Virus record (IMG/VR): IMGVR_UViG_3300010970_000034
Coordinates: 1-33,963 of that record
Reading direction: 5' to 3' (one strand)
Source: a virus
DNA: 33,963 nucleotides
The first letter of the stretch is position 1. Every line of letters starts with the position of its first letter. The position numbers and the translations under genes are program-made. Below the pieces are notes generated by a model. The model ran no database searches, was not told the origin of the DNA, and worked only from the letters and a program-made list of their open reading frames with translations. Shown here in pieces: positions 1 to 33,963 of the stretch.

Positions 1-455
1 TAACTTACTGCTGATGCCATTTGAGCCACGATGTTGTCTAACTCAATACCTTTGGGTTTCTCAATGGCTTTAACTGGCGGTGCTTTTACGGCAGCTGTGC
101 CATCGTCATCCTCGCTTGCAATGCCGAGTGCTGCTTGCAGACCGTAGCGTTTGCCGTAAGTAATTGCCGATCCAAAACCTTGTGCGTCTTGTTTGGTTGC
201 GGGAATAAACAACGTGCCGCAGCTAAGTTGTTCGCCTGATTCATGGATAAGGACTGTTTCAACTGCTACGCCACTTTCAGCGGTATGCAACATCTGCACA
301 AAGGCTAAACCGTTAGCCGACAGAGCAGGCCGCACAGCGTCGATCACACTAGCTAGGCTAGAGTATGCAGATTTAAAGTGTGGGTTTTTACTATCTTTGG
401 CTGCGTGGGACATTGCCGCTTGAGCCTTGACTAATGCTTTTGCTAATTCATTCAT
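1..455 (-). CDS. erf: ERF-family single-strand annealing recombinase, left allele (3' truncated by window edge)
   Basis: Reading leftward from the ATG at 455-453 gives 151 residues with no stop before the window edge. The N-terminus starts MNELAKALVKAQAAM. It then shows SAYSSLASVIDAVRPALS, YGKRYGLQAALGIASEDDDG and a linker EKPKGIELD, all typical of phage ERF proteins, which anneal single strands during recombination. The leader matches the right-hand ERF gene (32929-33537) up to the start codon. The N-terminal domain is clearly different, and similarity resumes at KPKGIELD and MASAVS. This looks like an alternative allele of the same locus, not a second gene, because the same promoter and Cro-like gene lie upstream. 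Family assignment is strong; the C-terminus is missing. Confidence 0.85.
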   Translation of the reverse strand, partial: MNELAKALVKAQAAMSHAAKDSKNPHFKSAYSSLASVIDAVRPALSANGLAFVQMLHTAESGVAVETVLIHESGEQLSCGTLFIPATKQDAQGFGSAITYGKRYGLQAALGIASEDDDGTAAVKAPPVKAIEKPKGIELDNIVAQMASAVS

Positions 456-496
456 TTATGCACCTGTATGAAATCCTGACGGGTATGCCAGTAAGA

Positions 497-528
497 TAGA
501 TATTAAGCCAACTAAACAGATAAGTCAA
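497..528 (-). promoter_or_regulatory. Leftward early promoter for ERF with overlapping operator-like element
   Basis: On the minus strand, TTGACT (528-523), a 17-nt spacer and TAATAT (505-500) form a strong sigma70-type promoter about 40 nt upstream of the ERF start. The plus-strand sequence at 497-514, TAGATATTAAGCCAACTA, overlaps the -10. It shares its left arm and centre with elements at 1362-1379 and 31287-31304. A second inverted pair, CTGAC/GCCAG, lies at 476-491 in the early leader; it becomes perfect (CTGAC/GTCAG) in the right-hand copy. Confidence 0.75.
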
Positions 529-561
529 ACCATACAATAAACACCATGTTAAGATTGCTAC

Positions 562-777
562 ATGAATACAACAGAAATCATCCAAACATTAGGTGGCACA
601 TTTGCCGTAGCCAAGCTCTGCCGTGTCACGCCTTCAAGTGTTAGCCAATGGCGCAACAATGGTTTGCCTGGTGATAAGTTAGTGTTGCTGGCTGCCGAGC
701 TTGAAAAGAAATCAAACGGCAAGTGGTCAAGAAAAGAAATCCCCAACTGGCAACAAATCTGGCCTGAGTTGAATTAG
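562..777 (+). CDS. Cro/YdaS-like helix-turn-helix regulator
   Basis: 71 residues. A helix-turn-helix is visible at about residues 8-32 (GGTFAVAKLCRVTPSSVSQW), followed by a basic linker. The tail NWQQIWPEL resembles the IPxxWxxIWPEL ending of YdaS/Cro-type proteins. These bind operator DNA and act as Cro-like repressors or as the antitoxin-like half of YdaS/YdaT pairs. It is transcribed away from ERF, as cro genes usually are, and no CI-type repressor or YdaT partner was found. The likely target is the 18-bp element shared by the early promoters; that is inference. An identical gene lies in the right terminal repeat at 33644. Confidence 0.8.
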   Translation: MNTTEIIQTLGGTFAVAKLCRVTPSSVSQWRNNGLPGDKLVLLAAELEKKSNGKWSRKEIPNWQQIWPELN

Positions 778-849
778 ACTTATTAAGCCTTTAGCAAGCA
801 GAAACTCATCAATGATAAGGGTCGTGTTTCATCAGGTTAGCTTTAGACC

Positions 850-878
850 TTGACACATCGGAAAGACGGTGGCAGAAT
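850..878 (+). promoter_or_regulatory. Candidate rightward promoter ahead of structured RNA
   Basis: A perfect -35 TTGACA (850-855), a 17-nt spacer and CAGAAT (873-878; four of six matches to TATAAT). The predicted start, near 885, lies at the 5' side of the structured RNA. If exact, transcription would begin inside the first stem, so the true start may be a few bases earlier, or the RNA may be cut from a longer transcript. It lies 73 bp beyond the Cro/YdaS-like stop codon. Confidence 0.5.
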
Positions 879-880
879 CA

Positions 881-980
881 AGTTGTTGTCGTGAGAAACA
901 ACTAAGCCGTTTAAGTCTGTGTCTTGCCCCGAATTAGGGGTTCTCACCAAGATGCAGATTAAAGCGGCTTTTTGTTTTTT
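881..980 (+). ncRNA. Candidate structured RNA ending in an intrinsic terminator
   Basis: Seen directly: hairpin 1 pairs AGTTGTT (881-887) with AACAACT (897-903). A long hairpin 2 pairs 904-914 with 959-970 (11 bp, G964 bulged), then 916-925 with 949-958 (10 bp, two GU pairs), then CCCC 927-930 with GGGG 937-940. The outer stem is followed by TTTTTGTTTTTT, as in an intrinsic terminator. The loop of hairpin 1 (GTGAGAA, 891-897) is complementary over 7 nt to the unpaired TTCTCAC (941-947), which would make a pseudoknot-like contact. No open reading frame runs through it. I do not recognise the family. It could be a small RNA or an elaborate terminator or attenuator for transcripts leaving the Cro-like gene. 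Confidence 0.6.
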
Positions 981-1347
981 AAAGATAACTGTCAGGGCGC
1001 ATCAGCTAATAGAGTGACCACTCGTACCCAGAACAGGTCAGTTATACATTTGTTATATAGCTTTATCCCGTGTGACCCGCACGCCCCAGTAGAGAAATCG
1101 AACAGGATATAGACAGAGTTTGGAAACAAACTAAAACCATTTACTCTAGGTATTGATCTTCTACACCTGCAAGGACTGCTAGTGTTTTAGGGAATCTAGG
1201 GGTGGGGTGAGCCGCCTGCCATAAACCTAACAAGGTACAGGTCTGTCGTAAAGGATTTATCCTCAACTACTACGGTGGGTGGGTATAAGGGTAGGGGAAC
1301 TATATTTAAAATAAACAGAGTAAGGGTTATCACTTAGTTAATACTTC
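981..1347. other. Noncoding region between the structured RNA and the rightward operon
   Basis: No convincing ORF or tRNA is visible. The region holds a perfect palindrome GAGTGACCACTC (1012-1023), a 6-bp hairpin with a GAAA tetraloop (1117-1132), GGGGTGGGG (1199-1207), a palindrome AGGATTTATCCT (1252-1263), and a four-run G-quadruplex motif. AT-rich DNA (TATATTTAAAATAAA) follows. It may be a long structured 5' leader, a regulatory region or a replication origin; none of these is demonstrated. Confidence 0.45.
1277..1297 (+). other. G-quadruplex motif
   Basis: Four G-runs at 1277-1279, 1281-1283, 1289-1291 and 1294-1297 are separated by loops of 1, 5 and 2 nt, which satisfies the canonical G3N1-7 pattern. 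It sits directly before an AT-rich stretch and about 50 bp upstream of the rightward promoter. Its position suggests a regulatory or replication role, which is inference. Confidence 0.5.
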
Positions 1348-1379
1348 TTGATTGATTTGTTTAGATAGCTTAATGTATC
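1348..1379 (+). promoter_or_regulatory. Rightward early promoter with overlapping operator-like element
   Basis: TTGATT (1348-1353), a 17-nt spacer and TAATGT (1371-1376) lie just upstream of the gene starting at 1396. The element TAGATAGCTTAATGTATC (1362-1379) overlaps the -10 at the same phase as at the ERF promoter and at 31287-31304, which supports a shared regulator. Confidence 0.55.
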
Positions 1380-1395
1380 CTTTTAAAGGGAATAT

Positions 1396-1668
1396 ATGTC
1401 AACAGAACAAAAGATATTGCGGTATTGCATAGAGCCTAAAACAACAGTTGATATTGCTGATTATTGCGGTCTTGAAAAGATTAGCATCTACACTCAACTT
1501 GCCAAACTTCAGCGCAATAACAAGATTGAAAAACGTGGGGATGGTAGGCGTGGCTCACCATGTGTGTATGTCACTATTCGACAAGCACCAACTGCTACAG
1601 AATCTTCAGATAATTACGAAAACCTCGTTGTTAAACACGCTCACAACCCGTTTGGATTGCGTTTATGA
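1396..1668 (+). CDS. Small winged-helix DNA-binding protein
   Basis: 90 residues. Residues 3-60 read as a winged helix-turn-helix: STEQKILRYCIEP, then TVDIADYCGLEKISIYTQLAKLQ as recognition-helix region, then the wing IEKRGDGRRGSPCVYV. The start is supported by AAAGGGAATAT just upstream of the ATG. It is first in a rightward operon and overlaps the next gene by ATGA. It could regulate early or late transcription. The last 25 residues have no recognisable domain. Domain call is good; role is inference. Confidence 0.65.
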   Translation: MSTEQKILRYCIEPKTTVDIADYCGLEKISIYTQLAKLQRNNKIEKRGDGRRGSPCVYVTIRQAPTATESSDNYENLVVKHAHNPFGLRL

Positions 1669-1745
1669 ACGACGATATGTGCAAAGGGTTCTTTTGGGGT
1701 GTTTTGGCAATGGTGGTAATTTTGTCTTTAATGGGGAAAATATGA
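1665..1745 (+). CDS. 26-residue single-span membrane micropeptide
   Basis: The ATG at 1665 overlaps the stop of the winged-helix gene (ATGA), and its own TGA overlaps the ATG at 1742 of the next gene, so it fits the coupled-overlap pattern seen throughout this genome. The peptide starts MNDDMCKG, then has a hydrophobic span of about 15 residues (FFWGVLAMVVILSLM) and ends GKI. An acidic outer end and basic inner end suit a one-pass inner-membrane peptide. Function unknown. The double overlap is the main evidence that it is translated. Confidence 0.55.
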   Translation: MNDDMCKGFFWGVLAMVVILSLMGKI

Positions 1746-1954
1746 ACAAAGCCGACTATATCCATCTGTTTAAAGAGGCTTGTGGTGGTCGCTGCAATGC
1801 TGAATACAACCCTTGTGCGTATCGCCAGGCTGCTGACAATCTAGCTAAATTAAAGCCCACAGGATACATTGGTGATAAAGGTGTACTACTTAACGACACA
1901 ACGCATCCGCATCTGTATACCGCCCTCTACGCATTGGACAGAACACACAAATGA
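1742..1954 (+). CDS. Small early protein of unknown function (70 aa)
   Basis: Starts MNKADYIHLFKEACGGRCN, preceded by GGGGAAAAT as ribosome-binding site. A longer upstream extension is open in this frame but would overlap two other genes, so the 1742 start is preferred. It has clustered cysteines (CGGRC and CAYRQA) and a tail LYTALYALDRTHK. No family recognised. It overlaps both neighbours by ATGA. Confidence 0.6.
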   Translation: MNKADYIHLFKEACGGRCNAEYNPCAYRQAADNLAKLKPTGYIGDKGVLLNDTTHPHLYTALYALDRTHK

Positions 1955-2190
1955 ACCCACTTAGCCCAAAACAAATCCTGAGAAACCTTGAGAATGGGTT
2001 TTTTATGACTCACCAAGAGCAGACCGAGGCAGCGCAGCTGATACGCCAGTTGCAAGAATCTAACAAAGCATTAATGGAGGGAATGTTGCTAAACGCTGAA
2101 ACAATTGTCAGGTTGCGTCGAATGATTCAAACAGAAGTTGGTCTTGATCGTGCCACACAATTACTTGGGGACAACAATGACTTTATCTAA
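1951..2190 (+). CDS. Small helical early protein (79 aa)
   Basis: Starts MNPLSPKQILRNLENGFFM and is rich in Q, E and L, with a likely coiled coil over residues 20-60 (EQTEAAQLIRQLQES and following). No catalytic motif. It is coupled to the upstream gene by ATGA, and the next gene starts inside it. Probably cytoplasmic; function unknown. Confidence 0.6.
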   Translation: MNPLSPKQILRNLENGFFMTHQEQTEAAQLIRQLQESNKALMEGMLLNAETIVRLRRMIQTEVGLDRATQLLGDNNDFI

Positions 2191-2455
2191 TTTATACCTA
2201 GCCGCTGCTGACAAACTGCGCCATAAAGGTTTGTTGCCAGACTCCCGTGGCGCAATGCTTGCAATGTGTGCGTCAGAACTTGGCAACATCGCACCAACTG
2301 GTGAACGTGCTTTGCTCGAGAAATTCTTGACCCACATTGAAAAGAAGATTGATAAGTTCGACAGGCCGGCATACAGACTATCGCCAGCCATGCGTATAGC
2401 CGCTCAGAGAGCCGCAAAAGAGCAAACGGTACTCATGGGTGTGGGAGGCTGGTGA
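2177..2455 (+). CDS. Small early protein of unknown function (92 aa)
   Basis: The chosen start is the ATG at 2177 (MTLSNLYLAAADKLRHKG), preceded by TTGGGGAC; a start 39 nt earlier is open but lacks a ribosome-binding site. The protein is mostly helical with a basic second half (KKIDKFDRPAYRLSPAMRIA). No known domain recognised. It overlaps the 79-residue gene by 14 nt and the next gene by TGATG. Confidence 0.55.
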   Translation: MTLSNLYLAAADKLRHKGLLPDSRGAMLAMCASELGNIAPTGERALLEKFLTHIEKKIDKFDRPAYRLSPAMRIAAQRAAKEQTVLMGVGGW

Positions 2456-2664
2456 TGACGCTATGGGACTGGATGTTTGTGTTTTATTGCGCTGCCGCCG
2501 CCACCGTTAGCACACTCGTTTGGTATCGTTGGTCACGTTGCACCAAGTTTCCCAAAGAGTTTGTCTGTGATGGTTGCGGTCAGGTTTGTACAACGTTGCG
2601 TGACGGGCTTTGCGTGTACTGCGACAGGCACTTTAAGCCAACATCGCAGAAGCCTTTACCTTAA
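2455..2664 (+). CDS. Small membrane protein with zinc-ribbon-like tail
   Basis: 69 residues from the ATG at 2455 (TGATG overlap, GGGAGG just upstream). Residues 2-24 form a membrane span (LWDWMFVFYCAAAATVSTLVW). The remainder carries four cysteines as CDGCG and CVYCDRH, a likely metal-binding ribbon. It is last in the rightward operon, and its 3' end overlaps the convergent endolysin gene by 32 bp. Function unknown. Confidence 0.55.
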   Translation: MTLWDWMFVFYCAAAATVSTLVWYRWSRCTKFPKEFVCDGCGQVCTTLRDGLCVYCDRHFKPTSQKPLP

Positions 2665-3145
2665 CGTCAGCGACCCGATTTAGCCATCCTTTGCCAAACG
2701 TTGCAAAGGTAGTCAAAGACCGATAAAAGTCCTCTTTGGCTTGGCTAAATCGCTCAATCAACTCATTTGGGTCAACGGCCTGCACAGCTGCCATTGTCAT
2801 CGGGCCAAACCCACCGTCAGGCGTTACCCCAACTGCGGTTTGCAATGTCTTAATTGCTCTGCCTGCGCCAGCATTAACGGCAAAATCAAACATTAGGTAA
2901 TCCAAACCTACGGGCAGCTCGTCACCACGCACAGCGTCCCAATACTTCTTTTTATACATTGGCTCGACCTTTTCAGGCGTTAGACCACGCATTTCAGCCT
3001 CATCAGAGCCACGGCCCACCCAGTTTTCCCATGTTGCCTTGGTCACGCCTAAGTTAGTCATGCCGCCTGGGTCGCTTGGATGGTTTACAAACCCGCCTTC
3101 CGACTTCAACATCAATTTAAAAGAATTGTCCCAATTACTTAGCAT
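2633..3145 (-). CDS. Endolysin, GH108 muramidase with peptidoglycan-binding domain
   Basis: 170 residues. The N-terminal motif LKSEGGFVNHPSDPGGMTN matches the glycoside hydrolase 108 (ZliS-like) signature, with E16 the expected catalytic residue. The C-terminal half (LMFDFAVNAGAGRAIKTLQ then VTPDGGFGP) matches the peptidoglycan-binding type 3 domain. Such enzymes cut the N-acetylmuramic acid-N-acetylglucosamine bond after holins open the membrane. There is no signal peptide, so export should depend on a holin. The start overlaps the upstream 70-residue membrane gene by 11 nt. It closes the lysis cassette. Confidence 0.92.
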   Translation of the reverse strand: MLSNWDNSFKLMLKSEGGFVNHPSDPGGMTNLGVTKATWENWVGRGSDEAEMRGLTPEKVEPMYKKKYWDAVRGDELPVGLDYLMFDFAVNAGAGRAIKTLQTAVGVTPDGGFGPMTMAAVQAVDPNELIERFSQAKEDFYRSLTTFATFGKGWLNRVADVKVKASAMLA

Positions 3146-3347
3146 CGTCTTTTCCTATTTTTATGCCGGCAATCGTGCCTACAAAAGCCCCAACAATCAT
3201 ATTAAAGGCTGGGTTAATCAATTTAAAAATCTCATGGTTGTCTACTTTTTCGTCAAACAGACCGATTAGCACAACAACAACAGTAGACAACAACACAATA
3301 GCCAAAGAAATGCAGCAAATAATTGTTATTCGATCAGCCACTTTCAT
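3135..3347 (-). CDS. Two-span membrane protein, candidate holin
   Basis: 70 residues with hydrophobic spans at about 8-29 (IICCISLAIVLLSTVVVVLI) and 47-64 (FNMIVGAFVGTIAGIKI), joined by a short charged segment, and a charged end GKDDAK. This topology and the position directly upstream of the endolysin, coupled by overlaps to both neighbours, fit a class II holin. Two other small membrane genes in the cassette compete for that role. Confidence 0.6.
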   Translation of the reverse strand: MKVADRITIICCISLAIVLLSTVVVVLIGLFDEKVDNHEIFKLINPAFNMIVGAFVGTIAGIKIGKDDAK

Positions 3348-3757
3348 TTAGTCACGCTTTGAACCCATTTTTGCAACTCAGTTAACTGGAGGGTAGTTTG
3401 AGCGCAGCGTCTAATAAATCCTGTGTCGGGGGCGCAGACATTAGGACAGACGGAGGGCTTGGAAACGGAGGGCAAGTTACGGCTACTGGTATTTGGCTGC
3501 ATCCTGTCAACATAATAATTGTGAACAGCAGACAAACGAGCATCATATTCCGACTTGATAGATTCCGATAAATTCTCATGTTCTTTTACCTTTGCAGCGT
3601 TAATGGTTTCCTGTGCTTTACCCAATGCAGCAATCTCAGCCTGATACTTAACGAATTTCTTGTGTTCATGGCTATACCCCATAAAATACATAGCCGCACA
3701 AAGGGCTAGGATTGCAACAAGTTTCATCCACAAGGCACTAGGGAACAATGGAAACAT
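3344..3757 (-). CDS. Rz: Rz-like inner-membrane spanin
   Basis: 137 residues: an N-terminal membrane anchor (residues 11-28, MKLVAILALCAAMYFMGY), then a periplasmic coiled coil (HEHKKFVKYQAEIAALGKAQ through about residue 70). This is the plan of i-spanins, which join with an outer-membrane lipoprotein to fuse the envelope membranes at lysis. A lipoprotein gene is nested inside it in another frame, the lambda Rz/Rz1 arrangement. It overlaps upstream by TAATG and downstream by ATGA. Confidence 0.85.
   Translation of the reverse strand: MFPLFPSALWMKLVAILALCAAMYFMGYSHEHKKFVKYQAEIAALGKAQETINAAKVKEHENLSESIKSEYDARLSAVHNYYVDRMQPNTSSRNLPSVSKPSVCPNVCAPDTGFIRRCAQTTLQLTELQKWVQSVTK
3382..3579 (-). CDS. 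Rz1: Rz1-like outer-membrane spanin lipoprotein, nested in Rz
   Basis: 65 residues wholly inside the Rz gene in a different frame. It begins with a lipoprotein signal (LVCLLFTIIMLTGC); the lipobox LTGC puts the lipidated cysteine at residue 27, or about 15 if translation starts at the internal Met-Met. The mature part is short and proline-rich (CPPFPSPPSVLMSAPPTQ), as in o-spanins. Nested coding with Rz is the known arrangement in lambda-like lysis cassettes. Confidence 0.85.
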   Translation of the reverse strand: MRIYRNLSSRNMMLVCLLFTIIMLTGCSQIPVAVTCPPFPSPPSVLMSAPPTQDLLDAALKLPSS

Positions 3758-3948
3758 TATTTGCGCCAGTTGTCATCCATCGTTGCAAAGCCCATATACG
3801 AGCCTACAACGGCGCTGACAAAGATATAGAACGGCATGGCTATAGTGCCAAGGGTAGGGGACTCAGACACTAGGATAAGCAGGGGAAAGACCAAAGCAGC
3901 AAGCATAGACAGCCACGCCATTCTGCGTCGATTCCTCCAACGATCCAT
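3757..3948 (-). CDS. Two-span membrane protein, candidate holin
   Basis: 63 residues: a very basic N-terminus (MDRWRNRRRM), hydrophobic spans at about 11-28 (AWLSMLAALVFPLLILVS) and 35-55 (TIAMPFYIFVSAVVGSYMGF), and a charged tail. Size and topology suit a holin or holin-associated protein. It is tied to both neighbours by TAATG overlaps, between the coiled-coil membrane protein and Rz. Confidence 0.55.
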   Translation of the reverse strand: MDRWRNRRRMAWLSMLAALVFPLLILVSESPTLGTIAMPFYIFVSAVVGSYMGFATMDDNWRK

Positions 3949-4202
3949 TACTTGTCTACCTTGGACTCTAGCTTATCAAACAGACGATCAAGCAACATTT
4001 CAACACGATCAAAATGCTTGTCCATTTCTGATTTGAGCGTGTCCATTTCTGATTTCTTGACGTATACATCGCTCACATGAAGTTTAAGTGCTGCAATGTC
4101 GGCCTTTAATTCTTTCACAGAATCCCATAGTTGACGGCAAAACCATCCACCAATAGCCAATAAACCACCAGCGCCAAAATTAATGAAATTCTGCCAATCC
4201 AT
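3948..4202 (-). CDS. Membrane-anchored coiled-coil protein, lysis cassette
   Basis: 84 residues. One N-terminal span (residues 5-24, FINFGAGGLLAIGGWFCRQL) is followed by a long amphipathic helix with heptads (ELKADIAALKLHV, SEMDTLKSEMDKHF, LLDRLFDKLESK). The plan resembles XhlA-type haemolysin/holin accessory proteins. It is placed between the 203-residue membrane gene and the two-span gene. Holin or antiholin function is inference. Confidence 0.5.
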   Translation of the reverse strand: MDWQNFINFGAGGLLAIGGWFCRQLWDSVKELKADIAALKLHVSDVYVKKSEMDTLKSEMDKHFDRVEMLLDRLFDKLESKVDK

Positions 4203-4205
4203 GAA

Positions 4206-4817
4206 TTACTCCGGATATTTTTTAAATGGTGAACATTGAATAGCAACTAGCTTTTTACCATTAACGGTTTCACCTAACAACTTGTATCCAAAGATAATTT
4301 CTACGCATCGGTCTTTGTAAAAGTAAACTTGCGCCCGTAACAACCAGCCTATGTCACCATCGTCATTACACACTTTCCAAAAACTGCAAACATTCTTGCC
4401 AGACTTCCATTGATCGTCATTGTCTTTGGTATATAAAGCAAACGTGCCTTTGTCGGCATAGCCCCATTTAGCACCAAAGCCATACGCTGCATTGCGCCAC
4501 AACCAAAACACTCGACTAGCATAGCGTAGCCAGTAATGGCTGTCGTAATACGCCTGGTCATACTTGAGCTTTAATGGGCTTGGATAATCGCCGTACCACC
4601 ATTCATCTAGCGGTGCATCTGGTGACTGCCAAATACGCAAACTAGGAATAAGGAACTCACGCAACTTGCCAGGGTACAACGAGGGAAACCCTGTTGTTTC
4701 AGATTCCTCTGCGTGGACAATAAACAACGCTAAAAATGGCGCAAAAGGGAACGCTAAGATAGTCAATCCAATCAGGCCAACAGACTTAACAAACCATATT
4801 GCGACAGATTTAAGCAT
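4206..4817 (-). CDS. Membrane-anchored phage protein of unknown function
   Basis: 203 residues from the ATG at 4817; a TTG three codons earlier is less likely, because ATGCTTAA couples this gene to the small gene upstream. An N-terminal hydrophobic region (about 3-33) contains two close spans, then a soluble domain rich in W and Y (SLRIWQSPDAPLDEWWYGDY, YWLRYASRVFWLWRNAAYG). Similar proteins occur in many phages as conserved unknowns (possibly DUF7338). Its place beside the lysis genes suggests an envelope role, which is inference. Confidence 0.6.
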   Translation of the reverse strand: MLKSVAIWFVKSVGLIGLTILAFPFAPFLALFIVHAEESETTGFPSLYPGKLREFLIPSLRIWQSPDAPLDEWWYGDYPSPLKLKYDQAYYDSHYWLRYASRVFWLWRNAAYGFGAKWGYADKGTFALYTKDNDDQWKSGKNVCSFWKVCNDDGDIGWLLRAQVYFYKDRCVEIIFGYKLLGETVNGKKLVAIQCSPFKKYPE

Positions 4818-4950
4818 CAATATCAAAACCTTTTAAAAGTGCGTAGATCGCCCACGGAATAAGCCATAGACTACAAATCAGCACTACCGGCAAGAGAAAA
4901 ACTCCCGCAATAAAATTAATCAATTGCAATCCACGATGTAGTTGGTTCAT
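4810..4950 (-). CDS. 46-residue single-span membrane protein
   Basis: The ATG at 4950-4948 lies inside the end of the fibre-partner gene, and the TAA at 4812-4810 overlaps the next start (ATGCTTAA). The peptide begins MNQLHRGLQL, has one long hydrophobic stretch (about 11-39, including FIAGVFLLPVVLICSLWLIP) and ends LLKGFDIDA. It fills an otherwise empty 89-bp gap. Function unknown; it could belong to the lysis cassette. Confidence 0.55.
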   Translation of the reverse strand: MNQLHRGLQLINFIAGVFLLPVVLICSLWLIPWAIYALLKGFDIDA

Positions 4951-5260
4951 CCCAAGAATACAACTTACCGTCATCAGGAATTGCAATTGGCGCTTCCCAT
5001 AAATAATCAGAGCTTAAAACCCAACTTGGAAATGGTTGCGGTGCGTAAAACACATCTTTTTCAACGTCATAAGTAAAACCAATGCCGGCAAAATTGCCAC
5101 GCAAAGGAGTACCGCCTTTTGTATGCTTGTTCCCAATGGTGTTGTATGACGTTGCCAACCATGTACCAGGCGTTGTATCTACGAACGTGTCAAAAAACTC
5201 AGGTTCAGCAACAATGACTTGCGTAACTTTTCCATCTAATACTTTTGCAAAATGTCCCAT
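4916..5260 (-). CDS. Small virion-associated protein downstream of fibre
   Basis: 114 residues starting MGHFAKVLDGKVTQVIVAEP, with FDTFVDTTPGTWLATSYNT and LRGNFAGIGFTYDVEKDVFY. This architecture (a conserved beta-rich short protein with several W and the text NFAGIGFTYD) recurs in marine and freshwater phages next to tail fibres, where it is annotated as structural or fibre-associated. It directly follows the glycine-rich fibre. A role as fibre tip or chaperone is inference. Confidence 0.6.
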   Translation of the reverse strand: MGHFAKVLDGKVTQVIVAEPEFFDTFVDTTPGTWLATSYNTIGNKHTKGGTPLRGNFAGIGFTYDVEKDVFYAPQPFPSWVLSSDYLWEAPIAIPDDGKLYSWDEPTTSWIAID

Positions 5261-5268
5261 GATTTTCC

Positions 5269-6792
5269 TTATGCGGTATATGTACCAGACGATGTAAATG
5301 TGTGAATGGTGTTACCACCGCTTGATGTGACTGTCCCGCCTGTGCCTCGTTGTGCGCCTGCGTAAGAAATAACAAATACGCCTGAACCTCCTGCGCCGCC
5401 GTTTCCAGCTGTACCGCCGCCGCCGCCACCACCGCCACCTAAGTTAGCAGTTCCTGCTGTGCCTGTTCCAGGGTTGGCACTACCAGCACCTCCACCGCCT
5501 GAACCACCCGCACCAGCAGTTGTACTATCTGTTGCACCACCACCACCACCGCCACCATAAGTAACAGCAGAACCTGAAATTGAACTAGAAAAACCAGCAC
5601 CACCAGCACCGCCAGCAGTAGTTCCACCAACACTTCCTGCCGCACTTGCACCACCACCACCGCCACTTCCATAATTTGCAGCAGATTGACTTGCGCCGCC
5701 TGCAAAACCTTGCCCAGATGTTCCTGCACCGCCTGCTTGTGCTGTGCCATTTCGTCCAGAACCACCACCGCCTGAACCACCCGCTTGTCCTACTGTGGTG
5801 CTACTAGAACTGCCGGTATAAGAACCACCACCGCCACCACCAGTTGCTGAAACTGTTAGACCAGTTGTGTTCCCACCCGCACCGCCTGCAACAGCACTAG
5901 ATGTAGCACCAGTGCCGCCTGCACCAATAACAATTGAATAAGATGCACCAGAGCTTACGCCTACTGTTCCTGTTAATAACCCGCCAGCACCACCGCCACC
6001 ACCTGAACCAAGTCCACCACCAGCGCCGCCTGCTACTGCTAAATAACTGACGTTATAAAGCAATGATGTTACTGCCTGCCAACCCGCAGTTACATATGTT
6101 TCAAGTTGCCCTAAAGTTGAGTTATATCTAGTCATTCCAACTGCGGGAGTGCCAGGGCGTTGTGCCGTTGTTCCGTTTGGAAATTGCCAAGCACCTGTGC
6201 CAGTAGACAACAATTGAGTGCCTGCGCCTGAAAGCGTCAAAACACCGCTAATCGTCAAGTTTGTAAATGTCGTTGCAGACACGCCAACCACTTGAAATTG
6301 CGTACCGTCGTAGACAATAACAAACAGGTAATTAGCAGTCAAATCACCGGCTGATAGTGCTGTATTGCCATTTTTTGTAATTGATTTTGCGCCTAACGAA
6401 CTGATGTTGATTGTCACCGCACCAGTATTTGTATTAGCGGCAACAAACGCAAACATTTGACCCGCTGCATATGCGGTCAATGCTGGGCTAACAGTCGCTG
6501 TAATCGTATCTGTTCCCGATACGGTCAAGAACGAGCCAAACGAGTTTTGCACTTGTGCAATGTTTGCAGAATCAGTTGCTGCTGAACCCGCACTCAACCC
6601 CGTAAACTTAAAAGTTCCCATGGGAAGATTGGCTGTCGGTGTTGTTTGACCGTCTTTTGTAAGAGCCGTCGATAGACCTGTAGCCAAGTCAGCGGTCAGC
6701 GCATTGAACGCTGTTGATGAGATGACTGTGCCTGTGACAACTGGCTGACCAGTTGAGTTGATTACAAATGTACCGCTGCCGTTATAGCTCAT
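5269..6792 (-). CDS. Tail fibre / adhesin with polyglycine-rich domain
   Basis: 507 residues. The N-terminal half is low-complexity beta-type sequence (GTVISSTAFNALTADLATGL, SLGAKSITKNGNTALSAGDL). A typical fibre linker TTAQRPGTPAVGMTRYNST follows near residues 210-228. From about residue 245 to 470 comes an extreme Gly/Ala/Ser region with repeated GGGGG and GGAGG blocks, closed by VFVISYAGAQRG and a TFTSSGTYTA end. Similar glycine-rich domains are known in phage fibres, and polyglycine-II helices form the tip of the S16 adhesin. It probably binds the host receptor. It is last of the virion genes, next to a small partner. Confidence 0.75.
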   Translation of the reverse strand: MSYNGSGTFVINSTGQPVVTGTVISSTAFNALTADLATGLSTALTKDGQTTPTANLPMGTFKFTGLSAGSAATDSANIAQVQNSFGSFLTVSGTDTITATVSPALTAYAAGQMFAFVAANTNTGAVTINISSLGAKSITKNGNTALSAGDLTANYLFVIVYDGTQFQVVGVSATTFTNLTISGVLTLSGAGTQLLSTGTGAWQFPNGTTAQRPGTPAVGMTRYNSTLGQLETYVTAGWQAVTSLLYNVSYLAVAGGAGGGLGSGGGGGAGGLLTGTVGVSSGASYSIVIGAGGTGATSSAVAGGAGGNTTGLTVSATGGGGGGSYTGSSSSTTVGQAGGSGGGGSGRNGTAQAGGAGTSGQGFAGGASQSAANYGSGGGGGASAAGSVGGTTAGGAGGAGFSSSISGSAVTYGGGGGGGATDSTTAGAGGSGGGGAGSANPGTGTAGTANLGGGGGGGGGTAGNGGAGGSGVFVISYAGAQRGTGGTVTSSGGNTIHTFTSSGTYTA

Positions 6793-6802
6793 TGATTACC
6801 TC

Positions 6803-9073
6803 TTATTGTTGACCAACTTGGGGATTAGTCAAAAGCCCCGCATAAATGGATGCCGGCACTACTCGTTCGCCGAGAGAAAAGCCTGGCACTTTAGTCGATA
6901 ATGCTTTACCCATATCTAATGCTTTTTTCTGCTCTGCTGCGTTTAATGTGCCTTGCAATTGTTTTTTGGCAAAAGGAATAGCAAGAGTTGCAACGCCAGG
7001 CGATACAATTCCAACAGAATTAGCCAAAATATCAATACCCGCACCAAGCATTAAAGCACCTGAGTTACTATTGTTAACTGCCGAGCCTTTAGGTTGTACG
7101 GTGGTGTATTCAGCAACACGGCCCAAACGCTTTAATTCACCAATTTCTTCAGGTGTAAAAAACAACGCTAGTTTTTTATCGCCAATTTCTTTAAGTGTTT
7201 TGTTGTACGTTGCAGCGCCAAATGTCCCAACCTCGTCCGATCTACCGCCCAATGCCCGATCTTTCAAATGCGTCAAAATAGCCGACTTTGTAGCTGCTGG
7301 ATCGCCTGATGTGGCAACGGCAGCTGCATCCGCAACATCACCGTTAAGTACAAACTTGCGTACAAACTGATCTGGCTGCATACCGTTTACGGTAGCCTCA
7401 ATTGGTTTGTTAGATTCTTGCCACTTTTTATAATCTGCAAAATTTGCCCTTGCCTCTTTTAAAGCCGTAAGCAAATCTGCCGATTGAGCGTCTTGCGTTT
7501 GCAAGAATTTGCCGCCGGCCTCAGTCACAAGTTGATTGCCGCCAAACTCTGTCTTAACTGGTGCAATTTCTGTGTCATCAATTGCCTTGCGAACCAAGCT
7601 CAAAGCAAATTTAACGTTGCCATCTTGTGTGCTACGTTGCGCTTTAGCAACCATAGTCATCAAGTTATCAAGCGCATTGGTATCGAACGGTACGGGAAAT
7701 GTTTTACCGTTAATTGTTGTTTGACCAGCGCTTAACTCGTTCAGCATCCCACGAACATTTTCAGGCAAAAATGCGTTTGCATTGGATTTTGCTAACAAAG
7801 TGTCAATGTTGTTTATCAATTCTGCACGATTTAACGGCGTTGTCCCGCCTGGCAATTCACCGGCTTTTTTGTACAAACTAGACGCAGCCGCTTGTTTAGC
7901 AGCATCTTCTGCGGCAATTTTTGTCGCACTTGCTTCGCCTGCTTCCATTAAATACGGCGCTTGTACGTTACCCGCACCTTGAGCGTTTAACGCCTCAATC
8001 AAAGCACGATTGTTTTGCGCTTGTACATTGCCCAATGTTTGCAGATTAGGGTCTTGCGAGTTCATGCCTGTTTTGGCTAGGTTTTGCTCTAGCGTGATCT
8101 GCCGTGGATCAAGGGTAATCATGCCCTTGGTTGGCGTAGTACCCTCAACCATGCGGAAATCAAGCAATCGACGCATTGCATCGCCGCCCAAGTCACCACC
8201 AGTTCGCAACGCATTTGCAACGTCTGCGGTAAGCGACTTGCGTACTTGGTCTGGCAATCGGGTGAAATCAATGCCTGACTGACCGAGCTTTAAAGTGATG
8301 ATTTGATCGACTTCAGCAGGGCCTGGAATTGCAGCGTCAGGGTTTAGTTTGCCGGTTAGTGTAGGCGCTACTTTTTGACCGGCAGACGTAAGCAAAGATT
8401 TCGCCCCACTATATCCCGCAGGCGCAGCAATGCCACCCGCCAAGCCTGCAAAGAATTGTTGCAACGGATCGCCACCTGATTCTCTTACTAACCCGCTGCC
8501 GTACCCTGCGCCAGCTGCCGAGCCGTATTGCAACATGGGATTAGCTGCCAACTGGTTTGCAACATTGCTTGTGATGCCGGTGGTATTTTTAGCAAGCGCC
8601 GCCGCACCCGATACCATTGGGATCGTTGATGCCATTGACGTAGTAATGTCACCCACAACTTGTTCGCTTGGCAATACATTAGCCAAACCTGTCCGAGTGT
8701 CCATGACAGACGTTTCTTTAGGTTTAGGTAATCCAAGCAAATCAGCTAGTTTTTGACCATAGGTTGACATTGATGCCGCTGGTGGCCCGCCGGCAAGTTG
8801 TGAAATTGCGCTAACACCCATCCGCATAGGTTCTAACGGCAAGCCTAACGTGTTCGCTGCGCCTTCAATTGCATACCGGCCTGTCAGCCCAACCTGTCGA
8901 GGGAAGTCTTTAACCGCCGACATAATGCTTTCGCCTGTTGATTTCTCAGGCGGTGTTGGCGGTGGAGTAGACGCATGAAATTCATTGGCAAGTTTCCACG
9001 CCTCGTTTTCGTCTTTAGCGTCAACCTCGTAAACTTCTTTGCCGATCTTTACTTCAAAAGTGGCTGTTGTCAT
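6803..9073 (-). CDS. Large internal/ejection virion protein
   Basis: 756 residues. The N-terminus has a small beta/alpha module (TFEVKIGKEVYEVDAKDENE) then a Pro/Thr linker. Glycine/alanine-rich hydrophobic segments at about 120-250 (GAAALAKNTTGI, AAGAGYGSGL, AGLAGGIAAPAGYSG) suggest membrane insertion. The C-terminal half is helical. Length, position after adaptor and nozzle genes, and lack of enzyme motifs fit an ejection protein that enters the host envelope with the DNA (P22 gp16-like role). No specific family was identified. Confidence 0.6.
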   Translation of the reverse strand: MTTATFEVKIGKEVYEVDAKDENEAWKLANEFHASTPPPTPPEKSTGESIMSAVKDFPRQVGLTGRYAIEGAANTLGLPLEPMRMGVSAISQLAGGPPAASMSTYGQKLADLLGLPKPKETSVMDTRTGLANVLPSEQVVGDITTSMASTIPMVSGAAALAKNTTGITSNVANQLAANPMLQYGSAAGAGYGSGLVRESGGDPLQQFFAGLAGGIAAPAGYSGAKSLLTSAGQKVAPTLTGKLNPDAAIPGPAEVDQIITLKLGQSGIDFTRLPDQVRKSLTADVANALRTGGDLGGDAMRRLLDFRMVEGTTPTKGMITLDPRQITLEQNLAKTGMNSQDPNLQTLGNVQAQNNRALIEALNAQGAGNVQAPYLMEAGEASATKIAAEDAAKQAAASSLYKKAGELPGGTTPLNRAELINNIDTLLAKSNANAFLPENVRGMLNELSAGQTTINGKTFPVPFDTNALDNLMTMVAKAQRSTQDGNVKFALSLVRKAIDDTEIAPVKTEFGGNQLVTEAGGKFLQTQDAQSADLLTALKEARANFADYKKWQESNKPIEATVNGMQPDQFVRKFVLNGDVADAAAVATSGDPAATKSAILTHLKDRALGGRSDEVGTFGAATYNKTLKEIGDKKLALFFTPEEIGELKRLGRVAEYTTVQPKGSAVNNSNSGALMLGAGIDILANSVGIVSPGVATLAIPFAKKQLQGTLNAAEQKKALDMGKALSTKVPGFSLGERVVPASIYAGLLTNPQVGQQ

Positions 9074-10671
9074 TTTGGAGTAATCCTACGAACAGAGCCT
9101 GGCGGTGCAGTCGGAGTTTTAGCGTATTTTTCGTTAAGCGAAATAACCGTTTCAAGTGCTTTCATGCGAGTTTGATAAGGAATATTTTTGTCTGCTACGT
9201 TAGCCGCTGCTCGTTTGTATTCAAGCAAATCTGTGTTGCTCTGTGGCCCTTCCATTCTTGGTACGTTAGCAGTCAAGCCTGCGCTAATAACTTGCAATTG
9301 TGCATCAGCAGCAGACTTGTTTGTAGGTATGCCAGCAGCATCTGTTGCCATTGTAAATAAATTGCTAATAGCGCCAGAAGTGGCTTGAGGCAATATTGAT
9401 TGCGCTCGTCTAGCCAAATCGAGTGCAGATTCACCTTGCGCTACTTTTTTATCTACTTCAACAACCGCTGGTGTGCCAGACGCTGCCTGACTTGCTACTT
9501 GCGACCTTTGAACTAATATTTTATTAGCTGGGTTTTTAGGATCTGGAATAGTTACAAGATCAAGCGTTGCTTTTGCGCCTTCAGTACCAAGTGTTTCCGC
9601 TGTTTTAAATTTAGCATTTAATTCAGCAGCTTGTTCAATTGGAACGGCTGTTAATTTTCCGTCAATTATTACTTGAGTTGTGCCTGCCGCAGGCGGTGGT
9701 GCTGCTTGTGTAGTTTCTCCCGTTGGCGCAATAACAGTCGCATTAGGCGAAATAACTTGCGTTAATTTTTTGTTAATAAACGCTGTTGCTAATTCTTTAA
9801 ATTTAGGATTATCAGGTGTAATTCCTGCGTCAGCTAATTCTTGTGCAAGAGGTGTTTGTGTCGGTACTGGGGAAATTCCCTCAACCTCAACATATTTTCC
9901 GTCTTTGGCCATCTGCACTAAAACAAGTTTGCCATTACGCATAACTGGAATTGGCGCACCCGCTGGCATATTGACTACGTTATTACTAACTGCTCGACCT
10001 GCTAGTATTTGTCTTGTTTTGTAAGCATCAATACTAAGAGGTGTTTGACCTGCTTCTCTAGCTTGTTGAGCATAAAGTTTGTATTCAGCCAATGGGCCGC
10101 TATCTTGTTTGCCCAATTGCTCGTATTCCAATTTAGCAACTGGCGCAATGTATGGGTTTTGGCTCATCATCATCTGCACAAGACGTTGACGTTTTTGCTC
10201 TGGGTCTAACGGCATACCGCTTGTTGGTGGGATTGCTGCCTGTGGTGCTACAGCAGGCTGATACGCCACGGCAGGCGTTTCGACATTGCCCGACGGTGCA
10301 ACTTGCAGATTTGGATTGTCCTCAAAGTCAGAACCCATTGGGGTAAATGACGTTGCAGGCCGAGCTTGAATCTCAGGCATACCCATGACTGCGGCACGAC
10401 CAGGTGAGGCTGTTGGGTTAAAGCTTGACAACATTTGTTGCGCCTCTGCTTTAGCCTCTTGGTTTAACTTGATGCGTTCTTCTTCGCCCGTACCTTTTGC
10501 GCCCATGTAGGCTTGCAACACTTTAGCAAGTCCCGACAAAGGAGAAATAGGTGCTTGAATACCTTGGTAGCTTTGAATATCAACAGGTTGAAAAGCCTGC
10601 TGTTGCATAATCTGCGCTAACTTTTCGTTGCGCTGAATCGCCGCTAGTCTAGTGTTGTAATCCAAATCCAT
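9070..10671 (-). CDS. Internal/ejection virion protein
   Basis: 533 residues, Q/A/P-rich and mostly helical. The N-terminus is MDLDYNTRLAAIQRNEKLAQ; a proline-rich centre (PAVAYQPAVAPQAAIPPTSG) separates helical blocks, and the end is PPGSVRRITPK. It sits between the 103-residue Q/M-rich protein and the 756-residue ejection candidate, overlapping the latter by ATGA. This composition is typical of podovirus DNA-ejection proteins. No enzyme motif was seen, so the role rests on context. Confidence 0.55.
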   Translation of the reverse strand: MDLDYNTRLAAIQRNEKLAQIMQQQAFQPVDIQSYQGIQAPISPLSGLAKVLQAYMGAKGTGEEERIKLNQEAKAEAQQMLSSFNPTASPGRAAVMGMPEIQARPATSFTPMGSDFEDNPNLQVAPSGNVETPAVAYQPAVAPQAAIPPTSGMPLDPEQKRQRLVQMMMSQNPYIAPVAKLEYEQLGKQDSGPLAEYKLYAQQAREAGQTPLSIDAYKTRQILAGRAVSNNVVNMPAGAPIPVMRNGKLVLVQMAKDGKYVEVEGISPVPTQTPLAQELADAGITPDNPKFKELATAFINKKLTQVISPNATVIAPTGETTQAAPPPAAGTTQVIIDGKLTAVPIEQAAELNAKFKTAETLGTEGAKATLDLVTIPDPKNPANKILVQRSQVASQAASGTPAVVEVDKKVAQGESALDLARRAQSILPQATSGAISNLFTMATDAAGIPTNKSAADAQLQVISAGLTANVPRMEGPQSNTDLLEYKRAAANVADKNIPYQTRMKALETVISLNEKYAKTPTAPPGSVRRITPK

Positions 10672-10673
10672 GA

Positions 10674-10985
10674 TTAAGTCCCCATGTCACCAGTATATTT
10701 TGGCGCTTGAGCATTAGCCGAATCAAACATACCACCAGTTTGTGCTTGACCAAGTTTAAGTCGGGCAATGTAGTCTTTATAATCCTGCATATCGCCTTGC
10801 TGATTAAACTGGTTGTACATTTTCATCGCATCTTGTACGCCGCCAAACGGGTTCTGTGACGCTGCTTGACCCATTGATTGCGGCATCTCTTGTTGCCCAC
10901 CTTGCAGCGGAGTCTGTTGGGCTTGCTGTTGCAGCATCTGCGCCATTTTCTGTTGCGGAGAAAGGTTTACATATTGATTAAGCAT
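10674..10985 (-). CDS. Small Q/M-rich virion protein
   Basis: 103 residues dominated by Gln, Met and Asn (QQKMAQMLQQQAQQTPLQGG; MKMYNQFNQQGDMQDYKDYI). It begins inside the end of the PP-loop gene (ATGCTTAA overlap) and is followed after two bases by the 533-residue protein. The composition matches its ejection-type neighbours. Likely a minor internal virion protein; inference from context only. Confidence 0.5.
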   Translation of the reverse strand: MLNQYVNLSPQQKMAQMLQQQAQQTPLQGGQQEMPQSMGQAASQNPFGGVQDAMKMYNQFNQQGDMQDYKDYIARLKLGQAQTGGMFDSANAQAPKYTGDMGT

Positions 10986-11670
10986 CGCAATTCCTTAATA
11001 ACTCTAAAGTAGGCAACAAGGCAGACTTTAGTGCCGCCATGTTTATTTTATATTTTTCATGCAAATTTGGGTGTTTTTCTTTCATCCATGCCACTCGATC
11101 CGTTGAGTGTGCCAAATACGCTGTGCAATCGTAACAATCAAGGCTTGAATGGTCGATTGCATAATGTTCTGGTAACTGGCATTGAGTCCTTAAAAACGCC
11201 AAAACTTGCTCTTTAGTCCATGTTTCTATCGGCTGAATGTACGTCACACCATTCACTACCGACCCATGCCGAGCCGTGGATTTGTGGCTTTCATCTAGCC
11301 TTTGCCCACGAATCAAATGCGTAATGCCACGTTTTGCAATTGCCTCTGTCAGAGGTTGCCCAACGTTTGACCAACAGCAATTCAAATAACTCTGTACTCT
11401 TACTGGTTTATCGCCTGCAAACACCATACCTTCAAGGCTATGGTCAACCGGCACAACATCACTTGGGTAGCCGTAAAACTTAATTTGCTGTTCTTGATCT
11501 GACTTAACCTCAATAAACTCAACCGCCTCTGCTTTTACCTGTTTGATGATCTCCATCGTTTCAGGGTAAGACTTACCAGTATTTGCCCAAAAGACGATGG
11601 GATTCTTTTCACGGTACAAGTACCAACACGCTAAAGAATCCTTCCCGCCTGAGAACGCTAATCCAAGCAT
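10978..11670 (-). CDS. PP-loop ATPase, PAPS-reductase/DndC-like
   Basis: 230 residues. The PP-loop SGGKDS is at residues 7-12; VFWANTGKSYPET follows, then the family motif IRGQRLDES at 120-128. Cysteines at 97-99 (NCCW) and 178-182 (DCYDC) could bind metal or take part in sulphur transfer. The family adenylates substrates and includes PAPS reductases, DndC and tRNA thiolation enzymes; the substrate here cannot be told. Its location is odd: inside the block of ejection-type virion genes, coupled to both neighbours by overlaps, far from the early metabolic genes. No dndB/D/E partner is present, so classical phosphorothioation is unlikely. Confidence 0.8.
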   Translation of the reverse strand: MLGLAFSGGKDSLACWYLYREKNPIVFWANTGKSYPETMEIIKQVKAEAVEFIEVKSDQEQQIKFYGYPSDVVPVDHSLEGMVFAGDKPVRVQSYLNCCWSNVGQPLTEAIAKRGITHLIRGQRLDESHKSTARHGSVVNGVTYIQPIETWTKEQVLAFLRTQCQLPEHYAIDHSSLDCYDCTAYLAHSTDRVAWMKEKHPNLHEKYKINMAALKSALLPTLELLRNCDA

Positions 11671-12974
11671 TAGAAATAAGCCATTGCCGCAGTTGATGCC
11701 AAACTAGTGATGCCTTGAATACCGGCATTAGCGCCTGCTTGCTGAATACCGTATCGTGACAAATCAGCCTGACCCTGCGCTTGCGTACCCGCAAATGTTG
11801 GTGCTGGTGCAACGCTTGTACCTTGGTAGCCTGCAAACTGTGGCAATTGAATCTGTGAGCCGCCCATAAGCCCAATGACTTCGTTGATTGGTTGCGCCCG
11901 TAATGCCAAATCTTGAGCCAATTGTTGTTGCTGTGCGGTGTTTTGAAACTGAGCTTTATTCAATGCTTGGCTGTATTGTGTCCCTTGAGTGGTCATCCCT
12001 TGACCATAATTTTGACCAACAACGGCATTTGCAAGTTGATCGGCTGTAATTCCTTGACCAAAGTTTTGCCCAACTGCGGTGTTGTACAAGCCTGCCTGTG
12101 ATAGTTTTTCGTTTAATCCTTGTTGACGAGCCGCCATGTCAATATTGATGCCTTGCAGCGCAGCTTGGCTATACAAGTCATTAATGCCCATCTGACGGTT
12201 TCTGTACGCCGCATCGTAGGCAGCTGTGCCTGGCGCTAAACCTTGGTTTGCCAATGCTTGCTTAAAAGATACGTCACCGGCCTGAATGGTTGGATCAAGT
12301 CTTGCCAAGATAGCTTGTTGAGCATTAATGCCTGAATTGGTAGGCATTTGAGTCAAACCACTTGTATCAATCTGTCGTTGTGCTAAACCATAAGTATCAG
12401 CAGCAGTTTTTGCTTGTGCTAAACCATACTGATCGGCTAACGGCACAGCGCCATAACCACCAAAATCTTTTTTAATATCAGTTGATGTTGGTGTAAATGG
12501 CTGAGAAAGCGTGTCATATGCATTTGCTATTCCTCGTTCACCAAGGTTTGCCAATGCTGTTTGTACTCGTTGCTGTGATTCTAAAGTCTGTTGCGCTTGA
12601 GGGGTAAGCGTTTGGGTGACAGTTGGTTGACCGCCGCCAGTCATAAACCCTTCACGGGTCGGCGCTGCGCCTCGTTTTGCATTGTCAGCATCAAAACTTG
12701 CTTGGTCAAAATATGTTTGCCCAGTTTGTTCGTCTGGTCTGTAATATCTATTACGGTCTACGTTGCCAGCGTTGTATTTAGCTAATGCCGCATCATACGA
12801 GGCTTGGTCAAATGTTGGGTTTGAATAAGTAACAGTTTGATTCCCAAATGGCGTATACATATTGGGATTAGACATAATGTTCGACTGTTTAGCCGACGCA
12901 AGGTTATCAATACCTTGTTGTTTGGCTGCGCCAATATAATCTGGTGCTGGCGGTGCTGATGTTGACTTACCCAT
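11670..12974 (-). CDS. Internal/ejection virion protein
   Basis: 434 residues, Gln/Ala/Asn-rich. The N-terminus is MGKSTSAPPAPDYIGAAKQQ. Internal repeats are visible: FDQASYDAALAKYNAG and FDQASFDADNAKRG, and the pair VGQNFGQGITADQL and VGQNYGQGMTTQG. The C-terminus is hydrophobic (SLASTAAMAYF). Together with the two following proteins it makes the three-protein ejection set common in podoviruses. It overlaps GNAT-like and PP-loop genes. Role inferred from order and composition. Confidence 0.6.
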   Translation of the reverse strand: MGKSTSAPPAPDYIGAAKQQGIDNLASAKQSNIMSNPNMYTPFGNQTVTYSNPTFDQASYDAALAKYNAGNVDRNRYYRPDEQTGQTYFDQASFDADNAKRGAAPTREGFMTGGGQPTVTQTLTPQAQQTLESQQRVQTALANLGERGIANAYDTLSQPFTPTSTDIKKDFGGYGAVPLADQYGLAQAKTAADTYGLAQRQIDTSGLTQMPTNSGINAQQAILARLDPTIQAGDVSFKQALANQGLAPGTAAYDAAYRNRQMGINDLYSQAALQGINIDMAARQQGLNEKLSQAGLYNTAVGQNFGQGITADQLANAVVGQNYGQGMTTQGTQYSQALNKAQFQNTAQQQQLAQDLALRAQPINEVIGLMGGSQIQLPQFAGYQGTSVAPAPTFAGTQAQGQADLSRYGIQQAGANAGIQGITSLASTAAMAYF

Positions 12975-13413
12975 TTTCTACCCCTAGAAATCGGCAATTT
13001 TCTTTTGCCAATGTCAAAAATATAATATCGCCATCCGGTACTGCATCTTTAACCCTTGCTTCTTCGCTAAAACCCATTTTAGTGACTAATTTTAGGCTTT
13101 TTGCATGGGTACTGCTCACCGGCACAATAATCTTTTTTACCTTACAAAACTCAAAAGGGTAACTAAATATCGCTTTTAAATACCCTTTTGTTATACGTCC
13201 TTCAATTGCTATGTGACACACAATCGAGGCTTGATTCCAATTCTCGTAAATTACGCCTGCAATAATCTGACCGTCACGCTCTAAACCAATTGCCTGCGAA
13301 CCATCTGCAAAATATTTACCCTGTACTCGTTCTGCTACCCAATGGCCTATCTCAGCGCCTTGGACTATATGCCACCCCAACCTTGTTGGTAAACAATGTC
13401 CGTCGATGCCCAT
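12967..13413 (-). CDS. GNAT-like N-acetyltransferase
   Basis: 148 residues. The fold pattern is visible: QAIGLERDGQIIAGVIYENW (beta2-3), IVCHIAIEGRITKGYLKAIF (beta4 and the acyl-CoA-binding helix region), VKKIIVPVSSTHAKSLKLVT and MGFSEEARVKDA (beta5, alpha4 and tail). The ATG at 13413 has AAGGA about 11 nt upstream, so the 49-bp overlap with the nozzle gene appears real; a TTG 33 bases later is an alternative. The target is unknown. Phage GNATs near virion genes are common and may modify host or virion proteins. Confidence 0.65.
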   Translation of the reverse strand: MGIDGHCLPTRLGWHIVQGAEIGHWVAERVQGKYFADGSQAIGLERDGQIIAGVIYENWNQASIVCHIAIEGRITKGYLKAIFSYPFEFCKVKKIIVPVSSTHAKSLKLVTKMGFSEEARVKDAVPDGDIIFLTLAKENCRFLGVENG

Positions 13414-14894
13414 AGAATTGTCGTTCCTTGAGAGGCAGATTTAAACTGTGTTGCAGCGCAATACCCAATCCCAGTTACGCCTTGCCAGTTGTTTGTAATT
13501 ACCGTGTCTGTAGCCCAATAGCCAACATCCCACAATGCAACGTCCCATTTAGCAGATACTTGTGGGCTAAAACTAAGCGCCGCAGTTGTGTCTGCCAAGT
13601 CAAAATCCATGTTTAAACCAATGAATATTGACGGAGAGCCATTTGTAAAGATTGACGGTCTGGCTCTAGTGAAATATTTTTTGTATCCACGGGCATCAAA
13701 ATAATTAAACGCTTGCAGCGCATAACCGTTGATGTCGCTTACGTCATCAGCGTAATTGTCATCCCACGCATGGGCAACAAATCCATTGCCGCCCCAATAA
13801 GGCTCATTGTCAAAGATTGCCCAACAATTAGCAGCTTGGCCTGTGAAGTTGCACCAGGCTTTAGTGATGTTATTCATCACATATTGCTGTTGTTGACCTT
13901 CAGCGACTGGCACATTGACCGTCAAAGCATTATGTTGTGGGTCAAAAATAATGTCCCACCCAAAGTTGCCGCCATACGATTGTGTTGCAGCGGTAAATGC
14001 GCCTTGAATCTTGTCCGATAGCGCAACACGAGGGTCAAGTCTAGATGATTGCAGGCTTGCGGCAAGTGGATACAGACCGTTATAGGTCAGCATCAGCATA
14101 TCGCCGCCGTACTTGAGCAAGCATCGCTTGCCAACGGGCTTACCAACCCTCCAAACGCCGATTAGCGCCCATTTCGTAGCATCTGAGGGATCAGTACCCG
14201 CCCATACAATAATCTCGCCATTGGACGTTATAAACACTAGGTTATCGTCTACGCCGTAGCCTGCATCAATTGTCCACGTTCCCACGGCAACCAAGAATCC
14301 ACCAAGTTGGGCAACCGAACTCATGTCAATTGCGGCAGCTGCGCCTGCAATGCTCAATGTTGGCAAATACCATGCTTTAAGCGAATTGTTTTGCGTAAAC
14401 CAAACTTGGTTCTTAAAAATAGCAATATTGCTTAGACTGCTTGCCGTTACGCCAGTAATTGTTGGATTTGTCCATACTGACCCGTTATACAGTAACGGCG
14501 CATCTACGCCATTGACCAAATACAAGTAACCACCGGCAGGCGTTGTGACGTTGGTGTATTCCCACTTTGCATTACTCAAGCCCGTCTTGACCGCTGCACC
14601 AACCGCACCGCCAGCAGTACAGTCGTAAATCGACGTTCCTGCAATAGCAAACAATTCGTCAGTTGCACCGCTTGAATAACCCATCAACGTCTGAACTTGA
14701 CCCGTGATGCCGGTGGAATATTTTGTATATCCACCACGCAACACTACATTGTTGACTGTGGGGAACAAGTTAGTTAATTGAACGGCATCGAGCGTATCCA
14801 TGTTTGCAATGGAATCACGCACGTTCCATCCACCAATAGGCGCAGGCAACGATTGAACACGAGCCGCTGTACCTTGGACGAGTCGGCTTGCCAT
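13365..14894 (-). CDS. Tail nozzle / hub protein (P22 gp10-like)
   Basis: 509 residues. The N-terminus QSLPAPIGGWNVRDSIANM, then DTLDAVQLTNLFPTVNNVVL and RGGYTKYSTG, is characteristic of podovirus tail proteins of the beta-propeller nozzle type. Later repeats such as LFAIAGTSIYDC, LVFITSNGEIIVWAG and LMLTYNGLYPLAASL look like propeller blades. It would close the portal-adaptor channel and hold fibres. It overlaps the adaptor gene stop by one base (TAATG-type join). Confidence 0.7.
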   Translation of the reverse strand: MASRLVQGTAARVQSLPAPIGGWNVRDSIANMDTLDAVQLTNLFPTVNNVVLRGGYTKYSTGITGQVQTLMGYSSGATDELFAIAGTSIYDCTAGGAVGAAVKTGLSNAKWEYTNVTTPAGGYLYLVNGVDAPLLYNGSVWTNPTITGVTASSLSNIAIFKNQVWFTQNNSLKAWYLPTLSIAGAAAAIDMSSVAQLGGFLVAVGTWTIDAGYGVDDNLVFITSNGEIIVWAGTDPSDATKWALIGVWRVGKPVGKRCLLKYGGDMLMLTYNGLYPLAASLQSSRLDPRVALSDKIQGAFTAATQSYGGNFGWDIIFDPQHNALTVNVPVAEGQQQQYVMNNITKAWCNFTGQAANCWAIFDNEPYWGGNGFVAHAWDDNYADDVSDINGYALQAFNYFDARGYKKYFTRARPSIFTNGSPSIFIGLNMDFDLADTTAALSFSPQVSAKWDVALWDVGYWATDTVITNNWQGVTGIGYCAATQFKSASQGTTILWASTDIVYQQGWGGI

Positions 14895-15805
14895 TAGTTT
14901 GTCCCGTAGCCAGTATCAGGAATGTTGTCGTAGCCGATCAAGACTGTGCCTGGGCGTGGTGCAAACGACAAGTTAGCCGCTGACGTATCCTGCGCCCGAA
15001 CAATCTCAAATTCCTCAATATAGTTGCGATACATCGCTGTAGTATCAAAGCCTTTAGCCTCAAAATACTTGAGCTTAGTAGCCAATACCATCAGTCGATC
15101 TGGGTAAATGCAAGTATCTGTGTCAGCAGTAAACGAGTTTTTAACTACGCCTGTGTCGGATAATGCCCAACCCTTTGACCGATACTCGTAGCCCAACAAC
15201 TCGTTAGTCGAAACGCCAGGCCAAATCTGAAAGTATTTACCCAACAAGCGCCAGCGAATCCGCGGGCCAGTCGAGATAAATCCCGAAAGCAGCCATTCCC
15301 ACTGTTGAGCGTCTGTTGGCCCTAGCATCTCCCAATGCTTTGATTTATCCCAATGAGTACGAGGTACGCTCGAGTTGTAATCCAAAGGCAAATCATATTT
15401 GACTTTTTCAAACGTAATTTGAGTGCCAACGTATGTGCCTGTAGCCGGTAAGTTAACCGTTACTGATGTTGCAGAGTCTACGCTTTGAACATAGCAAGCG
15501 TTAGACAACCCGTTACCGACTACTTGATAAGTGTCATCAATACCCGCTGTCGATGGGATATTGGTAATTTGATAGCTGTTGAGCGCAACGTCACCCGTTG
15601 TCACAGTAAAGCTAGTTGTGAAAATGTGTTGCTTGGTAAGTTGCCGCCAGTCATGCTTTCGCAAAAACTCATAACCGGCAGCGTTCATTAACGCAAGAAT
15701 CTGAATTACGTCTTGATTAGTATTTGATGCAACTGCAGTAGGTGTTCCGACCCCAAGCTCGTTTGTGACTTGGGTAACGAGTTCGAGCATTGTGGTCGTT
15801 GACAT
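14894..15805 (-). CDS. Head-tail adaptor / tail-tube-like protein
   Basis: 303 residues. The helical N-terminus (LELVTQVTNELGV, NQDVIQILALMNAAGYEFLR) followed by a beta-rich middle (SYQITNIPSTAGIDDTYQVV) and YDLPLDYNSSVPRTHWD is typical of the podovirus protein between portal and nozzle (P22 gp4 / T7 gp11-type role). The start follows the 175-residue gene with no gap. The assignment is by pattern and gene order. Confidence 0.65.
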   Translation of the reverse strand: MSTTTMLELVTQVTNELGVGTPTAVASNTNQDVIQILALMNAAGYEFLRKHDWRQLTKQHIFTTSFTVTTGDVALNSYQITNIPSTAGIDDTYQVVGNGLSNACYVQSVDSATSVTVNLPATGTYVGTQITFEKVKYDLPLDYNSSVPRTHWDKSKHWEMLGPTDAQQWEWLLSGFISTGPRIRWRLLGKYFQIWPGVSTNELLGYEYRSKGWALSDTGVVKNSFTADTDTCIYPDRLMVLATKLKYFEAKGFDTTAMYRNYIEEFEIVRAQDTSAANLSFAPRPGTVLIGYDNIPDTGYGTN

Positions 15806-16333
15806 TTAGTCCTCTTTTTTAGGTCTGCCTACCTTCTTTTCAGCCATGAAAGTTGCTAATTGCTCTTTTAATTCAGCAAGTTCGCGTTTGGTGCTTTCCA
15901 TTTCTGACTGACTAGAAGATTGATTCTTCGATTGCAAATACCGACGTGCTAACTCACGCATCCCTACCGCACCCATGCCAACACGTTGAAGTTGACCGTC
16001 TGAGGCTGTAGCAACCTGTTCAACAGTCTGAAACTTAAAGATTTGCATCTCAGCGAGTTGCATATCGTTTAATTCGTCAGGCCTGTCTTGATGCCATTGT
16101 ACTAAAGGAACACCGACCACTTCAGCGTTATTGTTCTGCATTTGAAAGTGCAGCCATTGTCGCGGGAATCGTTGTTTATGATCTTCTCTTACTGGTGTTT
16201 CGATTACTGTGGTTTTATCGCCTGGCACAATAATACGAACAAAAGGTTTTTCTTTGTACGGCTCTTTGTCAAAAACATAAAACTCAACGTGCAACTGGCT
16301 GTCTGCGTTGTGTACGTCTGAATCTAGCGACAA
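15806..16333 (-). CDS. Conserved phage structural-region protein with coiled coil and basic tail
   Basis: 175 residues. The first 85 residues are a beta-rich module (LHVEFYVFDKEPYKEKPFVR, WLHFQMQNNNAEVVGVPLVQ). The C-terminal third is a charged coiled coil (SEMESTKRELAELKEQLATF) ending KKVGRPKKED, with an AT-hook-like GRPKK core. Such proteins recur between capsid and adaptor genes in podoviruses. It could be a head completion or DNA-contacting protein; not recognised further. The terminator lies just upstream, so it either has its own promoter or relies on read-through. Confidence 0.55.
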   Translation of the reverse strand: MSLDSDVHNADSQLHVEFYVFDKEPYKEKPFVRIIVPGDKTTVIETPVREDHKQRFPRQWLHFQMQNNNAEVVGVPLVQWHQDRPDELNDMQLAEMQIFKFQTVEQVATASDGQLQRVGMGAVGMRELARRYLQSKNQSSSQSEMESTKRELAELKEQLATFMAEKKVGRPKKED

Positions 16334-16356
16334 TTTACTCTCCTGTGGGGATAGAT

Positions 16357-16386
16357 AAAAAAGGGAGTAAGGTTGCCCCTACCCCC
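16357..16386 (-). terminator. Strong intrinsic terminator after the capsid genes
   Basis: On the minus strand GGGGGTAGGG, a GCAA loop and CCTTACTCCC form a 10-bp stem (two GU pairs) closed by a GNRA tetraloop, followed by TTTTTT (16362-16357). It lies directly after the stop of the 98-residue gene and before the 175-residue gene, so it probably limits transcription out of the abundant capsid genes. Confidence 0.85.
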
Positions 16387-16396
16387 TTGTACTTAC

Positions 16397-16693
16397 TTAA
16401 ACTGATGCCTTACTGAACCAAGCTACGTCACCCGACACAAGCGCAACTGCTGGGCTTGTATAAGAACCGCCGGTGGCTGTTACCAAAAAGGTAGTAGCGT
16501 TGACGGTGCAAACTGCGGTGGAGGCAGCAATAGATGCGTTAGCTTTCGCCAAAACATACAATTTGCCGTCTGAACCAAACGCTTGCAAACCTAGTGGCCC
16601 ATCGGTAGGAACTGCAAGACCTGCCGAGTTAGGGTTAGTTGCCGAGATGCTTGTAAAAGTAGCACCAATAATAGGACTGACTGAATATGCCAT
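16397..16693 (-). CDS. Small capsid-associated (decoration-like) protein
   Basis: 98 residues, beta-rich and low in charge (VSPIIGATFTSISATNPNS, ALVSGDVAWFSKASV). It lies directly downstream of the major capsid gene and before a strong terminator, the usual place for a head decoration protein. No specific family was recognised, so the function is inferred from position and composition. Confidence 0.6.
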   Translation of the reverse strand: MAYSVSPIIGATFTSISATNPNSAGLAVPTDGPLGLQAFGSDGKLYVLAKANASIAASTAVCTVNATTFLVTATGGSYTSPAVALVSGDVAWFSKASV

Positions 16694-16706
16694 GATTGGT
16701 TCTCCT

Positions 16707-17708
16707 TTAAGCGATCAGCACGCCGCAGAATTGCGGGCCTGAAGATGTTAAGTTACCAGCCCAGCCAACCAATTTCACAATAGCGTCTTGGTTAACAGCC
16801 TGTCTTTCACCGCCAATTGGCACAAAATTACGATCAGCGTGGGGGCGGAACATCAAGTACTTGGTGTTCAAGAACCACATATGATTCGCAGTCGCTGCCG
16901 AGCCAACACCACCGTCCAAGATGACATCTGAGGCCATACCTGCGCCGTAGTATTTCAGGCTTGCAAAACCGGCGCCAGCTGACGAATTACCACCGTCGGT
17001 AATACGCTGAATGGCTTGAAGTGATTGCAGATACAACGAATAATAATTGTTATCGCAAACGATCAAATCAGGCTTGTCAGTACCGCGAATCAACTGAACA
17101 GCAAGAGCATCCATGTAGGCTTGAATGTTTGATGCCGAAACCGCTGCGCCGCCGTTAGTTACGCCTGAGTATGCAACCGAGCGCCAAAACGACCAAGTAG
17201 CACGATTGATACCGCCGTATGTGCCGGTGCTTGGTGCGTCAGGAACAGCAGCGCCGAGGCCTGTGATGTTTTTGCCTGAGTTACCAGTACCGTCTAGGTA
17301 AATGTCACCCGAAATACGGTTAGCCAACTGAGCTTCAGCGACGTTCATGCGACCATCGAGCAAGTCGATAATGGCTTCTTTACCGCTGTTTTGGATCATT
17401 TCCAGACCGCTGATCGAAACCGCCGACGCGTACTGGGTGATCGAAAACTGAGCAGCAGAAATAGGGCTGTTCTGCGACACGTTCAACACTTCATAGCCTG
17501 AATAGCTGTTGGTGTTGTTGGTTGCGGTGTCGTTATACATGATCTCTTGCAAAATCACGTTACCACCGGAAAAAGTCTTTACGTTGCCACGTTCTTTGAG
17601 GCGACGCAAAAGGGCGTTGTTGTTTGTTACGTTGTCAGCAAGTTCACCGGTGCGGCTTTGAATGTTCGTCGCAATGATGTCGCTGATCGAGCTATTGGCA
17701 AATGCCAT
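16707..17708 (-). CDS. Major capsid protein
   Basis: 333 residues, HK97-fold type by pattern: an N-terminal helix region (ISDIIATNIQSRTGELADNV, NNALLRRLKERGNVKTFSGG), then ISISGLEM-like sequence in SAVSISGLEMIQNSGKEAI, NRISGDIYLDGTGNSGKNIT, and a C-terminal domain with PDLIVCDNNYYSLYLQSL and YLMFRPHADRNFVPIGGERQ. It follows the scaffold gene by 21 bp and precedes a decoration-like gene. The protein has no long delta domain, so scaffolding is by the separate upstream protein. Confidence 0.85.
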   Translation of the reverse strand: MAFANSSISDIIATNIQSRTGELADNVTNNNALLRRLKERGNVKTFSGGNVILQEIMYNDTATNNTNSYSGYEVLNVSQNSPISAAQFSITQYASAVSISGLEMIQNSGKEAIIDLLDGRMNVAEAQLANRISGDIYLDGTGNSGKNITGLGAAVPDAPSTGTYGGINRATWSFWRSVAYSGVTNGGAAVSASNIQAYMDALAVQLIRGTDKPDLIVCDNNYYSLYLQSLQAIQRITDGGNSSAGAGFASLKYYGAGMASDVILDGGVGSAATANHMWFLNTKYLMFRPHADRNFVPIGGERQAVNQDAIVKLVGWAGNLTSSGPQFCGVLIA

Positions 17709-17729
17709 AGTTAATCTCCGATTAGGTTA

Positions 17730-18650
17730 TCAAAAACGTTCGTTTAAATTGTCAAATTGCTCTGCCAATAACGAGCGTCTATCTTGCGCTTTGGTACTCG
17801 TTGCCGCCCCTGGTGTTGAGGATTTAACGCTGACCGCTGCCGCCTTGGCTGCTTTCGCTGCCCTGTTCGATGCTTCCCGCTTCGCTGCATCGGCTGCGCC
17901 CTGTGAGGCTTGCTGATGTTTTGTAAACAGGTCGTTATCTAGGCGTATTGCCTTTTGGTACGCATCATCCAAGTCCTTTGCCACACCGCTGTTAAGCAGT
18001 TGGATCATTGTTGGACGAGCTTCCTCAAAATACTCTGCTTTTGATTGGAACTGGTTAATTTCGCTCAAAAGTGCTTCATTCTGTGCATTTTCCTGCTGTT
18101 GCTTCCAATTTAACACCTCGCCACGAACTTGTGCAAGCTCGTTTTGAATGGCGTAAAAGTTGGGATCAGTAGGCTGGATCTGCACATCACCCATATTGAT
18201 GCCGTACTGTTGGGCTAATTGGGCAAAATAGGCTTGTTTTTGCTGTGGCGAACCGTGACGCAAAACGTTATCAGCCTCCATCAGCGCTTTAACCGCTTGC
18301 GGTGCTTCGATGCCAAGCCCGCGGATGTTCTGCATATACGGCTCAATGGCCTGCTGCATTTGATCGGCAAATTGGGCTTTTGAAAGTAAAGGTTGCACAC
18401 CTGCTTTCATTTCTTCTTCACGCTTCCAAGCGTATTCTTTCAGCTTGGGGTCTGCCGTTGTCCAGGCTTCGTGATAGTCCTTCTTCCACGATGCAGGTGG
18501 GCGTTCCCAAACGGGGGGCTCTGCCGGTGGCTCTAACTCAGGGGCTTCCTGTGTTCTGACTTGTTCGACTGGTGTTTCATTCTGAACTTCGTCGAACTGC
18601 TGTGACAGTAATTCCCGACGATCTGGTTGTTCAGTATTTTCCAATTGCAT
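17730..18650 (-). CDS. Capsid scaffolding protein
   Basis: 306 residues, highly charged and Gln/Glu/Ala-rich. It contains PPASWKKDYHEAWTTADPKL and EYAWKREEEMKAGVQPLL, a signature of phage scaffolds, then long helices and a very basic alanine-rich segment (AKREASNRAAKAAKAAAVSV) near the C-terminus that could bind the coat protein. The C-terminal SLLAEQFDNL mirrors the N-terminal LLSQQFDEVQ, a small internal repeat. It sits immediately upstream of the capsid gene. Confidence 0.8.
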   Translation of the reverse strand: MQLENTEQPDRRELLSQQFDEVQNETPVEQVRTQEAPELEPPAEPPVWERPPASWKKDYHEAWTTADPKLKEYAWKREEEMKAGVQPLLSKAQFADQMQQAIEPYMQNIRGLGIEAPQAVKALMEADNVLRHGSPQQKQAYFAQLAQQYGINMGDVQIQPTDPNFYAIQNELAQVRGEVLNWKQQQENAQNEALLSEINQFQSKAEYFEEARPTMIQLLNSGVAKDLDDAYQKAIRLDNDLFTKHQQASQGAADAAKREASNRAAKAAKAAAVSVKSSTPGAATSTKAQDRRSLLAEQFDNLNERF

Positions 18651-18655
18651 ACCCC

Positions 18656-18979
18656 TTAAGTAAATTTACGACGAAGTTGAGAAATAATCTGATTTGCTTG
18701 TTTGTGCGTCATGTTGCCTAACTGTTGGCGCAATACATCACGCCTGCTTTCATTTGAAATGGGCGTGTATTTGGTTTCCATCTTTTCGTTTCCAACCTCG
18801 ATACACCCGTGTTCGCGCAAATGGTCACGGTGTACCGAACGGCTGGTAATCATCGACCCATTGATCATAGATTTGTATGGGGCAATGTCTGGTATGACCA
18901 TTGGGCCAAGACTGTCGTAATGCTCTTTTGAGCCTTTTTCGACTAATTCGCCATTGACGTAAATGTATGTTTTTCTCAT
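18656..18979 (-). CDS. Conserved phage protein upstream of scaffold (107 aa)
   Basis: Begins MRKTYIYVNGELVEKGSKEH, then MVIPDIAPYKSMINGSMITS and HRDHLREHGCIEVGNEKMET. This sequence pattern recurs beside capsid genes of many podoviruses, but I know of no assigned function. The C-terminal part is basic and helical. It overlaps the upstream 121-residue gene by ATGA. Confidence 0.6.
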   Translation of the reverse strand: MRKTYIYVNGELVEKGSKEHYDSLGPMVIPDIAPYKSMINGSMITSRSVHRDHLREHGCIEVGNEKMETKYTPISNESRRDVLRQQLGNMTHKQANQIISQLRRKFT

Positions 18980-19341
18980 AGCAGTAATAAAACGTCCTCG
19001 TCATCCATTTCTAAATAAGCGTTGTAAATCTGCTCAACTCTGTCAAAACTAGCAAGCATTGCATCGTAGTCAATGACTGCTGGCGCTTGCTTTGTGGCTT
19101 GTTTGATAACAAACGGCTCTGCAATTTCTTCTGCTACTTGAGGCTTGCCTTCAACGATTTGCTCGTATAACGCTAAAACCTCGTCACGCCGAGCCTGTGC
19201 TTTTGCCGCCTCACGCCTGCGCTGTTCTTCCTCTTTACGCTTGCCTACGCCGCCATCGTGAAAGTCAAAAATGACCGGACTAACTGTGACAATCGGAATT
19301 GCACAGAATGGTTGCGCTGCAAAGGCGTTAAACCCGAACAT
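18976..19341 (-). CDS. Phage structural-region protein of unknown function (121 aa)
   Basis: A hydrophobic N-terminus (MFGFNAFAAQPFCAIPIVTV) leads into FDFHDGGVGKRKEEEQRRRE, a basic-acidic helix, and ends with an acidic tail (YLEMDDEDVLLLL). The combination FDFHDG plus KRKEEE recurs in structural modules of aquatic phages. Function not known. It is joined to both neighbours by short overlaps. Confidence 0.55.
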   Translation of the reverse strand: MFGFNAFAAQPFCAIPIVTVSPVIFDFHDGGVGKRKEEEQRRREAAKAQARRDEVLALYEQIVEGKPQVAEEIAEPFVIKQATKQAPAVIDYDAMLASFDRVEQIYNAYLEMDDEDVLLLL

Positions 19342-19661
19342 TACTCAGCGGCCTCAGCCCAAGGCAGCGGGGCTGGCTGTGGGGTCGGGATTTTTTGCGC
19401 GTCGATCTGGGCTTGCACTTCCTTTTCCCAAGATGCAATACGATCCGCACCCGCAGCGTCTTTAGTCCACTGAATTGCTTGATCTTGAGTAACTTCAGGG
19501 TATGGCGTGTAATTTTTAGGGTCAGCAGGTAGCAAGTTTAGGCTATAGCTAACTTGCCCTGATAACCCGTCTTGCTCGTCTGACAGCGTGAAATTAGTCA
19601 TTGTTACCATGTCAGGCTTGACGTCATTGGTGACCATCATTGAGTTAATTGTCCACTTCAT
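19341..19661 (-). CDS. Phage protein of unknown function (106 aa)
   Basis: The N-terminal half is beta-rich (MKWTINSMMVTNDVKPDMVT, SDEQDGLSGQVSYSLNLLPA). The second half contains YPEVTQDQAIQWTKDAAGAD and a proline-rich end (PTPQPAPLPWAEAAE). It may belong to the fibre-associated small proteins found downstream of tail fibres; not certain. The start has AGAGGTGCAAAA just before the ATG, the same leader seen at three other genes here. Confidence 0.55.
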   Translation of the reverse strand: MKWTINSMMVTNDVKPDMVTMTNFTLSDEQDGLSGQVSYSLNLLPADPKNYTPYPEVTQDQAIQWTKDAAGADRIASWEKEVQAQIDAQKIPTPQPAPLPWAEAAE

Positions 19662-19813
19662 TTTTGCACCTCTGCGTGTGTGATTACGGCTGCGTCTGCT
19701 TGCTGTTTAAGTTTTATCATCATTGGGTAAGTATTGCTTTTGTTTGGCTGCTCACCAAGCAATTGCAAAACAAAATTGATTTCTTCGATGGTGAGTTTGA
19801 AAGGTAAGTCCAT
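19658..19813 (-). CDS. Small helical protein (51 aa)
   Basis: Found between longer genes: the ATG at 19813-19811 has GGAT nearby, and its stop overlaps the next start by ATGA. The protein begins MDLPFKLTIEEINFVLQLLG and ends VITHAEVQK. It is similar in style to small phage proteins lying after tail fibres, with two helices and no catalytic motif. Function unknown. Confidence 0.55.
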   Translation of the reverse strand: MDLPFKLTIEEINFVLQLLGEQPNKSNTYPMMIKLKQQADAAVITHAEVQK

Positions 19814-19815
19814 TT

Positions 19816-21426
19816 TTATCCTACAAGTAAACGACGCGAAGTGCCGCCTGCGTCTGTGATGGTGATGTAACCAGTTGGAGAAAGAGCACCTGCGGTGTAT
19901 GTACCGAATTGCAAAACGCCTGTGCCTTTTGGGGTCAACTTTAAGTTGATGTTTGCGTCTGAGCCTGTGGCTGAAATTTCAGGGCCTACGCCAGTAGCTG
20001 CACCTGTTAATGCAAGATAATTAACTGAAGAAGCTGCTGAAATAATTTGCGCTTGTACGCCGCCGCCTGTGCGTAAAATTATTGCGCCTGTTCCTTTTGA
20101 AATAATACCAAGACCAATATTTGAGTCTGTACCCTGAGATGACAAAAACGGATTTGCTAATGATACGTTTCCGCTGCCTTGCAACCAATTAACCGCACTT
20201 GTTACAGGCGAAACAACAAACCCACTATTAGCAACCGTACTCCCACCAAGCGCAACAACGCCCGTACCTTTGCCGTTTAAGACTAAGCCTACATTCGCAT
20301 CCGAACCCTGCGCCGAGAGTGTCGGGGCTGCGCCTGTAGCTGCGCCTGTTAATTGCAAGTAGTTGAGTGCGGAGGCTGTGTTGGCAATACGAACTTGTTG
20401 ACCGCCGCCTGTTCTAAAACCATGCGCCTCATTCCCTTTGGTGTCATAAAAAACGTAAATATTTGTATCCGCACCTTGCGCCCCAAAAACAAGTCCACCG
20501 CCAGTAACAGCACCCACCGCTTGCCAATAGTTAACAGCAGACGCCACGTTATTAACTTGCAGCGATTGATTCCCCGCCACCCCGCCAATAACTGTCGAGC
20601 CAAGCATCGTGGTCGTTGAGCCATTTGCTGATCCGACTGTGATGGCTGTAGTCGAGCCGCTTAAACCGCCTGTGCCGATGTTGACGGTTTTGGTCAGTCC
20701 TGTGGTAATTGCGCCTGAAGCTAGACCAATTGTGCTTGCTGTAGTAGCAGAACCAAAAGTATTTGTGCCGTTTGAAAATGTATTGCTGTTGCTAAATGTT
20801 TGCGAGGCAGTTAGTGCAGCTAAGGTAACGGACACGCCCGGTGCTGGCAAAGTATAAGTAACTGTTGTTCCAGTAGCTATTGCGCTAATTTGAAACTGCG
20901 CTTGCTTGGTGGCGTCGAGATTGTCTTGCAGCGTGAATACGTTGTCTTTGACCGTGATGCTTGTGTCGCTGATTGCGCCGCCTGTGATTGCTACGCTGTT
21001 AGCTGCTTGCGTTGCAATCGTGCCTAGACCCAAGGCTGTGCGTGCCGCTGCCTCTGTAGACGCACCTGTGCCGCCACTCGCAACCGGCAACAAAGCCCCG
21101 CTAGGCGCAACAATCGTTGTGCTGTCGCTGTATACCGCCTTTTCAGCAGGGTAAGTGACAAACACGGTTAGCGTGCCTTGAAAGTCAATTGTTGACCCTG
21201 TAGACGATGAAATTAGCGTAGTCCGTGCCAATGTGCCAATACCAACTGTGCCAATCCCCACTTCCCATTGGTTTTTGTCGCTAGTAATTGTGTAATAACA
21301 AGTATTCCCGTTGCCGATCCCTGCTGCAAACGTCTGAAACCCTGCATACGCACCTGACAGGGTAAGCGTACCCGTCCCTGTGGTGGTCGAATACTCTTGT
21401 ACGCGATCTGCGAGAACAAGTGCCAT
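19816..21426 (-). CDS. Tail fibre protein with four tandem C-terminal repeats
   Basis: 536 residues. The N-terminal domain (ALVLADRVQEYSTTTGTGTL, YYTITSDKNQWEVGIGT, FVTYPAEKAVYS, to about residue 100) is a widespread phage fibre attachment-type domain. A fibre linker LPVASGGTGASTEAAARTAL follows. From about 295 to 520 there are four repeats of about 57 residues beginning SAVNYLQLTGAATG and containing SAQGSDANVGLVLNGKGTG; copies start near 295, 351, 409 and 465. Such repeats suggest a fibrous trimer. The gene lies between portal and scaffold, away from the glycine-rich fibre. Confidence 0.75.
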   Translation of the reverse strand: MALVLADRVQEYSTTTGTGTLTLSGAYAGFQTFAAGIGNGNTCYYTITSDKNQWEVGIGTVGIGTLARTTLISSSTGSTIDFQGTLTVFVTYPAEKAVYSDSTTIVAPSGALLPVASGGTGASTEAAARTALGLGTIATQAANSVAITGGAISDTSITVKDNVFTLQDNLDATKQAQFQISAIATGTTVTYTLPAPGVSVTLAALTASQTFSNSNTFSNGTNTFGSATTASTIGLASGAITTGLTKTVNIGTGGLSGSTTAITVGSANGSTTTMLGSTVIGGVAGNQSLQVNNVASAVNYWQAVGAVTGGGLVFGAQGADTNIYVFYDTKGNEAHGFRTGGGQQVRIANTASALNYLQLTGAATGAAPTLSAQGSDANVGLVLNGKGTGVVALGGSTVANSGFVVSPVTSAVNWLQGSGNVSLANPFLSSQGTDSNIGLGIISKGTGAIILRTGGGVQAQIISAASSVNYLALTGAATGVGPEISATGSDANINLKLTPKGTGVLQFGTYTAGALSPTGYITITDAGGTSRRLLVG

Positions 21427-23732
21427 TATTGAATGACCTCCACGCCAATAGCTTTACCGTCTTTGCCGCGAATAATCCGTTTAGGTGCTGCCATCACGCC
21501 CACCGCGCCATCGATTCGGTTCATCGTTTGACCAATCATGTCTGCCATGTTGTTATGCAACTCGTGCATTTTGCTCATTGCAATGGCTAAATTATCGCCC
21601 AATTCTCGCGTGACTTTCTGACTTGCTGCCTCTTGTGCCTCAAGCAAGGGAATGTCAACGCCAGGGTTAGCCCCAATTCTAGCTACCGTGATCTTGGTGG
21701 CCTGCTCTAATTCAACCTTCCAACGCTCAAGCCGTTCAGCGTGATCTAGTTCGGCCTGTTTCATCTGAGCCAAATGCTGTTGTTTTTGCGCCTCAAGTGC
21801 CGCATCTGCTTGCATCTTCATCTGAGCGATCTGCATCTCAGCCTGCGCTTTAGCTTGAGCGATCTGCCCATCTACTTGCGCCCGCATCTGGTCAGCCTGT
21901 GCCGTGGCTTGCATCTTCATCTGCTCAGACTGTGCTTGTGCTTGCAATTTGAGCATTTCAGGATCAGGTGGTGGTGGAGTTGGATTAGCTGCCATTTGCT
22001 GCTGTTTCTGTTTCATCTGTTCCATCGCCTGATCTATTGTGCCCTCAATCGGCTCTGCTTTCTTGTATGCACCAATTCCAAATTTAACCAGTTCAACTAG
22101 CATGGGGATCATTTCCGGTGCTTGTTGACCCATTGGCAAGGCTTGGTTCAAAAACCCGCCCATTGCTTGCAAGAACTCTGTGCGATCACGCTTGTTTTGC
22201 TGCTCGTCAATTTGCACCAGGCTATCAGAATCCACTTGAATCCGAAATGACCGCAAAGGCTTGTTTTTCAGCAATTCCAACGCCTGCGGGATTAACTTTT
22301 GATCTGCCGGTTGCATCGCTTGAGCAGCAGCATACTGAAGAATCGTAGACGGTTGAAATTTCGTACAAATAACCTGTGCTTTTAGCTGAAATAACTCGCT
22401 TGCAAACAGGGCAACATCTTCCTGCATCGAGCGCAAACGCAAACCGGCGTACTGCCCTTTAATTTGTTGAGCTGTCGCTGTTTCACTTGCCGCAGTTTGA
22501 CCCCGAACAATGTCGCTAATACCGGTGATTTCATAGATTTGGCCTTTGATCTCTTCCCGCGCACGATAGCATTGCAACAGCGCCGCCGATAACGTATCTA
22601 GCGGCAACAGGTCAATCGACCCTTTTAGCCCGCCTTTTTCAGAGAACGCCATCCACTTATCAACAGGGATTAGTGTGTTGTTATCGCCCTCAGTCAAAAG
22701 ACGCTGCAAAGCCGGTTGTGAGGCGTCATAGACCCCACGCACACGCAAGGCTTTAACTAGCCCGTCAATGCGATCAGTCAGAATGTCTAGCTCTGTCGCT
22801 TGGTCTTGGTACAACACGAAGTCAGGCACAGGCACAAGCGTGTCGCTCGTCATCGTGGCGTACAAAGGTTTAGCGCAAGGGAAGAAGTTTTCCAACTCTA
22901 GCGGGTCATCGCGTTCGTCAAGAATCTGGGGGCAACTTTTGCTAATCCAGTAAACTTTGCCGCTTTCCTTGTCCCAAATCTCGCAAATCTTGGCGCGAGT
23001 GAAGTCTTTAGACGATTGGGTATATTGCTTGTTGGTTTCCGGCCCAGCATCTAGCGGAATCTTTTTAGCCATTTCTTCGCCAAATCGCTCGACTAGGCTT
23101 TCTTTGGTCATGTAAACCCAGCGCCAAACGCTAGTGACTTCTTCCCATGTTCGAGCTACCGAATGGCCAAAATCCTTCCAATGGACGTAATCAGTCGGCG
23201 CACATTCGTACTCGATTTCCTCTTGTTGCTCGACTTCTTCACCCATTGCGCCATCAAGCGTCATGGCTTCTTTGCTTTCGGCCTCGTCAACGTCCTCGGT
23301 AACTTGCAGCCCATCTTCAGGCATATCTTGAGCGCGAACGTGCGGCTCATAGCGAACCCATGCCACGCCGCGGCCACCGAGAAATCGATCCTCGACGGCG
23401 TGCTTCATTGTCGATCTGAAATCGCTGTAATGCTCGATCTCAAAGTCTAGCGCACGTTCAATCAACTGGCTGGCAACACGGGCAATTGGGTCGTTATCGC
23501 CAAAGCGTCGAGCAACGTCTGCTTTTGGCAATCGAGCATATACGGCAGGGATCAACGTCTGTACGTTTGACCACAGAATATTGAACTTTGCCGTTTCGTT
23601 GGTGTTTTGATTACGGTTATCGTCGCGGTAACGCTTAACAATCTTATTTGCACGAGCTTCCCACTTCTTAAACTCGTTGTCATAGCTGCTAATGCAATTC
23701 AGCCACTTTTGAACGCCGGTTAGAGCTTCCAT
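21426..23732 (-). CDS. Portal protein (P22-like, with long coiled-coil barrel region)
   Basis: 768 residues. The N-terminal half has the P22-type portal look: KRYRDDNRNQNTNETAKFN, LWSNVQTLIPAVYARLPKAD, YEPTDYVHWKDFGHS-like text at about 195, and ITGISDIVRGQTAASETATA. Residues about 590-690 form a Gln/Met/Ala/Lys coiled coil (QMKMQATAQADQMRAQVDGQ and onward), as expected for an extended portal barrel. It is the DNA entry ring of the head. It is one base-overlapped with the downstream fibre gene and preceded by a small virion protein and TerL. Confidence 0.85.
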   Translation of the reverse strand: MEALTGVQKWLNCISSYDNEFKKWEARANKIVKRYRDDNRNQNTNETAKFNILWSNVQTLIPAVYARLPKADVARRFGDNDPIARVASQLIERALDFEIEHYSDFRSTMKHAVEDRFLGGRGVAWVRYEPHVRAQDMPEDGLQVTEDVDEAESKEAMTLDGAMGEEVEQQEEIEYECAPTDYVHWKDFGHSVARTWEEVTSVWRWVYMTKESLVERFGEEMAKKIPLDAGPETNKQYTQSSKDFTRAKICEIWDKESGKVYWISKSCPQILDERDDPLELENFFPCAKPLYATMTSDTLVPVPDFVLYQDQATELDILTDRIDGLVKALRVRGVYDASQPALQRLLTEGDNNTLIPVDKWMAFSEKGGLKGSIDLLPLDTLSAALLQCYRAREEIKGQIYEITGISDIVRGQTAASETATAQQIKGQYAGLRLRSMQEDVALFASELFQLKAQVICTKFQPSTILQYAAAQAMQPADQKLIPQALELLKNKPLRSFRIQVDSDSLVQIDEQQNKRDRTEFLQAMGGFLNQALPMGQQAPEMIPMLVELVKFGIGAYKKAEPIEGTIDQAMEQMKQKQQQMAANPTPPPPDPEMLKLQAQAQSEQMKMQATAQADQMRAQVDGQIAQAKAQAEMQIAQMKMQADAALEAQKQQHLAQMKQAELDHAERLERWKVELEQATKITVARIGANPGVDIPLLEAQEAASQKVTRELGDNLAIAMSKMHELHNNMADMIGQTMNRIDGAVGVMAAPKRIIRGKDGKAIGVEVIQ

Positions 23733-23742
23733 TTAGAACCTC

Positions 23743-24057
23743 TTATGCGCTAAAAATCCCAATTGCCAATACTTCTACGCCTGCGCCGGTAGTAATCTTC
23801 CACGGCCCAAGGCGTGAAATGGCGTTCACTTCAATGTTGTAATTGTTGATGCCTGTGCCTGGTGATGCTGGCAAAATGGTGTGCGAGAACCCCGAACCGT
23901 CCAAAATGATGACGTTGCCGGTGGCTGCTGTCGTAACCGTACAAACTAACCGGTGAATGTAATCGCCAATTGCGCCTGTGCCGCCTAACACTTGCGCTGT
24001 TGAACTTGCGGGAACGTGTTCGTATTGATACTCGTAAGGATAATTAACACCACTCAT
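23743..24057 (-). CDS. Small virion-region protein between terminase and portal (104 aa)
   Basis: Starts MSGVNYPYEYQYEHVPASST, then beta-rich sequence (LVCTVTTAATGNVIILDGSG, NNYNIEVNAISRLGPWKITT). Charge is low, and the composition resembles a capsid-surface or head-fibre protein. It overlaps the terminase stop by ATGA. Not recognised as a named family. Confidence 0.55.
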   Translation of the reverse strand: MSGVNYPYEYQYEHVPASSTAQVLGGTGAIGDYIHRLVCTVTTAATGNVIILDGSGFSHTILPASPGTGINNYNIEVNAISRLGPWKITTGAGVEVLAIGIFSA

Positions 24058-25391
24058 AATCTGCTACTCCTAGTTGGTTTGTGGGATGCCCACATATCTT
24101 CAAGTGTTACCGTGTTCTCGGGGCCAACCATCAAGGGCTTAACCACATCTGGCGCCTTAACCTTTGGCTCTAGCCTCCATGCAATCGCTAACATTCGGAA
24201 AGCGTCTGCGGGATGACTTGTCCAGTCGTGCCTTGGTGTCTGCCTAAATGCCTTCTTGTCCTCGTCATATTCCCGCTGATATTGCCTTAGTGCCTCTAGC
24301 CCATCGTGCGTTCGTTCAGCATCAAACCAACATTGCGGCAACATCTGCCTGACAGCTTGAATCCCGTCTTGCACCGACAAGTCAGGCACAATCGCCATGT
24401 TGTTGATGCCTAAATACTCACTCAATTGCTCAATAACTGACTTACCCGCTGCTGCTAGAGTTTTAGCCCTTGCATCGTGGGGTAGGTAATGTTTTGCGTA
24501 TTTATACGGCTTTTCTACGACTATTTTAGCTATTTCTGCAATGTTTGCACCACTTATTGCAAAATAATCAATGATGTGGATTTCGTTGCGGATGACCTGA
24601 TACCACCATATTGCCGTATCGTCGCGGTATCCCAAGTCCCAAGCCGTGTGCGTGGGCAGGTGCGGATCGTAGTCAACACGCCTAACCTGACCTGCGTCCG
24701 TAATCTTGCGTAAGTCCTCGCCATAGAAAGCGCCAAGGATAGCCGCCTCAAACGAACACTCGTACTCTTGTAGGAACTGGTCATCGCTGATCTGTGCGGC
24801 AGCGGCGCGTAACTCTGAGTCAGGCAATAGCCCAGATTCGGACGCTTTCAGCACTAGGTAAAACCACTCGTTAGGCGTTTTCTTAGCCGTTTCAAATATC
24901 TGCCAAAACTGGTTTTTCCCTTTCGGCGTACCAGCAAACACCGCCCAACCCTGCTTGTCTGACAATGTAGGTCGAATGACGTTACCCCAGACTGATGGCC
25001 TGAAGTCACCGTACTCGTCCATGAACACGCCGTCAAAGCCCAATCCCCGCATCGCGTCAGCGTTGTCAGCCCCAAACAAGCGTATCTTGCCGCCAGTTAT
25101 AAGCTCAACGGTAAGCTCGGCCTCGTTGCTCGATGCGAGAACAGGCGCTGCAAAGTGTTTAAGGTAATCCCAAGCCACAGACTTAGCCTGGCTACGGTAT
25201 GGCGCAATGTAAGCAAATAAGGGATTTGGGCTTTTGCACATAAGTGCCGCCCTGATAATGTCGTTGATAGCCGCGACTGTTTTCCCCGCCCTTCGATGGG
25301 CAACCAAGCAAGCCCAACGCTCTGAACGGTTATGGAATGGCTTGAACGCACCCCGTGGACTATATGGCAGGACTACTTCCCGTCTTGCCAC
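24054..25391 (-). CDS. terL: Terminase large subunit
   Basis: 445 residues. ATPase: Walker A-like AHRRAGKT (31-38), Walker B GVFMDEYGD (121-129) with D125-E126, and coupling motif FAGTPKGKN (152-160). Nuclease (RNase H fold): AWDLGYRDDTAIWW (250-263) with D252 and D257/D258, and HDWTSHPADAFRM (388-400) with D396. It packages DNA into the prohead through the portal. The overlap with the small subunit gene (25373-25391) is typical. The terminal redundancy fits headful packaging, but cohesive or fixed ends cannot be excluded from sequence alone. Confidence 0.93.
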   Translation of the reverse strand: MARREVVLPYSPRGAFKPFHNRSERWACLVAHRRAGKTVAAINDIIRAALMCKSPNPLFAYIAPYRSQAKSVAWDYLKHFAAPVLASSNEAELTVELITGGKIRLFGADNADAMRGLGFDGVFMDEYGDFRPSVWGNVIRPTLSDKQGWAVFAGTPKGKNQFWQIFETAKKTPNEWFYLVLKASESGLLPDSELRAAAAQISDDQFLQEYECSFEAAILGAFYGEDLRKITDAGQVRRVDYDPHLPTHTAWDLGYRDDTAIWWYQVIRNEIHIIDYFAISGANIAEIAKIVVEKPYKYAKHYLPHDARAKTLAAAGKSVIEQLSEYLGINNMAIVPDLSVQDGIQAVRQMLPQCWFDAERTHDGLEALRQYQREYDEDKKAFRQTPRHDWTSHPADAFRMLAIAWRLEPKVKAPDVVKPLMVGPENTVTLEDMWASHKPTRSSRL

Positions 25392-25684
25392 TTGACCACC
25401 AGTTCAATTGGGCCATCATTAGCGCCAGTATGTTCGGTTCGTGCAAGTTTAGGAACGTGGTATTCAGCGACAGCCATAAAACAGTCAAAGGCTGTCTTTG
25501 GGCCATACCGTTCATCTGTTGCAATCTGGTCAAGCCATTCTTGTAGTTTGTCAGCATTACCGTCTACAAAGGCCGCTATAGCCTCTCTAGCTTTAGTTGT
25601 GCTTTTGTTAGGAATACCAACAGGTCTACCTGCGCCTTCTCTCTTGCCGCCTTTGATAGCCTTAGATTGTTTTTCAATTGCCAT
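25373..25684 (-). CDS. terS: Terminase small subunit-like protein
   Basis: 103 residues from the ATG at 25684; a TTG four codons upstream is possible. The basic N-terminus KGGKREGAGRPVGIPNKSTT is the familiar KREGAGRP motif of small terminase/DUF5681-like phage proteins. A helical middle (AIAAFVDGNADKLQEWLDQI) and DCFMAVAEYHVPKLARTEH follow. It overlaps TerL by 19 bp. It would recognise packaging sites and feed DNA to TerL. Confidence 0.75.
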   Translation of the reverse strand: MAIEKQSKAIKGGKREGAGRPVGIPNKSTTKAREAIAAFVDGNADKLQEWLDQIATDERYGPKTAFDCFMAVAEYHVPKLARTEHTGANDGPIELVVKWQDGK

Positions 25685-25728
25685 ATCTTTTCTCAATGGT
25701 CTTAGATTTAAGATAGATTGAGTTTAGC

Positions 25729-26013
25729 TTACTTATTGCGTTCGCTGATATTCTTAGCTTTTGACCTTGCATCTTCTTTGCTTGATGCGCCCCATGCTTT
25801 CAAGGCTAGGGCTAGTCTGGTCGGTTTCCCGTCTTTCTCCATCGGCCCTGCTGTGTTTCCCATCCTAGCTAAGAAACTGGCTCGTCTTGGGTTATCGCCT
25901 GACTTGACTGGTGGCTTGAGGTTCATGCCCTCTGCTTTGGCACTCGCTCGACCCTTGGCATTTAGACCGCCAGCAGGGTTTTGCCCTTCTTTGCGTTGCC
26001 AAGCCGCTGTCAT
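25729..26013 (-). CDS. Small basic phage protein (DUF6321-like)
   Basis: 94 residues, rich in Lys, Gly and Ala: KEGQNPAGGLNAKGRASAKA, NPRRASFLARMGNTAGPMEK and ALKAWGASSKEDARSKAKNI. This text resembles a conserved phage family (DUF6321, from memory) that sits near terminase genes, with unknown function. It may bind nucleic acid. It overlaps the upstream 50-residue gene by ATGA. Confidence 0.6.
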   Translation of the reverse strand: MTAAWQRKEGQNPAGGLNAKGRASAKAEGMNLKPPVKSGDNPRRASFLARMGNTAGPMEKDGKPTRLALALKAWGASSKEDARSKAKNISERNK

Positions 26014-26162
26014 TTCTTGTTGTCCTTGGCTGTCTTGGCTGATTCTTTGAAGTCTTTAGCCGTAGGTGCGCCTGGATCGCCTGGCTTTCTCATTTTCTCG
26101 CCGCTGCCTGCTTTGATACGTTCCTGTTTGGCAAGAATATTGGCGTAGAGTCCGGCTTTCAT
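26010..26162 (-). CDS. Small basic protein (50 aa)
   Basis: The ATG at 26162-26160 overlaps the stop of the ferritin-like gene, and its own TGA overlaps the next start; both are ATGA. The sequence begins MKAGLYANILAKQERIKAGS, then GEKMRKPGDPGAPTAKDFKE, and ends KTAKDNKK. This pattern is common in phages next to the small basic protein that follows it. Function unknown. Confidence 0.6.
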   Translation of the reverse strand: MKAGLYANILAKQERIKAGSGEKMRKPGDPGAPTAKDFKESAKTAKDNKK

Positions 26163-26515
26163 TTGAACGCCTTTAGCTTATAAAGGGTTGAATCGATCAG
26201 ATCGGCAATCTCGTCCACAATATTCTGTAGCTCTGAGTCTTTAGGCAATTCGTCACGAATGTCTTTAACAAACGCTTTTACGCCTGTGATGTACTTGACG
26301 GGATCGGTGGCTAAATGAAAATCTTTGGGGTAGCTCTTGATGATAGAGTAAGCGCCTTGATACGCCTCTGCCCACTTATCGACTAGCTCAATGATCGTGT
26401 CGTAGTATTCGTTCAGCGCAACGTGTTTGGCGTAGCTGTCTGTTTGCAAGTGCATAAAGTGTGCATTTGTCCCGCTGTGGAACAAGGTAGACACGAAAAC
26501 GGCAGGATAGTCCAT
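26159..26515 (-). CDS. Ferritin-like helical protein (DUF5856-like)
   Basis: 118 residues, all-helical. The first helix pair reads TLFHSGTNAHFMHLQTDSYA, then KHVALNEYYDTIIELVDKWA and EAYQGAYSIIKSY. The H, E and D spacing (H in AHFMH, H in KHVALNEYYD, E/D in ELVDKWAE) resembles the Dps/ferritin diiron pattern. Phage homologues are annotated DUF5856. Possible roles are metal binding or DNA protection during packaging; unproven. It is first in the packaging block, after a possible promoter. Confidence 0.6.
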   Translation of the reverse strand: MDYPAVFVSTLFHSGTNAHFMHLQTDSYAKHVALNEYYDTIIELVDKWAEAYQGAYSIIKSYPKDFHLATDPVKYITGVKAFVKDIRDELPKDSELQNIVDEIADLIDSTLYKLKAFK

Positions 26516-26528
26516 AGTGACCTCACAA

Positions 26529-26570
26529 GATAGCTATCACAATTGTACAACCGCCGCCTGATTTAATCTA
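26529..26570 (-). promoter_or_regulatory. Weak candidate promoter for the packaging/late block
   Basis: On the minus strand TAGATT (26570-26565), a 17-nt spacer and TACAAT (26547-26542) precede the ferritin-like gene, followed by a perfect 10-bp palindrome GATAGCTATC (26529-26538). The -35 match is poor, so confidence is low, but this is the only gap in front of the terminase block. Confidence 0.3.
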
Positions 26571-27434
26571 TTCCCACTCAGGAATTGTCAATTTACATTT
26601 GTTTTCAAGTAATTTGTATTGTTTGCTGTCGATAACAATTAACTTTACTTTAGGATGATATTTTGCCATACGCCTAATTTTTGTTTTACTACGGTCATCC
26701 ATCCAACCTTTTACTTCATGATAACTTTCTGTCCCGTCTTTTTCTTTAATTTTAAAGTCTGGCAAATAACTCATACAACCTCGTTTAATACCATCAAACC
26801 AAAACGTTTCAGGTTCGTGTAACCATCCAGCTATCAAATCTTGCGTTCTCATCCATTCTAAATATCGAGCGTAATTAGCCTCCCACCTTGATCTGTAATA
26901 TTTTTTATACCCGCCAATTTCACGCCACCCTGATTTCCATGATGCGTTAGCTCTGTTCATTGTTTGTTTATGACCATTGATTGAAGCTCGTTTTGAATAA
27001 GCATCTAATTGTTCATCAGTCATATTTGCCCACATTTGTTTTGATTTTTCAGACATAACTTTTTTAGTTTCTGCCGTGTGTTTCATACCAGTTGCACCTT
27101 TTGGGTGTGGGTTGTGCTGATACCATTCTTTGCGAGCATTTGAAATAATTTGGCGGTTTTCTTTTACCCATGTGGCTAATGGTTGTAAACCATCTTTATA
27201 TTTTTGTTTCATGGTCGCAGAATGATCTGGCCTAACCCTACCTTGCATTTTTTTAGCGTGTTGTTTTTGTTTTTCTTGCCACGCAACGCTTACACCCCTT
27301 GCTTTTAACTGCAATTTAGATGCTTTAGTTCTGATTTGCTGTTCTTGCAATTGCATTTGTTCACAACACCAAAGTTTCCCGTATTTCGGGTAATTTTCTG
27401 TTAAAAACGCAATTTGTTCGTTTGTCCATTTCAT
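26568..27434 (-). CDS. Homing-endonuclease-like protein, PD-(D/E)XK type
   Basis: 288 residues. The N-terminus MKWTNEQIAFLTENYPKYGK is a Myb/SANT-like DNA-binding helix set, and TGMKHTAETKKVMSEKSKQM (115-134) resembles NUMOD3-type repeats of homing nucleases. The C-terminal nuclease core shows RSRWEANYARYLEWM (E185), YLPDFKIK (D226) and HEVKG (E240, K242), a PD-(D/E)XK arrangement. The gene looks richer in A and T than its neighbours, is flanked by AT-rich gaps, and breaks the ATGA-coupled gene string. All of this fits a free-standing mobile endonuclease gene. It lies beside the packaging block. Confidence 0.7.
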   Translation of the reverse strand: MKWTNEQIAFLTENYPKYGKLWCCEQMQLQEQQIRTKASKLQLKARGVSVAWQEKQKQHAKKMQGRVRPDHSATMKQKYKDGLQPLATWVKENRQIISNARKEWYQHNPHPKGATGMKHTAETKKVMSEKSKQMWANMTDEQLDAYSKRASINGHKQTMNRANASWKSGWREIGGYKKYYRSRWEANYARYLEWMRTQDLIAGWLHEPETFWFDGIKRGCMSYLPDFKIKEKDGTESYHEVKGWMDDRSKTKIRRMAKYHPKVKLIVIDSKQYKLLENKCKLTIPEWE

Positions 27435-27473
27435 AAATTGATTTTAACAACAATTTAAAAACTAGCCAACTAA

Positions 27474-27740
27474 TTATAATAGCGCCTCGGTCTGGGCTAA
27501 TAAATCTTCTTCTGTAACCCCATACTTTTGAGCAAACGCCTTTTTGCCCAATCCGTGTACCCCATCATTGCCCACATGATGAGTCGGGCATAGCGGTATA
27601 ACCGGCGAATTTTCACGTTTCATACCTAATCGTCTGATGTGATGGATGTGGGCCGGTGTTTCACCATATCCCAAGTGCCTGCAAAGTGAACATCCAAGGT
27701 TCGCCAGTTTCTCAAAGTGTTTACGTTGCGCTTTGGTCAA
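27474..27740 (-). CDS. Ref/HNH-like nuclease
   Basis: 88 residues if it starts at the TTG at 27740 (AGAGG upstream). A longer upstream extension would run through the 57-residue gene in another frame and looks non-native. The motifs CSLCRHLGYGETPAHIHHIR and PVIPLCPTHHVGNDGVHGLG give two CxxC-like cysteine pairs and an HH-containing metal site, as in the RecA-dependent nuclease Ref and related HNH enzymes. It could make or repair breaks during recombination with ERF. It overlaps the gene upstream by 20 bp. Confidence 0.7.
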   Translation of the reverse strand: MTKAQRKHFEKLANLGCSLCRHLGYGETPAHIHHIRRLGMKRENSPVIPLCPTHHVGNDGVHGLGKKAFAQKYGVTEEDLLAQTEALL

Positions 27741-27894
27741 CTTGAGCCTCTGTCCATTCTTGAAGATCAACCAAAACGATTTGCATATCCACCGCAACGT
27801 CAGCGGCTGCGTCATATTTGCCCTGCAATACAAGTTTTTGGTATTGATGAATCATTGCTTTAAGTTTAATTAGGCTTTCAGAATAATCTTTCAT
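27721..27894 (-). CDS. Small helical protein (57 aa)
   Basis: The ATG at 27894-27892 overlaps the preceding stop (ATGA), and the TAA lies inside the nuclease gene. It begins MKDYSESLIKLKAMIHQYQK, then YDAAADVAVDMQIVLVDLQE, and ends VDQSAT: two amphipathic helices. No domain recognised. The ATGA coupling and the good fit to the operon support translation. Confidence 0.55.
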   Translation of the reverse strand: MKDYSESLIKLKAMIHQYQKLVLQGKYDAAADVAVDMQIVLVDLQEWTEAQVDQSAT

Positions 27895-28220
27895 TTGGTT
27901 ATTTTCTCAATTTGTCGGTTACTGGCCTGCTCGGTGCGCCAGGCATCAAATCGCATTTGTGCGCTAGTCATGCGCCATTTAAGCAACTCGGCCTGCTCAG
28001 TTGCTGCCCCAATAGCGTCGCAATGGGTTTGATATTTTGGGTGAGCGTAAGCCTCACGTTCTTGACCTCCAATGCTAGTTTCTCCTGATTCCTTCATCAG
28101 AATAGCTTTTAGGCTTGACTTAAACGCCTCCAGTTGCGCCAGTTCTCCCTTTGCTTTGGCATATGCCGGCGCATTGTCCCAAATGTACTCAATAGCGGGA
28201 TGTGGGCTGTATTCACTCAT
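27891..28220 (-). CDS. Conserved phage protein of unknown function (109 aa)
   Basis: Starts MSEYSPHPAIEYIWDNAPAY; a helical, charged body includes AKGELAQLEAFKSSLKAILM and AEQAELLKWRMTSAQMRFDA-type text. Phage proteins of this style lie downstream of methyltransferases and recombination genes and are annotated hypothetical. Its ATG overlaps the stop of the methyltransferase restored frame (ATGA), which supports that frame as the native 3' end. Confidence 0.6.
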   Translation of the reverse strand: MSEYSPHPAIEYIWDNAPAYAKAKGELAQLEAFKSSLKAILMKESGETSIGGQEREAYAHPKYQTHCDAIGAATEQAELLKWRMTSAQMRFDAWRTEQASNRQIEKITK

Positions 28221-28923
28221 TTAAGTAACTCCCATGCAGTTGCTGCACATAAAGGGACTTGTCCATTACCAATGGCTTTAAGTCTGTCCACCCTGGCGGG
28301 AATCCCATTAGCCACTCTGAGAACATCGGGTTCGGTACTCCACCAAGACAATCGGCTAGATTGTGATTTATTCCGTGTCTTTCCCGAAAACCTGACCCAC
28401 TCATCCCTTTGTAATCCCGTGTTGTTGGCGTTACATACTGCCCTAATCCAAATCCTCTCTCTGAGATGGTTTGCACCAACGTCGGCAGCTGATACAACGC
28501 CCCATTTTGCATCAAACCCCATTTTGGAAAGGTCTGCAAGGACAACTCCAAGTCCTCTAGAAGTGAGGATTGGGCTGTTTTCCACAAAAACGTATTGGGG
28601 TCTAACCTCGCCAATGATCCTTGCCATGTGTTTCCACATTGAGGATTTTGGGCCTTCAATTCCTCCCCCCCCCCCGACGCTGAAATGTCTTGGCAGGGAA
28701 ACCCGCCAGATACAACGTCAACAATTCCTCGCCACGGGTATCCGTCAAAGGTTTGTACGTCATCCCATATCGGGAAAGGCGGGAGAATTTTGTCATTTTG
28801 TCTGGCGCACAATACGCTTGCTGGGTATTGTTCCCACTCAACGGCGCAGACTGTTCGCCATCCAAGGAGGTGTCCCCCAAGTATTCCTCCACCAGCGCCT
28901 GCGAAAAGAGCCAACTCATTCAC
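28213..28923 (-). CDS. Uninterrupted ORF through the methyltransferase locus (alternative frame after the G run)
   Basis: 236 residues. Residues 1-80 are the methyltransferase N-terminus. After the G run the frame stays open for over 150 codons and does not look random: SLLEDLELSLQTFPKWGLMQ, NGALYQLPTLVQTISERGFG, TPTTRDYKGMSGSGFRERHG and FSEWLMGFPPGWTDLKPL. From memory this style of text (WPKWG..NG, TPT..D, EWLMGxPxGWTDL) occurs in C-terminal regions of other phage and bacterial Dcm-like proteins. The same DNA therefore seems able to encode two plausible tails. Whether this frame is used is untested. Confidence 0.4.
   Translation of the reverse strand: MNELALFAGAGGGILGGHLLGWRTVCAVEWEQYPASVLCARQNDKILPPFPIWDDVQTFDGYPWRGIVDVVSGGFPCQDISASGGGEELKAQNPQCGNTWQGSLARLDPNTFLWKTAQSSLLEDLELSLQTFPKWGLMQNGALYQLPTLVQTISERGFGLGQYVTPTTRDYKGMSGSGFRERHGINHNLADCLGGVPNPMFSEWLMGFPPGWTDLKPLVMDKSLYVQQLHGSYLNE
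28217..28923 (-). CDS. C5-cytosine DNA methyltransferase, interrupted at a G11 run
   Basis: The GTG start at 28923 has GGGG about 6 nt upstream. The first part carries motif I FAGAGGGILGG (7-17) and motif IV GGFPCQDIS with catalytic C77. At 28675-28665 the coding strand has 11 G. The frame that continues the family moves there: GGIEGPKSSMWKHMARIIG, VFVENSP (motif VI), DVGANHLRERIWI (motif VIII) and RVDRLKAIGNGQVP (motif X). Nine or twelve G would put the two parts in one frame. The result is a phase-variable, frameshifted or wrongly sequenced gene. When intact it would methylate cytosines, perhaps protecting phage DNA from restriction. Confidence 0.75.
28665..28675 (-). repeat. Homopolymer of 11 G (coding strand) inside the methyltransferase gene
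   Basis: A run of 11 C on the plus strand falls just after the catalytic PCQ motif. Such mononucleotide runs are slippage-prone and act as on/off switches in bacterial methyltransferase genes. They are also a common place for sequencing errors, and the sequence alone cannot separate these. Confidence 0.95.
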
Positions 28924-29554
28924 TTAGTCCCCTTTCGTTAATGTCGTAAAACCAATCGTCACCAGCTGACCACTTGCGTGACCCGTCTACAGTCCAAATG
29001 TGGCGTGATGCTTGAAAGTCTGGAAAGTCCGTTTTAGCCGGTATCAGCGACTGGTCGTACCAAAGGCAACGATTATTAGGCTGCGCTGAAAACTGACCAT
29101 TATCTAGCCGGATAAAATTAAAACTTTTGTGTTCCTCTGCTTGTTCTGTAAACCCTGTGTCTACATCCATACCGTCGGCACAAAAGTCTACGGTGAAAAG
29201 GTATTTACCAAAGTGCCATTCTTTGTCTTTACCTAAGAATTTGACCCCAAGGTTACGCAATCCGATCTTTTCATGGACTGTGAACCTGTAGCCCATGCAA
29301 TCCCATAGCTGCAATATGTCGTAATCCAAATCCCCATGCTTAGTATTCCAAACGTAAGCCTGGATAGGCAGTTTGTCGTAAAGTGCGCCGTATCTTGGCA
29401 ACAAACTTTCAATGCGGAACACTTGCCCACGGATTGCCTTGATGCTCACCCAAATGCAAGGCTCAAGCTCACCGTGGCCTTTCTCAAAGTTGTACAAATA
29501 CTCTCGCCGTACAAAACATTTAATTGGCGGTAGGTTTCCAATGATGTAGCTCAT
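28916..29554 (-). CDS. Conserved phage protein of unknown function (212 aa)
   Basis: The start is chosen at the ATG at 29554, which overlaps the upstream stop (ATGA); an extension of 11 codons is open but uncoupled. Text includes MSYIIGNLPPIKCFVRREYL, HGELEPCIWVSIKAIRGQVF and CLWYDQSLIPAKTDFPDFQA. It is beta-rich with many aromatic residues. Similar proteins are seen next to phage methyltransferases and replication/recombination genes and are annotated hypothetical. No active-site motif is recognisable. Confidence 0.6.
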   Translation of the reverse strand: MSYIIGNLPPIKCFVRREYLYNFEKGHGELEPCIWVSIKAIRGQVFRIESLLPRYGALYDKLPIQAYVWNTKHGDLDYDILQLWDCMGYRFTVHEKIGLRNLGVKFLGKDKEWHFGKYLFTVDFCADGMDVDTGFTEQAEEHKSFNFIRLDNGQFSAQPNNRCLWYDQSLIPAKTDFPDFQASRHIWTVDGSRKWSAGDDWFYDINERGLSE

Positions 29555-29847
29555 ATCAAATCCATTTGTTTTGGCATAACCTTCCATTCCCTCTCGGCCC
29601 GACCTGACTTACTTTGCACATTGCGACCAGTTAAAAGAATCTCGTAATTGCGTTCTAATTCACTAAGCCGTCTAGCAACTTGGTTGCCATCAAGTCCTGT
29701 AATCGTGGCTATACCGTCTTTTCCTTGCGGGCCATACCTAAGTAAGGCATCAAGCACCATTTGACCGTGTAGACCCGCTAAGACCTTGGCACGGTCAGCT
29801 GCGTCCCAACTGGTTGACGGATCGGTGTTTCGAGCGACTTGGTTCAT
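29551..29847 (-). CDS. Winged-helix-like DNA-binding protein
   Basis: 98 residues from the ATG at 29847 (ATGA overlap). MNQVARNTDPSTSWDAADRA is a frequent opening of phage proteins with a following winged helix. LDALLRYGPQGKDGIATITG, then LDGNQVARRLSELERNYEIL and GRAEREWKVM, give the helix-turn-helix and wing. It probably binds DNA and may regulate early transcription. Upstream extension in frame is less likely. Confidence 0.65.
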   Translation of the reverse strand: MNQVARNTDPSTSWDAADRAKVLAGLHGQMVLDALLRYGPQGKDGIATITGLDGNQVARRLSELERNYEILLTGRNVQSKSGRAEREWKVMPKQMDLI

Positions 29848-30089
29848 GCATTTTTCTCCCGCAATAAGTTTGACACGGCTTGTGCAAATTCGATGGCAGT
29901 CCATTCTTCACCATCATTAAGGATTTGCTTAATTTCGTCTTTGTGAAGTTCTTGCCATTCAAGTTTTTCTTCAGCACGAATTAAATCGGCAAATTTTTCA
30001 AGATGCGGAGGATTTGCTAACCAACACCAACTTTGCGTTTCCCATTCCATTCCGGCCTGTTCAGCCAGTTTTTTAATGTAATCGCTCAT
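29844..30089 (-). CDS. Small acidic phage protein (81 aa)
   Basis: Starts MSDYIKKLAEQAGMEWETQS, with WCWLANPPHLEKFADLIRAE and EWTAIEFAQAVSNLLREKNA. It is helical, Glu- and Trp-rich. Short phage proteins with this opening are common and uncharacterised. It overlaps the downstream gene by ATGA and the upstream gene by TAATG. Confidence 0.6.
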   Translation of the reverse strand: MSDYIKKLAEQAGMEWETQSWCWLANPPHLEKFADLIRAEEKLEWQELHKDEIKQILNDGEEWTAIEFAQAVSNLLREKNA

Positions 30090-30346
30090 TACACCTCCTG
30101 ACGGTACATGGCAACAGCACCAGGTTCAGGCGTAAACACAATTCGTAGTTTCGGCCCATTGCAATGCATCCAGTAAACAGGTTTACGTTCCAACTCCTTT
30201 GTAATACGTTTAATTTCTTGTTGCAGATCATCAATTACTTTCTGATGATCCTCGTCAATGTTGCTGTAATCCTCTGCCCAAATGGTAAGCACAAGGTAAG
30301 CACGTTCGATTAAGGCAAGTTGACTAGTCAATTGTTTGTCAGTCAT
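30089..30346 (-). CDS. Small phage protein of unknown function (85 aa)
   Basis: MTDKQLTSQLALIERAYLVL, then a likely coiled-coil segment (DDLQQEIKRITKELERKP) and a beta-type end with VYWMHCNGPKLRIVFTPEPG. No family recognised. It is coupled to both neighbours (ATGA upstream, TAATG downstream). Confidence 0.6.
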   Translation of the reverse strand: MTDKQLTSQLALIERAYLVLTIWAEDYSNIDEDHQKVIDDLQQEIKRITKELERKPVYWMHCNGPKLRIVFTPEPGAVAMYRQEV

Positions 30347-30633
30347 GTCAAATCCCTTTGCTTAATTAATTCAGCAGCACGTTTGCACAAGCCAAAGTGG
30401 TGATAAGTATCTTCGTAGTTGTAGACAAGATCAAAACAGGCTTGGCGTTCTCTAGCAATGGCATCTTGCATAATTTTTGTGTAATCTTCAGCGCAACTTT
30501 TGCGTTCTTTTGCTTCAATTTCGTGATACATTTCAATTAAAGCCATTTCAATTTCGTTTTGCCAATATTCGATACTACCCACCGCAACATCAATACCGTG
30601 ATTTTCAAAAATTTTGCGTAATTTTTCATTCAT
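30343..30633 (-). CDS. Small helical phage protein (96 aa)
   Basis: The start at 30633 is preferred because it overlaps the upstream stop (ATGA); a longer open extension overlaps the neighbouring membrane gene. It begins MNEKLRKIFENHGIDVAVGS, then MYHEIEAKERKSCAEDYTKI and IARERQACFDLVYNYEDTYH. The body is mostly a charged helix with three cysteines. Function unknown. Confidence 0.55.
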   Translation of the reverse strand: MNEKLRKIFENHGIDVAVGSIEYWQNEIEMALIEMYHEIEAKERKSCAEDYTKIMQDAIARERQACFDLVYNYEDTYHHFGLCKRAAELIKQRDLT

Positions 30634-30827
30634 TGCATCACCAGGCTTAAAAGTGGAAAGAAAACAAACACAAGCGCCAGCATCAACAAGCCAACAACCC
30701 AAGCCACAGGCGGTATACGTTCGTCAGCTGCCGAATAGCGTGTTTGGTTACGCATTGTGCGAGTGGTGCGACCTGTCCAGTTAGGATCACCAAGGTCAGT
30801 CATAAAAGGCCAATTGTGCTTATTCAT
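30630..30827 (-). CDS. Small tail-anchored membrane protein (65 aa)
   Basis: The ATG at 30827 has GAGGAGG about nine nt upstream; an ATG three codons earlier is possible but poorly spaced. A soluble N-terminus (MNKHNWPFMTDLGDPNWTGR) with several Arg/Thr is followed by one hydrophobic C-terminal span (residues 44-62, AWVVGLLMLALVFVFFPLLS). It sits among early genes, so it is not an obvious holin. Unknown function. Confidence 0.55.
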   Translation of the reverse strand: MNKHNWPFMTDLGDPNWTGRTTRTMRNQTRYSAADERIPPVAWVVGLLMLALVFVFFPLLSLVMQ

Positions 30828-31083
30828 CGCTGCCATCCTCCTCGTTTGCTGTCACGGTTTCAATATGGTTAATGTCAATAAAGTGGGTATACAACGGCAC
30901 AGCACACATCAGCACATCGTCACGGTCAATCTTGATGTACGGTTCGCCGTTGCTGTCTAATTTCACGCCATCGGCAAATTGATCCATCAGCTCTGCAATC
31001 TTTTTGTCGGTAAGCTCGAGGCTAAGTTCACGCATTAATTGGCGTTTGCCTTCGTCTGTTAGTTGTATGTATGAGTGTTTCAT
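30820..31083 (-). CDS. Small phage protein of unknown function (87 aa)
   Basis: Begins MKHSYIQLTDEGKRQLMREL and contains IDRDDVLMCAVPLYTHFIDI, with an acidic end NEEDGSDE. The opening resembles small winged-helix proteins, but the fold cannot be fixed. Its start follows the stop of the next upstream gene directly (TAAATG). Confidence 0.55.
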   Translation of the reverse strand: MKHSYIQLTDEGKRQLMRELSLELTDKKIAELMDQFADGVKLDSNGEPYIKIDRDDVLMCAVPLYTHFIDINHIETVTANEEDGSDE

Positions 31084-31245
31084 TTATGCAGCCCCTAACA
31101 AACGAGCTGCCTCTGACTTCAATTCTTTGTTGCTGATCTCTGAGAAATCAACACCTTCCATCATCAACTTCATGTGCAAATCAAATGCTTGGTCTGCATT
31201 TAGTGTTGGAAACCATTTCATCAAGTCTTTTGTTACTTTGTTCAT
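31084..31245 (-). CDS. Small early protein (53 aa)
   Basis: The ATG at 31245-31243 is preceded by AAGGTACATAAA, and the gene ends exactly at the start of the 87-residue gene. It begins MNKVTKDLMKWFPTLNADQA, then MKLMMEGVDFSEISNKELKS, and ends LLGAA: a compact helical protein. It is the first gene after the conserved promoter/operator at 31287-31318, so it is probably among the earliest expressed. Function unknown. Confidence 0.6.
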   Translation of the reverse strand: MNKVTKDLMKWFPTLNADQAFDLHMKLMMEGVDFSEISNKELKSEAARLLGAA

Positions 31246-31286
31246 TTTATGTACCTTTATTTGTCGTATGGCGTTGTTGCCATGAC

Positions 31287-31318
31287 TAGATATTAAGCTA
31301 TCTAAATAATAAAAGCAT
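31287..31318 (-). promoter_or_regulatory. Leftward early promoter with near-perfect operator palindrome
   Basis: The plus-strand element TAGATATTAAGCTATCTA (31287-31304) has perfect 6-bp inverted arms. On the minus strand it contains the -10 TAATAT (31295-31290), at the same relative place as at the ERF promoter and at 1362-1379. The -35 (ATGCTT) is weak, so an activator may help. It drives the gene block beginning at 31245. The rest of the 31246-31429 gap shows no gene or clear terminator. Confidence 0.6.
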
Positions 31319-31429
31319 AGGTGTTTACCCTAGTTTTGCAATTATTTTTTACTTTATTGGGTTTTTACAACAAGATGCGGGTACTCGCTGAACAAGGAGT
31401 GTGAGGGACACGGCTTTCCCCGCAATTTA

Positions 31430-32164
31430 TTATAGGTTGTTTTTACGCTTGTAAAACGCTAACAAATACTGAAAGCAATCCCATGCAGAGGCTAAATCCT
31501 CCTCTGAATGTTCGATCAGTTTCACACCACCTTCGGCAGTAAAGAACACGTTGGCGCATCTGGCTGTTGGTTTGCCAAGGCCGACACGGTAAGCCGCCAG
31601 TTGCATCAGTTGTTCGTGGTACGGAACAACCTTGTCGAGCTTATCTTTGCTTTTAAAGTCGATCACGATGTTTTCAGCAATTAAATCGACTTTGCCGCCA
31701 AATCCCTCGTATGCAAACGAGCGTTCTGCCTCCCAAGTCTGGTCATGCCCAAAGTGGATTCTGATCGACGCATCAACTTGGTCAACGTAAACAGGGTAAT
31801 CGTCTTTCTCGCCACGGTAGAAACGCTCAAGCACCCCATGCATCTGAGTGCCACGATCCATAGCGTCACGGCCTGTTGACTTGGAATCTGACATTACTCG
31901 CTCTAGCCAGTTTTCCTCTGTTTCGCCAGCAATTCGTGGCAACGTTAACGCAGCCAGTAAGACTTGTTGTTGCAGCCAAGTGTTTAAGCCAGGCTTGCCA
32001 ATGATTCCAAGAATAGTTGTCACGCTAGGCTTTAGCCCAAGTTCTCGTGCGTCACGAACCGTTGTGTTGCGTTCTTTGCCGTTCTTACCAATGATCTTGT
32101 ACGCTGGTGAACCGTCAGCTGCGTACCAATGGCCTGATTCTGAGTCTGCTGATTTAATAATCAT
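31430..32164 (-). CDS. PD-(D/E)XK (RecB/Cas4-like) exonuclease
   Basis: 244 residues. Nuclease motifs: RGTQMHGVLERF (H109, E113), FGGKVDLI (D160), VIDFKSK (D169, K171) and HEQLMQLAAYRVGL (Q185). This is the order seen in RecB-type phage exonucleases, which resect DNA ends to give the single strands used by ERF-type annealing proteins. Its place in the same operon as ERF and SSB supports that. It is the last gene before the 31246-31429 gap and overlaps the upstream gene by ATGA. Confidence 0.82.
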   Translation of the reverse strand: MIIKSADSESGHWYAADGSPAYKIIGKNGKERNTTVRDARELGLKPSVTTILGIIGKPGLNTWLQQQVLLAALTLPRIAGETEENWLERVMSDSKSTGRDAMDRGTQMHGVLERFYRGEKDDYPVYVDQVDASIRIHFGHDQTWEAERSFAYEGFGGKVDLIAENIVIDFKSKDKLDKVVPYHEQLMQLAAYRVGLGKPTARCANVFFTAEGGVKLIEHSEEDLASAWDCFQYLLAFYKRKNNL

Positions 32165-32352
32165 TTCCGAGCCTCCATCATTGCGTCTGCTAACGAATAT
32201 GCTAATTGTGCAATAGCCTCATCATCATAACTATCGTTGGAATATTGTAATAATCCCGACAATGCCGTTGCAGCGAAATAATCTCGCAAACTCATGCCTT
32301 TTGTAATATCAACTACGTTCCACGTTGGAAATGCTGGTAAATCACTTTTCAT
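32161..32352 (-). CDS. Small phage protein (63 aa)
   Basis: MKSDLPAFPTWNVVDITKGM, then SLRDYFAATALSGLLQYSND and an acidic helical end (DEAIAQLAYSLADAMMEARK). The text GMSLRDYFAATALSG is a frequent signature of small phage proteins near recombination genes, with unknown function. The start has ACAGGTGCAAAA upstream. It is coupled on both sides by ATGA. Confidence 0.65.
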   Translation of the reverse strand: MKSDLPAFPTWNVVDITKGMSLRDYFAATALSGLLQYSNDSYDDEAIAQLAYSLADAMMEARK

Positions 32353-32492
32353 TTTTGCACCTGTTTAGCTAGTTGTTTAAGCATCTCGATTGCATCCTGT
32401 AGGTCTTGCATGGCCCTAGCGTCTAAGACCATGTTTTCGTACCATTGTTGCAATCGCCAAGATATTAAGATTGCCTCCTCCGTCTGCGTCAT
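32349..32492 (-). CDS. Small helical protein (47 aa)
   Basis: The ATG at 32492-32490 overlaps the SSB stop (TGATG), and its stop overlaps the next start (ATGA). It begins MTQTEEAILISWRLQQWYEN, then a helix AMQDLQDAIEMLKQLAKQVQ. It is probably a short coiled coil. No known function; it lies inside the recombination operon. Confidence 0.55.
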   Translation of the reverse strand: MTQTEEAILISWRLQQWYENMVLDARAMQDLQDAIEMLKQLAKQVQK

Positions 32493-32926
32493 CAGAACGG
32501 CACATCGTCGATCATTTCATCAAGAGGCACAACAATCCCCTCTTTAATTTGACGGTATGCGTCAGACTTTGGTTTGGCAGCAACTGGTGGCGCTGCATCC
32601 TCCGCAGGCCGACCACCTAGCATCTGCATCTGGTCAGCAACCACCTCAGTTGTGTATTGATCCACGCCATCTTTGTTCTGCCACTTACGGGTGGTCATAC
32701 GACCCGCTACAAAGACCTGTGAGCCTTTCTTTAGGTAGTCGGCACATATTCCTGCCAACTTACCAAACGCCGTAATCCTGACCCATTCTGTCGTTTCCTT
32801 TGTTGCGGTCTTGTAACCCACCGCAATAGAGAAATTGCAGATTGCATTAGAGTCAGCGGTGTAACGTACTTCAGGGTCTTTGCCCAAGCGACCAATAAAC
32901 TCACATCTATTAAGATCGGTTGCCAT
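32492..32926 (-). CDS. ssb: Single-stranded DNA-binding protein
   Basis: 144 residues: an OB-fold (CEFIGRLGKDPEVRYTADSN, CNFSIAVGYKT, EWVRITAFGKLAGICADYLK, KGSQVFVAGRMTTRKWQNKD) and the acidic tip DDVPF that recruits replication and repair partners. It coats single strands for ERF annealing. It starts two bases after the ERF stop. It is close to the bacterial SSB in domain plan, but with a short linker. Confidence 0.93.
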   Translation of the reverse strand: MATDLNRCEFIGRLGKDPEVRYTADSNAICNFSIAVGYKTATKETTEWVRITAFGKLAGICADYLKKGSQVFVAGRMTTRKWQNKDGVDQYTTEVVADQMQMLGGRPAEDAAPPVAAKPKSDAYRQIKEGIVVPLDEMIDDVPF

Positions 32927-32928
32927 TA

Positions 32929-33537
32929 TTAAATCTCCCAGTTTGCTTTAAATTCGTCGTATGCGGCTTTCAGCGGAGTTTGTTGTTCTTTCAAACAAGA
33001 CACCCAAGCCTCTTTAAAAATGTCTTTCAAGTTTTCGTAACTAACCGCCGAGGCCATTAACGCTTTGGTGTGATCCAGTTCGATGCCTTTAGGCTTTTCA
33101 ACCTTTGGCGCAACCTGGTGCGTTTGAGCGTCGGCATCGTTATCGCCTTCAGTCGGAATACAAAACGATTGCATACACGCATACTTGTAAGCCGCTGACA
33201 TTGCTTTGTTAGTAGCCTTATCACCGCTATCCATAGCCTCGCCAAACGTTTTAATTGTGTGCTTGCTACCGTCAGCTGCAACTAGATCAAACTCGACCTC
33301 AACGGTAATGTAGAACAATGCGCCACCAGCTTTACTTTGACGCTCGACTGATTCTCTGTTTAAAACTCTAGGGAGTATGCACAAACCATGCTTTGCTAAG
33401 AATGGTGCAAGAGCGTTATACACATCGTCGATACCTCTAAAAGCGTATCCCGAACCTTGCATATTTTTACGGTCTTTTGAGATGCCTTGTGTAGAAAGGT
33501 CTTTTTGAACTGCGGAAATTGCTTGATAAACATTCAT
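32929..33537 (-). CDS. erf: ERF-family single-strand annealing recombinase, right allele
   Basis: 202 residues. MNVYQAISAVQKDLSTQGIS, GSGYAFRGIDDVYNALAPFL, KTFGEAMDSGDKATNKAMSA and AYKYACMQSFCIPTEGDND are the ERF domain. A linker carries EKPKGIELD, then MASAVSYENLKDIFKEAWVS. The protein anneals single strands. It belongs to another ERF subtype than the allele at 1-455, but the linker and following residues are closely similar. It is followed by ssb, small genes and the exonuclease, making a complete recombination operon driven by the conserved early promoter. Confidence 0.9.
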   Translation of the reverse strand: MNVYQAISAVQKDLSTQGISKDRKNMQGSGYAFRGIDDVYNALAPFLAKHGLCILPRVLNRESVERQSKAGGALFYITVEVEFDLVAADGSKHTIKTFGEAMDSGDKATNKAMSAAYKYACMQSFCIPTEGDNDADAQTHQVAPKVEKPKGIELDHTKALMASAVSYENLKDIFKEAWVSCLKEQQTPLKAAYDEFKANWEI

Positions 33538-33578
33538 TTATGCACCTGTATAAAATCCTGACGGGTATGTCAGTAAGA

Positions 33579-33610
33579 TAGATATTAAGCCAACTAAACA
33601 GATAAGTCAA
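33579..33610 (-). promoter_or_regulatory. Leftward early promoter for ERF, right copy
   Basis: Same as the left copy: TTGACT (33610-33605), 17-nt spacer, TAATAT (33587-33582), overlapping the 18-bp operator-like element at 33579-33596. It drives the right ERF allele and the recombination operon. Confidence 0.75.
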
Positions 33611-33643
33611 ACCATACAATAAACACCATGTTAAGATTGCTAC

Positions 33644-33859
33644 ATGAATACAACAGAAATCATCCAAACATTAGGTGGCACATTTGCCGTAGCCAAGCTC
33701 TGCCGTGTCACGCCTTCAAGTGTTAGCCAATGGCGCAACAATGGTTTGCCTGGTGATAAGTTAGTGTTGCTGGCTGCCGAGCTTGAAAAGAAATCAAACG
33801 GCAAGTGGTCAAGAAAAGAAATCCCCAACTGGCAACAAATCTGGCCTGAGTTGAATTAG
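33644..33859 (+). CDS. Cro/YdaS-like regulator, second copy
   Basis: Identical 71-residue protein to the one at 562-777, inside the right terminal repeat. It represents the same gene seen twice through terminal redundancy, not a paralogue. Confidence 0.8.
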   Translation: MNTTEIIQTLGGTFAVAKLCRVTPSSVSQWRNNGLPGDKLVLLAAELEKKSNGKWSRKEIPNWQQIWPELN

Positions 33860-33963
33860 ACTTATTAAGCCTTTAGCAAGCAGAAACTCATCAATGATAA
33901 GGGTCGTGTTTCATCAGGTTAGCTTTAGACCTTGACACATCGGAAAGACGGTGGCAGAATCAA

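Follow-up and report, generated by a model that had tools for sequence, protein, structure and literature searches.

A structured RNA behind a Cro-like gene

The DNA analysed here, referred to as the window, comprises positions 1-33,963 of the 33,963-nt virus record IMGVR_UViG_3300010970_000034. Near its start, on the plus strand, lies a gene for a Cro-like HTH protein of the P22 Cro type (562-777; Pfam PF14549, E = 3.8e-07; PHROG transcriptional repressor). It is followed on the same strand by a promoter (850-878), a compact structured RNA element (881-980), a long noncoding structured element of about 330 nt that we call type X (983-1307) and a gene for a small HTH-like protein (1396-1668), a homologue of which follows the O/P genes in MW202520. 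The RNA element is placed between the Cro-like gene and the position at which replication functions are found in relatives, hereafter the replication position.

The promoter consists of TTGACA (850-855), a 17-nt spacer and CAGAAT (873-878), as the earlier note on this DNA had read it. A scan of the window returned two promoter-like sites where 1.6 were expected, and the promoter alone would not stand out. Among relatives, the hexamers stay near the consensus, the spacer measures 17-18 nt and the distance from the long hairpin P2 described below is nearly constant; the promoter is kept in L041 and L053 despite a quite different sequence between cro and the RNA.

Further sequence features were observed around the promoter. 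The cro 3' region (785-872) carries a conserved pattern (GCCTTTAGCAAGC..GAAAC..GTTTC, AGGTTAGCTTTAGACCT), and the promoter spacer holds an inverted repeat (CATCGGAAAGACGGTG) whose arms change together between relatives while its centre is conserved; this repeat may represent an operator or else a hairpin in the RNA. In eight loci (L006, L045, L063, L068, L069, L070, L072 and L075), another element with long complementary ends, TGTTGGTATGTGAAAGCGG...CAGCGAGTAACATACCAACA, lies between cro and the RNA and looks like another structured RNA.

The element itself is made of two hairpins, at 881-903 and 904-970, in agreement with the earlier reading. The 5' hairpin P1 (881-903, AGUUGUU/AACAACU), recognised from sequence and covariation, holds in its loop the strand GUGAGAA (891-897), which is perfectly complementary over 7 nt to UUCUCAC (941-947), a strand placed immediately 5' of the P2 3' strand and supported by covariation. 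The second hairpin has outer arms AAGCC...GGCTT and is built on P2, a helix of 22-23 bp whose 5' strand (904-926, AAGCCGUUUAAGUCUGUGUCUUG) pairs with 948-970; the 3' strand is evident from sequence, relatives and covariation, and its lower part is the terminator stem. At the apex, P3 (927-940, CCCC-GAAUUA-GGGG) is read from the sequence and is swapped in relatives for other apical sequences that form one or more hairpins. P2 runs into the U-tract of an intrinsic terminator (969-980, UUUUUGUUUUUU), which closes the element as had been described and has counterparts in relatives. The region folds at -44.6 kcal/mol against a shuffle mean of -22.1 (z = -6.6; 0 of 200 dinucleotide shuffles as low), the base of this minimum-free-energy fold differing from the structure named here and the pseudoknot not being representable in it.

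The structure covers nearly the whole predicted transcript. Transcription is expected to start at about 884-885, inside the 5' strand of P1, and because the promoter keeps a near-fixed distance and the RNA ends in a terminator hairpin, we expect a discrete transcript of about 95 nt here, with its 3' end at the U-tract. In relatives with longer apical parts, the predicted RNA would reach up to about 145 nt.

Elsewhere in the window, a 433-base repeat occurs at 449-881 and again at the contig end (33531-33963), with 99% identity over the first 300 bases, and the two copies are preceded by different Erf-like genes (3-455 and 32929-33537). The genome is probably circular and about 33.1 kb long, with an assembly that joined recombinase genes from two strain variants. 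Genes at 10978-11670, 28217-28639 and 28916-29587 (-) match phosphoadenosine phosphosulfate reductase, DNA cytosine methylase and a 'ferredoxin' PHROG (host-takeover or auxiliary type).

Covariation of the pseudoknot and the long hairpin

We collected IMG/VR relatives of both the Cro-like and the downstream HTH-like protein and, in each, inspected the noncoding DNA that follows the Cro gene. The sample, gathered mostly through the Cro-like neighbour, is biased towards this position; the contigs are related, and the counts given here refer to non-independent events. Most relatives have the same architecture with a different sequence. In an alignment of 32 distinct homologues, 94.8% of the cells of the structure proposed in the earlier note, pseudoknot included, are paired, and 20 of the 34 pairs show changes on both sides. 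Cells with both-side changes number 120 against 32 in shuffles, the covariation score is 0.429, compared with 0.201 for shuffled alignments and no more than 0.104 for slid structures, and displacing the partner strand by 1-3 columns reduces the paired cells to 38-49%.

The pseudoknot carries the clearest signal: all seven pairs form in 32 of 32 sequences through 12 distinct arm pairs (three rows having been re-registered by one base), among them GTGAGAA/TTCTCAC, GTTGCAG/CTGCAAC, TTGGTCG/CGACCAA and GTGATGG/CCATCAC, and both sides change in six of the seven pairs. Similarly, 96.9% of P2 cells are paired, with both-side changes in 12 of 22 tested pairs, and an additional P2 pair (913/961) covaries, being A-U or U-A in 30 of the 32 sequences and A.A in the window only. 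P1 is less regular than either (85.6% of cells paired). The check by compensatory changes that the earlier note had proposed comes out strongly in favour of the 891-897/941-947 contact and the long hairpin, and only partly in favour of P1, where two of five tested pairs change on both sides. The pseudoknot-like contact suspected from one sequence is confirmed by these homologues, and its systematic covariation bears out the remark that there is more structure here than a simple terminator needs.

G-U (G-T) cells outnumber A-C cells by 93 to 24 in the alignment, which indicates that the plus-strand RNA is the strand under selection. An origin of the structure on the antisense strand was rejected on this G-U usage together with the strand scores of the model, and minus-strand matches of the model proved to be mirror images of the long hairpin. 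The sequences of loops and apical hairpins are not conserved among relatives, and few unpaired positions are, which argues against a classic ligand-sensing riboswitch. Judged from the alignment, the structure is not due to chance, and the element represents an RNA family with an unusually clear pseudoknot, proven by covariation.

Distribution and exchange of RNA classes

A scan of the window with Rfam 15 yielded zero families at the gathering score, and a sensitive scan of 500-1450 returned only chance-level matches on the minus strand (E = 4.2 and 4.9), consistent with the earlier failure to assign the RNA to a known family. The element at 881-980 belongs to an RNA family, here called class A, that Rfam 15 does not include. 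Dozens of related IMG/VR phage contigs carry it; among nine long records it is never found in more than one copy, and it is single-copy in all five that carry it. A DNA similarity search of phage and plasmid records found no class A relative, and the class A model found none in 399 genomes of the Achromobacter order, the latter being weak evidence without a positive control.

The sole neighbour-independent search was a pattern scan, whose pattern was derived from class A sequences. It added the true members L235, L237, L251, L255 and L266, of which L255 and L266 have a different upstream neighbour in place of the Cro-like gene, yet type X sequence again follows the RNA. Pattern matches in L228, L241, L243, L268 and L273 were set aside as chance matches to the pattern.

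Other RNA classes are found in the same slot. Class B follows the same plan as class A but has two pseudoknots, and its members are L005 (= MW202520), L052, L071, L075, L083, L187, L188, L192, L200 and part of L266. The first pseudoknot joins the P1 loop to a strand by 7-8 bp in all eight members tabulated, and the second joins the linker to a hairpin loop and covaries (TGGACA/TGTCCA, TCAGCA/TGCTGA, CCAACA/TGTTGG). MW202520 has the double-pseudoknot class B RNA and not class A; there, the RNA overlaps UOF78209.1 (L005:3063-3281), annotated as a 'hypothetical protein', which is probably not a protein gene. On the L266 contig, class A and class B lie about 600 bases apart (about 12349 and 11753, reverse complement). 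Class C (L049, L051, L069 and L072) has a long terminator hairpin and no supported pseudoknot; its loop-strand pairing is short and was not seen to covary, and we do not count it as a member of the family but as another RNA in the slot.

Long noncoding RNAs or O/P genes downstream

One of several long noncoding elements lies downstream of class A, B or C RNA, and replication genes lie downstream of class B. Type X, the element in the window, is represented by 25 distinct sequences with 81% mean column identity and long invariant runs; 16 predicted pairs show changes on both sides, and it has no Rfam match. The long elements taken alone have unremarkable minimum-free-energy z-scores, and the support for type X comes from comparison. 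Its start lies 22 nt beyond P2 in 135 of 152 cases, counted over overlapping and non-independent loci, and the window scan placed no promoter-like site between P2 and type X. In the same place, a type Y element occurs in L003 (minus strand, about 1920-2180) and a type Z element in L065 and L083. Type Z contains a match to the Rfam family RF02932, Betaproteobacteria-1 (L083:3928-4053, 83 bits), directly downstream of class B, which suggests that the RF02932 model covers only part of a longer RNA. At RF02932 sites in Achromobacter-order genomes, no upstream pseudoknot RNA was seen by eye in those that were read.

In other relatives, the place of the long element is taken by protein-coding genes. 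The O-like protein of MW202520 is a DUF1376 protein with matches to PHROG primosomal and replication-initiation O-like families, and the same genome has a gene annotated as replication protein P. About a dozen bases separate the end of the class B U-tract from the start codon of the O-like gene in L005, L187, L188 and L200. O/P genes are missing from all 38 distinct long-RNA variants whose downstream sequence extends to at least 1.5 kb, no type X, Y or Z element occurs in a locus with O/P genes, and among the nine long records O/P genes occur only in G403, which has no long RNA. The O/P genes and types X, Y and Z never co-occur and are mutually exclusive.

Type X replaces protein initiator genes at the same position, as is looked for in an RNA-based replication origin. 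Among the window proteins searched, which did not take in every small ORF, no initiator, helicase or primase was recognised, and GC skew gave no origin signal beyond that of gene orientation. Judged by its position and by mutual exclusion, the long RNA could serve, in place of O/P, as a preprimer or an RNA-based origin.

A proposed leader terminator of the replication module

We tentatively favour, with somewhat less than even confidence, a reading in which the element is a leader terminator (attenuator) that acts in cis on the replication module, bears a pseudoknot and, in addition, gives rise to a stable short RNA. Comparison shows a consistent order on one strand, that is promoter, P1-pseudoknot-P2, U-tract, and then either O/P-like genes or a long RNA. 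This is the layout of an attenuator, in which promoter, structured leader, terminator and regulated gene follow one another on the same strand, with the O-like gene in the last place after class B and type X here. Most transcripts would stop at P2 and give the stable RNA of about 95 nt, and the remainder would read through into the replication position. The fraction reading through would be set during transcription by folding of the pseudoknot, or by whatever binds it, and would dose the mRNA of the replication proteins or the long RNA. The head of the RNA, a pseudoknot whose second strand is transcribed immediately ahead of the final terminator strand, would set the passage of the polymerase and may itself act as the switch.

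The same class A subtype occurs ahead of X, Y and Z, and subtypes reassort with the downstream types. Specific pairing of the small RNA with the downstream RNA is unsupported on account of this reassortment, and a terminator needs none. By analogy, we infer an attenuator-like element in the position of nutR/putR and tR1 of lambdoid phages, a likeness of place and not evidence of homology. Speaking against the leader model, the terminator hairpin looks complete and no covarying alternative (antiterminator) pairing was noticed in the alignment, which leaves the regulation of readthrough unexplained.

The main rival, possible and nearly as likely as the leader model, is a free-standing gene for a trans-acting small RNA, in which the RNA of about 95 nt would be the product, binding in the infected cell to another RNA or to a protein of the host or the phage, and its position would reflect gene order and not control in cis. 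The element has its own near-consensus promoter and a complete terminator, its structure spans almost the whole predicted transcript, and its subtypes reassort freely with X, Y and Z. On the other hand, the RNA adjoins the replication position in the contexts examined, even without a Cro-like neighbour, class B sits in the expected leader of the O gene, and the unconserved loop and apical sequences argue against an antisense RNA to one fixed target. At the other extreme, we find it hardly credible that the element is just a transcription terminator whose additional structure is incidental: a strong hairpin with a U-tract does close it, but the pseudoknot, superfluous for a terminator, covaries systematically, and P1 and the pseudoknot stand at the 5' end of a promoter-driven transcript.

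Two other readings concern the pseudoknot more directly. The RNA could be a decoy or mimic by which the phage titrates a host protein of defence or of RNA processing, for instance by imitating a type III antitoxin RNA. The compact 5' H-type pseudoknot, the retention of the fold while the sequence changes and the exchange of three RNA classes in one slot, as an arms race might give, are in keeping with it. It is nevertheless improbable: the RNA has no tandem repeats, the neighbours searched encode Cro-like, HTH-like and unknown proteins but no toxin, and a decoy leaves the tie to the replication position unexplained. We give an equally low weight to the proposal that the 7-nt contact forms between two molecules, in a homodimer or multimer. 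In a crude rigid-helix model, the contact within one molecule did not close as long as P1, P2 and the pseudoknot were all fully formed, but closed with longer linkers and a P2 about four pairs shorter, which suggests strain when P2 is fully paired; moreover, a kissing contact of GOLLD, earlier found by covariation, proved to be intermolecular (PMC12286853). However, the rigid-helix model ignores bends and mismatches in P2, it closes with a longer P1 such as that of L067, and intramolecular pairing is the simpler reading.

Taken one step further, the leader terminator and the long RNA could together form a protein-free replication module, in which a preprimer RNA, dosed by a pseudoknot-gated 5' terminator, replaced the O/P initiator genes while the upstream slot for a control RNA was kept. 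We regard this combination of the small pseudoknot RNA with type X as speculative and rather unlikely. The element adds a pseudoknotted family to the leaders, terminators and small RNAs of phages, where few folds are known. Its place ahead of either protein genes or a long RNA also offers a directly testable case, for a tailed phage, of an RNA standing in for the proteins that initiate replication, as well as of a modular exchange of RNA control elements.

Comparison with known systems

In phage lambda, nutR and tR1 lie between cro and the replication genes O and P and include a terminator; tR1 depends on Rho, nutR serves N as a short boxA/boxB signal, and there is neither a pseudoknot nor a separate promoter. 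The element described here resembles nutR/tR1 in its position between cro and replication genes and in its terminator, and differs in having a pseudoknot and its own promoter. ToxI, the RNA of a type III toxin-antitoxin system, is an H-type pseudoknot RNA linked to conflict between phage and host. The element shares the H-type pseudoknot with this antitoxin, but it is not tandemly repeated and has no ToxN-like toxin gene among the neighbours searched. As with RNA I and RNA II of ColE1, a short structured RNA adjoins a longer noncoding RNA at a replication position; whereas RNA I is antisense to RNA II, the short RNA here lies on the same strand, upstream of type X.

With respect to large structured RNAs, Betaproteobacteria-1 (RF02932) lies within type Z in L083 but matches neither the window nor type X. 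GOLLD and ROOL are structured RNAs of phages and prophages with kissing interactions and no settled function (PMC12286853); they are far larger than the element and of another architecture, and neither they nor any other Rfam family match it.

The put RNA of phage HK022 suppresses termination through the zinc-binding domain of the RNA polymerase beta' subunit. It is about 70 nt long and V-shaped, with a triplex and no pseudoknot named, and its two copies, putL and putR, act in cis in antitermination, suppressing downstream terminators with no protein devoted to the task (PMC9378689). Put thus shows that the leader RNA of a phage can by itself act on RNA polymerase (PMC9378689). The class A element also has two hairpins in an early region, in an early-operon position comparable to that of putR downstream of PR, but a covarying pseudoknot joins them. 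It further differs from put in carrying its own terminator and in being single-copy in the five long records with class A, where HK022 has two copies. In mycobacterial prophages, Rep proteins and RNA-based origins occur as alternatives (PMC7157519), and the phages described here resemble them in that an RNA, in the putative role of type X, may stand in for a Rep protein.
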